Positions 1 to 63,250 of a DNA stretch of 63,250 bases are shown piece after piece. Location of the stretch: the NCBI GenBank assembly GCA_017466405.1, contig JAFTUF010000047.1, positions 1-63,250 on the forward strand, written 5' to 3'. The translations under genes were made by a program, and so were the position numbers. Position 1 is the stretch's first letter. Each line of letters begins with the position of its first letter. Under the pieces are notes generated by a model. That model was not told where the DNA came from. It ran no database searches and saw only the letters and a program-made list of their open reading frames with translations. The stretch comes from Bacteroidales bacterium. GTDB lineage: Bacteria; Bacteroidota; Bacteroidia; Bacteroidales; F082.

Positions 1-2
1 CA

Positions 3-128
3 AAAACAATCACGACTTTGCAGATAAAACTTCCTCTTAACAACGAAGTCATCTCCAAAGTCATGATTATGAAACGTCACAAGGCAATCGAAAGATTGTT
101 CGATGAAAAATTTTGGGGTACGCAATGA
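3..128 (+). CDS. C-terminal end of an unidentified protein, cut by the window start
   Basis: An open frame enters from the left edge and runs 41 codons to TGA at 126-128. The peptide is basic and helix-like, ending in FDEKFWGTQ. No family is recognised. The reading frame is supported only by being open and having ordinary composition; a repeat-rich spacer begins right after the stop. It could be the tail of a real plus-strand gene or chance. Confidence 0.4.
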   Translation, partial: KTITTLQIKLPLNNEVISKVMIMKRHKAIERLFDEKFWGTQ

Positions 129-139
129 CGAAGTCAGGA

Positions 140-156
140 GACAACAGACAACAGAC
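140..156. repeat. Copy of the GACAACAGACAAC simple repeat family
   Basis: Short degenerate repeat built on GACAACAGACAAC. Related copies lie at 5042-5072, 10530-10560, 13236-13266 and, inside a gene, at 53837-53867. Confidence 0.7.
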
Positions 157-180
157 TTTGGGTATGCTTTTTTGAAGTCA

Positions 181-245
181 CCGAGTCGCTGAGACTCCGA
201 GTTGCTGAGTCTATAAGTCAGGTTCAGGGTTCAGAGTTCGGAGTC
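181..245. repeat. CCGAG/TGCTGAG/CTATAAGTC repeat, copy 1
   Basis: First of three copies (others at 1275-1354 and 5263-5339) of a degenerate element. Each consists of several CACCGAGA or TTGCTGAG units, then the invariant CTATAAGTC, then GGTTCAGGGTTCAG-like units. This copy overlaps the 3' end of the RhuM-family gene: the TAG stop lies inside CTATAAGTC, and the last ten or so residues are encoded by the repeat. Confidence 0.8.
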
Positions 246-1131
246 CTTTCAGCAAGACATCTACTGGTAAATTCAACTTTGAAAAGGCAAATAGTTTTTT
301 ACCTAAATCCTTAAGCGATGCTCCTATATGAAAAACATCTTCATTATCAATTATAACAAATCTATCGTGTATATCTTTGACTGTTTGTATTTCAATTGCT
401 GAATATTGTTTATTATGTCGTTCTAAATCTAACTTTAATTGATTGCTAATTTTATCAGTATATATTGTTGCCATAACACCATCCTTTCTTTTATCAAGCA
501 TAGTCAATACAGATTCGTCAATATAATTATCAATAACAATTATTGATTCATTTGCTATTTTTATCAAATTCGAGACAAACTTGTAGGCTTCAAATATTTC
601 ACCTCCATAAAAAACACCTTGAACTGGCGGCATTGACTTCTGAACAAAATAATTTATCTGTTCACTTATCTCTTTCAATTGAACATCATGATTATATAGT
701 TTATTATCAAATTTATTTTCTATATAATCAATCCTTTGATTTATGGAATATCCTTTAAGCAAATTATTTTTAAGTATGTTATTTGCCCATTGTCGGAAAT
801 GAATTCCAATCTTTGTATTGACCCTAAATCCAACAGAAATTATAACATCAAGATTATAATATGTAATATTTCTGAGCACTTCCCTATTCCCTTCAATTCG
901 AACTGTTCGGAAATTCCGAATAGTTGAATCCTTGTCCAGTTCATTCTGATGATAAATACTCTTAATATGTTCACTAATATTTGCTTTGCTTGATTGAAAC
1001 AACTGAACAATCTGACTCTGGGAAAGCCATACCATATCCTCATTCAAAACGACTTCAATCTTAACATCATCATTAGCTTGATATATTACAAGTTCGCCTT
1101 GGAAACTTGTATTCTGTTTTGTACTATTCAT
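211..1131 (-). CDS. RhuM-family protein with C-terminal phospholipase-D-like domain
   Basis: 306 residues. The N-terminal ~160 residues match the RhuM family (named from a Salmonella pathogenicity island): a helix-turn-helix-like region with VWLSQSQIVQLFQ and HIKSIY, then STIRNF and YYNLDVIISVGFRVN. Residues ~175-290 form a second domain seen in Bacteroidota ORF6N/RhuM-type proteins: an FYGGEIFEAY entry, then IVIDNYID and HDRFVIID, which resembles a PLD-like fold with an HxRF rather than a full HKD motif. These proteins are commonly found on islands; their biochemical role is uncertain, though DNA binding is plausible for the N-terminus. The start ATG is 23 nt downstream of a good -7 box. The final residues (roughly LRTLNPEPDL) are encoded by an intergenic repeat, so the native C-terminus seems to have been replaced or slightly truncated. 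Confidence 0.8.
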   Translation of the reverse strand: MNSTKQNTSFQGELVIYQANDDVKIEVVLNEDMVWLSQSQIVQLFQSSKANISEHIKSIYHQNELDKDSTIRNFRTVRIEGNREVLRNITYYNLDVIISVGFRVNTKIGIHFRQWANNILKNNLLKGYSINQRIDYIENKFDNKLYNHDVQLKEISEQINYFVQKSMPPVQGVFYGGEIFEAYKFVSNLIKIANESIIVIDNYIDESVLTMLDKRKDGVMATIYTDKISNQLKLDLERHNKQYSAIEIQTVKDIHDRFVIIDNEDVFHIGASLKDLGKKLFAFSKLNLPVDVLLKGLRTLNPEPDL

Positions 1132-1153
1132 AAACTTTATTTGATTCTCACTG

Positions 1154-1184
1154 CAAAGTTATATCTAACAAAATGAAACGACAA
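1154..1184 (-). promoter_or_regulatory. Promoter of the RhuM-family gene
   Basis: On the minus strand, TAACTTTG at 1154-1161 is an exact TAnnTTTG -7 box. A TTG at 1182-1184 lies 23 nt upstream, as expected for the -33 element. The predicted start of transcription is close to 1147, leaving a short leader. Confidence 0.7.
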
Positions 1185-1274
1185 GACCTTTTCACATGTA
1201 TTTTACATTATCTTCTCACTTTTTACGTTTTTCCGGAATTTATTAAGAAATTGTGTTAATGTTTTTTAAAGTCA

Positions 1275-1354
1275 TCGAGACACCGAGACACCGAGTTGCT
1301 GAGTTACTGAGCTGCTGAATCTATAAGTCTGAGTTCAGTGTCAGTGTTCAAAGT
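1275..1354. repeat. CCGAG/TGCTGAG/CTATAAGTC repeat, copy 2
   Basis: Second copy of the element described at 181-245, here wholly intergenic and followed at once by a terminator. The rest of the 1162-1433 spacer is AT-rich, plus a CCTTTAGCCTTTTGTC-like simple repeat at about 1390-1420. Confidence 0.75.
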
Positions 1355-1388
1355 ATAAAAAAAAGAGCTGCCTTTTTACAGCAGCTCT
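1355..1388 (-). terminator. Rho-independent terminator after the PD-(D/E)XK gene
   Basis: Read on the minus strand: an 8-bp perfect stem (AGAGCTGC/GCAGCTCT, 1364-1371 with 1381-1388) with a 9-nt loop, then a run of T residues. It lies ~45 nt after the stop of the PD-(D/E)XK gene and would end that transcript. Confidence 0.85.
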
Positions 1389-1433
1389 CAAACCTTTAGC
1401 CTTTTGTCTTTAGCCCTTTGACCTAAAAGTTCA

Positions 1434-2663
1434 TCACATAGATTTCTTTATTGTCTCTATTGAACGTATGAACTTCTTATGCATAAGAACCTTATTGTAA
1501 TCTTCTTTTGCATGATCAGCCAATGACGCAACAAAATCACAGAAAAGGAAATCTTCTTTATATGGTGACAATTGAACCTTTTCCTTTAAGAATTCATACA
1601 AGTCTTTATATGATATACGAATCCAAGATTCTTTCACGTCAATATCATTGTGATTTGGAGTCAACAAGACAAAAACATATTGTTTGCCATAGAATGGATT
1701 TTTCTCTTTCTCACCACCCTTGCCAACATCTTTTAAAGAAATTGTCTCTTCATATACATCAAGTTGTGTCTTATCTTCTTTTACGCCATTAAGTCCTGAC
1801 AAGACCTTATTTTCAACAACTATCACTGTTTCTCCGCAATCAATGAGAATATCAATGTTATACCATTCACGACGAACTATAGGAGCAAACTTTTCAGGGA
1901 ATGATATTTTACATCCTTTAGATTTACAAAATTCCTTTAACAACTCTGGATATTCATCAATATAATATTTGATTGCATTGGAATAAGATAGTTCTCTAGT
2001 TTGAATGCCATAGATATCAACAGCAGTAACAACATTGGCATTGCTTGTAACCTTATTGTTATTTGGGTCTCTTAATATCCATTGGGCATCTTGGCTATTA
2101 GTACATAATTGAGGAATTATTTTCAACAATGCATTATAATCATCGCTACCTTCAAGGATATATTCACGTAACTGTTGAGATGGTTTCTTTTTTATTGTCA
2201 CATCAGGATTTACAATATTGCACTTTGCTCCATGCTTGATATAAACAGGAGCTTTAGGTATAAATATTTTTTCAGCTTTGAATGTAACGCAATTATCCTG
2301 TTGCATTTTATTACCAGAGAAAATATCATAAACAGATAAGCCACCATACATAGGACATGCCGACGAATTCTTAAAGACGTCATCTTCATTTATCTTCTCA
2401 AGACCAGTTGCTATGCTGATTATCTCCAAAGTGTCTTTTAGATTTGCAGGACGACGCACCTGTATTACGTATGAGTTTGCTATATCAATATAAACATTAT
2501 CATATTTGCCACTGAACTTTCCATCTCTGCAAAGATAGATGTAATTATCACCATTATCATCGGCAAACAAGTTGATTATCTCATGACCGATATTATCGTT
2601 AAGATAATCTCCAGTAAACATATGGTTTAATATTATAGCTTTTTTCTTTAGCATATTTTTCAT
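1434..2663 (-). CDS. PD-(D/E)XK nuclease-superfamily protein, unknown role
   Basis: 409 residues, cytoplasmic (no signal peptide). The nuclease core is around residues 265-310: an acidic residue in NIDILIDCGE, then the E-x-K pair in VIVVENKV, then a downstream TQLDVYEE helix. This is the D...ExK...QxxxY order of the PDDEXK_4-type family. The N-terminal ~170 residues are not recognised; they include a motif CPMYGGLSVYDIFSG. The gene starts 26 bp after the FISUMP lipoprotein gene on the same strand and is followed by a strong terminator, so the two may share a transcript. Proteins of this type are often found in defence or mobile islands, but nothing here fixes a function. Confidence 0.7.
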   Translation of the reverse strand: MKNMLKKKAIILNHMFTGDYLNDNIGHEIINLFADDNGDNYIYLCRDGKFSGKYDNVYIDIANSYVIQVRRPANLKDTLEIISIATGLEKINEDDVFKNSSACPMYGGLSVYDIFSGNKMQQDNCVTFKAEKIFIPKAPVYIKHGAKCNIVNPDVTIKKKPSQQLREYILEGSDDYNALLKIIPQLCTNSQDAQWILRDPNNNKVTSNANVVTAVDIYGIQTRELSYSNAIKYYIDEYPELLKEFCKSKGCKISFPEKFAPIVRREWYNIDILIDCGETVIVVENKVLSGLNGVKEDKTQLDVYEETISLKDVGKGGEKEKNPFYGKQYVFVLLTPNHNDIDVKESWIRISYKDLYEFLKEKVQLSPYKEDFLFCDFVASLADHAKEDYNKVLMHKKFIRSIETIKKSM

Positions 2664-2689
2664 AATAAATCTTTTAAATTATAATTTAC

Positions 2690-4627
2690 TTAATCTATAA
2701 CTGGACGCACACTTCGACCGCGGTTACGGCAGTCGTAGCCCATGGAGTGATCGACACTAGAGGAGTAGAGGCCGTACGCGTCGTCGTCGTACTCGCTAGG
2801 CGTAGAACTCCAATAGGGACCGAAGCTTCCAGCGCTGAGGAGCAATGACCCGTCGCGACAACCCGCAGCAGGAAGGAAGATGCTGTTACCATTAGGGCCT
2901 TCTACATTATAGCCCTTAACGCCGTTCTGGGTTGTCCATGTCCATGTGCAGTTTGTAAGTAATTCGTTCAACTCATCGTATGTCGGCATTCTCCATGTAC
3001 CGCCCCAATTGGCTGTGGCTGCATCATATTGTGGGTTACCAGAGATATCATTCAAAGATTTACCATAAGTAAGGCTATTTGCTTGTGTATATTCAGATTT
3101 TGTCTCTGTCTCGCCCCATGCAAAATAATCACCATATTCTTCTGGAGAATTCGCCCCAACATTACATGTTGCCCATTTAACACTTAATCCTAAGTCAACA
3201 TATTCATGTCCGTTGTAGTTTGGGGTTTCAGGTTCTTCTGGTTGCTCTTCTGGTCCTGTAAAATTGCCGCCTGATACCGGGCGAATTGTAATACCATCAT
3301 AACGCATACTAAGTCCTATGGCATAATGAACATTGTAATGGCATATTAATTTTTCAGAAGCATTACTATTACCATCGCAAGGAGTAGAAATCCAACTATA
3401 AGTACTGTAGCCACAGTTGCTAAATGATTCTCCCCAACATTCACCCGAAGCAGGAAGGAATATACTGTTACCGTTTGGTCCTGTTACATTTTGGCCATAA
3501 ACTCCGTTCTCTACAGTCCATTCAAATGTACACTTTTCTAGCAACTCTTGCATTTCTGCTTTAGTCGGCATTCTCCAGCCTTCTCCCCAGTTAGCTGTTG
3601 CTGCATCATATTGTGGGTTACCAGAGATATCATTCAAAGATTTACCATAAGTAAGGCTATTTGCTTGTGTATATTCAGATTTTGTCTCTGTCTCTCCCCA
3701 TGCGAAATAATCTCCATATTCTTCTGGAGAATTTGCGCCAACATTACATGTCGCCCACAACAAACCGCTTGGCAAACCTAAGTCAACGTATTCATGGCCA
3801 TTAATTGTATTGGTTTCTTCTTCATAGTCTTCCCATGTAAGTGTATATATGCTGCCTGCTTTTATCCCATTCAAGAATGTAACCTTCTTGCTCAAGTTGC
3901 TTTTCAATTCAACATTAGTTTCTTCATTTGGGAATAAAACAACGTATGATTCATTTGTAGGATTTGTTACATTTATACTTTCTTCGCCTGTAATGGCAAT
4001 ATCATATTTATCTCCGTCATATTCTAAACTATATTCTGTACCAATGATAGCATTGCCTCTTAATATACTTGTGCTTGCGCTTTCCTCGCCCAATTTTATT
4101 ATTGCAATCTGGTTCTTGAAGGTACCAATAGATAAAACAATACCACCGTTATTACCTTCACTTGCCGTTACTGTTGCCTTAGCTATATGATGATAACCTA
4201 AGTCTGATAAATTACCACTTTGAGTTGCAATACTACCTGTAATACTGCCGTCAACTAACTTTGAATATTGTGAACGTCCTAAATACCATACGTCGTAGGA
4301 AGTTTCTCCAGTTATATCCAACGAACCAGCAGTTACATTACCACTGAAAGTTAAAGTGCTTCCACCAGCAGCAGTTTCGGATATTAACTCTACTAACTCT
4401 TGAATTGCAGGTATAGCAAGATAAATTCTTTCTGTTTCTGCGCTCCAGTTCACAGTGCCGTTTTCTAAAATATTTGTGAAGTCGGTCTTGCCGTCATTGT
4501 TGAGAGGAATGGTACAGCTTATCCTTACCTTTGCTGTGTTGTCTTCGGTTTCTTCGTTTTGTTTTTTACATTGGCTTAATGTGACAATCATAGCCAATGC
4601 CATCATTATTGCAAGTAGTTTTTTCAT
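2690..4627 (-). CDS. Lipoprotein with two FISUMP (C-type-lectin-like) domains; probable DGR target
   Basis: 645 residues with a lipoprotein signal peptide (hydrophobic core, then LSQC at about residue 20), so predicted to be anchored at the cell surface or periplasm. Residues ~25-270 form an unrecognised beta-rich region resembling fimbrillin-like adhesin domains. Two FISUMP-type domains follow (~275-450 and ~470-645), each opening NGHEYVDLGL, containing WATCNVGA, DYFAWGET, WRMPT and FLPA, and closing IRPV or VRPV. The two copies share a 95-bp identical stretch. The C-terminal ~57 codons differ sharply from the rest: about 60% GC and dominated by NNC codons, as expected of a DGR variable region. 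The start ATG overlaps the TAA of the small upstream gene (TAATG), suggesting translational coupling. No reverse transcriptase or template repeat is in the window. Confidence 0.8.
   Translation of the reverse strand: MKKLLAIMMALAMIVTLSQCKKQNEETEDNTAKVRISCTIPLNNDGKTDFTNILENGTVNWSAETERIYLAIPAIQELVELISETAAGGSTLTFSGNVTAGSLDITGETSYDVWYLGRSQYSKLVDGSITGSIATQSGNLSDLGYHHIAKATVTASEGNNGGIVLSIGTFKNQIAIIKLGEESASTSILRGNAIIGTEYSLEYDGDKYDIAITGEESINVTNPTNESYVVLFPNEETNVELKSNLSKKVTFLNGIKAGSIYTLTWEDYEEETNTINGHEYVDLGLPSGLLWATCNVGANSPEEYGDYFAWGETETKSEYTQANSLTYGKSLNDISGNPQYDAATANWGEGWRMPTKAEMQELLEKCTFEWTVENGVYGQNVTGPNGNSIFLPASGECWGESFSNCGYSTYSWISTPCDGNSNASEKLICHYNVHYAIGLSMRYDGITIRPVSGGNFTGPEEQPEEPETPNYNGHEYVDLGLSVKWATCNVGANSPEEYGDYFAWGETETKSEYTQANSLTYGKSLNDISGNPQYDAATANWGGTWRMPTYDELNELLTNCTWTWTTQNGVKGYNVEGPNGNSIFLPAAGCRDGSLLLSAGSFGPYWSSTPSEYDDDAYGLYSSSVDHSMGYDCRNRGRSVRPVID
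2699..2866 (-). other. Candidate DGR variable region (VR) at the lipoprotein 3' end
   Basis: The 180 bp from 2701 to 2880 contain 108 G+C (60%), against about 45% in the 120 bp just upstream in the gene. Of the last 59 codons, 27 end in C; they include runs such as TAC GAC GAC GAC and TAC GGC CTC TAC. These are the products expected when AAC codons of a template repeat are mutated at adenines during DGR mutagenic homing. Flanking fixed residues (YWSSTP, then RSVRPV) are the conserved frame of FISUMP variable domains. The first FISUMP domain of the same protein shows no such codon pattern. The VR call is an inference from composition and codon pattern. Confidence 0.65.
3018..3112 (-). repeat. 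95-bp identical internal duplication in the lipoprotein gene
   Basis: 3018-3112 is identical to 3600-3694 (offset 582 bp). It encodes the middle part of both FISUMP domains (from the FAWGETE region through the YTQANSLTYGKS segment to the AATA segment). Sequence outside this stretch is clearly more diverged, which suggests a recent duplication or gene conversion. Confidence 0.85.
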
Positions 4628-4884
4628 TATTCGTTCTCCTTTCTTCTTTTGCCGATGAGATAGACGAGACCTGTCGCTGTGAGTGCGAACAATCCGCCTG
4701 ACAATGGTGTTTCGTTGGTGAAGCCTTCTATTCCTGCGCCTTCAGCGACGATATTGTAGGAATTTCCGGTTCTGTTGTCACCCGACTGTTGTGTAAAGAA
4801 GCCGTCGTTCTGAGCTTTCATGTCTGCTGCGAAGAACATGACGAAGCCCATGATTAAAGTCTTTAAAAACAATTTTCTTTTCAT
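4627..4884 (-). CDS. Small exported protein with PxxGGL hydrophobic C-terminal anchor
   Basis: 85 residues, starting at the ATG at 4884. Longer readings begin without support. A signal peptide (MKRKLFLKTL then a hydrophobic stretch ending MKAQ) leads a short polar region. The C-terminus has PLSGGL at residues 60-65, a hydrophobic segment and a KRRKE basic end. This tripartite tail (Pro-Gly motif, transmembrane helix, basic cluster) is the layout of PEP-CTERM-like sorting signals, including the PID-type tails described in Bacteroidota. The same layout occurs at residues 67-94 of the 750-aa T9SS protein at 53628-55880. It overlaps the lipoprotein gene by 1 nt and is probably its operon leader. 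Its function is unknown. Confidence 0.65.
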   Translation of the reverse strand: MKRKLFLKTLIMGFVMFFAADMKAQNDGFFTQQSGDNRTGNSYNIVAEGAGIEGFTNETPLSGGLFALTATGLVYLIGKRRKENE

Positions 4885-5041
4885 TTTTAATTTAAATTTA
4901 TGTTTAATTATTTTAATATTCGGATAATACAATACGACATCGCAAGGCATGAAGACACACCTTGTATTTTTTTTGTTAAATAAGATTTATTGAAATTAAA
5001 TTTTGAATACGACTTTTTCAACGACAATCTCCAAAACCGAA

Positions 5042-5101
5042 GACTGTTGTCCGTTGTCTGTTGTCCGTTGTCAACCGCAGGTTTTAGCCAACGGGGGGGG
5101 G
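5042..5101. repeat. GTTGTCCGTTGTC repeat followed by a G9 tract
   Basis: 5042-5072 is a copy of the CTGTTGTCCGTTGTC repeat family. 5093-5101 is a run of nine G (nine C on the transcribed minus strand). Both lie in the long (~310 nt) leader between the promoter at 5204 and the small PxxGGL gene. A 90-codon minus-strand frame crosses this region but is largely made of repeat sequence and is not called as a gene. Confidence 0.6.
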
Positions 5102-5203
5102 TAATTGCAATGTATGTCAGAGACTTAGCTTTTAAAGCCATCTTTAAAATCTTTTCTTCTATATGTAAATTATGCTTTGACATCAATGCTTAATTTTGTG
5201 GCG

Positions 5204-5211
5204 CAAAGATA
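5204..5211 (-). promoter_or_regulatory. -7 box of the PxxGGL-FISUMP operon
   Basis: TATCTTTG on the minus strand matches TAnnTTTG. No clear -33 TTG is seen at the usual distance. It is the only good box upstream of the small anchored protein and implies a ~310-nt leader. Confidence 0.5.
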
Positions 5212-5262
5212 ATATTTTTTTAACACTAAAATTGCTGGCTTTTGAATTTTGAACTTTTTTAT

Positions 5263-5339
5263 GTCACCGAGTCACCGAGACACCGAGTTGCTGAGTTGCT
5301 GAATCTATAAGTCTGAGTCAGGGTCAGTGTTCAAAGTTA
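5263..5339. repeat. CCGAG/TGCTGAG/CTATAAGTC repeat, copy 3, with flanking simple repeats
   Basis: Third copy of the element at 181-245. The rest of the 5212-5520 spacer holds a CTGTCGCACCTTCAGCGCTG-like segment (5399-5418; a relative lies at about 11429-11450), a run of GCTGATAGCTGATAGC units (5468-5495), and a TTTCAATTTTCAACTTTC simple repeat that runs into the stop codon of the beta-mannosidase gene. Confidence 0.75.
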
Positions 5340-5520
5340 TTAGTTCTGAGTTCAAAAAGTCACGTAGTGACGAAAGAAGGCACGACAGAGATACTTTTCT
5401 GTCGCACCTTCAGCGCTGTGTGCAATTTAAAATTGAAAATTAATTTTAAACTTCAAACTGACTGCTGACCGCTGATAGCTGATAGCTGACAGCTAACTTT
5501 CAATTTTCAGTTTTCAACTT

Positions 5521-8025
5521 TCAATTATTATAATGGTGTACATCAAACTTTATGTTCTTCTTGTTTTTATCTTCCGGTTCGAACACTATAGTTTGTGTTG
5601 TATTTGGAAGCAAGTTAAAGAAATTCTGAGAGAAATCACCTAAAACTGAAGCTGTCACACATACGTCTTTAACGAAAACATCAGAATTGAATGTAAGATG
5701 ATATTTGCCATCATTAAAGACAATCTCTGGATTGAGTTCTGTCTCAATAAGCTGCATATCTTTTGGATATGTGAAGAAATGTAAACGCTCGCTCAAGATA
5801 GTATCGTCTTCCATAAATATGATACGAGCGTAACATTCGGTATTCTTCTTTCCAAACAAACTGATAGCAACATCTTTAGGGAAATAATAGCAGCTGTTTG
5901 CCTTTACGTTCACGCCTTCCGAGAAAGCGAACAATTGTTTTCCGTACATATCTTCAACGATGATACGCACTCTTCCGTCGATGTCGTGTTGTAAATCGTT
6001 GCTAATCCATAATTTGTAATTATCTTCACCTTGATGTTTGAGACCTAATAAGATAGGATTGTAAATCTCATCTAATTTATAATGAAGAGCTTTCTTATTA
6101 CCTAAATAATCTATTGAAGACCATGATATTGAAGTCCATGCGTCGTTGAGCTGCCAGTAGAGAGAGCCCATACTGCGAGGACGAGAACTGCGTTGTGCAG
6201 AAATTGCTATATCCATGCCGTAAGCTTGTGAGAGCTGACTTAAATATACGTAATCTTCAAAGTCTTTTGGCTCGCCGAAGTATTTTACTACGTGATCCAT
6301 AATGAGTTTCTCGCCTCTGTTATGTTTCTGGTGTGCTTGTATAATCTCGTTGCCGAAGTCTGGATTTTTGTCAATCATTCTTAAAGTCTGCATCGAAGGA
6401 TATGACTGATAGCCGAATTCGCTGTTGAAACGACCGACTTTCTCTTTATACATCTCGTAAGGAAGTTCTCCCCACCATACGCCCCAATAGTGGACGTCGC
6501 CTTCTGTGAGACTTGCAGCTCTACCCCATCCGTTCTTAGGAGAACTCGGCCAATAAGGTCTCGATTTATCATAGGTTGAAACAACATCAGCCAACATCTC
6601 TTCAAAGAGTTTGTCGTAGCCGTCTTTCATTTCCTTATATTCTTCATCGCTCCAGTTCATCGACTTCTGCCAGCCCCAGTTGTAATAGCCCTCACTGATT
6701 TCGTTATTGCCGCACCACAATGCGAGTGACGGGTGGTTTTTAAGTCTTATAACCTGTTTCTTAGCCTCTTCTCTCACGTTATTAATGAACTCGTCTGTGT
6801 AAGGATAAGTAGATCCGGCAAACATGAAATCCTGCCAAACTAAGATGCCGAGGCTGTCGCAAATTTCGAAGAAATAGTCGGGAGGATAGATGCCTCCGCC
6901 CCAGATACGAAGCATATTCATATGAGCATCGCCAACACATTGTTCAAGAAGTTTTTGAGTCTTCTCTCTTGACATCCATGATGTTATCATTTCTTCAGGG
7001 ATATAGTTGGCACCCTTCATATATAAAGGTATTCCGTTCACTTTGAAATAGAATGCAGTACCTATGCTATCAGGTTCTTCTATCATCTCAATCTCACGGA
7101 TACCCATTGTGATGTCTCTTTCTTCGAGAATGTTTTCTTCGTCTAACATCTTGAAATTGAATGTGTACATATTTTGTTCACCCAACTCATTAGGCCACCA
7201 CAACTTAGGATTTGAAATTTCAAATGGGAATGAATGATAGTTTTTACCTTCTTCGAGTTCTATGGTCTCATCAAGGATTTTGGAATTTTTCTCAAAAAGT
7301 TGGAGAGTTATTTCATGTTTCACATCAGCATCGACACATACTTCAAATGCCAACTGAGCTTTATTATCTTGAATGTCAGTTGTTATGACAGATGCTGAAG
7401 ACAATGTAGAATGAGTCCAAGCTTTGAGATAAACAGGTTGCCAGATACCCATGTTCATATAACGTGGAGCCCAGTCCCAGCCGTTTTGGTAAGCGGCCTT
7501 ACGCATCACGGCGTATTTCTCAGGGAAGCGGAGCGGATATGTCTCGATAAGGCTATCTCTCACTCTATCAAAAGGATGGAATTTAATCTTGATGTTGTTT
7601 TTTTCTTTGATAAGATTTTTGACGTCGCATGAATAAGTTCTGAACATATTGTCGGAATACAAGATATGTTCGCCGTTGAACCACACGTCAGCGTAAGTGT
7701 CGATACCTTCAAATACAAGTTCGATAACATCTTCTTTGAGGATATAATCTTCAGCATTGAAATCGAGGGTGTAAGTCCATTCGTGCTGAGGAATCCAATG
7801 CAGCTGAGGCTCAATATTACTTTTGTATGGATGAGGTATCAAACCATTCTCATACATATCGGCTTGGATTATGGAAGGAACATCGACTTGCATCTTGATG
7901 TCGAGAGTATCGGTAGTAACAATCCATGAGTTGTCTAAGTTTTGAATAAGAGGGTTCGTACGTTTTTCCGCACACGAAAACAGCAACAACATCGCTGCAA
8001 CCACAACTAAAATACGAGTTTTCAT
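5521..8025 (-). CDS. Exported GH2 beta-mannosidase (lipoprotein)
   Basis: 834 residues. The N-terminus MKTRILVVVAAMLLLFSC is a lipoprotein signal peptide, so the enzyme is probably anchored in an outer compartment. Order: jelly-roll sugar-binding domain (~40-210, with LHWIPQHEWTYTLDF and WDWAPRYMNMGIWQPVYL), Ig-like domain, TIM barrel from ~330 (MLRIWGGGIYPPDYFFEICD), and C-terminal beta domains. The acid/base Glu is in WCGNNEISEG (near residue 443) and the nucleophile Glu in FNSEFGYQS (near 533). These motifs and the WQDFMFA segment are typical of beta-mannosidases rather than beta-galactosidases. The expected reaction is removal of terminal beta-mannose, for example from the N-glycan core or mannooligosaccharides. 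It is codirectional with cutC upstream. Its TGA stop sits in the first bases of an AATTGAAAGTTGAAA repeat. Confidence 0.9.
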   Translation of the reverse strand: MKTRILVVVAAMLLLFSCAEKRTNPLIQNLDNSWIVTTDTLDIKMQVDVPSIIQADMYENGLIPHPYKSNIEPQLHWIPQHEWTYTLDFNAEDYILKEDVIELVFEGIDTYADVWFNGEHILYSDNMFRTYSCDVKNLIKEKNNIKIKFHPFDRVRDSLIETYPLRFPEKYAVMRKAAYQNGWDWAPRYMNMGIWQPVYLKAWTHSTLSSASVITTDIQDNKAQLAFEVCVDADVKHEITLQLFEKNSKILDETIELEEGKNYHSFPFEISNPKLWWPNELGEQNMYTFNFKMLDEENILEERDITMGIREIEMIEEPDSIGTAFYFKVNGIPLYMKGANYIPEEMITSWMSREKTQKLLEQCVGDAHMNMLRIWGGGIYPPDYFFEICDSLGILVWQDFMFAGSTYPYTDEFINNVREEAKKQVIRLKNHPSLALWCGNNEISEGYYNWGWQKSMNWSDEEYKEMKDGYDKLFEEMLADVVSTYDKSRPYWPSSPKNGWGRAASLTEGDVHYWGVWWGELPYEMYKEKVGRFNSEFGYQSYPSMQTLRMIDKNPDFGNEIIQAHQKHNRGEKLIMDHVVKYFGEPKDFEDYVYLSQLSQAYGMDIAISAQRSSRPRSMGSLYWQLNDAWTSISWSSIDYLGNKKALHYKLDEIYNPILLGLKHQGEDNYKLWISNDLQHDIDGRVRIIVEDMYGKQLFAFSEGVNVKANSCYYFPKDVAISLFGKKNTECYARIIFMEDDTILSERLHFFTYPKDMQLIETELNPEIVFNDGKYHLTFNSDVFVKDVCVTASVLGDFSQNFFNLLPNTTQTIVFEPEDKNKKNIKFDVHHYNN

Positions 8026-8106
8026 AATTCAAAAAGCAATAATATTTTAAAAATCAGTTAGTTATATCAATTTGTTTTTGTAATCTTTCGATATGTAAAA
8101 TTACTA

Positions 8107-8114
8107 CAAAAATA
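8107..8114 (-). promoter_or_regulatory. -7 box of the beta-mannosidase gene
   Basis: TATTTTTG on the minus strand matches TAnnTTTG and lies ~80 nt before the ATG. No -33 TTG is visible at the usual distance, so it is a moderate call. The gene could also be read through from cutC. Confidence 0.45.
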
Positions 8115-8142
8115 TGTAATAACAATCAGTTAAAATTCGATT

Positions 8143-8877
8143 TTAACTATTTTTAACTAAATTTAACATTTCCTTAATAATTGCAGGTGAAGAAACCTTC
8201 CAGCACATCGCTGCGCCTGTATTGTCGATTTTTTCAGGATAAAGATTTTGGTTGTAATAATCGACATCGACAGTAAGAGAAGCGTGGCAGTTAGAAACGC
8301 CTGTCTCGTTTATTATCTTCATGACGTTGTTGAGGTTGACACCGCCGCCAGCCATGATTTTTATCTTGTCGCCGAATTTCTCCTGCATCTGACGAATCAT
8401 ATCGATACCGTCGGCAGCTTTTGGTTTACATCCTGAAGTTAAGACCTTGTCGAAGCCAAGTTCTACTAAGGTTTCCAATGCTTTAAGAGGATCGTTGCAA
8501 GCGTCGATGGCGCGATGGAAAGTAAATTTCATACCTTCGCCTGCTTTCATCATAGCTTTGATTTTTTCCACGTCGAGGTCGCCGTTTTCGTTGAGAGCGC
8601 CGATGACAACGCCTTCGTAGCCGAGATTCTTAATCAACTCAATGTCGAGGCACATCATCTCGAGTTCAGCCTCGTTGTAGATGTAATTTCCGGAGCGAGG
8701 ACGAATGAGGACTCTCACCGGAATTGTCATGTCGGCAGCGACTTTTTTCAGAGTACCGTAAGAAGGAGTTACGCCGCCCACTTCCAAAGATTCACATAAT
8801 TCTGCGCAATCAGCACCGTTCTCTTGAGCGTTAATCACTGATTGATAACCATTTGTACAAATTTCAATTCTTCTCAT
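8143..8877 (-). CDS. cutC: CutC-family TIM-barrel protein
   Basis: 244 residues from the ATG at 8877 (MRRIEIC). A longer frame from 8913 starts within the -7 box and is rejected. Matches the CutC family throughout: EICTNGYQSVINAQENGADCAELCE, RVLIRPR, GVVIGALNENGDLD, TFHRAID, VLTSG, and the GGGVN motif. The family was named for copper homeostasis in E. coli, but that role is disputed and its activity is not established. In Bacteroidota it often sits among genes for N-glycan or chitobiose breakdown; here it is next to a beta-mannosidase, which fits a glycan-related role (inference). Confidence 0.9.
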   Translation of the reverse strand: MRRIEICTNGYQSVINAQENGADCAELCESLEVGGVTPSYGTLKKVAADMTIPVRVLIRPRSGNYIYNEAELEMMCLDIELIKNLGYEGVVIGALNENGDLDVEKIKAMMKAGEGMKFTFHRAIDACNDPLKALETLVELGFDKVLTSGCKPKAADGIDMIRQMQEKFGDKIKIMAGGGVNLNNVMKIINETGVSNCHASLTVDVDYYNQNLYPEKIDNTGAAMCWKVSSPAIIKEMLNLVKNS

Positions 8878-8910
8878 ATATAAATAGGTATTATTGTCAT
8901 TTTTATGATG

Positions 8911-8918
8911 CAAAAATA
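8911..8918 (-). promoter_or_regulatory. -7 box of cutC
   Basis: TATTTTTG on the minus strand matches TAnnTTTG. It places the transcription start near 8904, which decides the cutC start at 8877 over the upstream ATG at 8913. Confidence 0.55.
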
Positions 8919-8989
8919 TAATTAATTATGTTATGAAGGTAAAAAAATGTTAAGTTATCGGTAATATTTTTAAAGATAACGGAAATTGG

Positions 8990-9112
8990 TTTAGAGTGTA
9001 TAGAGGGAAATAAGGGACAGAGTACATAGTGTACAATCCCTATATCACTTTAAACCCTCTATAACCTCTCCTCCTCTAAATCCTTATGTTCCTCTGTTCC
9101 TTAACAAACTTT
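8990..9112. repeat. TAGAGGG/CCCTCTA inverted simple repeat in the cutC-dinD spacer
   Basis: The spacer between the divergent cutC and dinD genes holds a TATAGAGGGAAATAAGGGACAG-like stretch and, ~55 bp on, its rough inverse (CCCTCTATAACCTC, then CCTTATGTTCCTCTGTTCC). Related purine-rich or pyrimidine-rich stretches occur after the reductase gene (11232-11290) and at 11980-12040. Confidence 0.6.
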
Positions 9113-9184
9113 AACATATCTTTCACACTTTCATTAACATCACGTTAAATTATTGTTAAAATCTTTACTTTTAATTCAAAAACC

Positions 9185-9227
9185 CTTGACAAAGGGCGCG
9201 GTGATGTTGTAGTTTTGCGGAAGAGAA
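9185..9227 (+). promoter_or_regulatory. 43-bp promoter cassette, copy 1 (dinD)
   Basis: Contains TTGAC (9186-9190) and TAGTTTTG (9210-9217), an exact -33/-7 pair with 24 nt between their starts, separated by the GC-rich AAGGGCGCGGTGATG. The same 43 bp, with a single mismatch, recur at 10121-10163 in front of the yhcG-like gene. Confidence 0.85.
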
Positions 9228-9285
9228 TGCAACCTTTTCTATAAATAGATAGGTGGAGGAAGTTTAAAAACAAAAATCAAAATAT

Positions 9286-10125
9286 ATGAAGACAAAATTA
9301 ACGAGGAAGGCGGTTTCCTCATTTGAAAGCATTAAAAGAATCGATGATGATGGTGTTGAATATTGGTCATCGAGGGATTTAGCAAGAACTTTAGAATACA
9401 AGGATTATCGTAATTTCTTGTTGGTAATAAATAAAGCTATGGAATCTTGCCATAATAGCGCAGTTATGGTAAAAGACCATTTCGTTGACATCACCGAAAT
9501 GGTTGCCATCGGATCCAATACTGAACGTCAAGTAAAATCAATTAAATTATCACGTTATGCATGCTATCTTACAGTACAAAATGCAGATCCGAGTAAGACG
9601 ATAGTGGCTCAGGCTCAGACCTATTTTGCCATTCAGACAAGAATAGCAGAAGTCAAACAAATGGAAGAATATAACCAACTTGCTTCCGAAGATGAAAAGC
9701 GACTGTTTCTAAGAAACGAAGTGACTAAACACAATTTATTACTTGCTGATGCAGCTAAAGAAGCGGGCGTTATAAAACCATACGATTATGCTGTGTTTCA
9801 AAACTATGGATATAAAGGATTATACGGTGGTCTCGGCGCAAAGGAAATACATTCTCGAAAGAGATTAAAGAAAAATCAGAAGATTCTTGATCACATGGGA
9901 AGCACAGAACTGGCAGCAAATCTCTTTCGCACGACTCAGACAGAAGAGAAATTAAGACGCGAGAATATAAAAGGTAAGACTATAGCTAATCAAACACATT
10001 ACGATGTGGGTAAAAAAGTCCGGCAGACAATTAAAGATTTGGGAGGAACTATGCCTGAAGATTTACCAACAGCGGAAAGCATAAAAAATATCGAAATGAA
10101 ACAGCAAAAGGATATTAACACTTGA
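9286..10125 (+). CDS. dinD: DinD-like DNA-damage-inducible BRO-domain protein
   Basis: 279 residues. The N-terminal BRO/DinD region has FESIKRIDDDGVEYWSSRDLARTLEY and NFLLVINKA; the middle holds VKSIKLSRYACYLTVQNADPSK and VAQAQTYFAIQTR; the C-terminal part has HNLLLADAAKEAGV and AANLFRTTQTEEKLRRE. This is the DinD family order and usual length. In E. coli DinD is SOS-induced and inhibits RecA filament activity; in other bacteria it travels with mobile or defence genes. It has its own promoter cassette. The TGA stop overlaps the -33 TTGAC of the next cassette, so dinD and the following gene are a compact pair with duplicated control regions. Confidence 0.9.
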   Translation: MKTKLTRKAVSSFESIKRIDDDGVEYWSSRDLARTLEYKDYRNFLLVINKAMESCHNSAVMVKDHFVDITEMVAIGSNTERQVKSIKLSRYACYLTVQNADPSKTIVAQAQTYFAIQTRIAEVKQMEEYNQLASEDEKRLFLRNEVTKHNLLLADAAKEAGVIKPYDYAVFQNYGYKGLYGGLGAKEIHSRKRLKKNQKILDHMGSTELAANLFRTTQTEEKLRRENIKGKTIANQTHYDVGKKVRQTIKDLGGTMPEDLPTAESIKNIEMKQQKDINT

Positions 10126-10163
10126 CAAAGGGCGCGGTGATGTTGTACTTTTGCGGAAGAGAA
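10121..10163 (+). promoter_or_regulatory. 43-bp promoter cassette, copy 2 (yhcG-like gene)
   Basis: TTGAC at 10122-10126 and TACTTTTG at 10146-10153, identical to copy 1 except for one base in the -7 spacer. Exactly 936 bp separate the two copies. Only the cassette is duplicated; sequence on either side is unrelated. Confidence 0.85.
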
Positions 10164-10183
10164 CCCCTTAATACCAAAATATT

Positions 10184-10444
10184 ATGAAAAATACTACAAA
10201 TCGTAATGGTGAATTATCTGATAATTTCGTGGAAAAGGATTATCAAGAATTGTTGCATGAGACCATCTCAGTAATAGAATCTTCACGGGTTCAGATGGCA
10301 AGACAAATCAATATGACTGTCATGTCTTCCCATTGGGAGATTGGAAGACTGCTGAAAGAACGCAAACTCGACAGCAAACATGGCGATAATATTGTCAGAA
10401 GATTGTCTGTTGATTTGCTGTTCTTTCACAGGCGCCTGCGTTAG
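10184..10444 (+). pseudogene. Truncated YhcG-like (DUF1016) gene
   Basis: 86 codons. Residues ~15-80 match the N-terminal domain of the YhcG/DUF1016 family (YQELLHETISVIESSR, QINMTVMSSHWEIGRLL, GDNIVRRLSVDL). Full-length members are ~330-360 aa with a C-terminal PD-(D/E)XK nuclease domain, which is missing here. The frame runs directly into an 84-bp dispersed repeat starting at 10438, which supplies the last residue or two and the stop. Beyond the repeat there is only simple-repeat sequence, so the 3' two thirds of the gene have been lost. Confidence 0.8.
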
Positions 10445-10521
10445 GGATTGGAGCGGCATCCTTTTGGAGCGAAGCGGAAAAAGATATAGCGGAAAGCCCG
10501 ACGGCGATAGCCGGAACGCCC
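10438..10521. repeat. 84-bp dispersed structured repeat, copy 1
   Basis: Begins GCGTTAGGG and ends GGAACGCCC; 83 of 84 bases match 15944-16027. Internally it can fold: ATCCTTTT faces AAAAAGAT around a GGAGCGAAGCGG loop, and GCCCGACGGCGATAGCCGG can form a second hairpin. This type of GCGTTAGGG...AAAGCCCG element is, to my recollection, widespread in Bacteroidota intergenic regions. Here it terminates the yhcG-like frame. A GTCAACAGTCAACGGACAAC repeat (10530-10560) follows. Confidence 0.85.
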
Positions 10522-10601
10522 AAGAAAATGTCAACAGTCAACGGACAACGGTCAACAGACTTTTTCCACAATAATTTAGGGCATTTAGTATTCTCTTGAA
10601 G

Positions 10602-10632
10602 TTGAAAAAATAATTAGTTTTCCTTATTTTTG
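10602..10632 (+). promoter_or_regulatory. Promoter of the flavodoxin-fold reductase gene
   Basis: TATTTTTG at 10625-10632 is an exact -7 box with TTG at 10602-10604, 23 nt upstream. The start codon follows ~20 nt downstream. Confidence 0.7.
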
Positions 10633-10652
10633 CAATTAAAGAAATTTACATT

Positions 10653-11231
10653 ATGATGAAGAAGTTATTTTACGTAGATGCTTGTATGAGAGAAGGTTCC
10701 AATACGAAAAAGATTGCTGATGCGGTCATTGAAGAACTTTCTAAAAGATATGATATAGAATGTGTGAGATTGTCGGAGATGAGTTTTCCTGTCGTTGACG
10801 ATGCTATTTTGAAAGAACGCAGCAATGGTTACGTCCCTGAGGAATATGTGGCGATGGCGAAGAAGATTGCCGCTGCCGACCGTCTCGTCATAGCGGCGCC
10901 ATTCTGGGATATGAGTTTTCCGAGTGCGTTGAAGGTCTTCCTCGAGAATATGTCGCTCTTCAACATCACCTTCAACTCCAATGAGAAGGAATGCTACGGA
11001 TTGTGCAAAGCCGAGAAGGTCTTGTATATCACCACGAGAGGTATGGACATCAGCACCGGTGATGTAATGGAACAAGCAACTCCTTATATTAAGGCACTCA
11101 GCCGACTCTGGGGTCTCGGAGAGCTGTCGGTGATTTCTGCACAAAACATGGACTACAGCAGCGAGCAGCAGAAAACAAATAAAGTCAATGCTGCCATCGC
11201 TGAAGGCTTGAGACTCTGCGAAAGGTTTTGA
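10653..11231 (+). CDS. Flavodoxin-fold NAD(P)H oxidoreductase (azoreductase/quinone-reductase-like)
   Basis: 192 residues (a second ATG one codon later could be the true start). The N-terminal strand then YVDACMREGSNTKKIADAV is the FMN phosphate-binding loop region of the flavodoxin_2/FMN-dependent NADH-azoreductase family. AADRLVIAAPFWDMSFPSALKVFLENMS is the family's central motif, and ITTRGMD follows. Expected to be a cytoplasmic FMN enzyme reducing quinones, azo compounds or similar acceptors; the natural substrate is unknown. It is a single gene with its own promoter. The TGA stop is the first part of a TTTTGAGGGAAAGAG simple repeat. Confidence 0.8.
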   Translation: MMKKLFYVDACMREGSNTKKIADAVIEELSKRYDIECVRLSEMSFPVVDDAILKERSNGYVPEEYVAMAKKIAAADRLVIAAPFWDMSFPSALKVFLENMSLFNITFNSNEKECYGLCKAEKVLYITTRGMDISTGDVMEQATPYIKALSRLWGLGELSVISAQNMDYSSEQQKTNKVNAAIAEGLRLCERF

Positions 11232-11653
11232 GGGAAAGAGTATTTAGAGGGACTTAAGAGACCAAGGAAGCGGAGGGATGTAAGGATTATTAAAGTCTCC
11301 ACGTATTGTGAGTATCCCTCGGAACGCCTGCTATATAAGAGTATTCCATCATCCAAGTCCCGTAGGGACGACAGAATTTAGTTTGGGATTGTGAGGTTTA
11401 AAACTGAAAATTGATGGTTGCTGGTTATTCTGTCGCGCCTACAGCGCTCTGATTGGCTTTGGTGTATTTTGAGCAGGGATTCCGCTAACGCTCCATCACC
11501 TGCCTATTATCTGTCACCCTTTCATGGTTAGATTTTATCTAATGAAGATTATCGCCTGATTATTTGATAGTTCCTTATATCGAACTCACGTTAACAAATA
11601 TCCAAATACTAAAAGAAATGCAAATAATCCAAACATAACGACCAACTTTTAAT
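11232..11653. other. Repeat-rich spacer after the reductase gene
   Basis: Purine-rich simple repeat at 11232-11290, then CCCGTAGGGACGACAGAA at 11358-11375 and a CTGTCGCGCCTACAGCGCTC-like segment at 11429-11448, which resembles 5399-5418. No convincing gene was found on either strand. Confidence 0.6.
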
Positions 11654-11776
11654 TCAGTATTTAGCGCCGTTCCATTTATTTCTGATGTCTTTACCGGTTA
11701 CAATGTATATAAAGAGTCTGATAAGAAATAAAAACGCTATAAATGCTGCAATCTGAAAAGCAATATACAATATCAT
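11654..11776 (-). CDS. 40-residue single-pass membrane protein
   Basis: ATG at 11776, TGA at 11654-11656. The peptide has one long hydrophobic segment (MILYIAFQIAAFIAFLFLI, then RLFIYIVTG) and a short polar, basic C-terminus (KDIRNKWNGAKY). AAGGAGGT stands 5 nt before the ATG: a near-perfect Shine-Dalgarno, rare in Bacteroidota, which usually lack one. A TATATTTG -7 box is ~30 nt upstream. Together these argue for a real small protein. Its function is unknown. Confidence 0.6.
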   Translation of the reverse strand: MILYIAFQIAAFIAFLFLIRLFIYIVTGKDIRNKWNGAKY

Positions 11777-11805
11777 AACGACCTCCTTATAAATTTGGTT
11801 CTTTG

Positions 11806-11813
11806 CAAATATA
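11806..11813 (-). promoter_or_regulatory. -7 box of the 40-aa membrane protein gene
   Basis: TATATTTG on the minus strand fits TAnnTTTG. A TTTG element is farther upstream than usual, so only the -7 box is called. Confidence 0.5.
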
Positions 11814-11897
11814 CAACTAAAAAATGAAAAATCCTATTGCCAAAGAGACTTTCTTATCTTTATTTTTCGCTTTAGAGTCATATGATGAGGTTTTCCA

Positions 11898-11990
11898 TCA
11901 TTCATCATCTTTCTTCATGATGTATTGTATTTTTTCAGTAGCTTCTTTTCCGTATTCTTCAACTATGATATCTGCGCTACTCTCTGTCCT
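11898..11990 (-). pseudogene. Possible C-terminal gene remnant
   Basis: A minus-strand frame ends at TGA 11898-11900 and encodes a protein-like, charged helical peptide (ADIIVEEYGKEATEKIQY, then IMKKDDE). No start is available upstream: the frame is closed by a stop close to the TTCGGTTCCTCTAAAGCC simple repeat near 12000. It may be the tail of a gene cut by that repeat, or chance. Confidence 0.3.
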
Positions 11991-12102
11991 TCGGTTCCTC
12001 TAAAGCCTTTGTCCCTTAAAATACTTTAATCCCTCTAACCCTTATAATTTTCAACTTTCAATTATTTTTTTCACTAATCAAATAATATTCAAATAAAAAC
12101 AC

Positions 12103-12110
12103 TACCTTTG
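12103..12110 (+). promoter_or_regulatory. -7 box of the sialic acid cluster
   Basis: TACCTTTG fits TAnnTTTG. It overlaps an upstream ATG at 12108, which therefore cannot be translated from this promoter and supports the nanA start at 12144. Confidence 0.6.
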
Positions 12111-12143
12111 TTAGGAGTAAAAAAATTAAAATCTGCATATAAT

Positions 12144-13061
12144 ATGGAAAAGATAATCGGTCTTATAGATGCGCCTTTCACTCCTTTTTATGAGAATGGC
12201 GAAGTGAATTTCGAACCTATTCCGGCTTACGCCAAGATGTTGGCAAAGAACGGTCTCAAAGGTGTTTTTATCAACGGTTCTTCGGGCGAAGGTTATATGC
12301 TCACTGAAGATGAGCGTATCAAACTCACCGAGGCTTGGGTCGCTGCTGCACCAGAAGGCTTCAAAGTCATAGTTCATGTCGGCAGCACTTGTGTGAAGTC
12401 GAGCCGCCGTATGGCAGAGCATGCTCAGAAACTCGGAGTGTTCGGCATCGGCGCTATGGCACCTCCTTTCCCGAAAGTGAATCGCGTTGAGGAACTCGTA
12501 AAATATTGTGAAGAGATAGCTTCGGCAGCACCAGAGCTTCCTTTCTATTTCTATCACATCCCTGCTTTCAACGGCGCTTTCTTGCCGATGGTGAATTTCC
12601 TTCAAGCCGTCGATGGAAGAATACCTAACTTCGCAGGAATAAAATACACCTTCGAAAGTCTTTACGAATACAACCAATGTCGTCTCTATAAAAACGGTAA
12701 GTTCGACATGCTTCACGGACAAGACGAGACGATTCTTCCTTGCCTCGCTATGGGTGGCGCACAAGGCGGCATAGGCGGAACGACAAACTATAACGGCTGT
12801 AACTTAGTCGGAATCATCAATGCTTGGAATGCTGGCGACCTTGAAAAAGCACGCGAGCTACAAAACTTCTCTCAAGAAGTCATCAACGTCATCTGTCATT
12901 ATCGCGGCAATATCGTAGGCGGCAAGAGAATCATGAAACTCATCGGATTGGATTTGGGTAAGAACCGCACTCCGTTCCAAAACATGACCGACGAGGAAGA
13001 AGTCGCAATGCGTAAAGAATTAGAAGCGATTAACTTCTTTGAAAGATGTAATAAGTTTTGA
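12144..13061 (+). CDS. nanA: N-acetylneuraminate lyase
   Basis: 305 residues, DHDPS/NAL-type TIM barrel. Cleaves N-acetylneuraminate to N-acetylmannosamine (ManNAc) and pyruvate in the cytoplasm. Visible signature: FINGSSGEGYMLT (carboxylate-binding GSSGE), catalytic Tyr137 in FYFYHIP, and Schiff-base Lys167 in FAGIKYT, followed by HGQDE and GGIGGTTN. Length is normal for the family. It heads a plus-strand cluster with the epimerase, transporter and mutarotase genes. This is the Bacteroides-type nanLET pathway, in which ManNAc is epimerised directly rather than phosphorylated first. Its TGA is part of the first unit of the following TTGACACTGAC repeat. Confidence 0.93.
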   Translation: MEKIIGLIDAPFTPFYENGEVNFEPIPAYAKMLAKNGLKGVFINGSSGEGYMLTEDERIKLTEAWVAAAPEGFKVIVHVGSTCVKSSRRMAEHAQKLGVFGIGAMAPPFPKVNRVEELVKYCEEIASAAPELPFYFYHIPAFNGAFLPMVNFLQAVDGRIPNFAGIKYTFESLYEYNQCRLYKNGKFDMLHGQDETILPCLAMGGAQGGIGGTTNYNGCNLVGIINAWNAGDLEKARELQNFSQEVINVICHYRGNIVGGKRIMKLIGLDLGKNRTPFQNMTDEEEVAMRKELEAINFFERCNKF

Positions 13062-13142
13062 CACTGACTTTGACTCTGACACTGACTTTGACTCTGACTT
13101 TGACTCTGACACTGACTTTGATTCTGACACTGACTTTGACTT
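13062..13142. repeat. Hexamer-based tandem repeat (GACTTT/GACTCT/GACACT)
   Basis: About 13 contiguous hexamers, each GAC plus TTT, TCT, ACT or similar, directly after the nanA stop. Such a tract is likely slippage-prone. No coding role is proposed. Confidence 0.9.
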
Positions 13143-13148
13143 GGTCGT

Positions 13149-13185
13149 TGAGCTTGTCGAAACGCCGGTCACTTCGACAGGCTCA
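13149..13185. repeat. Palindromic hairpin element TGAGCTTGTCGAA/TTCGACAGGCTCA
   Basis: 13-bp arms at 13149-13161 and 13173-13185 with one G-T pair and an 11-nt loop. It resembles REP-like TTCGACAGGCTCA elements found in many bacteria. It has no T-run, so it is not a classical terminator. A GTCTGTTGACTGTTGTCC repeat (13236-13266) follows, close to the epimerase start. Confidence 0.8.
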
Positions 13186-13280
13186 GTGTCTATTGGTTTT
13201 TGAATTATTAACAATAAATAAAATATTTGGATAAAGTCTGTTGACTGTTGTCCGTTGTCTGTTGACATAAAACTTTAATT

Positions 13281-14468
13281 ATGTATTGGAAAAAATATCT
13301 CACGGAATGGTCTGAAAAATATCGTAAGGACCTCGTGGAAAATATAATGCCGTTCTGGTTGAAAAACGGCCTCGACCGTATCAATGGCGGAGTTTATACA
13401 TGCCTCAACCGCGACGGCTCTCTCATGGATACTACTAAATCGGTGTGGTTCCAGGGTCGCTTTGCTTTCGTTTGCAGCTTCGCTTACAACACCATAGAGA
13501 AAAATCAAGAATGGTTAGACGCTGCTAAAAGCACTATCGACTTCATCGAAAATCATTGCTTCGACAAAGACGGTCGCATGTATTTCGAAGTGATGGCCGA
13601 CGGCACTCCTCTGCGCAAACGCCGTTATGTCTTTTCAGAGACCTTCGCCGCTATCGCTATGGCGGAATACGCAAAGGCTTCTGGTGACAAGACTTACGCC
13701 GAAAAAGCATTGAAACTCTTTATGGACATACGTCGTTTCGTCGCTAATGCTGAAGAATATATGCCTTCAAAATATCTCGACACCTTGCAGGCAAAAGGTC
13801 ATTCTTTAGTGATGATTCTTATCAATACTGCATCGAGAATACGCGAGGTTATTGATAATCCGATTTTAAACCAACAAATCGACGAGTCGATAGAATCCTT
13901 AAAAGATTTTATGAAACCTGAGTTTAACGCCTTGTTGGAGATGGTCGGTCCTAATGGAGAATTCATCGACACTTGTAACGGCCGCGTCATAAATCCGGGT
14001 CACTGCATCGAGACTGCATGGTTCCTCCTCGAAGAAGCGAAACATCGTAACTGGGATAAAGACCTTACAAATCAGGCGCTTCAAATCCTCGACTGGTCGT
14101 GGGAATGGGGCTGGGATAAACAATATGGTGGCATTATCAACTTCCGCGACTGCCGCAACCTCCCTCCTCAAGATTACTCGCAAGACATGAAATTCTGGTG
14201 GCCGCAGACTGAGGCAATCATCGCTACATTATACGCTTACGAAGCAACTGGCGACGAGAAATATCTCATCTGGCACAAACAGATAAGCGAATGGACATAC
14301 TCTCATTTCCCTGACGAAGAATTCGGCGAATGGTACGGCTACCTGCATCGCGACGGCACTGTGGCTCAGCCTGCTAAGGGCAACATCTTCAAAGGACCAT
14401 TCCACATTCCACGAATGATGATCAAGAGTTACGATCTTTGTAATATTATTGTCGAAAGACTAACGTAG
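13281..14468 (+). CDS. nanE: N-acylglucosamine 2-epimerase (RnBP/AGE family)
   Basis: 395 residues, (alpha/alpha)6-barrel. Expected to interconvert ManNAc and GlcNAc, the second step of the Bacteroides-type sialate route. Motifs: WLKNGLDRINGGVYTCLNRDGS, KSVWFQGRFAFVCS, RRYVFSETFAAIAMAEYA, GHCIETAWFLLEEA (catalytic His near residue 240), WGWDKQYGGI, KFWWPQTEAI, and the C-terminal EWYGYLHRDG with GPFHIPRMM. Length is typical. The neighbours nanA and nanT fit the assignment; a cellobiose 2-epimerase is the main alternative in this fold and is less likely in this context. The TAG stop is formed by the first bases of the next palindromic element (ACGTAGAGACG). Confidence 0.9.
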   Translation: MYWKKYLTEWSEKYRKDLVENIMPFWLKNGLDRINGGVYTCLNRDGSLMDTTKSVWFQGRFAFVCSFAYNTIEKNQEWLDAAKSTIDFIENHCFDKDGRMYFEVMADGTPLRKRRYVFSETFAAIAMAEYAKASGDKTYAEKALKLFMDIRRFVANAEEYMPSKYLDTLQAKGHSLVMILINTASRIREVIDNPILNQQIDESIESLKDFMKPEFNALLEMVGPNGEFIDTCNGRVINPGHCIETAWFLLEEAKHRNWDKDLTNQALQILDWSWEWGWDKQYGGIINFRDCRNLPPQDYSQDMKFWWPQTEAIIATLYAYEATGDEKYLIWHKQISEWTYSHFPDEEFGEWYGYLHRDGTVAQPAKGNIFKGPFHIPRMMIKSYDLCNIIVERLT

Positions 14469-14513
14469 AGACGTATCAATGATTCCTGCAAATAATAAAC
14501 ATTGATGCGTCTC
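14466..14513. repeat. GTAGAGACG...CGTCTC palindromic element, complete copy
   Basis: 14-bp arms GAGACGTATCAATG (14468-14481) and CATTGATGCGTCTC (14500-14513), one G-T pair, 18-nt loop. A related element lies inside nanM at 16430-16483 and a half copy at 17371-17388. Confidence 0.85.
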
Positions 14514-14560
14514 CGAAACATAATATAAATTAACATCTCTCAAAAAAAACGATAATTATT

Positions 14561-15823
14561 ATGAGCAAGATAACAGAAAAAAAATGGTATCCCTGGTTAG
14601 TGGTGATTCTGCTTTCCGGCGTCGCGTTTTTGAATTACATGGACAGGCAGATGCTCAGCACCATGCGTTTCGCCATGTCGGAAGACATTATGGAAGTAGC
14701 AACAAGTTACACAGGACCATGGGGTTGGGGTGCGCTGATGGCTGCCTTCATGTGGATCTACGGTCTCATGAGTCCTGTCTCCGGTGCCATCGCCGACAGA
14801 CTTAATCGTAAGAACCTCATCGTAGGAAGTCTCTTCGTCTGGTCAACGGTGACATTGCTGATGGGCTTCGTCGATTCATACGTCGAGCTTTATATCTTAC
14901 GCGCCTTGATGGGATTCAGCGAAGCTTTATATATACCCGCTGCGCTCTCCTTAATCGCTGATATTCACAGCGGAAAGACACGCTCTTTGGCGATAGGAAT
15001 TCACATGACAGGTATCTACCTCGGACAAGTAGCAGGTGGTTTCGGCTCGATATTCTCCAACTTACTTAACTGGCACTCTGTCTTTATCTTATGCGGTTTA
15101 GTCGGTATCATTTATTCTGTTGTGCTGATAATTTTCGTTAGAGATCCACATCGTGAGAGGAAGCCCAAACAGCTCGAAACTAAGAGTTCGGAACTCAGCG
15201 TGATGAAGAGCATTCTTCTCGTACTCAGCAATATGGCATTCTGGGCGGTGTTGTTTGTCTTCACCACTATCAGCATGCCTGGATGGGCGACGAAGAACTG
15301 GCTTCCAGAATTGCTCGCCAATGTCATCAGCAGCAACTGGGATATGAACATCGGCGATGCCATGAACTACGCCGGACCTATCGCCGTGATAAGTCTTGCC
15401 GGCGCTTCATTCATAGGAGCGATGATAGGCGGACGTCTCTCCGACAAATGGGTGCAGAAGAACGTGCGCGGTCGCGTCTATACCAGCAGCATCGGTCTTG
15501 CGATGATAGTGCCGTCGTTGATATTCATGGGATTAGGGAACAGCCTCGCCGCTGTTATCTTAGCGATATTATGTTTCGGCATCGGTTACGGGTTCTTCGA
15601 CACCAACAATATGCCGATATTATGTCAGTTCATTCCATCGCGTCAACGCGCCACGGCATACGGATTTATCAACATGGCTGGCGTTCTCGGAGGCGCAGCG
15701 ATAACCACAGTCTTAGGAAACCTCTCCTTGGGATTCGGCTTCGCATTGTTAGGCGGTGTCACCGTCTTGTCGCTTCTCATTCAGCTCATTGCGTTGCGGC
15801 CTAAAACGATTGACATGGAGTGA
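14561..15823 (+). CDS. nanT: MFS transporter, probable sialic acid importer
   Basis: 420 residues with about 12 hydrophobic segments. Loop motifs are those of the anion:cation symporter branch of the major facilitator superfamily: NYMDRQMLSTM after helix 1, ADRLNRKNLIVG between helices 2 and 3, and GGRLSDKWVQ in the second half. Acts in the inner membrane, probably as a proton symporter. Position inside the nan cluster points to N-acetylneuraminate as substrate, as with B. fragilis NanT; the sequence alone would not exclude another organic acid. No promoter was seen in the 92-bp gap after the epimerase gene, so it is probably cotranscribed. No sialidase is in the window. Confidence 0.85.
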   Translation: MSKITEKKWYPWLVVILLSGVAFLNYMDRQMLSTMRFAMSEDIMEVATSYTGPWGWGALMAAFMWIYGLMSPVSGAIADRLNRKNLIVGSLFVWSTVTLLMGFVDSYVELYILRALMGFSEALYIPAALSLIADIHSGKTRSLAIGIHMTGIYLGQVAGGFGSIFSNLLNWHSVFILCGLVGIIYSVVLIIFVRDPHRERKPKQLETKSSELSVMKSILLVLSNMAFWAVLFVFTTISMPGWATKNWLPELLANVISSNWDMNIGDAMNYAGPIAVISLAGASFIGAMIGGRLSDKWVQKNVRGRVYTSSIGLAMIVPSLIFMGLGNSLAAVILAILCFGIGYGFFDTNNMPILCQFIPSRQRATAYGFINMAGVLGGAAITTVLGNLSLGFGFALLGGVTVLSLLIQLIALRPKTIDME

Positions 15824-15871
15824 GAGACAATTTGTAATTGAAAGTTGAAAATTGAAAGTTGAAAGTTGACA

Positions 15872-15905
15872 ATTGTAGGGACGTATCGCATACGTCCAAA
15901 ATTGA
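15872..15905. repeat. GGACGTAT-CGC-ATACGTCC hairpin, copy upstream of nanM
   Basis: Perfect 8-bp arms at 15879-15897 within AATTGTAGGG...AAAATTGA. Together with the preceding TTGAAAATTGAAAG repeat it is a direct repeat of the sequence just after nanM (17331-17364). It lies between nanT and nanM and could be a weak terminator or a mobile repeat. Confidence 0.75.
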
Positions 15906-15943
15906 ATATTTAAGTTCACGGTATTGATTATTGATCGCCTGAT

Positions 15944-16027
15944 GCGTTAGGGATTGGAGCGGTATCCTTTTGGAGCGAAGCGGAAAAAGATATAGCGGAA
16001 AGCCCGACGGCGATAGCCGGAACGCCC
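15944..16027. repeat. 84-bp dispersed structured repeat, copy 2
   Basis: 83 of 84 bases identical to 10438-10521. It is intergenic here, between nanT and nanM. The rest of the 15824-16170 spacer is TTGAAAGTTGAAA-type repeat and a CGCAGAGGACACGAAGAGACG stretch. Confidence 0.85.
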
Positions 16028-16170
16028 TAATTTAGAATTTGAGAAATTAAGAATCTGAGAAATTGAAAGTTGAAAGTTATAGGATTTCTCGTGAAGGGCG
16101 CAGAGGACACGAAGAGACGGCAAATAACAACTTGAAGCCCATTGCGATAGAAAACTAAAAATTGAATTTT

Positions 16171-17328
16171 ATGAAGAAAATAATTTTAACAATGATAATA
16201 GGAACGACGCTTTTATGCGCTTGCTCCACAAAAAACAAGGATATGAAATTGAATTTATTCGCGACAGTTCCTTCGTCGGAACAAGGCTTTGAGAAAGGCG
16301 TATCAGCTTGTTACGCTGCTGTTTATAACGACACTTTATACATTACAGGCGGTTGTAATTTTCCAGAGAAGCCCGTCACCGAAGGCGGCGCAAAACGTTA
16401 TTATAAAAGCATTTTTTCAATTGGTAATGTAGAGATGCGCCAATCACACCATGAAAATAAACAAGATGTGATTGACACGTCTCAAGAAATTGACGGTTGG
16501 AAGAAAGTTGGCGAAATGCCAACGTCTTCTGCATACGGCGCTAACATCCAGTGCGACAAGCGTTGGATTATCGCAGGCGGCATGAATGAGAACGGCGCTA
16601 CGAAGAGAGTCATCTGCATAAATCTCGATGACAACTGTTCAATAGAAAACCTCCCCGACTTGCCATTCGCGATTGATAATACATCTGGCGCTGCTGCCAA
16701 CGGAAAAATATTCGTTGTCGGAGGCAATGCCGATGGTAAGGCCTCTAATATGGTTTTCGTCCTCGACTTAAACAATGTCAATGAAGGCTGGAAGATGCTG
16801 TCAGCGATACCATCGAGAGGAAGAGTGCAGCCGGTATGCGCCGCGACAGAAGACGCTCTTTTTGTGTGGGGCGGATTCTCACCAGCTGACGAAAACGGCG
16901 AGGCAATAGCATATTCCGATGGAGTGTGTTACGACTTCAACACTAACACCTGGACTACCTTGCCTGATGTCGTTGTCGATGGTGAAAGGCTGACATTCAC
17001 AGGAGCGAGCATGACATTAGTTAATGAAACCTTGCTCGTGGCAGGTGGCGTAAACCGTGAAATCTTCACTGACGCTATATCAGGAAGATACGAACTTGTT
17101 GACAAGGCTGATTATATGCACAAAGAACCTGAATGGTATAAGTTCAACAAATATCTCATGGAGTACGACATTGAAAAAGGCAGCTGGAAAGTAATAGATA
17201 CCGACAAGAACTATGCACGCGCTGGAGCATTATTGCTGGCATCAGAGAATGGATTGTTTTACATCTGCGGCGAGTTGAAACCAGGAATCAGGACAGCGGA
17301 GATATTTAAGTTGAAAATTGAAAGTTGA
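16171..17328 (+). CDS. nanM: Kelch-repeat sialic acid mutarotase-like lipoprotein
   Basis: 385 residues from the ATG at 16171 (a TTG nine bases earlier is less likely). The lipoprotein signal MKKIILTMIIGTTLLCAC places it outside the cytoplasm. Six-bladed kelch propeller: repeated hydrophobic-GG motifs such as YITGGCNFP, WIIAGGMNENG, IFVVGGNADG, LFVWGGFSP, LLVAGGVNREI and FYICGEL. This is the cyclically permuted mutarotase family; E. coli NanM speeds alpha-to-beta anomerisation of free sialic acid before uptake. Between blades 1 and 2 (roughly residues 87-107) the sequence VEMRQSHHENKQDVIDTSQ is encoded by an in-frame palindromic repeat and is unlike kelch sequence. The last residues (KLKIES) and the stop are encoded by a TTGAAAATTGAAAG repeat. 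Confidence 0.85.
   Translation: MKKIILTMIIGTTLLCACSTKNKDMKLNLFATVPSSEQGFEKGVSACYAAVYNDTLYITGGCNFPEKPVTEGGAKRYYKSIFSIGNVEMRQSHHENKQDVIDTSQEIDGWKKVGEMPTSSAYGANIQCDKRWIIAGGMNENGATKRVICINLDDNCSIENLPDLPFAIDNTSGAAANGKIFVVGGNADGKASNMVFVLDLNNVNEGWKMLSAIPSRGRVQPVCAATEDALFVWGGFSPADENGEAIAYSDGVCYDFNTNTWTTLPDVVVDGERLTFTGASMTLVNETLLVAGGVNREIFTDAISGRYELVDKADYMHKEPEWYKFNKYLMEYDIEKGSWKVIDTDKNYARAGALLLASENGLFYICGELKPGIRTAEIFKLKIES
16430..16483 (+). repeat. Palindromic repeat element inside the nanM coding sequence
   Basis: Arms GAGATGCGCCAATCACA (16432-16448) and TGTGATTGACACGTCTC (16467-16483), 14 of 17 positions complementary, 18-nt loop. Preceded by GT, so it starts GTAGAGATGCG like the intergenic copies at 14466 and 17371. 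It is in frame (GTA GAG ATG), so the built-in TAG is avoided. Confidence 0.85.
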
Positions 17329-17330
17329 AA

Positions 17331-17388
17331 ATTGTAGGGACGTTTCGCATACGTCCAAAATTGAAAACCGGTAGAGATGCGTCAATCA
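17331..17388. repeat. Hairpin copy downstream of nanM plus half palindromic element
   Basis: 17338-17356 is GGACGTTT-CGC-ATACGTCC (one mismatch to the copy at 15879-15897). 17371-17388 is GTAGAGATGCGTCAATCA, the left half of the element at 16430. Also a GACTTTAGTCTTTCATC simple repeat at 17423-17449. Confidence 0.75.
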
Positions 17389-17453
17389 TTAAATCTTAAA
17401 CCAAAATTTCCAATTTCCCTTCCGACTTTAGTCTTTCATCTTTAGACTTTTAC

Positions 17454-17461
17454 TATCTTTG
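17454..17461 (+). promoter_or_regulatory. -7 box of mutS2
   Basis: TATCTTTG fits TAnnTTTG; the GTG start of mutS2 follows 20 nt later, a spacing like that of other genes here. Confidence 0.55.
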
Positions 17462-17480
17462 CAGAAAATATATTTAAGAC

Positions 17481-19892
17481 GTGATTTATCCTAAAGATTT
17501 TGAAAATAAAATTGGTTTCAAGTCTGTAAAAGACAGGCTTACGAGTTTGTGCATCAGTGAGATGGGAAAAGAATTTGTGGAAAAGATGCGATTCAGTACG
17601 GACATCGAAAGAATAAAGACGCGTCTTTCTCAAATAGAGGATTTTCTTTCCTTGCTGCAAAACGGAGTGCCCTTCCCTATCCGCGACTACAACGACTTAC
17701 GCGATGACTTCCGTCATCTCAGCATCGAAGGCACCGTCATCAGCGTGGAAAGTCTCTTCAACCTTAAACCAAGTCTCAGCGCATTATCATATATATTAGC
17801 GTTCTTCAAGTCGGAATCGTCAGAGAAAGTGAAGTCGTTAAAAGCTCTCGCCGAAGGCATTACCATCGATAAACATTTATTCACAGAGACAGAACGACTT
17901 ATAGACGATAAAGGCGAGATTCCAGACAGCGCATCGCCAGAACTTCTTGAGATAAGAAGAGAGATAAGGAAGAAACAGAGTTCCATCGACCGTCGTATGC
18001 GTAAGATTCTCACCGATGCCAAAGCAGCAGGTTGGACCGACAGCAGCGCGGAACTGACGATTCGTGACGGTCGTCCTGTTATTCCGGTGAAGGCTGCCGA
18101 CAAAAGAGCGCTGCGTGGTTTCATACACGACGAATCTGCAACAGGTCAGACGGTATATATTGAACCTGCTGAAATTTTCGATACTAACAACGAAATCAGA
18201 GAGTTGGAATATGCTGAGAGAAGAGAGATAAATAAGATTCTTCTCGCTTATACAAGACTGCTACGTCCTGAAATTCCGGCTTTGATAAAAGCATGGAACC
18301 TCTTAGGTCTCTTGGATTTCATCCGCGCTAAGTCGCTGCTTTCAAACGAATATAAATGCGTGATACCAGAACTTACAGATGAACCGATTTTTATCTGGCG
18401 TCAGGCACGGCATCCGCTTTTGGAACAGAAACTTAAATCGCAGGACAAACAAATCACGCCTTTGGATTTAAGTCTCGACAAAGACAACAGAATCCTCGTG
18501 ATTTCTGGTCCTAATGCTGGAGGTAAGTCTGTTTGTCTCAAGACAATAGGTCTCGTACAATATATGTTGCAATGCGGTCTCGCCGTCCCGATGGAGATAG
18601 ATTCCAAATGCGGCATCTTCCACGATATGTTCATCGATATCGGCGACTCGCAATCTCTTGAAAACGACTTGAGTACATATAGCTCTCATCTTCTCAACAT
18701 GAAAGAGCTGATTCGTCATGGCAATAGTCGCACCTTATTTTTAATAGATGAGTTCGGTACAGGTACGGAACCTCAGCTCGGCGGCGCGATAGCGGAAGCT
18801 ATTTTACTGAAGATGAATGAGAAGAAGTCGTTCGGTGTAGTAACGACTCACTATGCAAATTTGAAATTATTAGCCGACAATCACAAAGGCATCGTCAATG
18901 GCGCGATGTTGTTCGACACTCGTTACCTGCAGCCTCTTTATGTGATGATGATTGGCAAACCTGGAAGTTCGTTCGCTTTCGAGATTGCCAGAAAGATTGG
19001 TTTTCCAGAAGAGATCCTCAACGACGCTGCCGAGATTGGCGGCAAAGGTCAGCTTAACTTCGACCAACAGTTGCAACAGCTTGAAATAGAGAAGAAAGAA
19101 GTTCGAAAGAAAGAATATGAACTGAAGGTGGCGGATAATCTTCTTAATGAAGTCGTCAATAAATATAAGAATCTCCTCAGCGATTTGGAGAAGAAGAAAA
19201 ACACTCTCTTGAAGGAAGCCAACAAAGAAGCGCAGTCGCTCATCGACAAGGCAAACGCTAAGATAGAGAGAACGATACGTGAGATTAAAGAAGCTCAGGC
19301 TGAGAAAGAACGTACCAAAGAACTGCGTCAGGATTTGAAGGAGATGAAACAACATCTTGAAGAAGACGCAAAGGTCATTTCTAAAAATCTTAAGATTGAA
19401 GAGAAAGAGAACAAAGATAACCAGGATCTTCAAGTTGGAAATATGGTTCGTATCAACGAGATGGAAATCGTTGGCGAAGTCATCGCTGTCAGCGACACCG
19501 ACATCACCATCGAGTTCGGCAGCGTAAAACTAAGAACGACAGCAGATAAAGTCGTTAAGATTAGTAAGAAAGAAGCGAAGAAATCTGCCAACAACCCGAC
19601 ATATCTCCGTAAGGCAATCATGGAAGACATAAACGAGAAAGCCGCTAATTTCAATCTTACTTTAGACGTGAGAGGAATGCGTGGCGAAGAAGCTATAGAG
19701 GCAGTCGCTAAGTACATCGACGACGCTTCGCTTCTCAGCATAAAGAATGTCAGCATCTTACACGGAAAAGGAAACGGTATCTTACGTCAGATGATACGTC
19801 AATATCTAAGCAAGCAGTCGTGCGTGCGACAGATGCAAGACGCAAGTCTGGAGACAGGAGGACATGGCATTACGAGAGTGGAATTGAGATAA
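17481..19892 (+). CDS. mutS2: Endonuclease MutS2
   Basis: 803 residues starting with GTG. Core and clamp helices (1-~300) lead to the MutS ATPase: Walker A GPNAGGKSVCLKTIG near residue 342, SQSLENDLSTYSSH, Walker B LFLIDEFGTGTEP, and VVTTHYANLK. A long coiled coil (~520-650, rich in E, K and Q) follows, then a KOW-like segment (GNMVRI...GEVIAV), and a C-terminal Smr nuclease domain (LDVRGMRGEEA near 730 and HGKGNGILR near 760). MutS2 lacks the mismatch-recognition domain; in other bacteria it suppresses homologous recombination or rescues collided ribosomes. Length and order are complete. It stands alone between convergent repeats. Confidence 0.95.
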   Translation: MIYPKDFENKIGFKSVKDRLTSLCISEMGKEFVEKMRFSTDIERIKTRLSQIEDFLSLLQNGVPFPIRDYNDLRDDFRHLSIEGTVISVESLFNLKPSLSALSYILAFFKSESSEKVKSLKALAEGITIDKHLFTETERLIDDKGEIPDSASPELLEIRREIRKKQSSIDRRMRKILTDAKAAGWTDSSAELTIRDGRPVIPVKAADKRALRGFIHDESATGQTVYIEPAEIFDTNNEIRELEYAERREINKILLAYTRLLRPEIPALIKAWNLLGLLDFIRAKSLLSNEYKCVIPELTDEPIFIWRQARHPLLEQKLKSQDKQITPLDLSLDKDNRILVISGPNAGGKSVCLKTIGLVQYMLQCGLAVPMEIDSKCGIFHDMFIDIGDSQSLENDLSTYSSHLLNMKELIRHGNSRTLFLIDEFGTGTEPQLGGAIAEAILLKMNEKKSFGVVTTHYANLKLLADNHKGIVNGAMLFDTRYLQPLYVMMIGKPGSSFAFEIARKIGFPEEILNDAAEIGGKGQLNFDQQLQQLEIEKKEVRKKEYELKVADNLLNEVVNKYKNLLSDLEKKKNTLLKEANKEAQSLIDKANAKIERTIREIKEAQAEKERTKELRQDLKEMKQHLEEDAKVISKNLKIEEKENKDNQDLQVGNMVRINEMEIVGEVIAVSDTDITIEFGSVKLRTTADKVVKISKKEAKKSANNPTYLRKAIMEDINEKAANFNLTLDVRGMRGEEAIEAVAKYIDDASLLSIKNVSILHGKGNGILRQMIRQYLSKQSCVRQMQDASLETGGHGITRVELR

Positions 19893-19910
19893 GAGTCCAC
19901 GAATTAACAC

Positions 19911-20108
19911 GAATTGACACGAATTATTTTTGGTACATTGATGGTTTGTATAACACCATAAAAAACGAATTGACACGAATATTTTTAGTATATTGATGGT
20001 TTGTATAACACCATAAAAAACAAATTGACACGAATTGTTTTTAGGATATTGATGGTTTGTATAACACCATAAAAAACAAATTGACACGAATTGTTTTTGG
20101 TATAATAG
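19911..20108. repeat. 56-bp tandem repeat, 3.5 copies
   Basis: Units at 19911-19966, 19967-20021, 20022-20077 and a partial one from 20078. Each begins AATTGACACGAAT and contains GATGGTTTGTATAACACC then ATAAAAAAC. Copies are ~90% alike. There are no spacers, so it is not a CRISPR array. It directly follows a CACGAATTAACACGAATT stretch after the mutS2 stop. Confidence 0.9.
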
Positions 20109-20110
20109 AC

Positions 20111-20150
20111 AAAAAACTGCGCTCCTGGATTCTAAGAGCGCAGTTTCTGT
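20111..20150 (-). terminator. Terminator between mutS2 and the 2513-aa gene
   Basis: 11-bp perfect stem AAACTGCGCTC/GAGCGCAGTTT (20114-20124 with 20136-20146), 11-nt loop. On the minus strand it is followed by TTT and TTGTC. It lies 7 nt after the end of the giant operon and may act in both directions. Confidence 0.85.
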
Positions 20151-20152
20151 TT

Positions 20153-23100
20153 TTAGGTGACTATCAGTTTCGCCGTGATAACCTTGCCTGTTCCGGTTAC
20201 TACACGCACCACGTACGATCCAGCAATATTGATTTCTCTCAACTCTATCGGGAATCTCTGTGGTTCAATGCTTTGAATCTTCACACCTAAGTTATTATAT
20301 ACTTCCACAACCAAACCTGCCTTATCTTCTTCGGTGAAGTTATACAATACAAGAACTCTATCTTGCTTGTCGGCTGGGTTAGGTATCAGCATAAGTTCTG
20401 TTGTCTCATACATGAAACTGCATACCATGATACTGTCGCATCCGTGTACTGATGTATAGTTAAATGTATGTACGCCAGGCTCTTCAATCCAGGTACCGTC
20501 ATATTCGTATGGGAATTGTTTTACCAAGACGTTTTCTTCAATACGATAGGTTGGATTGATGTCGAGGCGGAGTTTAACGATACTGTCATTACCATTTTCA
20601 TCGATGAGACGCTTGAAGTATGAACCTGCTGCACTTGCCTCAAATCCGTTCTCGTTATATGTCTCACCCAAGCAAATCGTTTCTTCTAACAAGGTGTTAT
20701 ACTTAGTGTTAAACTCAAACGAATAAGGTTCGATGAGAGAACCATGATATGCGTTGGGTTCGAATACGACTCTTTGATTTGAGACCTGAGCCGCTTCTTC
20801 TTGTGTCTCATGATTATATAACATAAAGTACAACTCATCACCAAGTTTTCCGTATGTCGTCAAGAAGACACGATATGCGCCGACAGCCTTGATGAATACA
20901 GCGCGAGCATTGCCGCGTTTCTCTCCGTTGCAGAACGCTCCTACTTCGAGAGTGTCGGAGTCATGAATCAAGTCATCTACAACGATATCAGCGATGAACG
21001 TCATGTTATCTGGATATTTATAGGTCGGCGACCATTTAAGAGCTTTCGCAGATTTTTCTTCTCCCCTATTCTGTGACATCTGAGGATAAACGAGGGTGAT
21101 GTCGTCATCGTTGAATGACAGATATTGATAACCCTGACCAGGTTTAAGTTGCGTCATATCGCCGAACCACATACCGAACGACTCGAAATATACAGAGAAA
21201 CCTTCACGATACGACTTGATAATGTCGCCGTCTTGTGGAGTGACGTTCAATCCCGCGAGAGCGGTATTCACATCGCTTGTATATTCAGAGATATATCCGA
21301 TATGATTCCAACCTTTCTTGATTGTAATAGGATGTTCTGAAGGATTAGCCACACAACCATCAATCTGTGTATTCTGCAATTCGGAAGTCTGAACCATATA
21401 CATCTGCTCGTTTCTGATACTATCGAGATTACCCGACCATACGCCTCCTGCAAAATTGACGAATCCAGTGTTCGACTTGATTGTCTTACCATACGACGAC
21501 AATTCTGATTTCAATTCAGATAAGACATCTGTATGTTCATCATCGATATATGTTGAGAACCAATCCCAAGTACCAGAGAAATTATTGTATTGGTCGCCTT
21601 CCTGACGGACTGTGAGGTTCAATGTAACAATACTATCGCAAGAATTGACAGCATTGAAAATCACAGGATAAGAACCTGATACAGTCGATTCGTCGAAAGT
21701 ATGATTTCCGTAAGTATAAGGTAATTCTGACGAACAAATATCGAGATAATCTACGCCATATTTCGTAGGCAGAACTTCCAAGGTAAGGACGACGCTACTG
21801 TCGCAATGATGTACCGATTGTCCCATCTTATAGTAAGTGCCAGCCTCTCTGATAGTATCTTCAAACAACATATAATATTCGTTGTCGCAGATGGTTGCGA
21901 ATACAGGAACGTCGAAATGTGAAGGAGCGACTTCAAGATTGACAGTAACGATACTATCGCATCCTGTAATTACTGAAGTGAAGACGACGTCTTTTGTTCC
22001 AGCAGCTACGAAGAGACTGTCGCCATATTGGAACGGCATAGCGTCGGCACAGGCAATCACATCATGAGTTGTCCTTGATGCCGGATAAACAGTCAGATCC
22101 ACTCTAACGGTATCAGTACATCCATAAACGTTTATAGAATCTCTCTTCAAGACCAAGGTTGTATCATAAAGCTGCTGCCAACCTTCAAGACGTTCCTGAA
22201 TATTTTCCCAAGTAAGTTCGAAGCCGTGACTGTCATAGTCTTCATACATACAGATATATTCATCATAGGAAATCACGACTGGGTCAGGACGATGCTTGAC
22301 GATATGCTTGACGATGCTATCGCAACCGAACATAGTAGGAATTGTGTCATAATAATAACCGTCTTCTGTTACATATTCGCCAGCTATCTCGATGAAATCG
22401 CCATGACAAAGATAATGATCAACGAGAGTCGTTGGAGGAGTCATTGTCTGCTCAGCATACAAAATAAACGCTTTATCGAAACATTCTCCGTTAACGTCTT
22501 CTGTCTTAACTAAAATCTTATACATATACTGACCATAACAACGAAGATCCATATTCAACTTAAGTTTATCACCTTCAATTATGAAGAGGTCGTTATCGTA
22601 ATCTTCCTCATCAACCAAAGAATACGTAAATGTATTTGATGTCTGGTCGTCGAGTGTAGAGAACTTACCGATGACAGTTCCTATTTCGTCATCTTCATAG
22701 AAGTAACGGTTAGACAAGTATATGTCGAGAGGAGGATTGTTATTCACGAATGTGATTTGCGCTGTTTCGGAGAAAGCCTCTTTGTTACCGACGTTATCGA
22801 CGGCTTGAAGTACAAACTGATAAAGAGAGCCTTGACCGAGTCGATATGACAACGACATAGTATCTGCCGAACCTATTGTGTCAGGATACATAGAACCAGC
22901 GAGTACATATTGAGTATTATCGACATTGACATAAAGGTCAACTTGTCTCACACCGGAACCGTTTTCATCGTCAGTAGCGACAGATTTAAAGATGAGATTA
23001 TAATCCAGCAATACGCTCGACGAGTCGCATACCGACACAGAAGTAGGTGCCACAGCGTCGAACATATTGGTATAAGTGTTTGTCAAGATGTTATCATTTT

Positions 23101-26100
23101 CGTCGAAGATGATGTTAGCCTGTTCCGATATTGTGTCGCCGGTTTTCATATCGTCGATGCTCATCACTGAGAATGTCACGAAGCCTTCGCCGCAGCCGGT
23201 GAGAGTGTCGTTGACAGGAAGGAAACCTATTGCGTCGGTTGGAGCGACACCAGTCTCAGGGTCTATAGATTGTAATATCCAATACATCTCGTTTTTATCC
23301 ACGTCGATGCCAGCACTTACGTCGAGCCATACTCCGAGAGAGTCGGCGAGGTCGAGGCGTTTGTTATAATATGTTGACATTGGAGGCACTTCGAAGATAT
23401 AGTCGCCGAAGCCATATTGACCGAGGCGCACCGTTGTAGGGTCGGCATGAGGATGCAGAGGACATGTCACCTTCACGCGAGCGGCAGCAGCCGTAGCGAG
23501 TTCAGGGTCGTTCTCAAACATAATCTTATAGTCGATTCTGTCGTTAGTTGAAATCATCTTATTCTCGCCATAGCCAGCAGGACCGAAGATCTCATTAGGG
23601 TCGTTGGAGAGACAAATCTTTGCGTGATGTATTATCCTCTTATTCTTCATCTCTTTTCCTGCTTTGTTAAACGCATGGAATGTGATAAAATCGGCATTCA
23701 TCGTCAGTTGTATTGTCTTTCCAGGTCTGTAAACCATAGAGTTCGACTCATAGTTGCTCTGTATCGAAGGATAGAACTGAAACGACTCACCACCATCCCA
23801 CACGCTGTTTATCAAGTCGCCGCCGTCAACTGTGAAGTAGTAATCCCATTCGGTATTGTCTTCATTCTGAATATAAATATACCCCGATTCTCCGCTTTCG
23901 TCATCATCTTTATAAAAATAATGATGTCCGAAAGTCTCCACATAGAAATTGTAAGCCGAGAACGACATCCAAGGTATTGCAGCGATGCCCATCTTCATCT
24001 CGGTTATTTTACCTATATAGCTAAACAAAGCCTTCTTCCTTTCTATGTTAGCAGGATAGACAGCCAAGAAATATTCTCCTGCAGGAAGATTCTCTGCTAT
24101 CATGTGTTGCTCATCTTTCTGAGTGATTTCATAAGCATTGCCTTCATTATCTTCAAAGATAAAATCAAAGGCTTCAGTCAATTTGGTACAACCGTCGCAC
24201 AACTCATCACTTGGAACTCTCAACAATATACTTCCATCATTGGAGCCGCTGCTCGACACATTGTTAACTTCCACGACCTCGAACTCTGCACCATCATCTT
24301 GGAACTTCTTAACCAGATACTGAGAGATAGTATCCATTACATCTTCACACGAAGTCCTAACACAATAGTTTCGTTTTATTCTACCTCTTACACCTTCAAC
24401 ATCAACATCTTCACTGGTAATTATCAAGTCCTTATTATTTCCTCCATATTTAATTCTGGCGCCAAGCTCGACAAGCTGTCCGTATGTGGTGACAGGTTCT
24501 GAAGGCGATTCTGTGTAATATTCTGTCTTGATGAAACCATCCACTATGATTTCATCTTTCAATATAATGTCTTGAGTTACTTCATACCACAGCACCTCAT
24601 TACACATATCACCAATTAGATATGTTCTTCTATATACGGAACTGCAATCGTCACCTTCAATTTTCTCATCTTGATACTCAACAAGAACCATATCATCAGA
24701 ACCACATATCTGATGATTTACAACGCCTATCTCAGCAAATTCACTAATTTTTGTCTTTGGTTCAGGCAGACAAGATTCTCCGGTACAACCATAGACGGTA
24801 TCGTTAGGCAGTTCCAACACCTGAACAGGATAATTCTCAGAAGCATCTTCCGGCGACTCACAGGCATTTAACTCAAGATAAGCAACAGCTTCAGCTTTAT
24901 ATATATGTCCATAATATTCATAGTAGAAAGAGAAAATATATCTTACCAATGCATAACAAGCATCTTCCTCCATCACATCCATTCTTGAACTAAATGTATA
25001 ATTGCCTTCATATTCATTGAAAGGAGGATAGTCGAATGTAAGTTCCGTCATATATTCAGGATTCCAATTATCAAATTTCTCGAGAAGAGAAAACGCTTTG
25101 TCCATATCTGATATAGCATAATCTTTTAGCTCGCCACAAGCCTTATAAGCTACGATAGGCGGATCGCACTCTATGGAAAAAGTAAGGTCAAGTTCGTATC
25201 TTTGTGTTATGGTACTCGTACCACAAGTCCTATAATGGATGGTATATTCTCTATCAAAAGCACCTGGATATTTATCGTCCCAAGTATCTGCGTTTGTGAT
25301 ATAAATATCATTCAAATCTAAACCCTCAGCTTTATATTTGAGACCTTGACTTTTCAAATAATTAAAAATACTTATATGATTACCATCATGCTCTGTGTCT
25401 TCATAAACTTGATAATATACTGTCTTTAAAGGGCCTTCCACCTTCAGAGTTTTGGTAACAGTAATATCTTGCGTATATGTATTTTCAATATCATTGTTTG
25501 CGATATCATCTTCCAATGTACAAGGATCCACAATATGATAGGTCCTCATATAAACAAATTCACAATCTCCTTCTTCTTCATCGCCCGTCAACAGTTTGTC
25601 TTCATCAACTTTCAAGGCAAGTCTTTCAATATTGATAGCGTCAGTTATACTTATATCCGGATTGTCAGCCAATAATTCCTGAACGGTGTTATATACAGGA
25701 ACATCCTCATTATCCCAGCCATCAATTTCAACAGCTTTCAAGACATGCCCTCCCTCGAATTTTATCTTACTGAAATCGTTATAATGCCTTGCATCGAAAT
25801 TAGCACGGACTATATATCTGTACGTAACATCATCGCACACTCTGTCGATGTTATGCACTCTCTTCATGGTGGTCGAGCAACGTTGTTCAATAGGTCCGAC
25901 TACTTCTCTGGTGTCTTCGTATGCCAAATATTGTTCTCCGCTGTCGCAATATTCGTCTAACTTCGTATCATACTCTGGAGCAAACTTATCCAAATATTGA
26001 TATATTCCTAACTCGTCATACAATATACCAGCATTATAATCAGTGAAGTCATCATCAATATGATAGAAACTTATTTCTGTTTCCGATTCTCCGACCACAA

Positions 26101-27694
26101 CAACATTGGTTAACAGAATCTCTTGTGTCAATTCAACAGAAATTTCCTCGTCACATTTGTCTTTCACAGTATAATGTCTGAGGTATTCTTTTCTGTTCTC
26201 ATCCTCAACAACGACCTCATCGTAAGAGGTGACGAGCAGATTCTCAAGCTTCAAGGCTTCTATTCTAATAGTGGGATTCTTGCTTAAGAGCTCATTTATA
26301 TTGGCGTATGGTTCCGGTTTTGGCTCTTCGTAGTCGAGTTTGATTTTCTGTAGATGTCCCAACGATACAATGTCTTCATTGGAATGGTTGATGTTTATAT
26401 TAAGCACCGCGACATAACGATATGTTATTCCATCTTTCTCTCGCTCAACGACGTGTGTTCTTCTTACGAGAGTATTACAACGCTCGCTGATGTCTCCTGT
26501 GCCAAAGACCTCCTCGTTATAAGAGACAGACTGCTCAGCGCCAGGACAATTCTCCTCCAAGAGCGCAATTCCTTCGCTAAAGAATTCATTTAGATATTGA
26601 TTTATCACATCTATGTAATATAAAGCGCCATCTTTATAATCCATAAGATTGTCGGTACCATGATAGATGTTAGAATCATGATAACCTGTTCCGAGATTAA
26701 CGGTTCCATTTTCAAGAATCGGTTGTGTTATGACGGCAGTGACGTTTTCATCGCATTTGTCTATCAGGCGATATGTTCTTGTGTAATAATTTCTTCCTGG
26801 TATTGAGGAAACGAATTGATCGCCTACATGAACAAGTTCTATTCTATTCAAGGAACTGGCTTGAATATTTATCATAGAATTCATCGACATTAAGGATTGA
26901 ACCGTCATTATCGCTGAAGGAAATGATTGTCCCTCTTTTATTTTTATGGTATCCATAATACCTGAAACCTGTATCGACTGGTTGTAATGCAACACTCTAA
27001 AGTTAACGATAGCCACATATCTGTATTTGGATCCGCATTCTCTGTCGATATAGTGAGTTCTTCTGATGACAGTATAACAACGGTCGTTGATATTGCCTTC
27101 AGCGATTTTATAATCGGAGTAAGTCATCGTTGACTCTTCCTCGCAATACTGATTCAAGATGGAATTCATCTGAGGGAAATATGTTTCCAGATAATTCATT
27201 ATGTAATTATCATTGAAGAGCATTCCGCCGTTATAATCGGAGAGGTCGTCATCGGCGTGATACAACACCACATCTTTCGATGCCGTCGCTATTACCATAG
27301 TTCCGCCTCCCGTCGTCTTCTTCAGAATCATCTGCGACACTTCGTAATCATCGTCGTTCTCGTCGGTCAGGATGTAATATCTTTTATATTTGATATACAA
27401 TGGATCTGGGTCGTCATTATATATTTCATCACGGTCGTGAGTCAACGATATATCATTGAGAGAGGTATTGGTATGTATTGTAAAATTCTCATTGTCGTCG
27501 AGCATTTCCTGCAAGGACGTATAAGGAAGCGGTATCGACTCATCATAATCCACTTCCAGAGCGTCGAGCGTTCCCTCGATAGAAGTTATCTTCATTGTCG
27601 CGACACCCACGTTGGATGCTGAGGCTGTGACACTCAACATCGACGCGATCATCACCATCGACAAAATCATAAGTTTTAACAGAGACCTTTTCAT
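20153..27694 (-). CDS. 2513-aa modular surface protein with T9SS sorting domain
   Basis: Signal peptide at the N-terminus (MKRSLLKLMILSMVMI...ASAS). Residues ~35-1150 hold about five diverged ~200-aa repeats, each with an RxYxIxDxCDE-like core, a VTQxI-like strand and a Cys-bearing RRTHxVxR segment. Then: a conserved giant-protein module with DPNEIFGPAGYG, FENDPE and LGQYGFGDYIFEVP (~1350-1545); an Ig-like domain (~1550-1650); a cadherin-like domain (LSNRYFYEDDEIGTVIG, ~1655-1750); several GCDSIV modules (~1760-2035); a WDWFSTYIDDE/GWNHIGYI module (~2040-2210); a VGAFCNGEKRG module (~2210-2325); and a type A T9SS C-terminal domain (MLIPNPAD ... GSYVVRVVTGTGK, ~2430-2513). Expected to be exported through T9SS to the cell surface. 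It is last in the five-gene run, 3 bp after the TSP3 gene. Confidence 0.85.
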   Translation of the reverse strand: MKRSLLKLMILSMVMIASMLSVTASASNVGVATMKITSIEGTLDALEVDYDESIPLPYTSLQEMLDDNENFTIHTNTSLNDISLTHDRDEIYNDDPDPLYIKYKRYYILTDENDDDYEVSQMILKKTTGGGTMVIATASKDVVLYHADDDLSDYNGGMLFNDNYIMNYLETYFPQMNSILNQYCEEESTMTYSDYKIAEGNINDRCYTVIRRTHYIDRECGSKYRYVAIVNFRVLHYNQSIQVSGIMDTIKIKEGQSFPSAIMTVQSLMSMNSMINIQASSLNRIELVHVGDQFVSSIPGRNYYTRTYRLIDKCDENVTAVITQPILENGTVNLGTGYHDSNIYHGTDNLMDYKDGALYYIDVINQYLNEFFSEGIALLEENCPGAEQSVSYNEEVFGTGDISERCNTLVRRTHVVEREKDGITYRYVAVLNININHSNEDIVSLGHLQKIKLDYEEPKPEPYANINELLSKNPTIRIEALKLENLLVTSYDEVVVEDENRKEYLRHYTVKDKCDEEISVELTQEILLTNVVVVGESETEISFYHIDDDFTDYNAGILYDELGIYQYLDKFAPEYDTKLDEYCDSGEQYLAYEDTREVVGPIEQRCSTTMKRVHNIDRVCDDVTYRYIVRANFDARHYNDFSKIKFEGGHVLKAVEIDGWDNEDVPVYNTVQELLADNPDISITDAINIERLALKVDEDKLLTGDEEEGDCEFVYMRTYHIVDPCTLEDDIANNDIENTYTQDITVTKTLKVEGPLKTVYYQVYEDTEHDGNHISIFNYLKSQGLKYKAEGLDLNDIYITNADTWDDKYPGAFDREYTIHYRTCGTSTITQRYELDLTFSIECDPPIVAYKACGELKDYAISDMDKAFSLLEKFDNWNPEYMTELTFDYPPFNEYEGNYTFSSRMDVMEEDACYALVRYIFSFYYEYYGHIYKAEAVAYLELNACESPEDASENYPVQVLELPNDTVYGCTGESCLPEPKTKISEFAEIGVVNHQICGSDDMVLVEYQDEKIEGDDCSSVYRRTYLIGDMCNEVLWYEVTQDIILKDEIIVDGFIKTEYYTESPSEPVTTYGQLVELGARIKYGGNNKDLIITSEDVDVEGVRGRIKRNYCVRTSCEDVMDTISQYLVKKFQDDGAEFEVVEVNNVSSSGSNDGSILLRVPSDELCDGCTKLTEAFDFIFEDNEGNAYEITQKDEQHMIAENLPAGEYFLAVYPANIERKKALFSYIGKITEMKMGIAAIPWMSFSAYNFYVETFGHHYFYKDDDESGESGYIYIQNEDNTEWDYYFTVDGGDLINSVWDGGESFQFYPSIQSNYESNSMVYRPGKTIQLTMNADFITFHAFNKAGKEMKNKRIIHHAKICLSNDPNEIFGPAGYGENKMISTNDRIDYKIMFENDPELATAAAARVKVTCPLHPHADPTTVRLGQYGFGDYIFEVPPMSTYYNKRLDLADSLGVWLDVSAGIDVDKNEMYWILQSIDPETGVAPTDAIGFLPVNDTLTGCGEGFVTFSVMSIDDMKTGDTISEQANIIFDENDNILTNTYTNMFDAVAPTSVSVCDSSSVLLDYNLIFKSVATDDENGSGVRQVDLYVNVDNTQYVLAGSMYPDTIGSADTMSLSYRLGQGSLYQFVLQAVDNVGNKEAFSETAQITFVNNNPPLDIYLSNRYFYEDDEIGTVIGKFSTLDDQTSNTFTYSLVDEEDYDNDLFIIEGDKLKLNMDLRCYGQYMYKILVKTEDVNGECFDKAFILYAEQTMTPPTTLVDHYLCHGDFIEIAGEYVTEDGYYYDTIPTMFGCDSIVKHIVKHRPDPVVISYDEYICMYEDYDSHGFELTWENIQERLEGWQQLYDTTLVLKRDSINVYGCTDTVRVDLTVYPASRTTHDVIACADAMPFQYGDSLFVAAGTKDVVFTSVITGCDSIVTVNLEVAPSHFDVPVFATICDNEYYMLFEDTIREAGTYYKMGQSVHHCDSSVVLTLEVLPTKYGVDYLDICSSELPYTYGNHTFDESTVSGSYPVIFNAVNSCDSIVTLNLTVRQEGDQYNNFSGTWDWFSTYIDDEHTDVLSELKSELSSYGKTIKSNTGFVNFAGGVWSGNLDSIRNEQMYMVQTSELQNTQIDGCVANPSEHPITIKKGWNHIGYISEYTSDVNTALAGLNVTPQDGDIIKSYREGFSVYFESFGMWFGDMTQLKPGQGYQYLSFNDDDITLVYPQMSQNRGEEKSAKALKWSPTYKYPDNMTFIADIVVDDLIHDSDTLEVGAFCNGEKRGNARAVFIKAVGAYRVFLTTYGKLGDELYFMLYNHETQEEAAQVSNQRVVFEPNAYHGSLIEPYSFEFNTKYNTLLEETICLGETYNENGFEASAAGSYFKRLIDENGNDSIVKLRLDINPTYRIEENVLVKQFPYEYDGTWIEEPGVHTFNYTSVHGCDSIMVCSFMYETTELMLIPNPADKQDRVLVLYNFTEEDKAGLVVEVYNNLGVKIQSIEPQRFPIELREINIAGSYVVRVVTGTGKVITAKLIVT

Positions 27695-27697
27695 AAC

Positions 27698-29044
27698 TTA
27701 TTGTTTTTGTTTTGAATCTTTTCCTTTTGATTTAGAATCATCATTTCCTTGATAATTGTTTTCACAGGCATCACCTATGCCGTTGCAGTCCTCATCCTCT
27801 TGTTCAGGATTGTAATGTTCAGGACAGTTATCGTATTTATTTGGGATTCCATCTCCATCAATATCATCGTCACAGACGTCGCCTATTCCGTCTTTGTTAT
27901 TATCCGCTTGGTCAGGGTTATAGTTCAAAGGACAGTTGTCGCATTTGTCGCCTATTCCGTCGTTGTCGCTATCCACCTGGTTAGGGTTATATAATCGAGG
28001 GCAGTTATCTCTATCGTTAGACCATCCGTCACCATCCATGTCATCGTCTTCTTCGTTAGGTATTCCGTCGCCATCGATGTCAGGGTTACAATCTACGCCG
28101 GTGACATTACCTTCGTCATCTACGACATATTCTTGTCTCGGATTGAAATCATACGGACATAAGTCGCAGGCATCACCCACTCCGTCATTGTCGCTGTCGA
28201 GCTGGTCGGGATTACTGTCGAGGCTACAGTTATCGCAGGCATCGCCAATTCCATCACCGTCGGCATCATATTGTTGTGGATTAGGAGTATTAACGCAATT
28301 ATCGCAGATGTCGCCCACTCCGTCAGAGTCGCTGTCCTGCTGATTCTCGTTAGGATCGCAAGGACAGTTATCCATGAGATTATGGAAGCCATCTTCGTCG
28401 ATGTCGTCTTCCGACAATATTGTTGTAGGATGATAATAAGTAAGATATACCGAAAGATTTGCTGTCAGAGAAGTACTGTCGGTCATAGTAGCCAATTTCC
28501 AAGTACCCTCGTCATTAATGCAAGAGAATAAAGAATATGTCAACAAGGTGTTATTATTATACATTTCCACGAACAGCTGAGTATATTCTTCCACATTATA
28601 CGACATTATAAGGTTGAATTTATTAACGATGGAGACAGCATCGAACCAGCGTTCGCTTATCGAATCGACCGACATCAGCTGATCGATGAAAGCCTGGTCT
28701 GAATCTCTATACAGTTTCTTCACTTCTGAGAGACTATTTGAAGAATACGCCTTAAGCAAGTTGCAGAGGAGAGCTGGAGGAGTATTTGTCTCCGACGCAT
28801 TCTGTTCGCCATCTGTTGTCTTTATCCATCTATAACCCACTATAGGTTTCAAACCGAATATGTTATAGAACATATAGGTGTTACAGATATCGTTAGGTTC
28901 ATGAATATTAAAGATTTCTATCGAGTCGGCTTTATAATTGAGAGCGACGCTATAATTTTCCGGTTGATACTCTGGGAAGATATCCGTTTGAGCTTTAAGT
29001 CCAAACGAAACGACCACAAATAATAATAACAATTTATTTTTCAT
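27698..29044 (-). CDS. Exported protein with thrombospondin type 3 calcium-binding repeats
   Basis: 448 residues. Signal peptide [19 protein letters not shown]. Residues ~20-215 form an unrecognised domain that could be NTF2/SnoaL-like (alternating helices and strands, ending GTWKLATM). Residues ~215-435 hold about eight TSP3 repeats of the [14 protein letters not shown] type with NPDQ linkers, which bind Ca2+ and are Cys-paired. The tail is short and polar ([14 protein letters not shown]...). Many Bacteroidota TSP3 proteins end in an OmpA peptidoglycan-binding domain; this one does not, and it has no T9SS domain. It is third of the four tightly packed giant-operon genes, so it may be a partner or linker for them. 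Confidence 0.85.
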
Positions 29045-29047
29045 AAT

Positions 29048-30583
29048 CTATTCAACTTTTTCGTCTAATATATATAATTCATCTTTTGTATTAATTTCCA
29101 ATAAGTTATATGTTGATTTTCTCACTGTAAAACCCATCAGTACCACTGAAGTCTCGATAGATGCTGTTATTGAAAACTTATTAAACTCCCATGAATTATC
29201 AGAGAGTTTCCAACATTCTTCGCAATATGAATCTTTCAGCATTGAATTAAAGTTCAGGTAAGAGTCAACAGTCAGCGTTGTTTTAAACAGAGCTACGCCC
29301 GACAAGACATCGGCATCGACGGCTAACAGTGACAGACCTATAGCAGGTTCAGCAGCAATTTGCAATGGTATTTTCAGATCTCCATTATAAGGATTGAGAG
29401 GTTCCTCACTTTTATTTTCTGTTTTCGCTATGACAGAGAAAGCGCCTCTGACATGTACACCTCCAACTTTAGGAATCGCCAGATATGGCAGAGGACAATC
29501 GACAGATATACCAAGAGTCACAGCAAACATTCCGTTATAATATACCTCAGGATATGTGTCACCATCATTACATTTAAATTGCAAGCCAAGTCTGTCGAGG
29601 CTCGAATCCACATAAAAAGCTACAGGAATAGGTCCTATCATATTACTAAATTTCTTCAACTTATCAGCCACTTTCTTAACAATAGCCCATACTGCCCATC
29701 CAGTGTTTTTCACCTGCGCCGCACCTACCAACACTTCACCTGTTGATACGCCATCACCCGACTGAACAATCACTTCAGAAAAAATCGGCGGCAGTATATA
29801 GTTAGGATCGCTAAGACATTTCAACCGGCTAAGTCCACCCATCGTCTCATCCAACATATCAACATGCTCTTCCATATCAGCATTAATATCATTTATCTTT
29901 TCCTTCGACATCTCACTGAATGGCAAAAACTTTTTGTCGTTTACTACAGGAATCTTACATGTGATGTCGCACTTATAGTCATCACCATCTTCATCTATCG
30001 CCATAAACTCAACCTCTTGTATCATGAACGGCCAGAAAGCATCATTCTTAAACGTTACGATGCCAGGCGGCGCTATTTTGATATAACTCTCGCAGTTAGG
30101 AGGATAAGTAACAAATTCAAAATCGTCTCTCGACAAAGGATGAGAATCGGTGAAACATTTCGAATCGCTTTTCACCCTCACATCTACCAGTTCTATCTTT
30201 GACAACACATTGACGACGACGAACTCCGACCTATATCCATATCTGGAAATCTGAAGACATCGGAATGTATATTCTCCAGGAACATAAAAATGCACCCAGG
30301 GGTCTGACGCCCTGTAATCATCAATCTCACAATATCCTCCATCGGGCTGATCCCATGTATCCCAAGTGTAATACACATCATCAGAATAATCGGTCTTTCC
30401 CAATATCACACCAACACTTCCTATGGCATGATCAAAATAGACTGCCTTATCCTCGCCGGCAAAGCCTGTTTCCTGAGAATAGGCTCTCGACTCTATCATC
30501 AAAAATGACAGAACTAAAAATACTGTACCGAGACGCCACCATGATGATGTCTCTACAGGTCTGATTATATTATTCTTTCTCAT
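29048..30583 (-). CDS. Exported protein of unknown function, giant-operon member
   Basis: 511 residues. A signal-anchor-like N-terminus with an extended n-region (MRKNNIIRPVETSSWWRLG, hydrophobic stretch, then SRAYSQ). Residues ~45-130 look like a PKD/Ig-type beta domain (YYTWDTWDQPDGG ... VHFYVPGEYTFRC). Residues ~225-300 include a helical stretch (EKINDINADMEEHVDML and VKKVADKLKKF). The rest is beta-rich, with a possible porin-like C-terminal half (alternating strands, ending FTVRKSTYNLLEI). No T9SS domain. It starts 9 bp after the 7649-aa gene. No family is recognised with confidence. Confidence 0.7.
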   Translation of the reverse strand: MRKNNIIRPVETSSWWRLGTVFLVLSFLMIESRAYSQETGFAGEDKAVYFDHAIGSVGVILGKTDYSDDVYYTWDTWDQPDGGYCEIDDYRASDPWVHFYVPGEYTFRCLQISRYGYRSEFVVVNVLSKIELVDVRVKSDSKCFTDSHPLSRDDFEFVTYPPNCESYIKIAPPGIVTFKNDAFWPFMIQEVEFMAIDEDGDDYKCDITCKIPVVNDKKFLPFSEMSKEKINDINADMEEHVDMLDETMGGLSRLKCLSDPNYILPPIFSEVIVQSGDGVSTGEVLVGAAQVKNTGWAVWAIVKKVADKLKKFSNMIGPIPVAFYVDSSLDRLGLQFKCNDGDTYPEVYYNGMFAVTLGISVDCPLPYLAIPKVGGVHVRGAFSVIAKTENKSEEPLNPYNGDLKIPLQIAAEPAIGLSLLAVDADVLSGVALFKTTLTVDSYLNFNSMLKDSYCEECWKLSDNSWEFNKFSITASIETSVVLMGFTVRKSTYNLLEINTKDELYILDEKVE

Positions 30584-30592
30584 ATCGCTATA

Positions 30593-33500
30593 TTATTTTA
30601 ATATCTCATCTCTTAATTGTTCGTAATGATTTACGTCTTGGTTGCAATAAATCACAAATTCAAGGCTTTCGTTTGTGAAGCAGTATATCGACACCGTGTA
30701 ACGCACTCCAGGACGAAGGATGCCTTCAGGCTCGCCTTCCATACCGATAGGAATGTCTAACTCTGTCTTGTGTACGTTTATCTCACCTCTCTCGAGACCG
30801 ATCCAAGAACCTCCGATGCTACAGAGTTTTATCTTAGGATCTACGATGTCGGTGTTACCGATATTACCATATTCTAAAGTCAAGATACAATATCTATTCT
30901 GTCTCAATCCTTCAGGGATAATGAGGTTTGTGGAGAGGTTTTCAGGGAGACCCGCCACCACCAAGAAGCTGTCCATGAGGTAGGTGTATCCTGCGCAGTA
31001 GTTATACGCCTCAATGCTATAGACACCTTCTTCTGCGCCAGTAAGGTCGAATGTCACGCACACCTCGTTGAAGTTGATGTAATAGAGTTCTTCAGCTTCA
31101 ATGATGTTATACATTGTACTGTCGGCAGGATTACCCATGAAAAGACGTACCGGCATATCGTAACGGAATTTAGAGCCTATGAGTTTCACCGTGACCTTAC
31201 CTGTGTTACCTGCCACGTTAGTCTCGACAGAACGAATCTCGAACGGCAAGATATTAGCTTCTATAGTGACGGTCTGCTCATCGTCGAGAGGGTCGTTTCC
31301 TATGACGCTGATACCGTAATATCCTGGTCGTGTCGTCGGGATATAGACTTCAGAGTTGCCTTCCATATCGCCGTCGGTGGAGAAGTCGTAGTCCATATTA
31401 TTGCCCATATTGTTATGCTTGACGTAGATGTTATTCACAGCGCCGCCTTCTGCATCAGGAGAGCTGACATGGATGCGTACCGTCTCGTTGATGTTTCCAT
31501 TGATATTAAGTTTGAAGTCTTTGTGAACGAGGTCTTTCAACTTAAATGTTATCGGAGTATCGAAGAAGAGTTCTGGCACCTGTATCTCGAACGGATAAGC
31601 CGAATAAGCTCTGTTGTTTTCTTCATCTACTTCATGGAAGGAGTTACGAGCGTCTGTGTATATAATAATGTAATACTCGCCTTCTGGCACACCTGAGATG
31701 TTAGCAGTGAAGCTGTATTCTTCGTATGAATAGTTAGGAAGAACGATGTCGTGATCAATATTGCCGAGGAGGACGTCATCAGGGCTGAACGCCTGGTCGG
31801 TAGAGAGATAGAACACATCGTTGCATCCTTGACCTTCCAACAAGTTAGGACCTAAGTTTCTGAGATGGTATGTCACCACCATATCGTCTCCCGACACCAC
31901 TACGTAAGGATGCGAGATTGCGTCAACCAAAAGGTCTCCAGGAGGATTGAAATCTACATTGACAGCCTGCATTCCGAGGTTGTTTTCGTAATTCATCTCG
32001 AAGAAGGAGCGGTTGCCTTCTCTGTCGATAGTTGAGTTGGCTTCGATATAGATAGCGAAGTTACCAATGTTAGGCAATGGTATCACCAACTCTGTGGTAT
32101 CGTTATACGACTGACCTGGAGCCAATGTCATGTTTCTATCTTTTGTCTCAGCGAGTACGCCATTCTTAAGAGTGTTTCTCGAATAGAAGACTTTGTCTTT
32201 CCATGATGTCGCCTCACCATCGCCGATGTTAGTTACGGTATAAGCGATGCGTATCGGCTGACCTGACGCAGGATATTCTGTAACCAAGTTAACGCCACTG
32301 ATAGCGAGGTCTGGCACAGGGACATTCTCAACGCTGACAACTTTAGAGAGAACATTGTTGTTAAGATTGATGTCAGGGTTTCTGCCGTCAGGGTCAGCGA
32401 CAAGCAAGATATAAGCATTGCCAGTATAACCGTAAGGTATCACGATATCCACCGATCCTGACTGTGAGGCACCGCCTTCCAACCTGTTGCCTGTAATCTT
32501 CTTAAGTTCTATATCAGATGCATCAGGAATCTCGTCCATTGAGAGATAGATGGCTTGATAATATGTTGAAGATGTCGTAGGTTTGGTTCCTTTGTTAGTG
32601 ACTTCAAAGCTGAAGCTTGTCGTTGTTCCCCATTGCAAAGTGTTGGCACATGTTATAGAAGTTGCTTCTAAGTCGCAGTCATATACCACCACATCTAAGA
32701 GAGGCGACTGATATACGTTGTTGTTTTCACCTACATATTCAAAGACTTCGTTATCAGAATCGAGCACCACATAGATATATTGTGCCGTCATGACATTTGC
32801 AGGGATAGGTATATTTATCGTCTTTGTATATAATGAGTTGACATCCAACACACCATAGTTTTCTACCATACCAACTAAGACAGCGTTGTTGATATTGAAC
32901 TGAGGTTCTGATGAGAGATAAATCTTATCGACCCAAGTTTCCGAACCGAATGTAGCCCTGATGCCTTGATTTTCTACTGTATATGAGAAGCTTATCGAAG
33001 CACCTGCCATCGCTTCTTCTGGCATAATGACTTGCGACACTACGAAGTCTGGATATGGCGACAAGGAGACATTGAGCAATTCTGATACAATATAATTGGT
33101 GTAGGTGTTATCACCTTCGCAGACATACTCGTCGTCGTTGACGGATACATAGAGGTAATAGATTCCGTCAGCCGACATTGGCAAGGTGATATCCTCTGTG
33201 ATGGTTAAGGTCTCTCCTACTTCAAGCTCAAGGATTTCATCTTTACTCAGAAGTTCTTCTGCAGTGATGAAGTTAAGTTCTGGAGAAAGACCAAGATAGT
33301 ATTTGATATTCACGGTATCGTTGAAAACGACATCTCCGTTGTTTGTTATTGAGTATGTTATCTCGTAAGTCTCTCCCGAACCGAGCTGCGTCGATGGAAG
33401 CACGAGTTCATCGGCGAAGAAGTCAGGGTTGAACAACTGCAAGTCTATAGTCTGATTGTTGTTGGTATATGTTGACTCCAACGACAAGAGACGGCTGTCA

Positions 33501-36500
33501 ACCTTAAGAGTGTTGTCGGTATAGAAGTTACATTCGAGTTGAATAGGAATCTGCGCGAACAACGAATCGTTAGGCATGAGGTTCACTCTTGGCATCGAGG
33601 CTGATTTAATCTCTGCGTTATTGTAATTTACCTCGCTAAGAATAAATCCGTCTATAACCTGACCGTCTCCTATATTCTTGATGTAATATGAAACGGTGTC
33701 TCTCGACTCGTTAAGTGTCAAGTCATAAACATAGAGGTCTGGCAAGACGACTGTCAAATCATCGCTGATGACATTATTGTCTTCATAATTATATTCAAAG
33801 ATGTTGTCGCCCTGGTCTGTCATGATGTGGATGTAATATTTTCCGCCGTCATAATCTTCAGGTATTGTCACTTCCTTCTGTACGGAATAACTGTTCACAT
33901 AAAGTTTCGACTTCTCATGACGGAGCGCCTCACGTTTCAGGTCTTGTTCTTCTTTCTCTTGCCAATACAAATTCCATTCATCAGGATGTGCGGTAGAGTC
34001 AGGAGGTGTTATCTCCGGGAACTTACAATAGACGTAAGTGTCGATAGTGTCGGCGATAGCTTCCAACTCACTGAGAGTCCATAATATCTTGCTATTATTA
34101 TATGAAGTCAATTGCTTAGCATTCGACTTGTTGAACTCAGGTTCGGTAGAGATATAAACAACGTCTCTCCAAGGCTTGCCGTATGTTGGAGGCAGATTGC
34201 CACAAGTATCGACCGACCATTGTGAGTTATCATTAGTGTTTTTATAGCCTATGTTCTTGACAGTATATGAGATGTTGAATCTCTCGTTAGGTGACAATGT
34301 ATCCAACGACAAGACGATATTTTCTATGGTGAGATCCGCTGGTGGTATCGGCATGAAGACTGTTGGATATTCTGATGCTGGCGAGATATTATTGTTTTCA
34401 AACAATGACTCATAAACCTGATTACGAGTATCTGTCTCTACGAAGAAATAGTATGTATCCAAGTCTTTTTCGTTTGTCGCGAAAGTAGCGACGCGAGTGA
34501 GTGTTTCATCACGACCGAGGCTTATGGTATCACGGAATGAGCCTATCATCTTGGCATTAGAGTCAAAGACATTTTCTGTTGACATATAGACGTTATCAGT
34601 GACAGGAATATCTTCAAAGGCCGCGCCGCCCTGGTTGACGAGCTGCCATGAAATAGTGATGCTGTCGCCTGCGAAATGCTCGTACGGCGGTATCACATTG
34701 TTTGCAATCAAGTCAGGGATTGGAGGAATATCCACTTCTATCGCTTTATAGAAGAAGGCATCTACTCCGTTGATTTCCTCGAAAGAAGCATGACCAGCCT
34801 TTTCATTCTTACCCGACATGAATCCGTAAGGTTTTCCGTCGCCGTAGAGGTTAGGAGTGTAAGGATTAGGGAAGACGCCTCCATATTGTGCGAAGTCGAG
34901 TCCCAATTCTGTTCCTGGATTCCAGTTGGATAAGACGAACAAGAACACTGCGCCATACATATCGTCAGGGACGAAGATGGTAGCGCTGTTGGTGTAGCTC
35001 TCACCCACATTCAAAGCGGTGAGGTTTTCTACTCTTTCCATGATGAACGACTCGTAAGGGACTTGGTTGAAACTCTCTGAAGTCCAGTCGATAGGATATG
35101 AAAGAACGATATAGTCATACCATGTCTCTCCTATAGGCGTTGGACCGTGACCGTCATTACGTACTGTCCATTCCACTGTCATCGGCTGACCTGTCTGTGC
35201 GTATGAGCAGTCCATCGCGGTGATATGAAGGTCGGAGAGAGCGGTATTGAAATACATGGTGTCAGTCTCAATGGCAGCACATTCTCTGTAAGCCACGACT
35301 TTCCATGCGTAATATGCGATATCCTCTTCATCTGTCTGTTCGAGATATCCAGGTGGCTGCTCAGAAGCAGGTGTATATGGTATATACTTAGGATACCTTC
35401 CGAATCCTTGATATACTGAAGCTTCCAAATCGACAGTGTGATAGTTGTTTGTGATGTTATATGCCACAGGGAAATCTGGTATCGCGAGACCATGACCATC
35501 GTCGGCACGCCATAACCATAACTCGTACGACTCTGCTCCTTCGATATGATCCCAAGAGAACAAGACCCTGCTGTTTGCTTGGAGCGCCTGCTCATTCTCT
35601 GGCAATAAGTTGTCTGTATCAAAACGATTCACCCAAACCACTGAATCAGGATGACATACTGTGGTGAAGTTGACAGGATTTGAGTAAGGACTCATTTCTA
35701 TCTCGTTGCATATAGCGCGAACCTTGACGAAATATTCTAAGTTTGGTGACAGCTCCTCGATAGTGATATATGTCGTATCGACTGTTATCAATGTAGGTGT
35801 GTTCTCTCCTACTCTATCGTAATATACGAGCCATTCCTGTTCTGTTCCGTTAGAAGTCCAGGTGATGTCGGCTGTAGTGAATGTTATCTTATCTTCAGGA
35901 ACGCTGAGGTCGGAAATCATCTTACATGAGAGCGGGCTTTGTTCGTAAGCTCCCATATCTATATTCTCACCTCTGATACGTTCATTGCCAGCGAGGTCAT
36001 AATCCTGCAGATGCGTAAGGTTTCTATCACCTTTGTCGAGACAGTCGGAGTCTTCCATAAGTTGGAAGTCGCCTTCTGAAGGGTTGATGAATGACACATA
36101 GTTGAGAGCCACATCATCGCCGCTGTTAGATGTCTCAAGCACTATATTTGTTTCCGGCGATGGAACGAACTGGTCGCGTTCGCAAGCCGAGTATCTCATA
36201 TCCGGCGGATAAGAACATCTCACATTGCTTACGTAATTGCCAGCTCTGTTGCCCCAAATAATGGAGTTATATACTTTAACATCCTTACCAACAGTAATAC
36301 CACCTGCATATTTGCCTTCATCGAAAGCGTCTGCCGTGTTATATACAACGGTGCTGTTAATCATCTCTCTGAACATAGAAACGCCGCCGCTATTCTTTGC
36401 GGTATTGTAACTTATCTCTGTATTATAAATATGTGCAGCGCTTGATTTGATAGCACCACCTATTTCATCTGCCGTATTATTCTTGATGACGCAATATGCG

Positions 36501-39500
36501 ATGGTATCAAAAGAGCTCTCCGACAAGATGGCGCCACCGTCTTTAGTGGTGTAGTTGTCGAAGAATTTAGAATGATGAATAGAGACATTTCTGGTGTAGA
36601 GAGCGCCGCCACCTCCGCTGGATTTAGGATCGGTGAGGTTGGTGTTGTTCTTGAATGTCGAGTTATAAACGTAAACCTTGTTGAGGCGAGCCGCTGCTCC
36701 TTTGTTCACGGAACGAGCGTTCTGGAAGGTGATACCGTCTATCCTGTTATATACGTCAGAATTATTCTTAAGGTCTCTGATTAAAATCTGTTGCAGGTTC
36801 TGTCCGTCGAATATTGTCTGATTTGTCTCGAAGTCACGTAACGAGAGGTCGAAGTTATATGCTTCATTACCTTCGAAGCCTCCATACAGATAGACGTTGT
36901 TTGTCATAAGGAAGGCTGGATTCGACGCTACACCATTACCTCTATAAGCACCTTCTGCGATCCAGAACTTGACAGGTCCATCGAATTTATAAACCATATC
37001 CATGGCGAACTGCAGATATGGCGTCGCGTTATCCCATGAAGAACCGTCTTTGGTACCAGCGCCGCCTTCCGTCACATAAATGATGTTGTTAGCGTCAGGT
37101 ATTATCTCATGGTTTATCTCGAAGTCACTTTCGTAAGCGCCCATATCTATGGAGTCGTTGACGATACGAGCGTTGCCTTCGATGTCAGTGTCTGTTATCA
37201 ATGTCGCTATCGTTCCTCTGTTGGCGCAGACCGAACCGTCTTGAAGTCGCCAGTCACCTGCGCCATAGTTGCCCACGCCGGCAGCGATGGTAGGATTTAC
37301 GAACATAGGATAATTCACGTCATCGCTGCCGGAATTAGCGGCGTTGAGTGTGATGTTGCCTTCTCCTATACAGCCTCCTTCAACAGCAGAATAATAAACC
37401 TCTGTCGTTGAGTAGGAATCATCATCGCCTTTCAATCCTATGTTAGATGTTATATTGCCATCTATCTTATTGCCCCAGAGGACAGAATTCATGACGAGGT
37501 CGTAATTTACGATACCGCCATTACCATAATGCGCATAGTTGTTTACGATAGTGGAGTTGTAGTGTTTAGCTCCATATTTTCCAGCACTGTATCCTGCGCC
37601 GCCATGTGCCACATTACCTCCATATTGCTCATCGTAGTCAGCGCTGTTATTGTTGAAGAGACAGTTCTTGAATGTTATAGGTCCATAATAACCTCCACCA
37701 TAGACGTTGGTTCCCTTGTTGTTTCTGATGACAGCATCGATGACGGTGACATTTCTCGACGCAGCATAGATACCAGCGCCACCCATAGAATTTTCACTAA
37801 TATAATCTGACGCTCCTATGATAGAGGCTCCGTTTTCTATTATAGAATTTCTTATCTCACCCTTACGCATCAAGACGTTACCGCCGAAGTTCTTATACAC
37901 GAAACCGTTCCTGATCACGAGACCGTCATATATCGCATAATGCATCGGGTCTAAGGAATATTTGAAGTGTGTGTTATGAGCCTGATGTAATGTACGTTGT
38001 ATATTCTGACCGTCGAGTATTGTGGCGTTATTGACGAGGTCACGTTGTGTGAGGTCGTAGTCGTGAGCCTCATTGCCTGCGAAACCTCCATAGATGTCGA
38101 TGCCGTTGAGACCGATGAAAGCATCAACGTAAGGCCAGCCGTTACCGGTATATGTACCTTTAGCGACCCATACCTTAGGATGGTTGTCGTTATCGGCAGC
38201 GAAGTTGAGAGCGAGTTGCAAGTCGTCGATGGCATTGCTCCATGAAGAGCCTGTCATATCGCTGCCTGCATTATTCTTCTTCACATAAATGATATTGTTC
38301 TCGTCAGGATAGATTGCGAAGTCGTTGGTTCCGTCAGTCTCGTATGCACCGATATCTATTCTATCTTGTTTAACACGGACTTCATCGTCTAAATCCTGTT
38401 CTATCATATATTCGAGGCGTTCACCCATATTGATACAGATAGAGCCTTCTTCGATTCTCCAGTCGCCGCCCCAGTAGTTAGCACCGACTTGTTCGGTAGG
38501 ATTTACGAAACGAGGCGAGAACATATCATCGCCGTTTTCTGCTGTGAGCTTGATAGTACCGATACCAGCAGCGCCGCCTTGGATAGCGCAGTATCTCACA
38601 TAGATAGGGACGTTAGATGCGGAGACTGCTACCTGCTGTGTATTGAGGTCGGTCTTGTTACCCCACATGATACAGTTGATGAACTCGTTATTACTTCCAG
38701 AGTTGACGCTATAAACGCCACCGCCGAGGTAGTATGAGAAATTGTTAACCATTGTACAGTTGAGCAACTGCGATGGCAAGGCTGAGTTCGCGATATACAT
38801 ACCGCCTCCGTATGATGTCTCGGTGAGTACGCTGTTGTTAGCGATGAGACAGTTGTTGATAGTAGCGTTTTCTCCGTAGATACCGCCACCTTGTTTTGCC
38901 GAGCCAGTGAGGTTATCGATGAGGTTGTTGTTTATTTCGCAATAAGTCAGTATTGATGATTTACAGAAGACGCCGCCTCCTTGCGAGAGCGCTGTGTTAC
39001 TGTAAATCTTACAGTCGGTTATCTCGCATTTATTATCAGCGTAGATACCAGCACCTTGACCGCCTTGGTTGTCTTTGATGATACAGTTTCTGACTTTGAC
39101 GTAATTCCTTACATAAATACCGCCGCCTTCTTTTGTGGTATAACCGTCTTGGATTGTGAAACCATCGATGACAGCATTGTCATTGACGTTGAAATTACTA
39201 TATGAGTTATAGTTTCCTAATACTCTTTGGCTATTGGCACCGCTGAGTACAGTCTCGTTTGTCACGAGGTCTCTTTCGTCAAACTCGATACCGTTAAGTT
39301 CTGTTCCCGCGAAACCGCCATACATCTCAACGCCAGGTTTTATCTGGAAGGCCTGCATGCTGGAGCCGTTGCCCATATAAGTTCCCTTAGCGACCCAGAT
39401 CTGTTTCTTCGCTGTAGTCTGGAATGCCGACGCCTTGTTGATGGCAGCCTGCAGATCCGACATAGCGTCGTTCCATGAAGAACCGTCACCCTTACCTGCA

Positions 39501-42500
39501 CTCTCTGTCTTAACATACCATATCTTTCTCACTTCGAGTTCGAGGGTCACAAGGCTGTCGCACAAGAGTCCGTCTGGTGTCCATTGCTTGCTGTAATATC
39601 CCGACTCTCTCAAAGTGTCGCCATAAAACACATATTTCTCGTTGGCAATGACTTTGAGATGTTTATAGTTGATACATCCGGTCTCGTAAGCTCCCATATC
39701 TACTGTCTCATTATAGATACGCTCTTTGCCAGCTAAGTCCTTTGTTCCTGATGAATATTCGTTATTACCTTTATCAACGACAGCCGAGTTGTCTTTTGGC
39801 TGATAAGCTCTTCCTTCTGGATCGATGAAGTTGACATAGTTGACTCCTTCTTCTACTCCTGTGTTATATTTGTCGAGAGTGATATTGCCGACACCGGTAT
39901 AACCGCCATGAATTGCGCAGTATTCGTATGTGTTGTCGTAGCCTTCAATCTGATTTGAATAGTTACGGCTTACGTTGTTCCATAAGATACAGTTGTAATA
40001 TTTGTTGTCGTGATTCGATGATGTCAAGGTATCGAAGGCATACATCTCAGTGTTGTTGGAAACGATGGTACTTCCCAAGACCTTAGTCCAGCTGATGTTC
40101 ATGCCGCCGAAACGATCCGACTTGTTATTGCTGATTTCACAGTTGACGATACTGTCAAGTTGTGTGTTTTGGTATAGATAATTTCTTGTCAATGAGATAG
40201 CGCCGCCTTCTTCATTAGCGTAGTTGTCGTGAATCTTACAATAAGAGATAGCGATATTCATCTCATCGCTGCTGTTGTGAGCATATAACGCACCGCCTTG
40301 TTTTGCTACGTTGTTGTAAATATCACAATTCGTCACGGTGACATTGTCTTTCAGTCTTATAGCACCGCCCACATATTCTTCAGGGAACGAAGTCACTGAT
40401 GATGGAATACGTTTGGTGTATATTGGTTCTGCATTACCGTTCTTGATGGTAAATCCATCGATGACAGATCTCTCGTAATTGTCAGTGATTGAATAATGGT
40501 CGATGGCACGTGAGAGATTCTTTGCATCTAAGACTGTCTTGTTTACGAACAAGTCACGGTTATCTTTATCGAAAGAAGCAGGATCTTCGTCGCCGTTGAA
40601 ACCGCCATAGAGTTTCGTTCCAGGCACTATTGTAAACATAGCCCATGCCTCGTTGTCCGGCATAGTATAATTGCCTTTCTTCATCCAGATCTCTGGACGT
40701 AGTTCCATCGTCATGCTTAAGTTCATCGCCATCTGAACATCGGCGGTGGCATTAGCCCATGAAGAACCGCTCTTGTCACCTTTGCCTTCAACATCAACAT
40801 AAATCACGTTGTTAGCGTCAGGAGCGATGAGTGTTCTTCCTGCATAATTGGATTCTTCCGCACCAATGTCAACTCTTCCTTGAAGCACACGGCTCTTTCC
40901 TTTGAGGTCATATTCCAAAAGCGAATATATGTCGTCAGTACCTGCATTGATACATACCGAATTGGAAGTAAGACTGCTACCACTGATAGAAAGAGGATAG
41001 TCTTTATTTAATGTGATGTTGCCTTCTCCAGGATAACCTCCTTCGACAGCACAATAACGTAAGTCGGAGAGACCGACCCATCTCAATAGTATTCCCAATT
41101 CCAAATCAACAAAATAGTGATAGTTAGAGAGATTGTTGACATTACTTCCTACCTTATTACCGCTGATGATAGTATTGACGACATCATCAAATTTACCATA
41201 GAGACCGCCACCTGACACCTTAGCACTATTGTTGATGACAGTACAGTTGTATAGGCTTATATTACCGCCGAGTTTACGAATAGCACCGCCATTACCGTCT
41301 TCTTTCTTGTCAACGACAGTAGTGACTTTGTTATTAGAAATGACGGTGTTATAATAACGTCCGTCGCCCCAGCCACCAACGAGTTTAGGATCTTCTTGAT
41401 AGATACCTCCGGCATTATTGTTAATGACAGTGTTATATACGTCTTGATAACTTATTGAGTATCTCTCAATACCCAACTCATCGGTGAATTTCTCAGCCGA
41501 GAACAAAATCCTGATAGCACGGCCTTTGTTATTGGAGATGCTACATCCGTCTAACATTGTAAATGTATGGACTTCAAAACCAAGTCCGTCGTTATTTTCT
41601 ATCTTACAGTTTATGAACGAAGTATTCTCTGAATGTATCACATACGAACCTTGGTTATGATGTATGTCGCAGTTTTCAAAAGTGTTTATCGACTTACGTA
41701 TGTTACAGTTTTCGAAGTTAGCAGCATCAACATAGATGGCACCGACTCCGCTATTAGTGCAGTTGTCGGTGATGATACAGTTACGTACCTCGAAATATTG
41801 CTTCATCGACAAGGCTGTACCTCTGGCGACATCCTGACGCGAGAAACCTTTGGTGATAGTGAAGCCATCTACTATGACAGGCGTCTCTTCTGTCGCGTCT
41901 TCTTCCATAGAGATGACACGTTGTATATAACCACCATCGAGAATTGTCTCGTTCTCTTCTATGTCACGTTGACTGATGTCGTAGTCGGCGAGTTCTGTTC
42001 CTGTGAAACCGCCGTAGATACGAGTGTTAGGTTTCAAGATGAAAGCGTTGACTGATGTACCATCGCCTCTGTATCTTCCCTTGGCGACCCAGATCTCTGT
42101 GAGGTTGCCGTTATCTTGTGCCGAGTCGCAAGCCATCTTAAGGTCGGTGTAGGCGTTTTCCCACGACGTACCGTTGTTGAGACCTTTAGCTTCAGCGTTG
42201 ACATAGACGAGACGTTTGAAAGTGAGATGCATCACGATTACACTGTCGCAGTCGTTGTTAGCTTCCTTGCGATAGATGTATGTTCCTGGTTCGGTGAGCC
42301 ATTCTCCATAGAACGGATATTGCTCCGACATAGTGACGACTCTATATTCGCGTTTAAGGACGCAGCTGCTTTCTAAAGCACCGATATCTACAGTGCCATC
42401 GCCAATACGTGACTTGCCATCGATATCAGATTCTTCTGTGACGACCGTATTATCACCTGCATCAATCAAAACTGAATTCTCACTTAATTCATAATTGTCG

Positions 42501-45500
42501 CCTTCAGGCGAGATGAAGTTTGCATATCCGTAAGCCTGACTGTCTCCACTATTGCTCGAAGCGAGAGCAACGACTTCTTCATTATCTCCTAAGCCGAGTT
42601 CAACAGCGCTATTGTTAAATAAGTATTTGTCTAAGTTATTTCTGTCGAAATCGAAAGTCACTCCGATGCCGTTACGGTTGTTCCAAACGACGGTGTTATG
42701 GAACTCGCCTCCGCTAATCATATATCTCGAAGAAGAGGTATTTGTCGAAGTATTGCTTACGATATCGCAGTTGATAAACTTATCTCCATTTGCAAGACTA
42801 TGATTTACAATCGCCAGGCCTTCGTTATTAGAAATGATTGTGTTAATATAGGTGTTGGCATATTGTATTCCATTGATACTTGTCTTCGAAATCGTAACGC
42901 CTTTGTTGTCATGAATCTTGCTGTTTTTGATTGTAGAAGCGAGAGACTCAAGAATCATATTGCTGTAGTTCTCGCTGACAGGCATCTCTGCTAACGACTG
43001 ATTGTCTTTAATCTCGCACTTATCCAAGACAGTGTTATAAATAAATATCTTACCAGCGTTATCTTTGAAAGTTGAGTTAGTGATATGAGAATTTGCCGAG
43101 AAGAGATATGCGTTTTTATATTGGTTAGCGTTGCTTGATGGTGTCGTCGCATTGACGATGGCAATACCGTCGGCAGTGGCACCCACCATAGCGAGAGTGT
43201 TAGCCATCATAGAGTTAGCATATCCCGATCCTATAGAGGCGTCGGTCTCTATCTTATTGTTGTCGAATGTTATATTCTTCAATGTTGTATTGTCGAGGAC
43301 GACAGCGCCAGCTCCCACGAGATGGAAGAGTCCGATGTTACTATTGACATCTGAGAACCGACAATAGATTGAATTCTGTGAATGGAAGTCAGCCTGACTC
43401 ATATAACCGTTTCTTATCACAAAACCGTCCCATAAAGTCGTTCCTCCATCAGCGAAAGGCTCGTTCTGGAAGAGAACACGTTGCACGTTCTGTCCGTCGA
43501 GAATTGACTTGTTATTTTCTAAATCTCTTTCTTCAACACTCGACTCCATTCCAGCGAAACCGCCATATACTTTGACATTCTCAACGATGTTGAAAGCATT
43601 ATTTCCAACTATGCCGTCACCGTTATATGTTCCAGCTTTCACCCATACTTCAGCAATAGGATCAAAGGTATTTGCCTGCGACACCGCATATTGCAGATAT
43701 GGAGTAGCGTTGCTCCACGAAGATCCGTCTTTGGATCCTGAACCTTCCGGCGTGACATAAATGATATTGTCTGTTGGATTGATGTCTATAGTAGCCTGAT
43801 AGTTAGATGGCATCGCTCCTATAGCATCGCCGTTTTCATCATGACCCAAACATATTGAGTTTTGCTTTAAGTTCCAGTCGAAGGTGTTTTGGTTTATGAT
43901 ATTTCCTACGTCATAGATCGGATTGACGAAACATGGCGAGAACTCATTTAGCTCGTTGCCGTCGGTAAGACGGATGTTACCGACACCGTTATACAAGGCG
44001 CCGTCGATAGCACAATAATCAATACGAGAATTCTTGTCTTTAGAGATGAAGTTGTTGTCGAATGATGAGATGGCGTTATTCCATAAGATACTGTTCTTCA
44101 ATGTTGATGACTTCAACACCACGACAGCATATTTATATTGATGATAATAATCTTCGTCGCCATCGAAATGAGATGTTATTGAAGTGTAAGTGAACGACAC
44201 CATATTATTCAACAAGTTAGTATGAGAAATCGTCGAGTTGTCGGATGCGTTGATTATTCCTTCAAAGCCGCTGGCATGGAGTTTCACCGTATTGTTAAAG
44301 ATATTAGATTTGACAATATTACTTCTCGTAGCCTTAATCAATGAAGTCGTTGCGCTGTTGGCATATACCTGACAAGAATCGAGAGTACTGTTATCGAGGA
44401 TGATAAGAGTGTACATCGCACTCTCAAAGTTGTTGTTCACGAACTTACAGTTTCTAATAGTGGAAGAAGTAGCTCTTATAGCAGAACTATTTTTTCTCAC
44501 ATTATTGAATGTACAGTTTTGCAGCAATCCTCCATTGACTTCAGCCAATATCGCCAACTCCGAGTTCTGCAATATGTTATGTTCTGTTATAGCGACATCC
44601 TTACCGGAGTTGATAAAGAATCCGTCCCATTTTGAAGGGAACTCTTCTGTTGCAGGATATTGCTGCGACGCTCCTAAGACGCTATATGAATTATTTCCAG
44701 TAAGAATGGTTTTGTTGTTTTCCACGTCGCGTTCCGAGAACAGCGTCTCTGTTCCTACGAAGCCGCCATATACCTCAACGCCAGCGACCATCGGGAAGGT
44801 GACGCCGCTGTTATTTCCAGTGTATGTTCCTGCTGCCACCCAAACCTGCTTGTTGTCAAAGCCTGTAGAGTTATGCGCATTGACCACAGCAGTGTTGATA
44901 TTGTCAGCAGCGTTGTCCCAAGAGGAACCGTCTTTCAAACCTGCTCCCGTCGTCGTCACATAAAATATCGCGCTGTTGACTCTAACATCCATCACCACTA
45001 AACTGTCGCAGCTTGCATCCAAAGCCCAGCGTTTCTGATAACGTCCTGGTTCTGTGATGGTCATATCGTAGAACGACATCGACTGACCGAGACCCATCGT
45101 CTTTGAGATATATTTATATTTCACGCAATGCTGCTCAAAAGCTCCCATATCAACAGTACCGTCTTTGACACGTTCCTTTCCGTTAAGGTCGTATTCAGTT
45201 ATGTTGGCATTGTCGTCATTACCTGCGTCAACGGCTACGGAGTTGTCGGTCAATTCATAGACATCATGATCTGCATCAATGAAACGTATGTAGTTGGCAT
45301 CTTGGACGTTGCCATCATTATCGAGTTCTATATCTATATTGCCCGTTCCATCATGACCGCCATGGATTGCAGAATAGGTCACGCTTCCTCCGCTAGATAT
45401 GACCTCAGAATACTCTCCGTTATGAGTGTTGCCCCACACTATACAGTTTACGACATTAGTGGAACTATACACTCTGAGACCTGCGTAGTCTGTCGCATAA

Positions 45501-48500
45501 TCATGTTCGGAACTGTTCTTAACGACGGTAGTATTCAAGACCAAAGCAGGAGAACCGTAGATACCGCCCGACATCTGCGCTGTGTTGTTGCTGACAAGAC
45601 AGTTGATGATATAACCTCCTGAAGCATAGATACCACCACCTTGACCGTCACTATAATTATCTGTTATCTTTGAATTTATAATTTTAGCACTATAGAGATA
45701 TACACCACCGCCGCCATACGAGCTGTAGTTATGTCTGTTGTTTCTGATAACGCAGTTCTCTATGATGGAACTTGAACCGCTTATTCTTATAGCACCGCAA
45801 TATCTCTCAGATACGTTATCATAGACCTGACAATTTCTGAGTGTCGTATAATTTCTCAGATATGCCGCTGCACCTCCGTCGCTGCTGTCATCATAACCGT
45901 TCCTGATGGTGAAACCGTCAATCACCACCGCTGTCTCTGATGTGAAGTTATCCAACTGCAAGAGAACTCGCTTGGTATTCATACCATCGAGAATTGCTGC
46001 ATTTGTCACGAAGTCTCTCTGACTCAAGTCGTAGTTATGTGGTTCATCACCAGCAAAGCCGCCATATATACTGACACCACTCGACAGACAGAAAGCTGCG
46101 TTGTCGCCAGCATCGCCACGATATGTTCCCTTAGCGACCCAGATCGCAGGTCTTGGCGAGATTCCACCTGCTCTTGCAATGGCAAACTGCAAGTCGGAAG
46201 TCGCATTAGCCCATGAAGAACCATCGCCGGTGCCATTGGCTTTCACATAAATGATATTGTTAGCATCAGGGACGATGTCGAACGACGACTCCACCGACGA
46301 CTCGTAAGCTCCGAAGTCAACGATACCATGCTGCACACGTTCGTTTCCAACAAGGTCTGTCAAAGGCAGAGTGACATTATTTGTTGTACCTTTATTAATA
46401 CAAATAGAGTTTTGCGATAACGACCAATCGCCTCCCGAATAGTCGCTGCCGGCGCCAGAGGTAGGATTGACGAAATCAGGATGTAATCCTAAACCTGAAT
46501 TAGCGCTTTCCAAAGTGATGTTTCCTTTTCCTTCGTAACCTCCTTCTATGGCGTTATATTCAATTACGCCAGAAGTGTATGAGGTTGAAAGCTGACTCGA
46601 GACATCATTATTCTTATTTCCCCAGATGATATTATTTCTGATAATGGAATTATATGGAGAATATATATGCAGACCACCCGTTCCTCTTTCGGAATTATTA
46701 TTGGCGATAGTGTTGTTGATAAGTTTCACATTATTCGTCATATACACGCCACCGCCTTCATAATAAGAGCTGTTGTTTGTTATCAAGCTATTTACGACAT
46801 AGACATAATAGTTGGCATAAATACCGCCGCCATAATAAGCATCGTTCGACTGTACTATACAGTTAGCGATAGTGTCGTATGCCTCTGACGGACCTTGTAC
46901 ATAGATAGCTCCGTTACCTCTGGAATTATTATTTATGATAGTGGAGTTCTTGATGTTAGAATATTCTCTCATCCTGACACCAGCGCCTTCATAATCTGCA
47001 TTCAAGCTCTGCGTGTTACCATTTCTGATAGTAAATCCGTCCCATTCCGCTAATGTCTTCGACGTAAAATCATACGACTGATTCAAAACGCGGCGTGTCT
47101 CGTTACCATCAAGAATTGTTGTGTTTTTGCTTAAGTCACGTTCTGCCAAAGTTGATTCTGTTCCTGCGAAACCGCCATAGACCTTGACGCCAGGAATCAT
47201 CTCAAAGGCGTTAGCTGTGTAAAGAAGTCCGTAATACGTTCCTGCTTTAACCCAAACATCTGCTACCGGTTTGAAAGTATTGGCGAGATTCATTGCAAGA
47301 ATAATATCCGAGGTAGCGTCAGCCCACGAAGAGCCGTCTTTTTTGCCAGCAGCTGCCGTCGCTACATAGATGATATTATTGTTATCCGGAACGATATTGA
47401 TTGTCGGGATATGATTAGACTCGAACGCACCTATATCCACAGCACCTTGTTTTACACGTTCCCCGTTATTCAAATCCAAAGAAGGCAAAGTCATCAAGGC
47501 TGAAGAACCTTTGTTGACACATATAGAATTTGCCGTCAAAGAATAATCGTCATTTTCTATGTCGTTGAAACAAGGATAATATCCAGTGTTACCAGTGTTT
47601 TCTGAAGCAAGAGGAATATTACCGATGCCGACATATCCGCCTTCAACAGCAGAGAATCTCATATCAGGAACCTGACCTGATATATTATTGACGTTCTCCC
47701 CTTTCTTATTGCCCCAAATTATACTGTTATAGATTCTTGCTTTTTGATTATTGACATAAACGCCGCCAGTACCTGTAACGCTGCTGTTATTTACAACAGT
47801 GTTATTTACAAACAAAGTACTATCGAGAAGATACACCGAAGAAGAACTGGAAGAGTTGTATGTCGAGATGTTTTCCGCTATCAAGCAGTTGACGATATTA
47901 GCATAACCATACGTATAAATAGCAGAGCCTATGTTTCCGGTATTGTTTCTCACCACACAGTTACGCAGCACAGAGAAGTCTCTCATATAAACACCTGCTC
48001 CATTTGCGTTTATGTTACCGTTTTGAATCACAAATCCGTCAAAGACAGCGACGGTCTCTTCTGTATAGTCATCGTTTTGATAGATGACACGTTTTGCGTT
48101 ACCGCCGTCGAGGATTGTCTTATTTGCGGAGAAGTCTCTCTGTTCCAAGCTCGTCTCCGTTCCGGCGAAGCCGCCAAATACCTCAACGCCCGCTGCCATC
48201 GTCAGGAAGTTTTCTGATGCCGCGTTGCTGGAATAAGTACCCGCCTTGACCCACACCTGAGGATCTGAGTCGTAGGCAGCGGCGCGGTTGATGGCGAGCT
48301 GCAAGTTAGATGTAGCGTTTTCCCAGGAGGTACCGTCTTCCAAACCAGCAGATTCCGTTGCTACATAAATAACGTTATTGTCACCAGGCATCACCACAGT
48401 CGCTCCGTATGGCGATTCTATCGCACCAATATCAATAGTGTTTTTCTGAATTCTCTCATTTCCCATCAAGTCGGTCGATGGCAATATGAAACCCGTCTCA

Positions 48501-51500
48501 TTATTACCGTTGTTGATACAAGCCGAGCCTTCCTGCAATCCCCAGTCGCCGCCAGAATATTCATCGCCGACACCTTCAGTAGGAGACACAAACTTAGGAT
48601 ACATAACATCAACAATGTCACCTTCATTATCACCCGACAAACTGATGTTACCCGTACCGGCATAACCGCCTTCGATAGCAGAATACGAAACGTTAACATT
48701 TATGGTACCATTGAAAAAAATCTGATCTGATGTCTCGCCTTTCTTATTACCCCATATTATGCTGTTGTAAATAGTTGTATATGAAGAGCCATATATACCA
48801 GAACCCTGATAATTTTGATAGTCTGTGTTAAGATAGTTATTTACAATATTACAGTTGATGATATTTACATAACTTGACGAATGCACACCTGCTCCGTACA
48901 TATCACTCGTATTGTTGGAGATGTTACATCCAACAAGAGTCACATTATTAAGAATATATAATCCACCGCCATATCGTTCCGAATAGTTATTCTCAATTCT
49001 ACTGTTTATGACCTCAATATGATTGGTGTTATACCGAGCATCTAAACGTATACCTCCGGCTTCGCTATGACTATAGTTGTCGTGAACGTAACAGTTTTCT
49101 ATCACAGCCTTCTTCGTAGAACTGCTGTTATCAACGTAAACACCAGCGGCACTTGCATACGAATATGAATATGTGCTATAAACTTCATTATTATAAATCT
49201 CACAGTCTGTTATGTAGCCGTTTGTCATATAGATGCCGGCTCCGTTGATATAACCGCTGCTTGTATTCTTGAGGAGATTATCGTGTATCTTACAGTCTTC
49301 CAATCTTCCTCCATTGATATAAACGCCGCCACCATAAACACGGTCCGACGTTTTAAGTTCTCTGCCGTTATTCTTTATCGTACAGTTCCTTAAGGTTACA
49401 TATTCTTGGATATAAGCACCTGCTCCATAATAAGCTCCGCCGCCATTCTGAATCGTGAAGCCGTCCCAGACAGTTGCCGTCACCTCTGTATATAAATTGT
49501 CCTGACGTAAGACTCTCTGGGTGCCTTGTCCGTCTAAGATAGTTACGTTGGTTTCAAAGTTTCTCTGTTCTAAACTCGTTTCCATTCCTGCGAAGCCGCC
49601 ATATACATTGACGCCTTCAACCATTCTGAAAGCGTTTGTCGAAGTGCCGTCGCCGTAATATGTCCCAGATGCGACCCAAATCTCAGGCAAAGGATTCATC
49701 GTGCTTGCGGCCGACAAGGCGACACTCAGATATGGCGTCGCATTGGTCCATGAGGAACCGTCTTTTTTTCCGGCGCCGGTGAAAGTGACATATATTATAT
49801 TGTTAGCGTCAGGAACTATCTCCATCGTGCTTTCGTATGACGACTCTATCGCTCCTATATCGACTTTCTCTCTCTGGATACGAGCGTTACCCATCAAGTC
49901 GGTATCGGCAAGTTCGATTGGCAATCCTTCGACTATACCTTTATTGATACAGGCAGAACCTTCTTGTAATGTCCAGTCGCCTCCTCTATATTCACTGCCG
50001 ACTCCCGGACTTGGATTAGCAAACTTAGGATGTATTCCGTTGCCTGTATTTGATGATGAGAGACTGACATTACCAACTCCTGTATAGCCGCCTTCTACAG
50101 CGGAATGAGAAACATTCACATCTGTGCCACCGCTGAAATAAACCTGACTTGAGGTCTCACCTCTCTTGTTACCCCATATCACACAGTTATATATATTAGC
50201 ATACGAAGCACCATGAATACCGGCGCCATCATAGTTAGTAGCCGTCGTCAGGTTGTTAACAATATTACAGTTGATGACATTGTTGTAATATGACAGACTA
50301 ACACCAGAACCATGGTTACTGGTGTTGTTAGAAATAATACATCCCACAAGAGTAGCGTACGAGTTCATGTGTACACCACCGCCATTGCCATCTGCCACAT
50401 TATTTTCTATCCTGCTGTTTATGACCTCAACATAATTATTTGAATAACCTGATAGATACATACCTCCATTATCACTATGACTATAGTTGTCGTGAATGTA
50501 GCAGTTCTCTACCACTGCCTTCTTCGTATTATGGTCGTTATCGATATGAATACCGGCAGTGTTGGCATACGAACTTGAATATGTGTTATGAATCTCGTTA
50601 TCAAAGACCTCACAGTCTGCTATGTAACCGTATTTCATATAGACACCAGCGCCATATATATAATTGCTGTTTGTATTCTTAAGGAGATTGTCGTGTATCT
50701 TACAACCTTCTAATCTTCCTCCATAAACATAAACGCCGCCACCATAAACACGATCCGACGCTTTAAACTCTCTGCCGTTATCTTTTATCGTACAGTTTCT
50801 TAAGGTTCCATACTCTCGGATATAAGCACCGACTCCGCTATATTCACCGCCGCCGTTCTGAATAGTGACACCGTCCCAAACTGTTGCAGTAGATTCTGTA
50901 TAGACCTTATCCTGATACAAGACTCTCTGCGTGCCTTGTCCGTCTATGATAGTGACATTGGTTTCATAATCTCTTTGTTCTAAACTCGTTTCCGTTCCAG
51001 CGAAGCCGCCATAAACATTGACGCCTTCTGCCATTCTGAAAGCGTTTGCCGAAGTGCCGTCGCCATAATAGGTTCCGGCAGCGACCCATATCTCCGGTAA
51101 TGGATTCATCGTGCTTGCCACCGACAAGGCTATGCTTAGATAAGGTGTGGCATCAGACCATGACGAGCCGTCTTTTTTTCCGGCACCTGTCGTCGTTACA
51201 TATATAATATTGTTTGCATCAGGGAATATCTCCATCGTGCTTTCGTATGAAGATTCCATCGCTCCAATATCTACTCTCTCATTTTGAATACGGACGTTAC
51301 CTGCCATGTCGGTATCTGTAAGTGTTGCCGGCAATCCTTCAACTACACCTTTATTAACTAATGCAGAACCTTCTTGCAAGCTCCAGTCACCGTTATAATA
51401 ATCTTTTCCAACGCCTTCAGTAGGACTCGTAAACTTTGGATGTATTCCGTTGCCTGTATTCAATGAAGAAAGACTGATATTGCCTATTCCTGAATAACCG

Positions 51501-53542
51501 CCTTCGATAGCAGAATGAGAAACAACTACATCTGTACTGCTGCTGAAATAAATCTGATCCGACACCTCACCTCTCTTGTTACCCCATACTACACAGTTAT
51601 ATATATTAGCGTTTGATGAGCCATAAATACCAGCACCCTTATAATTTGAGCTCGTTGCATCGATGAAGTTATTTACAATATTACAGTTGATAACATTTGT
51701 ATAATTTGACAGATATAAACCGGCACTACCTTCTTTGCTTGTGTTGTTAGAAATATTACATCCAATAAGCGTAACGTATGAATTTGCATATACACCACCA
51801 CGTGATTTTTCCGCTTCATTATTCTCAATCCTACAGTTTATAACCTCAACATGATTACTATTAGTATAACCATCTAAATACATACCGCCACCATAGCCTT
51901 GACTATGATTGTCGTGAACGTAACTGTTTTCTACGACAGCTTTTTTGGAAGAATTATTATTGTAAACATAAACACCGGCATAGTTCGCATAGGAATACGA
52001 ATATGTACTATAGACTTCATTATTATAAATCTCACAGTCTGTTATGTAACCGTATGTCATATAGACACCAGCGCCATAGATATAACGACTGTTTGTGTTT
52101 CTTATGATATTATCGTGAACATTACAGCCTTCCAATGTACCGCCATTGATATAAACGCCACCACCATGAAGATCTTTCGAACTTGTAACTTCTCTGCCGT
52201 TATCTTTTATCGTACAGTTTCTCAATGTTCCATATTCTTGGATATAAGCACCGACTCCGCTATATGCGCCGCCACCGTTCTGAATAGTGATGCCGTCCCA
52301 AACCGTTGCCGTCGCTTCCGTATAAGCTTTGTCCTGATATAAAACTCTCTGCGTGCCTTGTCCGTCTAAGATAGTTACATTGGTTTCATAATCTCTTTGT
52401 TCCAAACTCGTTTCCGTTCCAGCAAAGCCGCCATAAACGTTAACGCCTTCCGCCATTATAAAAGCGTTTGTGGAAGTGCCGTCGCCGTAATATGTTCCAG
52501 CAGCGACCCATACATCAGGATAAGCGCCATGATCTTGTTTTATCAGCTCTGCCATAAAAAACGCTGCGTTTAAATCATCGATGGCATTTTCCCAAGAAGA
52601 ACCGTCTCTTAATCCGTCAGCATCAGCATCAACGTAAATGACTGGAAGATTGACAGATGGCGTTACATATGATTTATTTACATAAATACTCTCTGAAGAT
52701 TCGCTGCATACCGCCTTCGCTCTTATGTCATATTCTACAGAAGGCGTCAATCCTGTCAAGGTGAAAGGACTTGCCGTCACATTCTCAATCTCCGTATAAA
52801 CATCGTCGGTCTTTCTCTTGTATTCAAAAACCAAGTCGGCATTCTCATCTTCAACTTCGTATGTAAACGTTATCTGCTTTGCTTGAACTTCCGTTATCGA
52901 AAGCATAGGAGGATAGCAACATTCTGCTGTAATACATATATTGGAAAATTTTATATTATTACGATATGTTGATGCATTTCCAATCACAGGAGAAGCCGGG
53001 TCGTAATTCGTTCCGTCAGATGATACATATATCGACTTAGAATCTGAAGTCGTATGATATTTAAACTTATTTGCGTTATGTTGATATGAACCAGTATTAT
53101 CGTCAAAAGCTATCACCAAGCTTGAACTTCCGTCGTATGCGAAAGGCGTATCAAGAAGTATCTCAAACCACTCTTCAGAATTGTTAAAAGCGATATCTCC
53201 ACTGAACACCAACGACATATCCGTCAGCGGCACATAATCAGTTCCAGACGTAAAAGATGTCTTCTCGGTATTGCCAACATAAATATCAATGTTCCTCGTT
53301 ATAGAAGTCGAATACGTATATTGGAAATAAATCTTATCGATGACAGATTTCCCACCCATCTCAGAAGCGAGATATATCTGCTGAGTATAACTATTACTAT
53401 AATAGGTATTAGTAGGTATAGAGCCTGTCGAACTTGTCCCCTCCCCTATTATAATCTCAGCATTAGGATTTACATTTTGAGATTTAAGATTAGCATTTGT
53501 TAATAAAACCAAACTTAGCGCTAATAGTAAAATTCTTTTCAT
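30593..53542 (-). CDS. 7649-aa giant surface protein: 13 Pmp/beta-helix units, Fn3, CARDB array
   Basis: A single uninterrupted frame of 22,950 bp. Signal peptide MKRILLLALSLVLLTNANLKS. Residues ~25-210 form a beta domain with EIIIGEGTSSTGSIP, followed by an Fn3-like domain (~215-295). Then come 13 units (starts near residues 300, 785, 1255, 1730, 2065, 2435, 2865, 3265, 3785, 4255, 4680, 5090 and 5495), each opening IYVxxxGxGxxDGSSWxxA, with PEIWVAAGTY and VYGGFAGTE, then many right-handed beta-helix turns of the polymorphic-membrane-protein type (GGxYxxxxxxxxNCxIxxN) and closing in GNxRIxxxxVDIGAxE. Three short modules with CDSLV-type motifs sit before units 7, 9 and 11. An Fn3 domain (~5870-5960), about nine CARDB domains (~6100-7320) and an IPT-like domain (~7430-7530) follow. 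No T9SS sorting domain is visible at the end (…NHYEQLRDEILK). A huge secreted adhesin-like filament is the likely form (inference). Confidence 0.85.
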   Translation of the reverse strand: MKRILLLALSLVLLTNANLKSQNVNPNAEIIIGEGTSSTGSIPTNTYYSNSYTQQIYLASEMGGKSVIDKIYFQYTYSTSITRNIDIYVGNTEKTSFTSGTDYVPLTDMSLVFSGDIAFNNSEEWFEILLDTPFAYDGSSSLVIAFDDNTGSYQHNANKFKYHTTSDSKSIYVSSDGTNYDPASPVIGNASTYRNNIKFSNICITAECCYPPMLSITEVQAKQITFTYEVEDENADLVFEYKRKTDDVYTEIENVTASPFTLTGLTPSVEYDIRAKAVCSESSESIYVNKSYVTPSVNLPVIYVDADADGLRDGSSWENAIDDLNAAFFMAELIKQDHGAYPDVWVAAGTYYGDGTSTNAFIMAEGVNVYGGFAGTETSLEQRDYETNVTILDGQGTQRVLYQDKAYTEATATVWDGITIQNGGGAYSGVGAYIQEYGTLRNCTIKDNGREVTSSKDLHGGGVYINGGTLEGCNVHDNIIRNTNSRYIYGAGVYMTYGYITDCEIYNNEVYSTYSYSYANYAGVYVYNNNSSKKAVVENSYVHDNHSQGYGGGMYLDGYTNSNHVEVINCRIENNEAEKSRGGVYANSYVTLIGCNISNNTSKEGSAGLYLSNYTNVINCNIVNNFIDATSSNYKGAGIYGSSNANIYNCVVWGNKRGEVSDQIYFSSSTDVVVSHSAIEGGYSGIGNISLSSLNTGNGIHPKFTSPTEGVGKDYYNGDWSLQEGSALVNKGVVEGLPATLTDTDMAGNVRIQNERVDIGAMESSYESTMEIFPDANNIIYVTTTGAGKKDGSSWSDATPYLSIALSVASTMNPLPEIWVAAGTYYGDGTSANAFRMAEGVNVYGGFAGTETSLEQRDYETNVTIIDGQGTQRVLYQDKVYTESTATVWDGVTIQNGGGEYSGVGAYIREYGTLRNCTIKDNGREFKASDRVYGGGVYVYGGRLEGCKIHDNLLKNTNSNYIYGAGVYMKYGYIADCEVFDNEIHNTYSSSYANTAGIHIDNDHNTKKAVVENCYIHDNYSHSDNGGMYLSGYSNNYVEVINSRIENNVADGNGGGVHMNSYATLVGCIISNNTSNHGSGVSLSYYNNVINCNIVNNLTTATNYDGAGIHGASYANIYNCVIWGNKRGETSSQVYFSGGTDVNVSHSAVEGGYTGVGNVSLSSSNTGNGIHPKFANPSPGVGSEYRGGDWTLQEGSACINKGIVEGLPIELADTDLMGNARIQREKVDIGAIESSYESTMEIVPDANNIIYVTFTGAGKKDGSSWTNATPYLSVALSAASTMNPLPEIWVASGTYYGDGTSTNAFRMVEGVNVYGGFAGMETSLEQRNFETNVTILDGQGTQRVLRQDNLYTEVTATVWDGFTIQNGGGAYYGAGAYIQEYVTLRNCTIKNNGRELKTSDRVYGGGVYINGGRLEDCKIHDNLLKNTSSGYINGAGIYMTNGYITDCEIYNNEVYSTYSYSYASAAGVYVDNSSSTKKAVIENCYVHDNYSHSEAGGIRLDARYNTNHIEVINSRIENNYSERYGGGLYILNNVTLVGCNISNNTSDMYGAGVHSSSYVNIINCNIVNNYLNTDYQNYQGSGIYGSSYTTIYNSIIWGNKKGETSDQIFFNGTINVNVSYSAIEGGYAGTGNISLSGDNEGDIVDVMYPKFVSPTEGVGDEYSGGDWGLQEGSACINNGNNETGFILPSTDLMGNERIQKNTIDIGAIESPYGATVVMPGDNNVIYVATESAGLEDGTSWENATSNLQLAINRAAAYDSDPQVWVKAGTYSSNAASENFLTMAAGVEVFGGFAGTETSLEQRDFSANKTILDGGNAKRVIYQNDDYTEETVAVFDGFVIQNGNINANGAGVYMRDFSVLRNCVVRNNTGNIGSAIYTYGYANIVNCLIAENISTYNSSSSSSVYLLDSTLFVNNTVVNNSSVTGTGGVYVNNQKARIYNSIIWGNKKGENVNNISGQVPDMRFSAVEGGYVGIGNIPLASENTGNTGYYPCFNDIENDDYSLTANSICVNKGSSALMTLPSLDLNNGERVKQGAVDIGAFESNHIPTINIVPDNNNIIYVATAAAGKKDGSSWADATSDIILAMNLANTFKPVADVWVKAGTYYGLLYTANAFEMIPGVKVYGGFAGTESTLAERDLSKNTTILDGNETRRVLNQSYDFTSKTLAEWDGFTIRNGNTQSLNADYEGAGVRMREYSNIKNSTIINNNSRGNGAIYVQGPSEAYDTIANCIVQSNDAYYGGGIYANYYVYVVNSLITNNSSYYEGGGVYMTNNVKLINNTIANNNSERGTGGLHIYSPYNSIIRNNIIWGNKNNDVSSQLSTSYTSGVIEYNAIEGGYEGKGNITLESANSGLGLHPDFVNPTSGAGSDYSGGDWSLSQNSICINKGTTNNVTLPLTDLVGNERVQHGIVDFGAYESSVESSFDIVPDANNIIYVKANGTGDGSSWANATSDLQFAIARAGGISPRPAIWVAKGTYRGDAGDNAAFCLSSGVSIYGGFAGDEPHNYDLSQRDFVTNAAILDGMNTKRVLLQLDNFTSETAVVIDGFTIRNGYDDSSDGGAAAYLRNYTTLRNCQVYDNVSERYCGAIRISGSSSIIENCVIRNNRHNYSSYGGGGVYLYSAKIINSKITDNYSDGQGGGIYASGGYIINCLVSNNTAQMSGGIYGSPALVLNTTVVKNSSEHDYATDYAGLRVYSSTNVVNCIVWGNTHNGEYSEVISSGGSVTYSAIHGGHDGTGNIDIELDNDGNVQDANYIRFIDADHDVYELTDNSVAVDAGNDDNANITEYDLNGKERVKDGTVDMGAFEQHCVKYKYISKTMGLGQSMSFYDMTITEPGRYQKRWALDASCDSLVVMDVRVNSAIFYVTTTGAGLKDGSSWDNAADNINTAVVNAHNSTGFDNKQVWVAAGTYTGNNSGVTFPMVAGVEVYGGFVGTETLFSERDVENNKTILTGNNSYSVLGASQQYPATEEFPSKWDGFFINSGKDVAITEHNILQNSELAILAEVNGGLLQNCTFNNVRKNSSAIRATSSTIRNCKFVNNNFESAMYTLIILDNSTLDSCQVYANSATTSLIKATRSNIVKSNIFNNTVKLHASGFEGIINASDNSTISHTNLLNNMVSFTYTSITSHFDGDEDYYHQYKYAVVVLKSSTLKNSILWNNAISSFDNNFISKDKNSRIDYCAIDGALYNGVGNIRLTDGNELNEFSPCFVNPIYDVGNIINQNTFDWNLKQNSICLGHDENGDAIGAMPSNYQATIDINPTDNIIYVTPEGSGSKDGSSWSNATPYLQYAVSQANTFDPIAEVWVKAGTYNGDGIVGNNAFNIVENVKVYGGFAGMESSVEERDLENNKSILDGQNVQRVLFQNEPFADGGTTLWDGFVIRNGYMSQADFHSQNSIYCRFSDVNSNIGLFHLVGAGAVVLDNTTLKNITFDNNKIETDASIGSGYANSMMANTLAMVGATADGIAIVNATTPSSNANQYKNAYLFSANSHITNSTFKDNAGKIFIYNTVLDKCEIKDNQSLAEMPVSENYSNMILESLASTIKNSKIHDNKGVTISKTSINGIQYANTYINTIISNNEGLAIVNHSLANGDKFINCDIVSNTSTNTSSSRYMISGGEFHNTVVWNNRNGIGVTFDFDRNNLDKYLFNNSAVELGLGDNEEVVALASSNSGDSQAYGYANFISPEGDNYELSENSVLIDAGDNTVVTEESDIDGKSRIGDGTVDIGALESSCVLKREYRVVTMSEQYPFYGEWLTEPGTYIYRKEANNDCDSVIVMHLTFKRLVYVNAEAKGLNNGTSWENAYTDLKMACDSAQDNGNLTEIWVAKGRYRGDGTSVNAFILKPNTRIYGGFTGTELADYDISQRDIEENETILDGGYIQRVISMEEDATEETPVIVDGFTITKGFSRQDVARGTALSMKQYFEVRNCIITDNCTNSGVGAIYVDAANFENCNIRKSINTFENCDIHHNQGSYVIHSENTSFINCKIENNDGLGFEVHTFTMLDGCSISNNKGRAIRILFSAEKFTDELGIERYSISYQDVYNTVINNNAGGIYQEDPKLVGGWGDGRYYNTVISNNKVTTVVDKKEDGNGGAIRKLGGNISLYNCTVINNSAKVSGGGLYGKFDDVVNTIISGNKVGSNVNNLSNYHYFVDLELGILLRWVGLSDLRYCAVEGGYPGEGNITLNKDYPLSISGSSLTSNSVCINAGTDDIYSLLEYDLKGKSRVLQGRVDIGAEESNYAGRTLIAPDANNVIYVDVEGKGDKSGSSWANATADVQMAMNLSMTMELRPEIWMKKGNYTMPDNEAWAMFTIVPGTKLYGGFNGDEDPASFDKDNRDLFVNKTVLDAKNLSRAIDHYSITDNYERSVIDGFTIKNGNAEPIYTKRIPSSVTSFPEEYVGGAIRLKDNVTVTNCDIYNNVAKQGGALYAHNSSDEMNIAISYCKIHDNYANEEGGAISLTRNYLYQNTQLDSIVNCEISNNKSDRFGGMNISWTKVLGSTIVSNNTEMYAFDTLTSSNHDNKYYNCILWNNVSRNYSNQIEGYDNTYEYCAIHGGYTGVGNITLDKYNTGVEEGVNYVNFIDPEGRAYQPKDNSAVVDKGNNEYSSGTKDLAGKERIYNETVDMGAYETGCINYKHLKVIANEKYVFYGDTLRESGYYSKQWTPDGLLCDSLVTLELEVRKIWYVKTESAGKGDGSSWNDAMSDLQAAINKASAFQTTAKKQIWVAKGTYMGNGSSMQAFQIKPGVEMYGGFAGTELNGIEFDERDLVTNETVLSGANSQRVLGNYNSYSNFNVNDNAVIDGFTIQDGYTTKEGGGIYVRNYVKVRNCIIKDNQGGQGAGIYADNKCEITDCKIYSNTALSQGGGVFCKSSILTYCEINNNLIDNLTGSAKQGGGIYGENATINNCLIANNSVLTETSYGGGMYIANSALPSQLLNCTMVNNFSYYLGGGVYSVNSGSNNEFINCIMWGNKTDLNTQQVAVSASNVPIYVRYCAIQGGAAGIGTIKLTAENGDDMFSPRFVNPTEQVGANYWGGDWRIEEGSICINMGERLEYMIEQDLDDEVRVKQDRIDIGAYETDGTNDFAIYPDENNIIYVKKNNAGSDMTGSSWSNAIDDLQLALNFAADNDNHPKVWVAKGTYTGNGWPYVDAFIGLNGIDIYGGFAGNEAHDYDLTQRDLVNNATILDGQNIQRTLHQAHNTHFKYSLDPMHYAIYDGLVIRNGFVYKNFGGNVLMRKGEIRNSIIENGASIIGASDYISENSMGGAGIYAASRNVTVIDAVIRNNKGTNVYGGGYYGPITFKNCLFNNNSADYDEQYGGNVAHGGAGYSAGKYGAKHYNSTIVNNYAHYGNGGIVNYDLVMNSVLWGNKIDGNITSNIGLKGDDDSYSTTEVYYSAVEGGCIGEGNITLNAANSGSDDVNYPMFVNPTIAAGVGNYGAGDWRLQDGSVCANRGTIATLITDTDIEGNARIVNDSIDMGAYESDFEINHEIIPDANNIIYVTEGGAGTKDGSSWDNATPYLQFAMDMVYKFDGPVKFWIAEGAYRGNGVASNPAFLMTNNVYLYGGFEGNEAYNFDLSLRDFETNQTIFDGQNLQQILIRDLKNNSDVYNRIDGITFQNARSVNKGAAARLNKVYVYNSTFKNNTNLTDPKSSGGGGALYTRNVSIHHSKFFDNYTTKDGGAILSESSFDTIAYCVIKNNTADEIGGAIKSSAAHIYNTEISYNTAKNSGGVSMFREMINSTVVYNTADAFDEGKYAGGITVGKDVKVYNSIIWGNRAGNYVSNVRCSYPPDMRYSACERDQFVPSPETNIVLETSNSGDDVALNYVSFINPSEGDFQLMEDSDCLDKGDRNLTHLQDYDLAGNERIRGENIDMGAYEQSPLSCKMISDLSVPEDKITFTTADITWTSNGTEQEWLVYYDRVGENTPTLITVDTTYITIEELSPNLEYFVKVRAICNEIEMSPYSNPVNFTTVCHPDSVVWVNRFDTDNLLPENEQALQANSRVLFSWDHIEGAESYELWLWRADDGHGLAIPDFPVAYNITNNYHTVDLEASVYQGFGRYPKYIPYTPASEQPPGYLEQTDEEDIAYYAWKVVAYRECAAIETDTMYFNTALSDLHITAMDCSYAQTGQPMTVEWTVRNDGHGPTPIGETWYDYIVLSYPIDWTSESFNQVPYESFIMERVENLTALNVGESYTNSATIFVPDDMYGAVFLFVLSNWNPGTELGLDFAQYGGVFPNPYTPNLYGDGKPYGFMSGKNEKAGHASFEEINGVDAFFYKAIEVDIPPIPDLIANNVIPPYEHFAGDSITISWQLVNQGGAAFEDIPVTDNVYMSTENVFDSNAKMIGSFRDTISLGRDETLTRVATFATNEKDLDTYYFFVETDTRNQVYESLFENNNISPASEYPTVFMPIPPADLTIENIVLSLDTLSPNERFNISYTVKNIGYKNTNDNSQWSVDTCGNLPPTYGKPWRDVVYISTEPEFNKSNAKQLTSYNNSKILWTLSELEAIADTIDTYVYCKFPEITPPDSTAHPDEWNLYWQEKEEQDLKREALRHEKSKLYVNSYSVQKEVTIPEDYDGGKYYIHIMTDQGDNIFEYNYEDNNVISDDLTVVLPDLYVYDLTLNESRDTVSYYIKNIGDGQVIDGFILSEVNYNNAEIKSASMPRVNLMPNDSLFAQIPIQLECNFYTDNTLKVDSRLLSLESTYTNNNQTIDLQLFNPDFFADELVLPSTQLGSGETYEITYSITNNGDVVFNDTVNIKYYLGLSPELNFITAEELLSKDEILELEVGETLTITEDITLPMSADGIYYLYVSVNDDEYVCEGDNTYTNYIVSELLNVSLSPYPDFVVSQVIMPEEAMAGASISFSYTVENQGIRATFGSETWVDKIYLSSEPQFNINNAVLVGMVENYGVLDVNSLYTKTINIPIPANVMTAQYIYVVLDSDNEVFEYVGENNNVYQSPLLDVVVYDCDLEATSITCANTLQWGTTTSFSFEVTNKGTKPTTSSTYYQAIYLSMDEIPDASDIELKKITGNRLEGGASQSGSVDIVIPYGYTGNAYILLVADPDGRNPDINLNNNVLSKVVSVENVPVPDLAISGVNLVTEYPASGQPIRIAYTVTNIGDGEATSWKDKVFYSRNTLKNGVLAETKDRNMTLAPGQSYNDTTELVIPLPNIGNFAIYIEANSTIDREGNRSFFEMNYENNLGMQAVNVDFNPPGDLLVDAISHPYVVVSGDDMVVTYHLRNLGPNLLEGQGCNDVFYLSTDQAFSPDDVLLGNIDHDIVLPNYSYEEYSFTANISGVPEGEYYIIIYTDARNSFHEVDEENNRAYSAYPFEIQVPELFFDTPITFKLKDLVHKDFKLNINGNINETVRIHVSSPDAEGGAVNNIYVKHNNMGNNMDYDFSTDGDMEGNSEVYIPTTRPGYYGISVIGNDPLDDEQTVTIEANILPFEIRSVETNVAGNTGKVTVKLIGSKFRYDMPVRLFMGNPADSTMYNIIEAEELYYINFNEVCVTFDLTGAEEGVYSIEAYNYCAGYTYLMDSFLVVAGLPENLSTNLIIPEGLRQNRYCILTLEYGNIGNTDIVDPKIKLCSIGGSWIGLERGEINVHKTELDIPIGMEGEPEGILRPGVRYTVSIYCFTNESLEFVIYCNQDVNHYEQLRDEILK
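48500..52640 (-). repeat. Three near-identical beta-helix units at DNA level
   Basis: The first three units of the 7649-aa protein are still recognisable as DNA repeats with offsets of 1422 and 1410 bp (compare the CTCACAGTCT segments at 52031, 50609 and 49199). Later units share only protein motifs. Segments are shared in different pair combinations, which suggests recombination between units after duplication. Confidence 0.8.
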
Positions 53543-53627
53543 AAGCTTTATGTTAATGTCTAAAGACTAAGGACTAAAGTCTAAAGAAACTGTATCCTTA
53601 AACTTTAATCCTTAAACTTTAAACTAA
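53543..53627 (-). other. Gap between the 750-aa and 7649-aa genes
   Basis: 85 bp of simple repeat (CTTTAATCCTTAAACTTT and GACTAAGGACTAAAGTC types). No TAnnTTTG box was found on the minus strand, so the 7649-aa gene may depend on the promoter before the 750-aa gene. Confidence 0.45.
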
Positions 53628-55880
53628 TTATTCAATAAATATCTTTTGTGTCTTAATTCCTTTATCGTCAATCTTACGGATGATATATATGCCGTCACTG
53701 AATCCGTTAGTACGGACATTACTTACAGCATCAGCATTTTCATAAACGCAACGTCCCGCCAAGTCATAGATTTCAATCTGAGCGTCATCGGACAATTCAT
53801 TAATGATTAATTCACCATTATCAATGTATGCGAAAGGTCTGTTGTCCGTTGTCTGTTGTCCGTTGACAAAACTCAACACGAATCTGTCTTTGATATTATC
53901 TTTAGAATGTAAAAAAGAATACGACTCAGTCATGAGATTTACTTTCTCGCCTGTCAGTTTATCTTCGAGTATAATCTCGTCAAATGTATTTCCGGCTTCA
54001 CTCAAGGAGATGGTATATTTAGCAAAACTTCCCGACTTAAAACTTAAAGGCAAAGTGTTTTCAATGTCGATATATACCACACTGTAATCTTCTACACCTT
54101 TATTAATATATAAGGATGGAGCATCATCATTCATGCTGAACATCTTGAAGACATCGTCGTTGTCGCCTTTCACAATCGCTATCTCGTCTTTGCCTGTCGC
54201 GCCTTCTACCTTAATTTTCAGAATATTGTCGTCACCATCTTTTCTGAACGATGATTTATTATTTGTTCTGATCTCGTTTGTCATTACGATATTTGCTGCG
54301 GAAGATGCCTTCACGAAGAAAGCCTGACAAGGTGCTATGTATTGTGAACCACCGTTAGTAGCGACACCGCCTGTTGTATATGTAGTGTAGTTATTAATGT
54401 CATCGTCGTAAATCCATATTGTCTGAAGCTGAAGATTGTCGCGTGTCCAGCCTTCTGCTTCCCAGTCGATATAACTCGGATAAGGATTTCCCACAAGGTT
54501 GAAACCAGTATATCTTTCAACTACAAATTCTCCGTCGGTACTGCAAGAAAGAGGGAAAGTCACATCGCCGTTATTCAATGTTCCAGAAAACTTTCTATGA
54601 CCTACATTTTCGTAAGCCACGAGATAGCCTCTGCCAATATTGAAATTCAATCCATTGTCGGTATAGAATTCGTTTGTTGTTGAATTATCCTTTTTCTGGT
54701 TATACCAAGTAGAGTTAAATTCCGACCAGGAATAGAAATCGTAGTTTTCTTCTGTAGGGATGAAACTCTCTATCGTCTGACTTGCCACTGGAGAAGAGAT
54801 GAAATGCCAGTCGGCGCTCCAGGTTCTCGAGACGCTGCTGTTATCGATAAAACAATTCACTTTTGCAGTGACGTTTTCTTTACTATGAATCAAAGAACCC
54901 ACGCCATTTTCATCAGCATCGACTACCAAAGCATTCTCATCATCTTTTGCTATTTCACCGATTATTTCTAAAGAACCAGAAGATGATATTGTAAGGGTTT
55001 TCTCACTAATTATCTCAACATTCTTAACAACATAATCTGATGTCGCATCAAGATTCTCCGCTACAATGATATCGTCAATCATTTTAGAATCTGCCGATGG
55101 TAGCTGCGTCGCCGACTGAGGTTCTGCCCAAGAGTCACATACCAATTGCCAATTAGACACTTTGCTCCAGTCCTTATCAGTTCCTATAAACTTATATCTG
55201 ACAATACCATAGTCAACGACACCAGCATTCACGTTTATACTTCCTGATGAGAATGTAATATCATAATCGCCGCTCACATTCAACTCTGTTTCCACACTAT
55301 GATCATAGAACCTAAGATTTATCACATCATTTGCATTGCCATAAACCGTCAGGAAGAAAAGATATACGTTTCCATTTTTCTTAACCATAGTCCTGCCTCT
55401 GACCTCATCATCGCAAAATGCGCCTATCTCGACATTTTCATCCGCAAACTCACCGTCTATTCTTAGCTGACCATAGACCGTCATATTTGTACCGTCGGAA
55501 GATTCTACGGGTTTGTCAAAATAAAAATTCTGAGCCTCAGTTGAAAAACCAAAACCCAGAATTAATATTCCAAAAATCAATAAAGACTTATTACTAGATT
55601 TTTTATTACGATTTCTACGTGATTGCAATCCACAATAGCCTAAGCCCAGTAATGACAACAGCAGCAGTCCATCGCCCACAGGAGCAGGCGACTGATAGTT
55701 ATCACTCATGCCATGTTGACTTGGCAGACCTGGAGCTAAAATTTCATCTTCATTTCTATCATCCTCACTAATACTATAATAGAAGAACGAATCGCCTTGA
55801 GCAAATAAACTTTGATTTACAGTAAATTGCAAAAATATAAATAGCAGAATAGTTTTTGCTATACGTATAATTTTCCTCAT
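53628..55880 (-). CDS. 750-aa T9SS protein with an internal PxGxGL anchor segment
   Basis: Signal peptide MRKIIRIAKTILLFIF...SLFAQ. Residues 67-94 are PVGDGL, a hydrophobic stretch and a basic SRRNRNKK cluster, the same layout as the tail of the 85-aa protein at 4627-4884. Residues 100-117 are a second signal-like segment (LLIFGILILGFGF...TEAQ). Then a VGAFC-type module (IGAFCDDEVRGRTM, YLFFLTVYGN; ~125-235), a beta-rich region with WHFISSPV, FNLVGNPYPSYIDWEAEGW and ACQAFFVKA-like motifs common in T9SS cargo, and a type A sorting domain (~680-750, QIEIYDLAGRCVY ... GIYIIRK). It looks like a small PxGxGL protein fused to a T9SS protein. A repeat copy encodes NGQQTTDNR at ~672-681. It is first in the giant run and just downstream of the two-component genes. 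Confidence 0.82.
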   Translation of the reverse strand: MRKIIRIAKTILLFIFLQFTVNQSLFAQGDSFFYYSISEDDRNEDEILAPGLPSQHGMSDNYQSPAPVGDGLLLLSLLGLGYCGLQSRRNRNKKSSNKSLLIFGILILGFGFSTEAQNFYFDKPVESSDGTNMTVYGQLRIDGEFADENVEIGAFCDDEVRGRTMVKKNGNVYLFFLTVYGNANDVINLRFYDHSVETELNVSGDYDITFSSGSINVNAGVVDYGIVRYKFIGTDKDWSKVSNWQLVCDSWAEPQSATQLPSADSKMIDDIIVAENLDATSDYVVKNVEIISEKTLTISSSGSLEIIGEIAKDDENALVVDADENGVGSLIHSKENVTAKVNCFIDNSSVSRTWSADWHFISSPVASQTIESFIPTEENYDFYSWSEFNSTWYNQKKDNSTTNEFYTDNGLNFNIGRGYLVAYENVGHRKFSGTLNNGDVTFPLSCSTDGEFVVERYTGFNLVGNPYPSYIDWEAEGWTRDNLQLQTIWIYDDDINNYTTYTTGGVATNGGSQYIAPCQAFFVKASSAANIVMTNEIRTNNKSSFRKDGDDNILKIKVEGATGKDEIAIVKGDNDDVFKMFSMNDDAPSLYINKGVEDYSVVYIDIENTLPLSFKSGSFAKYTISLSEAGNTFDEIILEDKLTGEKVNLMTESYSFLHSKDNIKDRFVLSFVNGQQTTDNRPFAYIDNGELIINELSDDAQIEIYDLAGRCVYENADAVSNVRTNGFSDGIYIIRKIDDKGIKTQKIFIE
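53837..53867 (-). repeat. GTTGTCCGTTGTC repeat copy inside the 750-aa gene
   Basis: 31 bp matching the intergenic family (best compared with 5042-5072), lying in frame in the linker between the last beta domain and the T9SS domain. It encodes VNGQQTTDNR. Confidence 0.85.
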
Positions 55881-55905
55881 AATATTTAAATTTGTGTTTA
55901 ATTTA

Positions 55906-55936
55906 CAAATTTAGAATATGAAAACAGAGGTGTCAA
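55906..55936 (-). promoter_or_regulatory. Promoter of the 750-aa gene and probably the giant operon
   Basis: On the minus strand TTGAC (55932-55936) and TAAATTTG (55906-55913) are a full -33/-7 pair with 23 nt between starts. Transcription would start near 55899, ~19 nt before the ATG. It lies in the 85-bp gap after the response regulator gene. Confidence 0.75.
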
Positions 55937-55965
55937 TAAGTAATTCTACGTATATTTTAAGACAA

Positions 55966-56616
55966 TTATAATGCAACTACGCCGCGTTCTATAGCCCACT
56001 TCAAAAGTTCCACTGTACTATTGATATCCAATTTTTTAAAGATATTCGCCTTATGCATTTCCACAGTTCGATGGCTTATATTAAGCTTAGAAGCTATCTC
56101 TTTTGAACACAAGCCTTCGCAGCACATCTGCATAACCTCTTTCTCTCTTTCGGTCAATGCCGACATTATACTTGTCGCCGAAGTCACCGATTGTTCAAAT
56201 TCCTTAATAATCTTTAATATATCAGCTCCATAATATCTAGTGCCACTATTAACTTCTTTTATTGCGGACTTTATAATTTCAATATTAGATGTTTTTGGTA
56301 CAAAACCGTCGATACCCAATTCTACTAATTTGTATAATACTTCTTTATCGGTAGAAGATGAAAGTATAATTATCTTGACATCGGAATAATTTGTCTTCAA
56401 TATTCCCACCACTTCTTCGCACGACATACCTGGCATCTGAATATCAAGAAGTATTACATCAACTTTATATTTAGGGATAATTTCCAACAACTCGTCAGCG
56501 GTAGAAGCTTCAGCAACGACTTCCAACTCATCTTTATAAGCCGACAATGATGACTTAACACCCAATCGCATCAGAGGATGGTCATCAACCAATATTATTT
56601 TTATCAGATTGTCCAT
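55966..56616 (-). CDS. NarL/LuxR-type response regulator
   Basis: 216 residues. Receiver domain 1-~125: acidic pair DD at 11-12, phospho-acceptor Asp58 in LLDIQMPG, Ser in ILSSS, and the Lys of FVPKTSN near 107. The LuxR-type HTH is at ~150-210 (ALTEREKEVMQMCCEGLCSKEIASKLNIS then RTVEMHKANIFKKL). A DNA-binding transcription regulator of the two-component type. Its start lies 32 nt inside the kinase gene, so the pair is translationally linked. It is the last gene before the promoter of the surface-protein run and is the obvious candidate regulator of it (inference from position). Confidence 0.93.
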   Translation of the reverse strand: MDNLIKIILVDDHPLMRLGVKSSLSAYKDELEVVAEASTADELLEIIPKYKVDVILLDIQMPGMSCEEVVGILKTNYSDVKIIILSSSTDKEVLYKLVELGIDGFVPKTSNIEIIKSAIKEVNSGTRYYGADILKIIKEFEQSVTSATSIMSALTEREKEVMQMCCEGLCSKEIASKLNISHRTVEMHKANIFKKLDINSTVELLKWAIERGVVAL

Positions 56617-58405
56617 ATTTTTTCAATTCAAAAGAAAACTCACTGCCTATGCCGGATTCACTTTTTACATTCAATTTCGAGCCGCACAACTCTAACATCT
56701 TTACAATCAAATCTAAGCCAAGTCCACTACCCACTTCGCCATTAGTTCCCAATGTTGTCAACGACTTACCTGACAACAAAATCTTAAGTCTTTCTTCAGA
56801 AATCCCCACTCCACTATCTTTAACTACAACCCTTATACTATCGCCCTCATCTTTAAAACACAATATGATTTCCTTACCTTCCTGAGTGAATTTCAATGCA
56901 TTGCTGATAACATTCCTTAAAACAGTAGAAATCATCCTAACATCCGAAAAAACCTCATAGCCGTTCAATTTCACATCACATTCTCTGATGACAATTCTTT
57001 TCTTGTGAGCAGCGCTCCTAAACAAAGGCACTACTTCCTCAAAACATAATTCTCTAACATCAAAGGCAATTGGCTTATATTCAATCTTATTCATCTCATA
57101 CTTCGTCCACTCTAGCAAATTAACAAGCAATTCTTCCAACGAATTAACCGACTCAGTCAACGACTCTATATACATCTTCACATCCTCAGTCTTGATATTA
57201 TCGAAATTATCATTAAGCTGATTCAGCACTAATTTTTGTGCTATGACAGGATTTTTCAAGTCGTGCGACAGAAGGGATAGCGACCTATCTTTCATCTCGT
57301 TAAGTTCCGTCAAGACAGCATTTCTTCTTTTCCTATTAATGCCATTTATAATCAACAAAATGATAATGACTATCAGCAAAATAATAGTTATAGATGTCAG
57401 CTTTAAAATATATCTGTCGTATTGTATTCTTTTCTTCTGAACCTCAATCTCTAGTTCCTTCTCTCTAATGTCGTATCTCACTTGAAAATCATTCAACATC
57501 TGCTGATTCTTTTCATTGAAAAGGCTGTCTTTTATAGCGACATGTCTTTCCAAAAAATCTATGGCAAGTTCTGGATTTGTGTTTTTATATACTTTGTATA
57601 ATGACTTTGAAACCTTCTGTACCAAAAGACTATTATTTATTTCTTTAGCAAGATTCATCGACAATTCATAATAATAAATCGCAGAATCAATCTCCTTATC
57701 CTCAATTTTCAAATCACCCAAAGAATGAGCCACCACCGACATTCCATATTTGCTATTCGCTTCCTTAAAATATCCAAACGCCTCCAACTCACAGTTCGTA
57801 GCATCTTCCAAACGACCGCACGCATGATAAACGTCACCCAACTGATTGAGTCGTATCGCTATTTTATTCGGACGGCCGAGTTCCTTATCAATCCTAAGTC
57901 CTTCTTCAGCAGCTTTTAATGCAGCATCGTAATCTCCCATCTTCATATAAGCCGTCGAAGCATTTCCATATCTAACAGCAAGCTGCGACTTACGTCCCAG
58001 ATTCTTTTCTATCTCTATGCTTTTATTGAAATATACCAAAGCAAGACTATCCTTGTCGTTGACCATATATACATTTCCAATATTATTTAATATTGAACTT
58101 TGAAGGTCCAACATACCTAAGTCCTGCGCCACATCGTAAGCCTGTATGTTATATTCAAGAGCGATGTCCATATTACCCATTCTCTGATTGGAGAAACCCA
58201 TATAATAAAGACTGTTGAAAATCAGCACAGAATCCGTAGATTCCTTCGACTTGGAATACAAATCTAGAGCTAAATCATAACACTCTGAATATTTCTCCTG
58301 CTTAAATAACTTAACTACGCGATTGTTAATGGTATCAAGGTTTTCGGCAAATAAATGGCTGCAAAAAATGAAGATAAATAATAATAAAAATACTAGCCTT
58401 TTCAT
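56585..58405 (-). CDS. TPR-containing sensor histidine kinase
   Basis: 606 residues. Signal peptide MKRLVFLLLFIFIFCSHLFA. Extracytoplasmic region ~25-310 made of TPR repeats (YYMGFSNQRMGNMDIALEYNIQA, NNIGNVYMVNDKDSLALVYFNKS and similar). One transmembrane helix ~338-358 (LTSITIILLIVIIILLI). Kinase core: H-box SLLSHDLKNPV with His near 379, N-box NALKFT, G1 DSGVGIS, G2 GSGLGLDLI. All catalytic motifs are present. Periplasmic TPR kinases of this form are common in Bacteroidota and usually pair with LuxR-type regulators, as here. The sensed signal is unknown; a protein-protein signal is plausible. Confidence 0.92.
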   Translation of the reverse strand: MKRLVFLLLFIFIFCSHLFAENLDTINNRVVKLFKQEKYSECYDLALDLYSKSKESTDSVLIFNSLYYMGFSNQRMGNMDIALEYNIQAYDVAQDLGMLDLQSSILNNIGNVYMVNDKDSLALVYFNKSIEIEKNLGRKSQLAVRYGNASTAYMKMGDYDAALKAAEEGLRIDKELGRPNKIAIRLNQLGDVYHACGRLEDATNCELEAFGYFKEANSKYGMSVVAHSLGDLKIEDKEIDSAIYYYELSMNLAKEINNSLLVQKVSKSLYKVYKNTNPELAIDFLERHVAIKDSLFNEKNQQMLNDFQVRYDIREKELEIEVQKKRIQYDRYILKLTSITIILLIVIIILLIINGINRKRRNAVLTELNEMKDRSLSLLSHDLKNPVIAQKLVLNQLNDNFDNIKTEDVKMYIESLTESVNSLEELLVNLLEWTKYEMNKIEYKPIAFDVRELCFEEVVPLFRSAAHKKRIVIRECDVKLNGYEVFSDVRMISTVLRNVISNALKFTQEGKEIILCFKDEGDSIRVVVKDSGVGISEERLKILLSGKSLTTLGTNGEVGSGLGLDLIVKMLELCGSKLNVKSESGIGSEFSFELKKYGQSDKNNIG

Positions 58406-58406
58406 A

Positions 58407-58432
58407 GTGACTCATTTAGAGTCACAAAGTTA
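58407..58432 (-). promoter_or_regulatory. Kinase promoter with overlapping palindrome (candidate operator)
   Basis: TAACTTTG on the minus strand (58425-58432) is a -7 box. A perfect 7-bp inverted repeat GTGACTC-ATTTA-GAGTCAC spans 58407-58425, touching the -7 box, covering the expected transcription start and ending one base before the ATG. It could be a binding site for a repressor (perhaps autoregulation) or an RNA hairpin that limits translation. Confidence 0.6.
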
Positions 58433-58720
58433 TAAAAATAATGTAAAATATATAATTAAATAATAAAAAAAATCACTCGATACACACTTTATATTCTATC
58501 CCAACTTATGAGTTCGCCATCGGTATATCTCGATTTATAATTACATAAAACTCTATGCAAATGCAAAATATGATTTTAGAATTGCATAGAAAATTATGCA
58601 AATATAAAATAAAAAAAATCCAAAAAATTTCTGAAATTTTGAAATTCTGAGTTTCTTAGGTTTAATAAAAGGTCTATTATCAGGAGATAACAAGTTTCAC
58701 CGTTTAGGATCTGAAAGATT
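58433..58720. other. AT-rich spacer between the kinase gene and metK
   Basis: Very AT-rich. The only structure noted is a perfect 8-bp inverted repeat CTATGCAA/TTGCATAG (58553-58560 with 58582-58589). No gene or RNA was recognised. Confidence 0.5.
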
Positions 58721-58753
58721 AAAAAAAAGAGTCCCCGAAATTTCGAGAACTCT
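58721..58753 (-). terminator. metK terminator
   Basis: On the minus strand AGAGTTCTCGAAA pairs with TTTCGGGGACTCT (58728-58753, two G-U pairs), followed by TTTTTTT. It lies ~37 nt after the metK stop. Confidence 0.85.
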
Positions 58754-58790
58754 ATTTACCTTTAGTCTTTCGTCATTCGACTTTAGACTA

Positions 58791-60083
58791 TCATATTCCT
58801 AAGACTTTCTTGACATCTTCTATTGCGTCTAATTTTTCCCATGAGAAGAACTCGACGTTTTTGTAGATTTTGCCATCTTCTTTGAAAGTATCTTTATCTT
58901 CGTAATAGACTTCAACTTTCTCGATGCGAGGGTCACGGCCGAAATGTCCGTAAGATGCTGTTGGTTCGAAGATTGGATTCTTCAAACCGAATCTCTTTAC
59001 TATAGCGTAAGGACGGAGGTCGAAGAGAGATTTCAATCTTTCTGCTATCTCAGCGTCACTGACTTTCTTGCCGTTAGCATCTTTAACATGAGATGTTCCG
59101 TTTGTATTTACGTAGAAACCAACAGGTTCTGCCACGCCGATAGCGTAAGCGATTTGAACCAAAGCCTCATCGCAAGCACCAGAAGCAACTAAGTTCTTGG
59201 CGATATAACGTGCGGCGTAAGCTGCTGAACGATCGACTTTTGAGGAGTCTTTTCCTGAGAAAGCACCGCCTCCGTGTGCGCCGCGACCGCCGTAAGTGTC
59301 AACGATAATCTTTCTTCCTGTGAGACCGGTGTCGCCATGAGGACCGCCGATAACGAACTTGCCTGTAGGATTGACGAACAACTTCATGTCAGGTTTGAAA
59401 AGAAGCTTAACGCGTTGTGGCAAAAGTTTCTTCACTCTTGGAATGAGGATAGTTCTCACGTCGTGTTCGATAGCTTTAATCATAGCTTCGTCATCGTCGA
59501 GGAATTCGTCGTGTTGCGTTGAAATGACGATTGTGTCTATGCGGAGAGGTTTCCAATTTGGACCATATTCCACAGTGACTTGTGACTTAGCGTCTGGACG
59601 AAGATATTTCATCTTCTTGCCTTCGCGACGGATTTGTGAGAGTTCGTGTAATAAGATGTGCGACAACTCAGCCGTGAGAGGCATATAGTCGTCTGTTTCT
59701 TTACAAGCGAAACCGAACATCATACCTTGGTCGCCAGCACCTTGTTCTTCTTCTTTGTTACGTTCAACGCCGCGGTTGATGTCTTGCGATTGTTCGTGAA
59801 TTGCAGAAATTATACCGCATGACTTGCTATCGAATTGATATTCTGCTTTGTTGTAACCTATGCGTTCTATGACGCGGCGAGCTGTCTTTTGAATATCAAC
59901 ATAACCAGAAGACTTAACTTCTCCTGCGATTACAGCGAGACCTGTTGTGACTAATGTCTCGCAAGCTACTTTAGATTCAGGATCTTGACGAAGCATTTCG
60001 TCTAAGACAGCGTCGGAAATTTGGTCGGCCACTTTATCTGGATGGCCTTCTGAAACTGATTCGGATGTGAAATAGTAACCCAT
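58791..60083 (-). CDS. metK: S-adenosylmethionine synthetase
   Basis: 430 residues, the length usual in Bacteroidota. Makes SAM from methionine and ATP in the cytoplasm. Motifs: SESVSEGHPDKVADQISDA at the N-terminus, GAGDQGMMFG (ATP site), GGPHGDTGLTGRKI, and the P-loop-like GGGAFSGKDSSKVDRSAAY. It stands alone with its own promoter, a probable SAM-responsive leader and a strong terminator, so its product is expected to feed back on its expression. Confidence 0.97.
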   Translation of the reverse strand: MGYYFTSESVSEGHPDKVADQISDAVLDEMLRQDPESKVACETLVTTGLAVIAGEVKSSGYVDIQKTARRVIERIGYNKAEYQFDSKSCGIISAIHEQSQDINRGVERNKEEEQGAGDQGMMFGFACKETDDYMPLTAELSHILLHELSQIRREGKKMKYLRPDAKSQVTVEYGPNWKPLRIDTIVISTQHDEFLDDDEAMIKAIEHDVRTILIPRVKKLLPQRVKLLFKPDMKLFVNPTGKFVIGGPHGDTGLTGRKIIVDTYGGRGAHGGGAFSGKDSSKVDRSAAYAARYIAKNLVASGACDEALVQIAYAIGVAEPVGFYVNTNGTSHVKDANGKKVSDAEIAERLKSLFDLRPYAIVKRFGLKNPIFEPTASYGHFGRDPRIEKVEVYYEDKDTFKEDGKIYKNVEFFSWEKLDAIEDVKKVLGI

Positions 60084-60163
60084 TTACAAATTAAATTTTA
60101 AGTTAATAAATATTAATTTGCGGACAGTTTTGAGATTGAATAATAGTAGGAAAAAAACATTGT

Positions 60164-60209
60164 TTTAGCATTTTTTTCTTGTGGTTGCAATCAATCAAAT
60201 CTTTCCACG
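60164..60209 (-). ncRNA. Probable SAM-II riboswitch in the metK leader
   Basis: On the minus strand the leader begins with a GTGG (60205-60208) that pairs with CCAC (60181-60184). The loop carries GATTTGATTGATTGCAA and the 3' side has AAAAAAATGCTAAA. This order (stem, GAUUU...UUGCA loop, closing stem, A-rich joiner, UGCUAAA forming the pseudoknot) is the SAM-II consensus as I know it. It starts about 6 nt after the predicted transcription start, and metK is the expected target. The remaining ~80 nt to the ATG show no obvious structure. Confidence 0.7.
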
Positions 60210-60221
60210 TTTTTGCGGGTG

Positions 60222-60229
60222 CAAAGATA
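60222..60229 (-). promoter_or_regulatory. -7 box of metK
   Basis: TATCTTTG on the minus strand fits TAnnTTTG. It places the 5' end of the transcript at the first base of the riboswitch. The -33 element is unclear. It lies back to back with the gldA promoter. Confidence 0.65.
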
Positions 60230-60273
60230 CGATAGTTTTTTAAATTGCGTTAAGTTTTTTAGTAGAAAAATGT

Positions 60274-60281
60274 TATTTTTG
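60274..60281 (+). promoter_or_regulatory. -7 box of gldA
   Basis: TATTTTTG fits TAnnTTTG. The transcription start would be ~60288, which rules out the upstream frame extension to 60213 and supports the ATG at 60300. Confidence 0.6.
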
Positions 60282-60299
60282 CAAAAAGAAAAAAAGTCT

Positions 60300-61208
60300 A
60301 TGTCGATAATAGTTCAGAACATCACAAAACAATACGATAATCAGTTGGCTCTCAACGACGTTTCATTGACCATCAATAAAGGAGAGATTGTAGGATTATT
60401 AGGTCCTAACGGAGCAGGAAAATCAACCTTGATGAAGATAATCACCTGTTTCATCCCTCCTACCAAAGGAACCATCAGCGTTGAAGGCTACGACATTTGG
60501 GAACAATCGATGGAAGTAAGGAAACGCGTCGGTTATCTTCCTGAACACAATCCTTTGTATTTGGATATGTATGTTAAAGAATATTTAGAATTTGTCGGCG
60601 GCATACATCATCTCAAAGGACAGGAACTGAACAAACGCATCGACGAGATGATTGAGATGACAGGCTTGGGAGTTGAGATGCACAAGAAAATCGGAGCATT
60701 GTCGAAAGGATACAGACAAAGAGTAGGTTTAGCTCAAGCCATGATTCACAATCCTTCGGTATTGATTCTCGACGAACCGACATCCGGACTTGACCCTAAC
60801 CAATTGATTGACATCAGAGGATTAATTAGAGACTTAGGAAACGAGAAGACTGTTCTGTTATCGACACACATCATGCAGGAAGTCGAGGCACTTTGCGACA
60901 GAGTCGTTATTATTAATAAAGGTGTAGTCGTTGCTAACGACAATATCGAGAACTTGACCAAAGAATCCGACAATGTATTGGTCGTGGAATTTGACGGTAA
61001 AGTTACGATTGAAATGTTAAGAAACATCGTTGGTCTGAAGCAAGCGAAATCAATAGACGAGCACAGATGGATTTTGGAACCTAAGGCAGAATTGGATATC
61101 AGACAAGACCTGATGCGCTGGGCAATTAATAATAATGTGATAATTAAGAGCATGCAGCGCGAGGAAACCAGCATTGAAGAGTGTTTCCAGAGACTCACTA
61201 AAGTTTAG
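60300..61208 (+). CDS. gldA: GldA-type ABC transporter ATP-binding subunit
   Basis: 302 residues from the ATG at 60300. Walker A GPNGAGKST, Q-loop region, signature LSKGYRQRVGLAQAM, Walker B VLILDEPTSGLDP, H-loop STHIMQE. The C-terminal ~90 residues are the GldA-type extension (EQ-poor, ending SIEECFQRLTKV). In gliding Bacteroidota GldA works with the membrane proteins GldF and GldG; the complex also occurs in non-gliders. No permease gene follows here, so partners must be elsewhere. The TAG stop is made by the start of a GTTTAGAGTT repeat. Confidence 0.85.
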   Translation: MSIIVQNITKQYDNQLALNDVSLTINKGEIVGLLGPNGAGKSTLMKIITCFIPPTKGTISVEGYDIWEQSMEVRKRVGYLPEHNPLYLDMYVKEYLEFVGGIHHLKGQELNKRIDEMIEMTGLGVEMHKKIGALSKGYRQRVGLAQAMIHNPSVLILDEPTSGLDPNQLIDIRGLIRDLGNEKTVLLSTHIMQEVEALCDRVVIINKGVVVANDNIENLTKESDNVLVVEFDGKVTIEMLRNIVGLKQAKSIDEHRWILEPKAELDIRQDLMRWAINNNVIIKSMQREETSIEECFQRLTKV

Positions 61209-61411
61209 AGTTCATAGTTTAGAGTTTAGAGTAGTTAGAAAGTTGAGAGGTATATAGTTTGAAAGTTTATCTGTTGGGACGCGTCAAAATTCAGAGATAA
61301 ACTTTTAAACTTTCTATCTTTAAACTTCAGAACTACTATAAACTATTAACTTGAAACTATGAACTAAAATACTACTCTACACTCTCAACTTTAAACTCTA
61401 AACTTTTTTTT
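61201..61411 (+). terminator. Nested palindrome after gldA ending in a T-run
   Basis: An imperfect ~210-bp palindrome. Outer arms are GTTTAGAGTT-rich (61201-61233) and its inverse with ACTCTACACTCTCAAC and AACTCTAAAC (61373-61403); inner perfect arms are AAGTTTATCT (61263-61272) and AGATAAACTT (61295-61304). An eight-T run at 61404-61411 follows. It probably ends the gldA transcript, but it is built of simple-repeat sequence. Confidence 0.55.
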
Positions 61412-61420
61412 CGTAGGGTA

Positions 61421-61451
61421 TTGTTTTATAAGAAAAAAAGTTTTAATTTTG
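61421..61451 (+). promoter_or_regulatory. Promoter of the rplM-rpsI-rpsB operon
   Basis: TTG at 61421-61423 and TAATTTTG at 61444-61451, 23 nt between starts. A ~55-nt leader follows before rplM; it could hold an L13-type autoregulatory structure, but no convincing fold was found by eye. Confidence 0.75.
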
Positions 61452-61513
61452 CACCCGTTTTATACAGGTAGAAAACAAATGTTGAATAAACAGCATAATT
61501 TATTATTAATCAA

Positions 61514-61966
61514 ATGGATACATTAAGTTACAAAACAATTAGCGTCAACAAGGAACATGCCAACAAGAAGTGGTATATCGTTGATGCTGAGGGCCAAACT
61601 TTAGGTAGATTAGCTTCTGAAGTAGCACAGGTCCTTAGAGGTAAGAGGAAGACATGCTTTACTCCCCACAGTGATTGTGGCGACAATGTCATAATTATCA
61701 ATGCCGAGAAAGTCGTCCTCACCGGCAAAAAATTAACAGAGAAGACTTACGTTCACCACACAGGTTATCCTGGCGGTCAAAGATTCAGAACAGTCGAAGA
61801 GCAATTGAAGAGAAAGCCTATCGCAGTTCTTGAACATGCTATCAAAGGAATGCTTCCAAAAACAGTTCTTGGAAATGCAATATTCCGTAATTTGTACGTT
61901 TATGCAGGTCCTGACCACAAACATCAGGCACAACAACCTATCGAACTTAAAATCAACACCAAATAA
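61514..61966 (+). CDS. rplM: 50S ribosomal protein L13
   Basis: 150 residues. Motifs: KKWYIVDAEGQTLGRLASEVAQVLRGK, GDNVIIINAEKVVLTGKK, YVHHTGYPGG, AIKGMLPKTVLGNA, and YAGPDHKHQAQQP. Complete and of normal length. First gene of the conserved rplM-rpsI pair; 5 bp before rpsI. Confidence 0.98.
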   Translation: MDTLSYKTISVNKEHANKKWYIVDAEGQTLGRLASEVAQVLRGKRKTCFTPHSDCGDNVIIINAEKVVLTGKKLTEKTYVHHTGYPGGQRFRTVEEQLKRKPIAVLEHAIKGMLPKTVLGNAIFRNLYVYAGPDHKHQAQQPIELKINTK

Positions 61967-61971
61967 TTATC

Positions 61972-62358
61972 ATGGAAGTAATCAACGCTTTAGGTAGAAG
62001 AAAGACTGCTGTTGCACGTATTTATGTAAAAGCAGGTAACGGAAACATTACGATTAACAAGCGCGACTATAAGGAATATTTCCCAACAAGCATCCTTCAT
62101 TACGTTGTTGAACAACCTTTAATGTTAACCGAAACTCTCGGTCAATTCGACATTAAAGTCAACTTAGACGGTGGTGGTATCAACGGCCAAGCTGAAGCAT
62201 TACGTTTAGCTATCAGCCGTGCATTGTGCGAAATCAATCCAGAATATCGTCCAATCCTCAAGGCAAAAGGTTTAATGCGTCGTGACCCACGTATGGTCGA
62301 GCGTAAGAAACCAGGTCAGCCAAAAGCTCGTAAGAAATTCCAATTCAGCAAACGTTAG
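61972..62358 (+). CDS. rpsI: 30S ribosomal protein S9
   Basis: 128 residues. GRRKTAVARIYVKAGNGNI near the N-terminus, GGGINGQAEALRLAISRAL in the middle, and the basic C-terminus LMRRDPRMVERKKPGQPKARK ending KFQFSKR, whose last Arg reaches the P-site tRNA. Complete. Confidence 0.98.
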   Translation: MEVINALGRRKTAVARIYVKAGNGNITINKRDYKEYFPTSILHYVVEQPLMLTETLGQFDIKVNLDGGGINGQAEALRLAISRALCEINPEYRPILKAKGLMRRDPRMVERKKPGQPKARKKFQFSKR

Positions 62359-62393
62359 TCTATCAAAAGGCAAGCATTTGTGTTTAGCATCCA

Positions 62394-62426
62394 AATCGTT
62401 GAGATCTATTAAGCTACTCAGCGATT
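62394..62426 (+). promoter_or_regulatory. Hairpin in the rpsI-rpsB gap (candidate S2 leader)
   Basis: AATCGTTGAG (62394-62403) pairs with CTCAGCGATT (62417-62426): 10 bp with one G-U pair and a 13-nt loop, and no T-run after it. It sits 36 nt before the rpsB start in a 104-bp gap that is long for this operon. It could be an autoregulatory leader for S2 or an RNA processing site. Confidence 0.45.
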
Positions 62427-62462
62427 GCATCAGTGAAAGTAAACATTTAAAAAAATTAACTC

Positions 62463-63250
62463 ATGACACAAGTAACATTCGAACAATTATTAGATGCAGG
62501 TTGTCACTTTGGACACTTAAGAAGAAAGTGGAATCCAAACATGGCTCCTTACATCTTCATGGAACGTAATGGTATCCATATTATAGACTTGTATAAAACA
62601 CAAGCCAAGATTGACGAAGCAGCTAACGCAGTACGTCAATTAGCAAGATCAGGAAAGAAAATCCTCTTCGTTGCAACAAAAAAACAAGCTAAAGACATCG
62701 TTGCTGAACTCGTAAAGAAGGTTAACATGCCTTACGTAACAGAACGTTGGCCAGGTGGTATGCTCACCAACTTCTCAACAATCCGCAAAGCTGTCCGCAA
62801 GATGGTTAGCATCGACAAGATGATGGCAAGCAGCGCATTCAACAACCTTTCAAAACGTGAACGTTTACAAATCGAACGCGAACGCGAAAAGTTAAACAAG
62901 AACTTAGGTAGTATCGCTGACCTCAACCGTCTCCCAAGCGCAGTATTCGTAGTTGACGTTATCAAAGAACATATCGCTATAGCAGAAGCTAGAAAACTTA
63001 ACATCCCTACTTTCGCTATCGTCGATACAAACTCAAACCCTAACATCATCGACTTCCCTATCCCAGCTAATGACGACGCTTCAAAATCAATCGAACTCAT
63101 CATCAGCAAAATGGTTGAAGCTATCGAAGAAGGTTTGACAGAACGTAAAAACTCACGCGATAAAGAAGACATCGTCGAAGACGAAATGATGGACGATGAA
63201 AACGTAATGGAAAACAAGGGCGAAGAAGAAGAAAAAGAAGAAAAACGTCC
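62463..63250 (+). CDS. rpsB: 30S ribosomal protein S2, 3' end beyond the window
   Basis: 262 codons from the ATG at 62463, open to the window edge. Motifs: LLDAGCHFGHLRRKWNPNM, IHIIDLYKT, ILFVATKKQAKDIV, YVTERWPGGMLTNFSTI, LPSAVFVVDV, and IPTFAIVDTNSNP with IDFPIPANDDA. The core is complete. The C-terminal tail is strongly acidic (EDEMMDDENVMENKGEEEE), a common S2 extension in this phylum. The stop is not seen. Confidence 0.97.
   Translation, partial: MTQVTFEQLLDAGCHFGHLRRKWNPNMAPYIFMERNGIHIIDLYKTQAKIDEAANAVRQLARSGKKILFVATKKQAKDIVAELVKKVNMPYVTERWPGGMLTNFSTIRKAVRKMVSIDKMMASSAFNNLSKRERLQIEREREKLNKNLGSIADLNRLPSAVFVVDVIKEHIAIAEARKLNIPTFAIVDTNSNPNIIDFPIPANDDASKSIELIISKMVEAIEEGLTERKNSRDKEDIVEDEMMDDENVMENKGEEEEKEEKR

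Follow-up and report, generated by a model that had tools for sequence, protein, structure and literature searches.

The stretch of DNA analysed here (the window, 63,250 nucleotides) is contig C43 of a 2.43-Mb draft assembly that comprises 69 contigs and has an estimated completeness of 95%. Near one end of the window, the reverse strand encodes a RhuM-family protein, a PD-(D/E)XK nuclease-family protein, and a lipoprotein (Table 1). The lipoprotein is composed of a signal peptide with its cysteine (judged by eye to be a lipoprotein signal), an N-terminal domain, and two Lcl_C-type domains. The end of the second Lcl_C-type domain is a variable repeat (VR) of the kind written by diversity-generating retroelements (DGRs), and hence the VR is located within a target domain predicted to be C-type-lectin-like.

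Lcl_C, which we take to be the former DUF1566, is the only family that Pfam gives at an E-value of 0.001. The preliminary description of this DNA had called the domains FISUMP (Fib_succ_major). This name found no confirmation, as there is no match to the curated Fib_succ_major model and the second domain has no match to any NCBIfam family at E-values up to 1. DUF1566 and Fib_succ_major are described as resembling each other in sequence (PMC4159848). Taken on its own, the first Lcl_C-type domain scores 25.1 bits and stays below the cut-off of 34.9. A domain-profile search of PDB sequences matched none of 177,635 distinct sequences, and Foldseek returned nothing at an E-value of 0.001 or better from a list that lacks the DGR variable proteins TvpA and Mtd, so that this outcome excludes nothing.

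The gene directly upstream of the lipoprotein gene encodes a small, secreted-looking protein. Its counterpart, with 44% amino acid identity over 79 codons, precedes the lipoprotein of a syntenic locus, L151 (JAFYUH010000163.1, MAG RGIG7428, from water buffalo colon), in which a stretch of genome G029 occurs. Secreted-looking small proteins precede three related lipoproteins, namely that of the window and those of L151 (small protein at 5669-5992) and L081 (2453-2938). By eye, all three small proteins end in a glycine motif, a hydrophobic stretch and basic residues, resembling a sorting signal; the window and L081 proteins have no NCBIfam match.

Table 1. Positions of the features in the window; matches are given with their E-values
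Feature	Position	Strand	Evidence and remarks
RhuM-family protein	211..1131	-	Pfam, 1.2e-20; PADLOC PDC-S05, 7.9e-118
Block nearly identical to L151	1415..2709	-	Upper edge at the 3' end of the VR
PD-(D/E)XK nuclease-family protein, 409 aa	1434..2663	-	Pfam PDDEXK_4, 4.5e-8; PADLOC PDC-S26, 6.7e-17
Lipoprotein, 645 aa	2690..4627	-	ORF; Pfam Lcl_C, 9.4e-14, two stretches
Second Lcl_C-type domain	2699..3214	-	C-type-lectin-like fold predicted; the VR is its C-terminal third
VR, ~52 codons, about codons 590-641	2705..2860	-	Borders good to a few codons
First Lcl_C-type domain	3286..3805 (approximate borders)	-	Second Lcl_C stretch; AT-rich ordinary tail, not a VR
Small secreted-looking protein, 107 aa	4627..4950	-	ORF; directly upstream of the lipoprotein
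Protein matching a PADLOC candidate family	9286..10125		PDC-S13, 1.1e-113
Single ORF of 7,649 codons	30593..53542	-	Start resembles a signal peptide; searched as two pieces: Pfam beta-helix, 7e-39 and 1.7e-12, and CARDB, 4.4e-43

The lipoprotein tail is a DGR variable repeat

A DGR reverse transcribes an RNA template with random bases placed opposite adenines, and the resulting cDNA replaces the end of a target gene. The composition of the lipoprotein tail had led the preliminary description to propose a variable region of this type, and the values on which it relied hold. The GC content is 0.602 over 2699-2869 and 0.579 in the last 57 codons, compared with 0.407 in the whole gene, and C is the third base in 27 of the last 59 codons. 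A GC content of at least 0.602 is reached by just 10 of the 63,079 segments of 171 nt in the window, every one at 2699-2885. The number of C-ending codons is by itself unremarkable: of the 17,341 segments of 59 codons, taken from 21 ORFs, 429 that lie outside the lipoprotein gene have at least 27, and the ten listed of these are all in one giant ORF. As had been claimed, the pattern is missing from the other Lcl_C-type domain of the lipoprotein, whose tail has a GC of 0.39, a C3 of 0.15, and no adenine bias. The pattern begins near codons 589-592 and ends near codon 640. Between codons 592 and 639, the third-position identity to five other VRs ranges from 0.58 to 1.00, with 18 of the 20 block values being at least 0.80; upstream (codons 472-579), the identity to the same five is 0.17-0.83.

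Three tests address the origin of the tail, of which only the first requires a template. We compared the VR with four real templates (TRs), two from genome G022, one from G011, and one from locus L219. It differs from them at 60-63% of template adenines and at 19-27% of other bases, with odds ratios of 4.1-6.5 and p-values between 5.5e-8 and 2.6e-5. As controls we took five ordinary Lcl_C tails, whose 20 comparisons gave odds ratios of 0.9-2.1; the lowest p-value, 0.017, came from the ordinary L151 tail against one template (odds ratio 2.1). The second test concerns codon positions. Compared with seven VRs of the same type (six from G028 and one from G033), third positions differ in 8-11 of 58-60 codons inside the VR but in 37-51 of 90-101 upstream of it, and the first and second positions within the VR together differ 30-44 times, which is the reverse of ordinary divergence. 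Five tails from the same assembly have 18-30 third-position differences to the window tail. The third test concerns nine domains of the window type, in which adenine occupies 4 of 85 invariant VR columns versus 46 of 154 upstream (p = 1.7e-6), and third positions are less represented among the variable columns of the VR (p = 4e-5).

The substitutions are concentrated at template adenines and at the first two positions of NNC codons, also when the five ordinary-tail controls are considered. As adenine bias, inverted codon-position divergence, and adenine-depleted invariant columns agree, the last ~52 codons of the lipoprotein are a DGR variable repeat, and the preliminary reading of the tail stands.

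Templates and reverse transcriptases in the assembly and the genus

A profile search of the assembly for RVT_1 gave a single match (69 bits), located on contig C59, and none in the window. Besides a reverse transcriptase (RT), C59 carries the gene of a bAvd protein, an ORF whose MutS_I match stays under the cut-off, and the gene of a protein containing three stretches of Lcl_C. The RT matches the PHROG family 'Reverse transcriptase' (1.1e-92), and its best NCBIfam match is a group II intron RT, far under the cut-off. Its neighbour matches the PHROG family 'Avd protein of DGR' (2.3e-21) and Pfam bAvd above cut-off, and scores 56.5 bits with the NCBIfam Avd model, under the cut-off of 80. The RT has the motif IGNLSSQ, which we take to be a mark of DGR-type RTs; based on this motif, Avd, and the TR-VR pairs, the genome contains an RT of DGR type. 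The 5' end of the RT ORF contains, in frame, the AAC-rich C59 template of about 115 nt. Relative to this template, two cis VRs are changed at 12/37 and 13/37 adenines, and at 0/77 and 1/78 other positions; in a codon alignment, the numbers are 13/38 and 13/38 for adenines, and 3/79 and 1/79 for the others. Thus the C59 element is an ordinary DGR, in which Avd, RT, and TR are accompanied by two cis VRs. Earlier work describes templates that overlap the RT ORF at its end, single DGRs with several VRs, and a target located more than 370 kb away (PMC3521204). Four related DGRs (L011 12809-14203, L096, L097, and L098) also have the TR in frame within the RT ORF, where it comes after a similar N-terminal segment beginning with MVNK.

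The C59 TR lacks a 5' part that is present in the TR of a relative, G022:C58, whose RT is 93% identical. The VR C59b does extend over this part, and its codons there depart from the G022 TR at adenines. A remote tail on contig C7 of the same assembly differs from the G022:C58 TR at 13 adenines and no other base over its best 60 nt, and at 12 of 126 non-adenine positions over the full length. Judging from these alignments, VRs in this assembly seem to persist longer than the template version from which they arose.

The window VR differs from the C59 TR at 21/36 adenines and 18/74 other positions in an alignment that needs gaps, and at 22/37 adenines and 25/77 other positions in a codon alignment (p = 0.006); it also reaches further 5' than this TR. 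The cis VRs have nearly no such non-adenine mismatches, and the C59 TR is rejected as the source. The preliminary description had placed the RT and template of a remote target outside the window. A DGR-type RT and a template are indeed found there, on C59, but the view that this template made the VR is not supported. The closest TRs found are two of G022, two of G011, and that of L219, and they are likewise ruled out as the exact source; the best, G022:C31, differs at 22/118 or 23/118 non-adenine positions. Among the loci scanned in pieces of 72 nt, the best fits are the 5' half of the G011:C65 TR (5 non-adenine and 10 adenine differences) and the 3' half of the G022:C31 TR (7 and 19). More distant TRs (G021, G023, G084, G094, and others) were compared through this 72-nt scan only. 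For every template tested, non-adenine positions account for at least 39% of the differences. A published rule for secondary targets allows 25% (PMC8144416), and by this measure none of the templates tested qualifies as a true TR partner of the window tail; no TR was found that differs from it nearly only at adenines.

Searching the assembly DNA with the window VR gave nine places, and all 13 candidates scored included no second TR. Apart from the query itself there were eight places, among them the first Lcl_C-type domain of the lipoprotein and two sites on C59. The C59 TR found four places (the fourth being merely a 15-nt match, E-value 0.96), again with no second TR among all 10 candidates scored, and the G022 TR gave none among the best 8 of 19 candidates. 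These searches of the assembly, and those of the genus, thus did not find the near-copy differing at adenines for which the preliminary description had suggested searching the genome.

VRs of the window type, as typed by eye, are present in five species-level genomes, G000, G028, G033, G035, and G016, the last being more diverged. None of the matching places examined in the five showed an AAC-rich copy of the window type. RVT_1 matches number one each in G000 and G028, and zero in G033, G035, and G016; three of the five genomes are 79-84% complete, and G028 is listed as 100% complete. With a G028 VR of the window type as query, 10 of 173 family genomes gave a match at an E-value of 1e-6 or lower, at most four candidates being scored in each; across the genus and family searches for templates, scoring covered the best 8 or 4 of a genome's candidates. 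In G028, none of the eight matches to an Lcl_C-type TR is AAC-rich, and the RT adjoins a template of another, FGE-sulfatase-like type. Its locus L081 (3103-5358, G028:C6) encodes a 751-aa lipoprotein that combines an FGE-sulfatase domain with an Lcl_C VR of the window type; after it come an HRDC gene, the RT, and the FGE-type template. This second DGR type, whose FGE-like templates (NRVNRGGSWNNNARNCRVSNR...) lie close to RT frames that are shorter (328-362 aa), occurs in the genus at loci of G002, G008, G022, G028, G041, and G076. Searched with one query each, viral_contigs yielded nothing related to the C59 RT, plasmids nothing matching a G022 TR, and phages nothing matching a G028 VR.

A recurring box, AAGCGAAGCG, often followed by nATTCAATTTATTT, stands just after the VR stop codon in L012, L014, L011, and other loci. 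The box AAGCGAAGCG follows 26 of 65 terminal Lcl_C tails and is absent after the window VR. Its absence proves little, because the tie between box and NNC-rich tails is not significant (p = 0.07 and 0.30 at two thresholds) and the internal cis VR C59a is likewise not followed by it. At L011 and L012 (own genome), a 9-10 bp inverted repeat whose loop is TTTAAGA comes after the box; the DNA hairpins predicted in three cases are weak (z = -1.72, -0.07, and -0.83). The idea of AAGCGAAGCG as a homing signal is modelled on the hairpin of BPP-1 (PMC3240598). With no significant tie and weak hairpins, it remains a lead by analogy only.

The syntenic locus and the origin of the tail

The gene order of L151 is GH2 enzyme, two short Lcl_C-type genes, small protein, 758-aa lipoprotein, PD-(D/E)XK gene, and LepA. 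Between the window and L151, the GH2 enzymes are 76% identical (dS 1.8) and the lipoproteins 59% (dS 1.4), and the PD-(D/E)XK proteins have 96% amino acid and 98% DNA identity (dS 0.05). Matches per 50 columns are 44-50 at 2664-1415, 39 with 10 gap columns at 2704-2665, and 21-35 at 2904-2705. Since the PD-(D/E)XK gene is 98% identical across species and its flank is not, recombination has acted near the VR, and the block appears to be a recent transfer or conversion of a defence-candidate gene with its edge at the VR end. The L151 lipoprotein has an ordinary tail, with a GC of 0.40 and a C3 of 0.16 versus 0.58 and 0.44 for the window tail at equal length, and two orthologues cannot give the direction of this change. 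The lipoprotein is absent from the corresponding loci of G010, where LepA directly follows GH2, and of G028, which has GH2, two small genes, and LepA. The N-terminal domain is matched in 15 of 99 genus genomes at 1e-10; besides the window, the best is G029 (that is, L151) at 55%, and the rest are at most 49%. The preliminary description had suggested an island. Two neighbours matching phage-defence-candidate models and the recombination at PD-(D/E)XK fit this suggestion, but the lipoprotein itself has a syntenic orthologue.

The closest precedent is Treponema denticola, in which DGR targets lie far from the RT and one remote VR fits the template of another strain better; isolates lacking RT or TR hold VRs that are read as leftovers of lost DGRs (PMC4891356). 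The window VR resembles these remote or leftover VRs. The differences are that it belongs to another phylum, that no template mismatching almost only at adenines was found for it, and that an ordinary tail is known from the syntenic orthologue of its lipoprotein. DUF1566 and Fib_succ_major targets in the human microbiome are reported together with their DGR (PMC4159848), whereas for the window neither a matching template nor its RT was found. The DGR of C59 and its relatives in G022 and G011 have Lcl_C targets, a similar VR framework, an RT, and an AAC-rich TR, but many non-adenine positions set their template framework apart from the window VR. A literature search pairing 'fisump' with 'diversity-generating retroelement' gave no match, and we do not claim orphan VRs as unpublished: remote or orphan VRs (T. 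denticola) and Lcl_C/DUF1566 as a common DGR target domain are already known, and the less usual feature here is the ordinary tail of the syntenic orthologue.

We consider the window VR to be an orphan, probably frozen DGR target, whose DGR was lost or which was recombined in as a VR (probability roughly 0.65). The comparison covers one genome per species, and the frozen state is presumed. The tail, or its ancestor, was probably written by a DGR of another template type. An AAC-rich RNA template, of the type also behind the VRs in four further species-level genomes of this genus and not that of C59, would have been reverse transcribed with random bases opposite adenines. The cDNA would then have replaced the end of the Lcl_C (C-type-lectin-like) domain by mutagenic retrohoming. 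The VR may have been written directly onto the lipoprotein gene, or brought to it by recombination from another VR gene, and the cognate template, presumably together with its RT, would no longer be present.

The second of these routes, in which ordinary recombination with another VR gene, within the cell or by transfer, moved the VR in, overlaps with the orphan reading and is a possible but less favoured account. The recombination edge at the VR 3' end and the homologous VR tails common in some genus genomes are consistent with it, but no identical donor tail was found, and none of the five VR genes compared is closest to the window along the whole upstream stretch. It is rather unlikely that the tail is a live remote target of a second DGR, either missing from the draft or residing on an unbinned mobile element. 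The template could have been missed because the assembly is an incomplete draft of many contigs, which TR and VR repeats could themselves break, and the window VR type is without a visible template in all five genomes. Against this stand the complete-listed G028, with no such template at its eight matching places and one RT of the other type, and the empty results from viral_contigs, plasmids, and phages. A live remote target of the C59 DGR is very improbable: a shared protein domain, a complete-looking element, and a weak adenine bias are outweighed by too many non-adenine differences, a VR longer at the 5' side than the TR, and an alignment that needs gaps. A non-DGR origin, by which codon bias or ordinary gene transfer produced a GC-rich, NNC-biased tail, is hardly credible: other parts of the window also reach this number of C-ending codons, but the three tests, the first with its controls, and the C59 TR-VR pairs of similar framework speak against it.

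The codon-position and invariant-adenine tests suggest that VRs are recognisable without an RT or a template, and in some genomes, G028 being an example, VR-like tails outnumber the templates found. With the ordinary-tailed syntenic orthologue, it becomes possible to test directly whether a single gene gained or lost a DGR target. A more speculative scenario, to which we give little weight, is that a DGR, perhaps mobile, visited several species of one gut genus, overwrote lectin-like tails in trans, and then left. If this is true, VR scars would persist in several species of the genus after their templates have disappeared, among them that of the window lipoprotein, whose orthologue keeps the ordinary tail.
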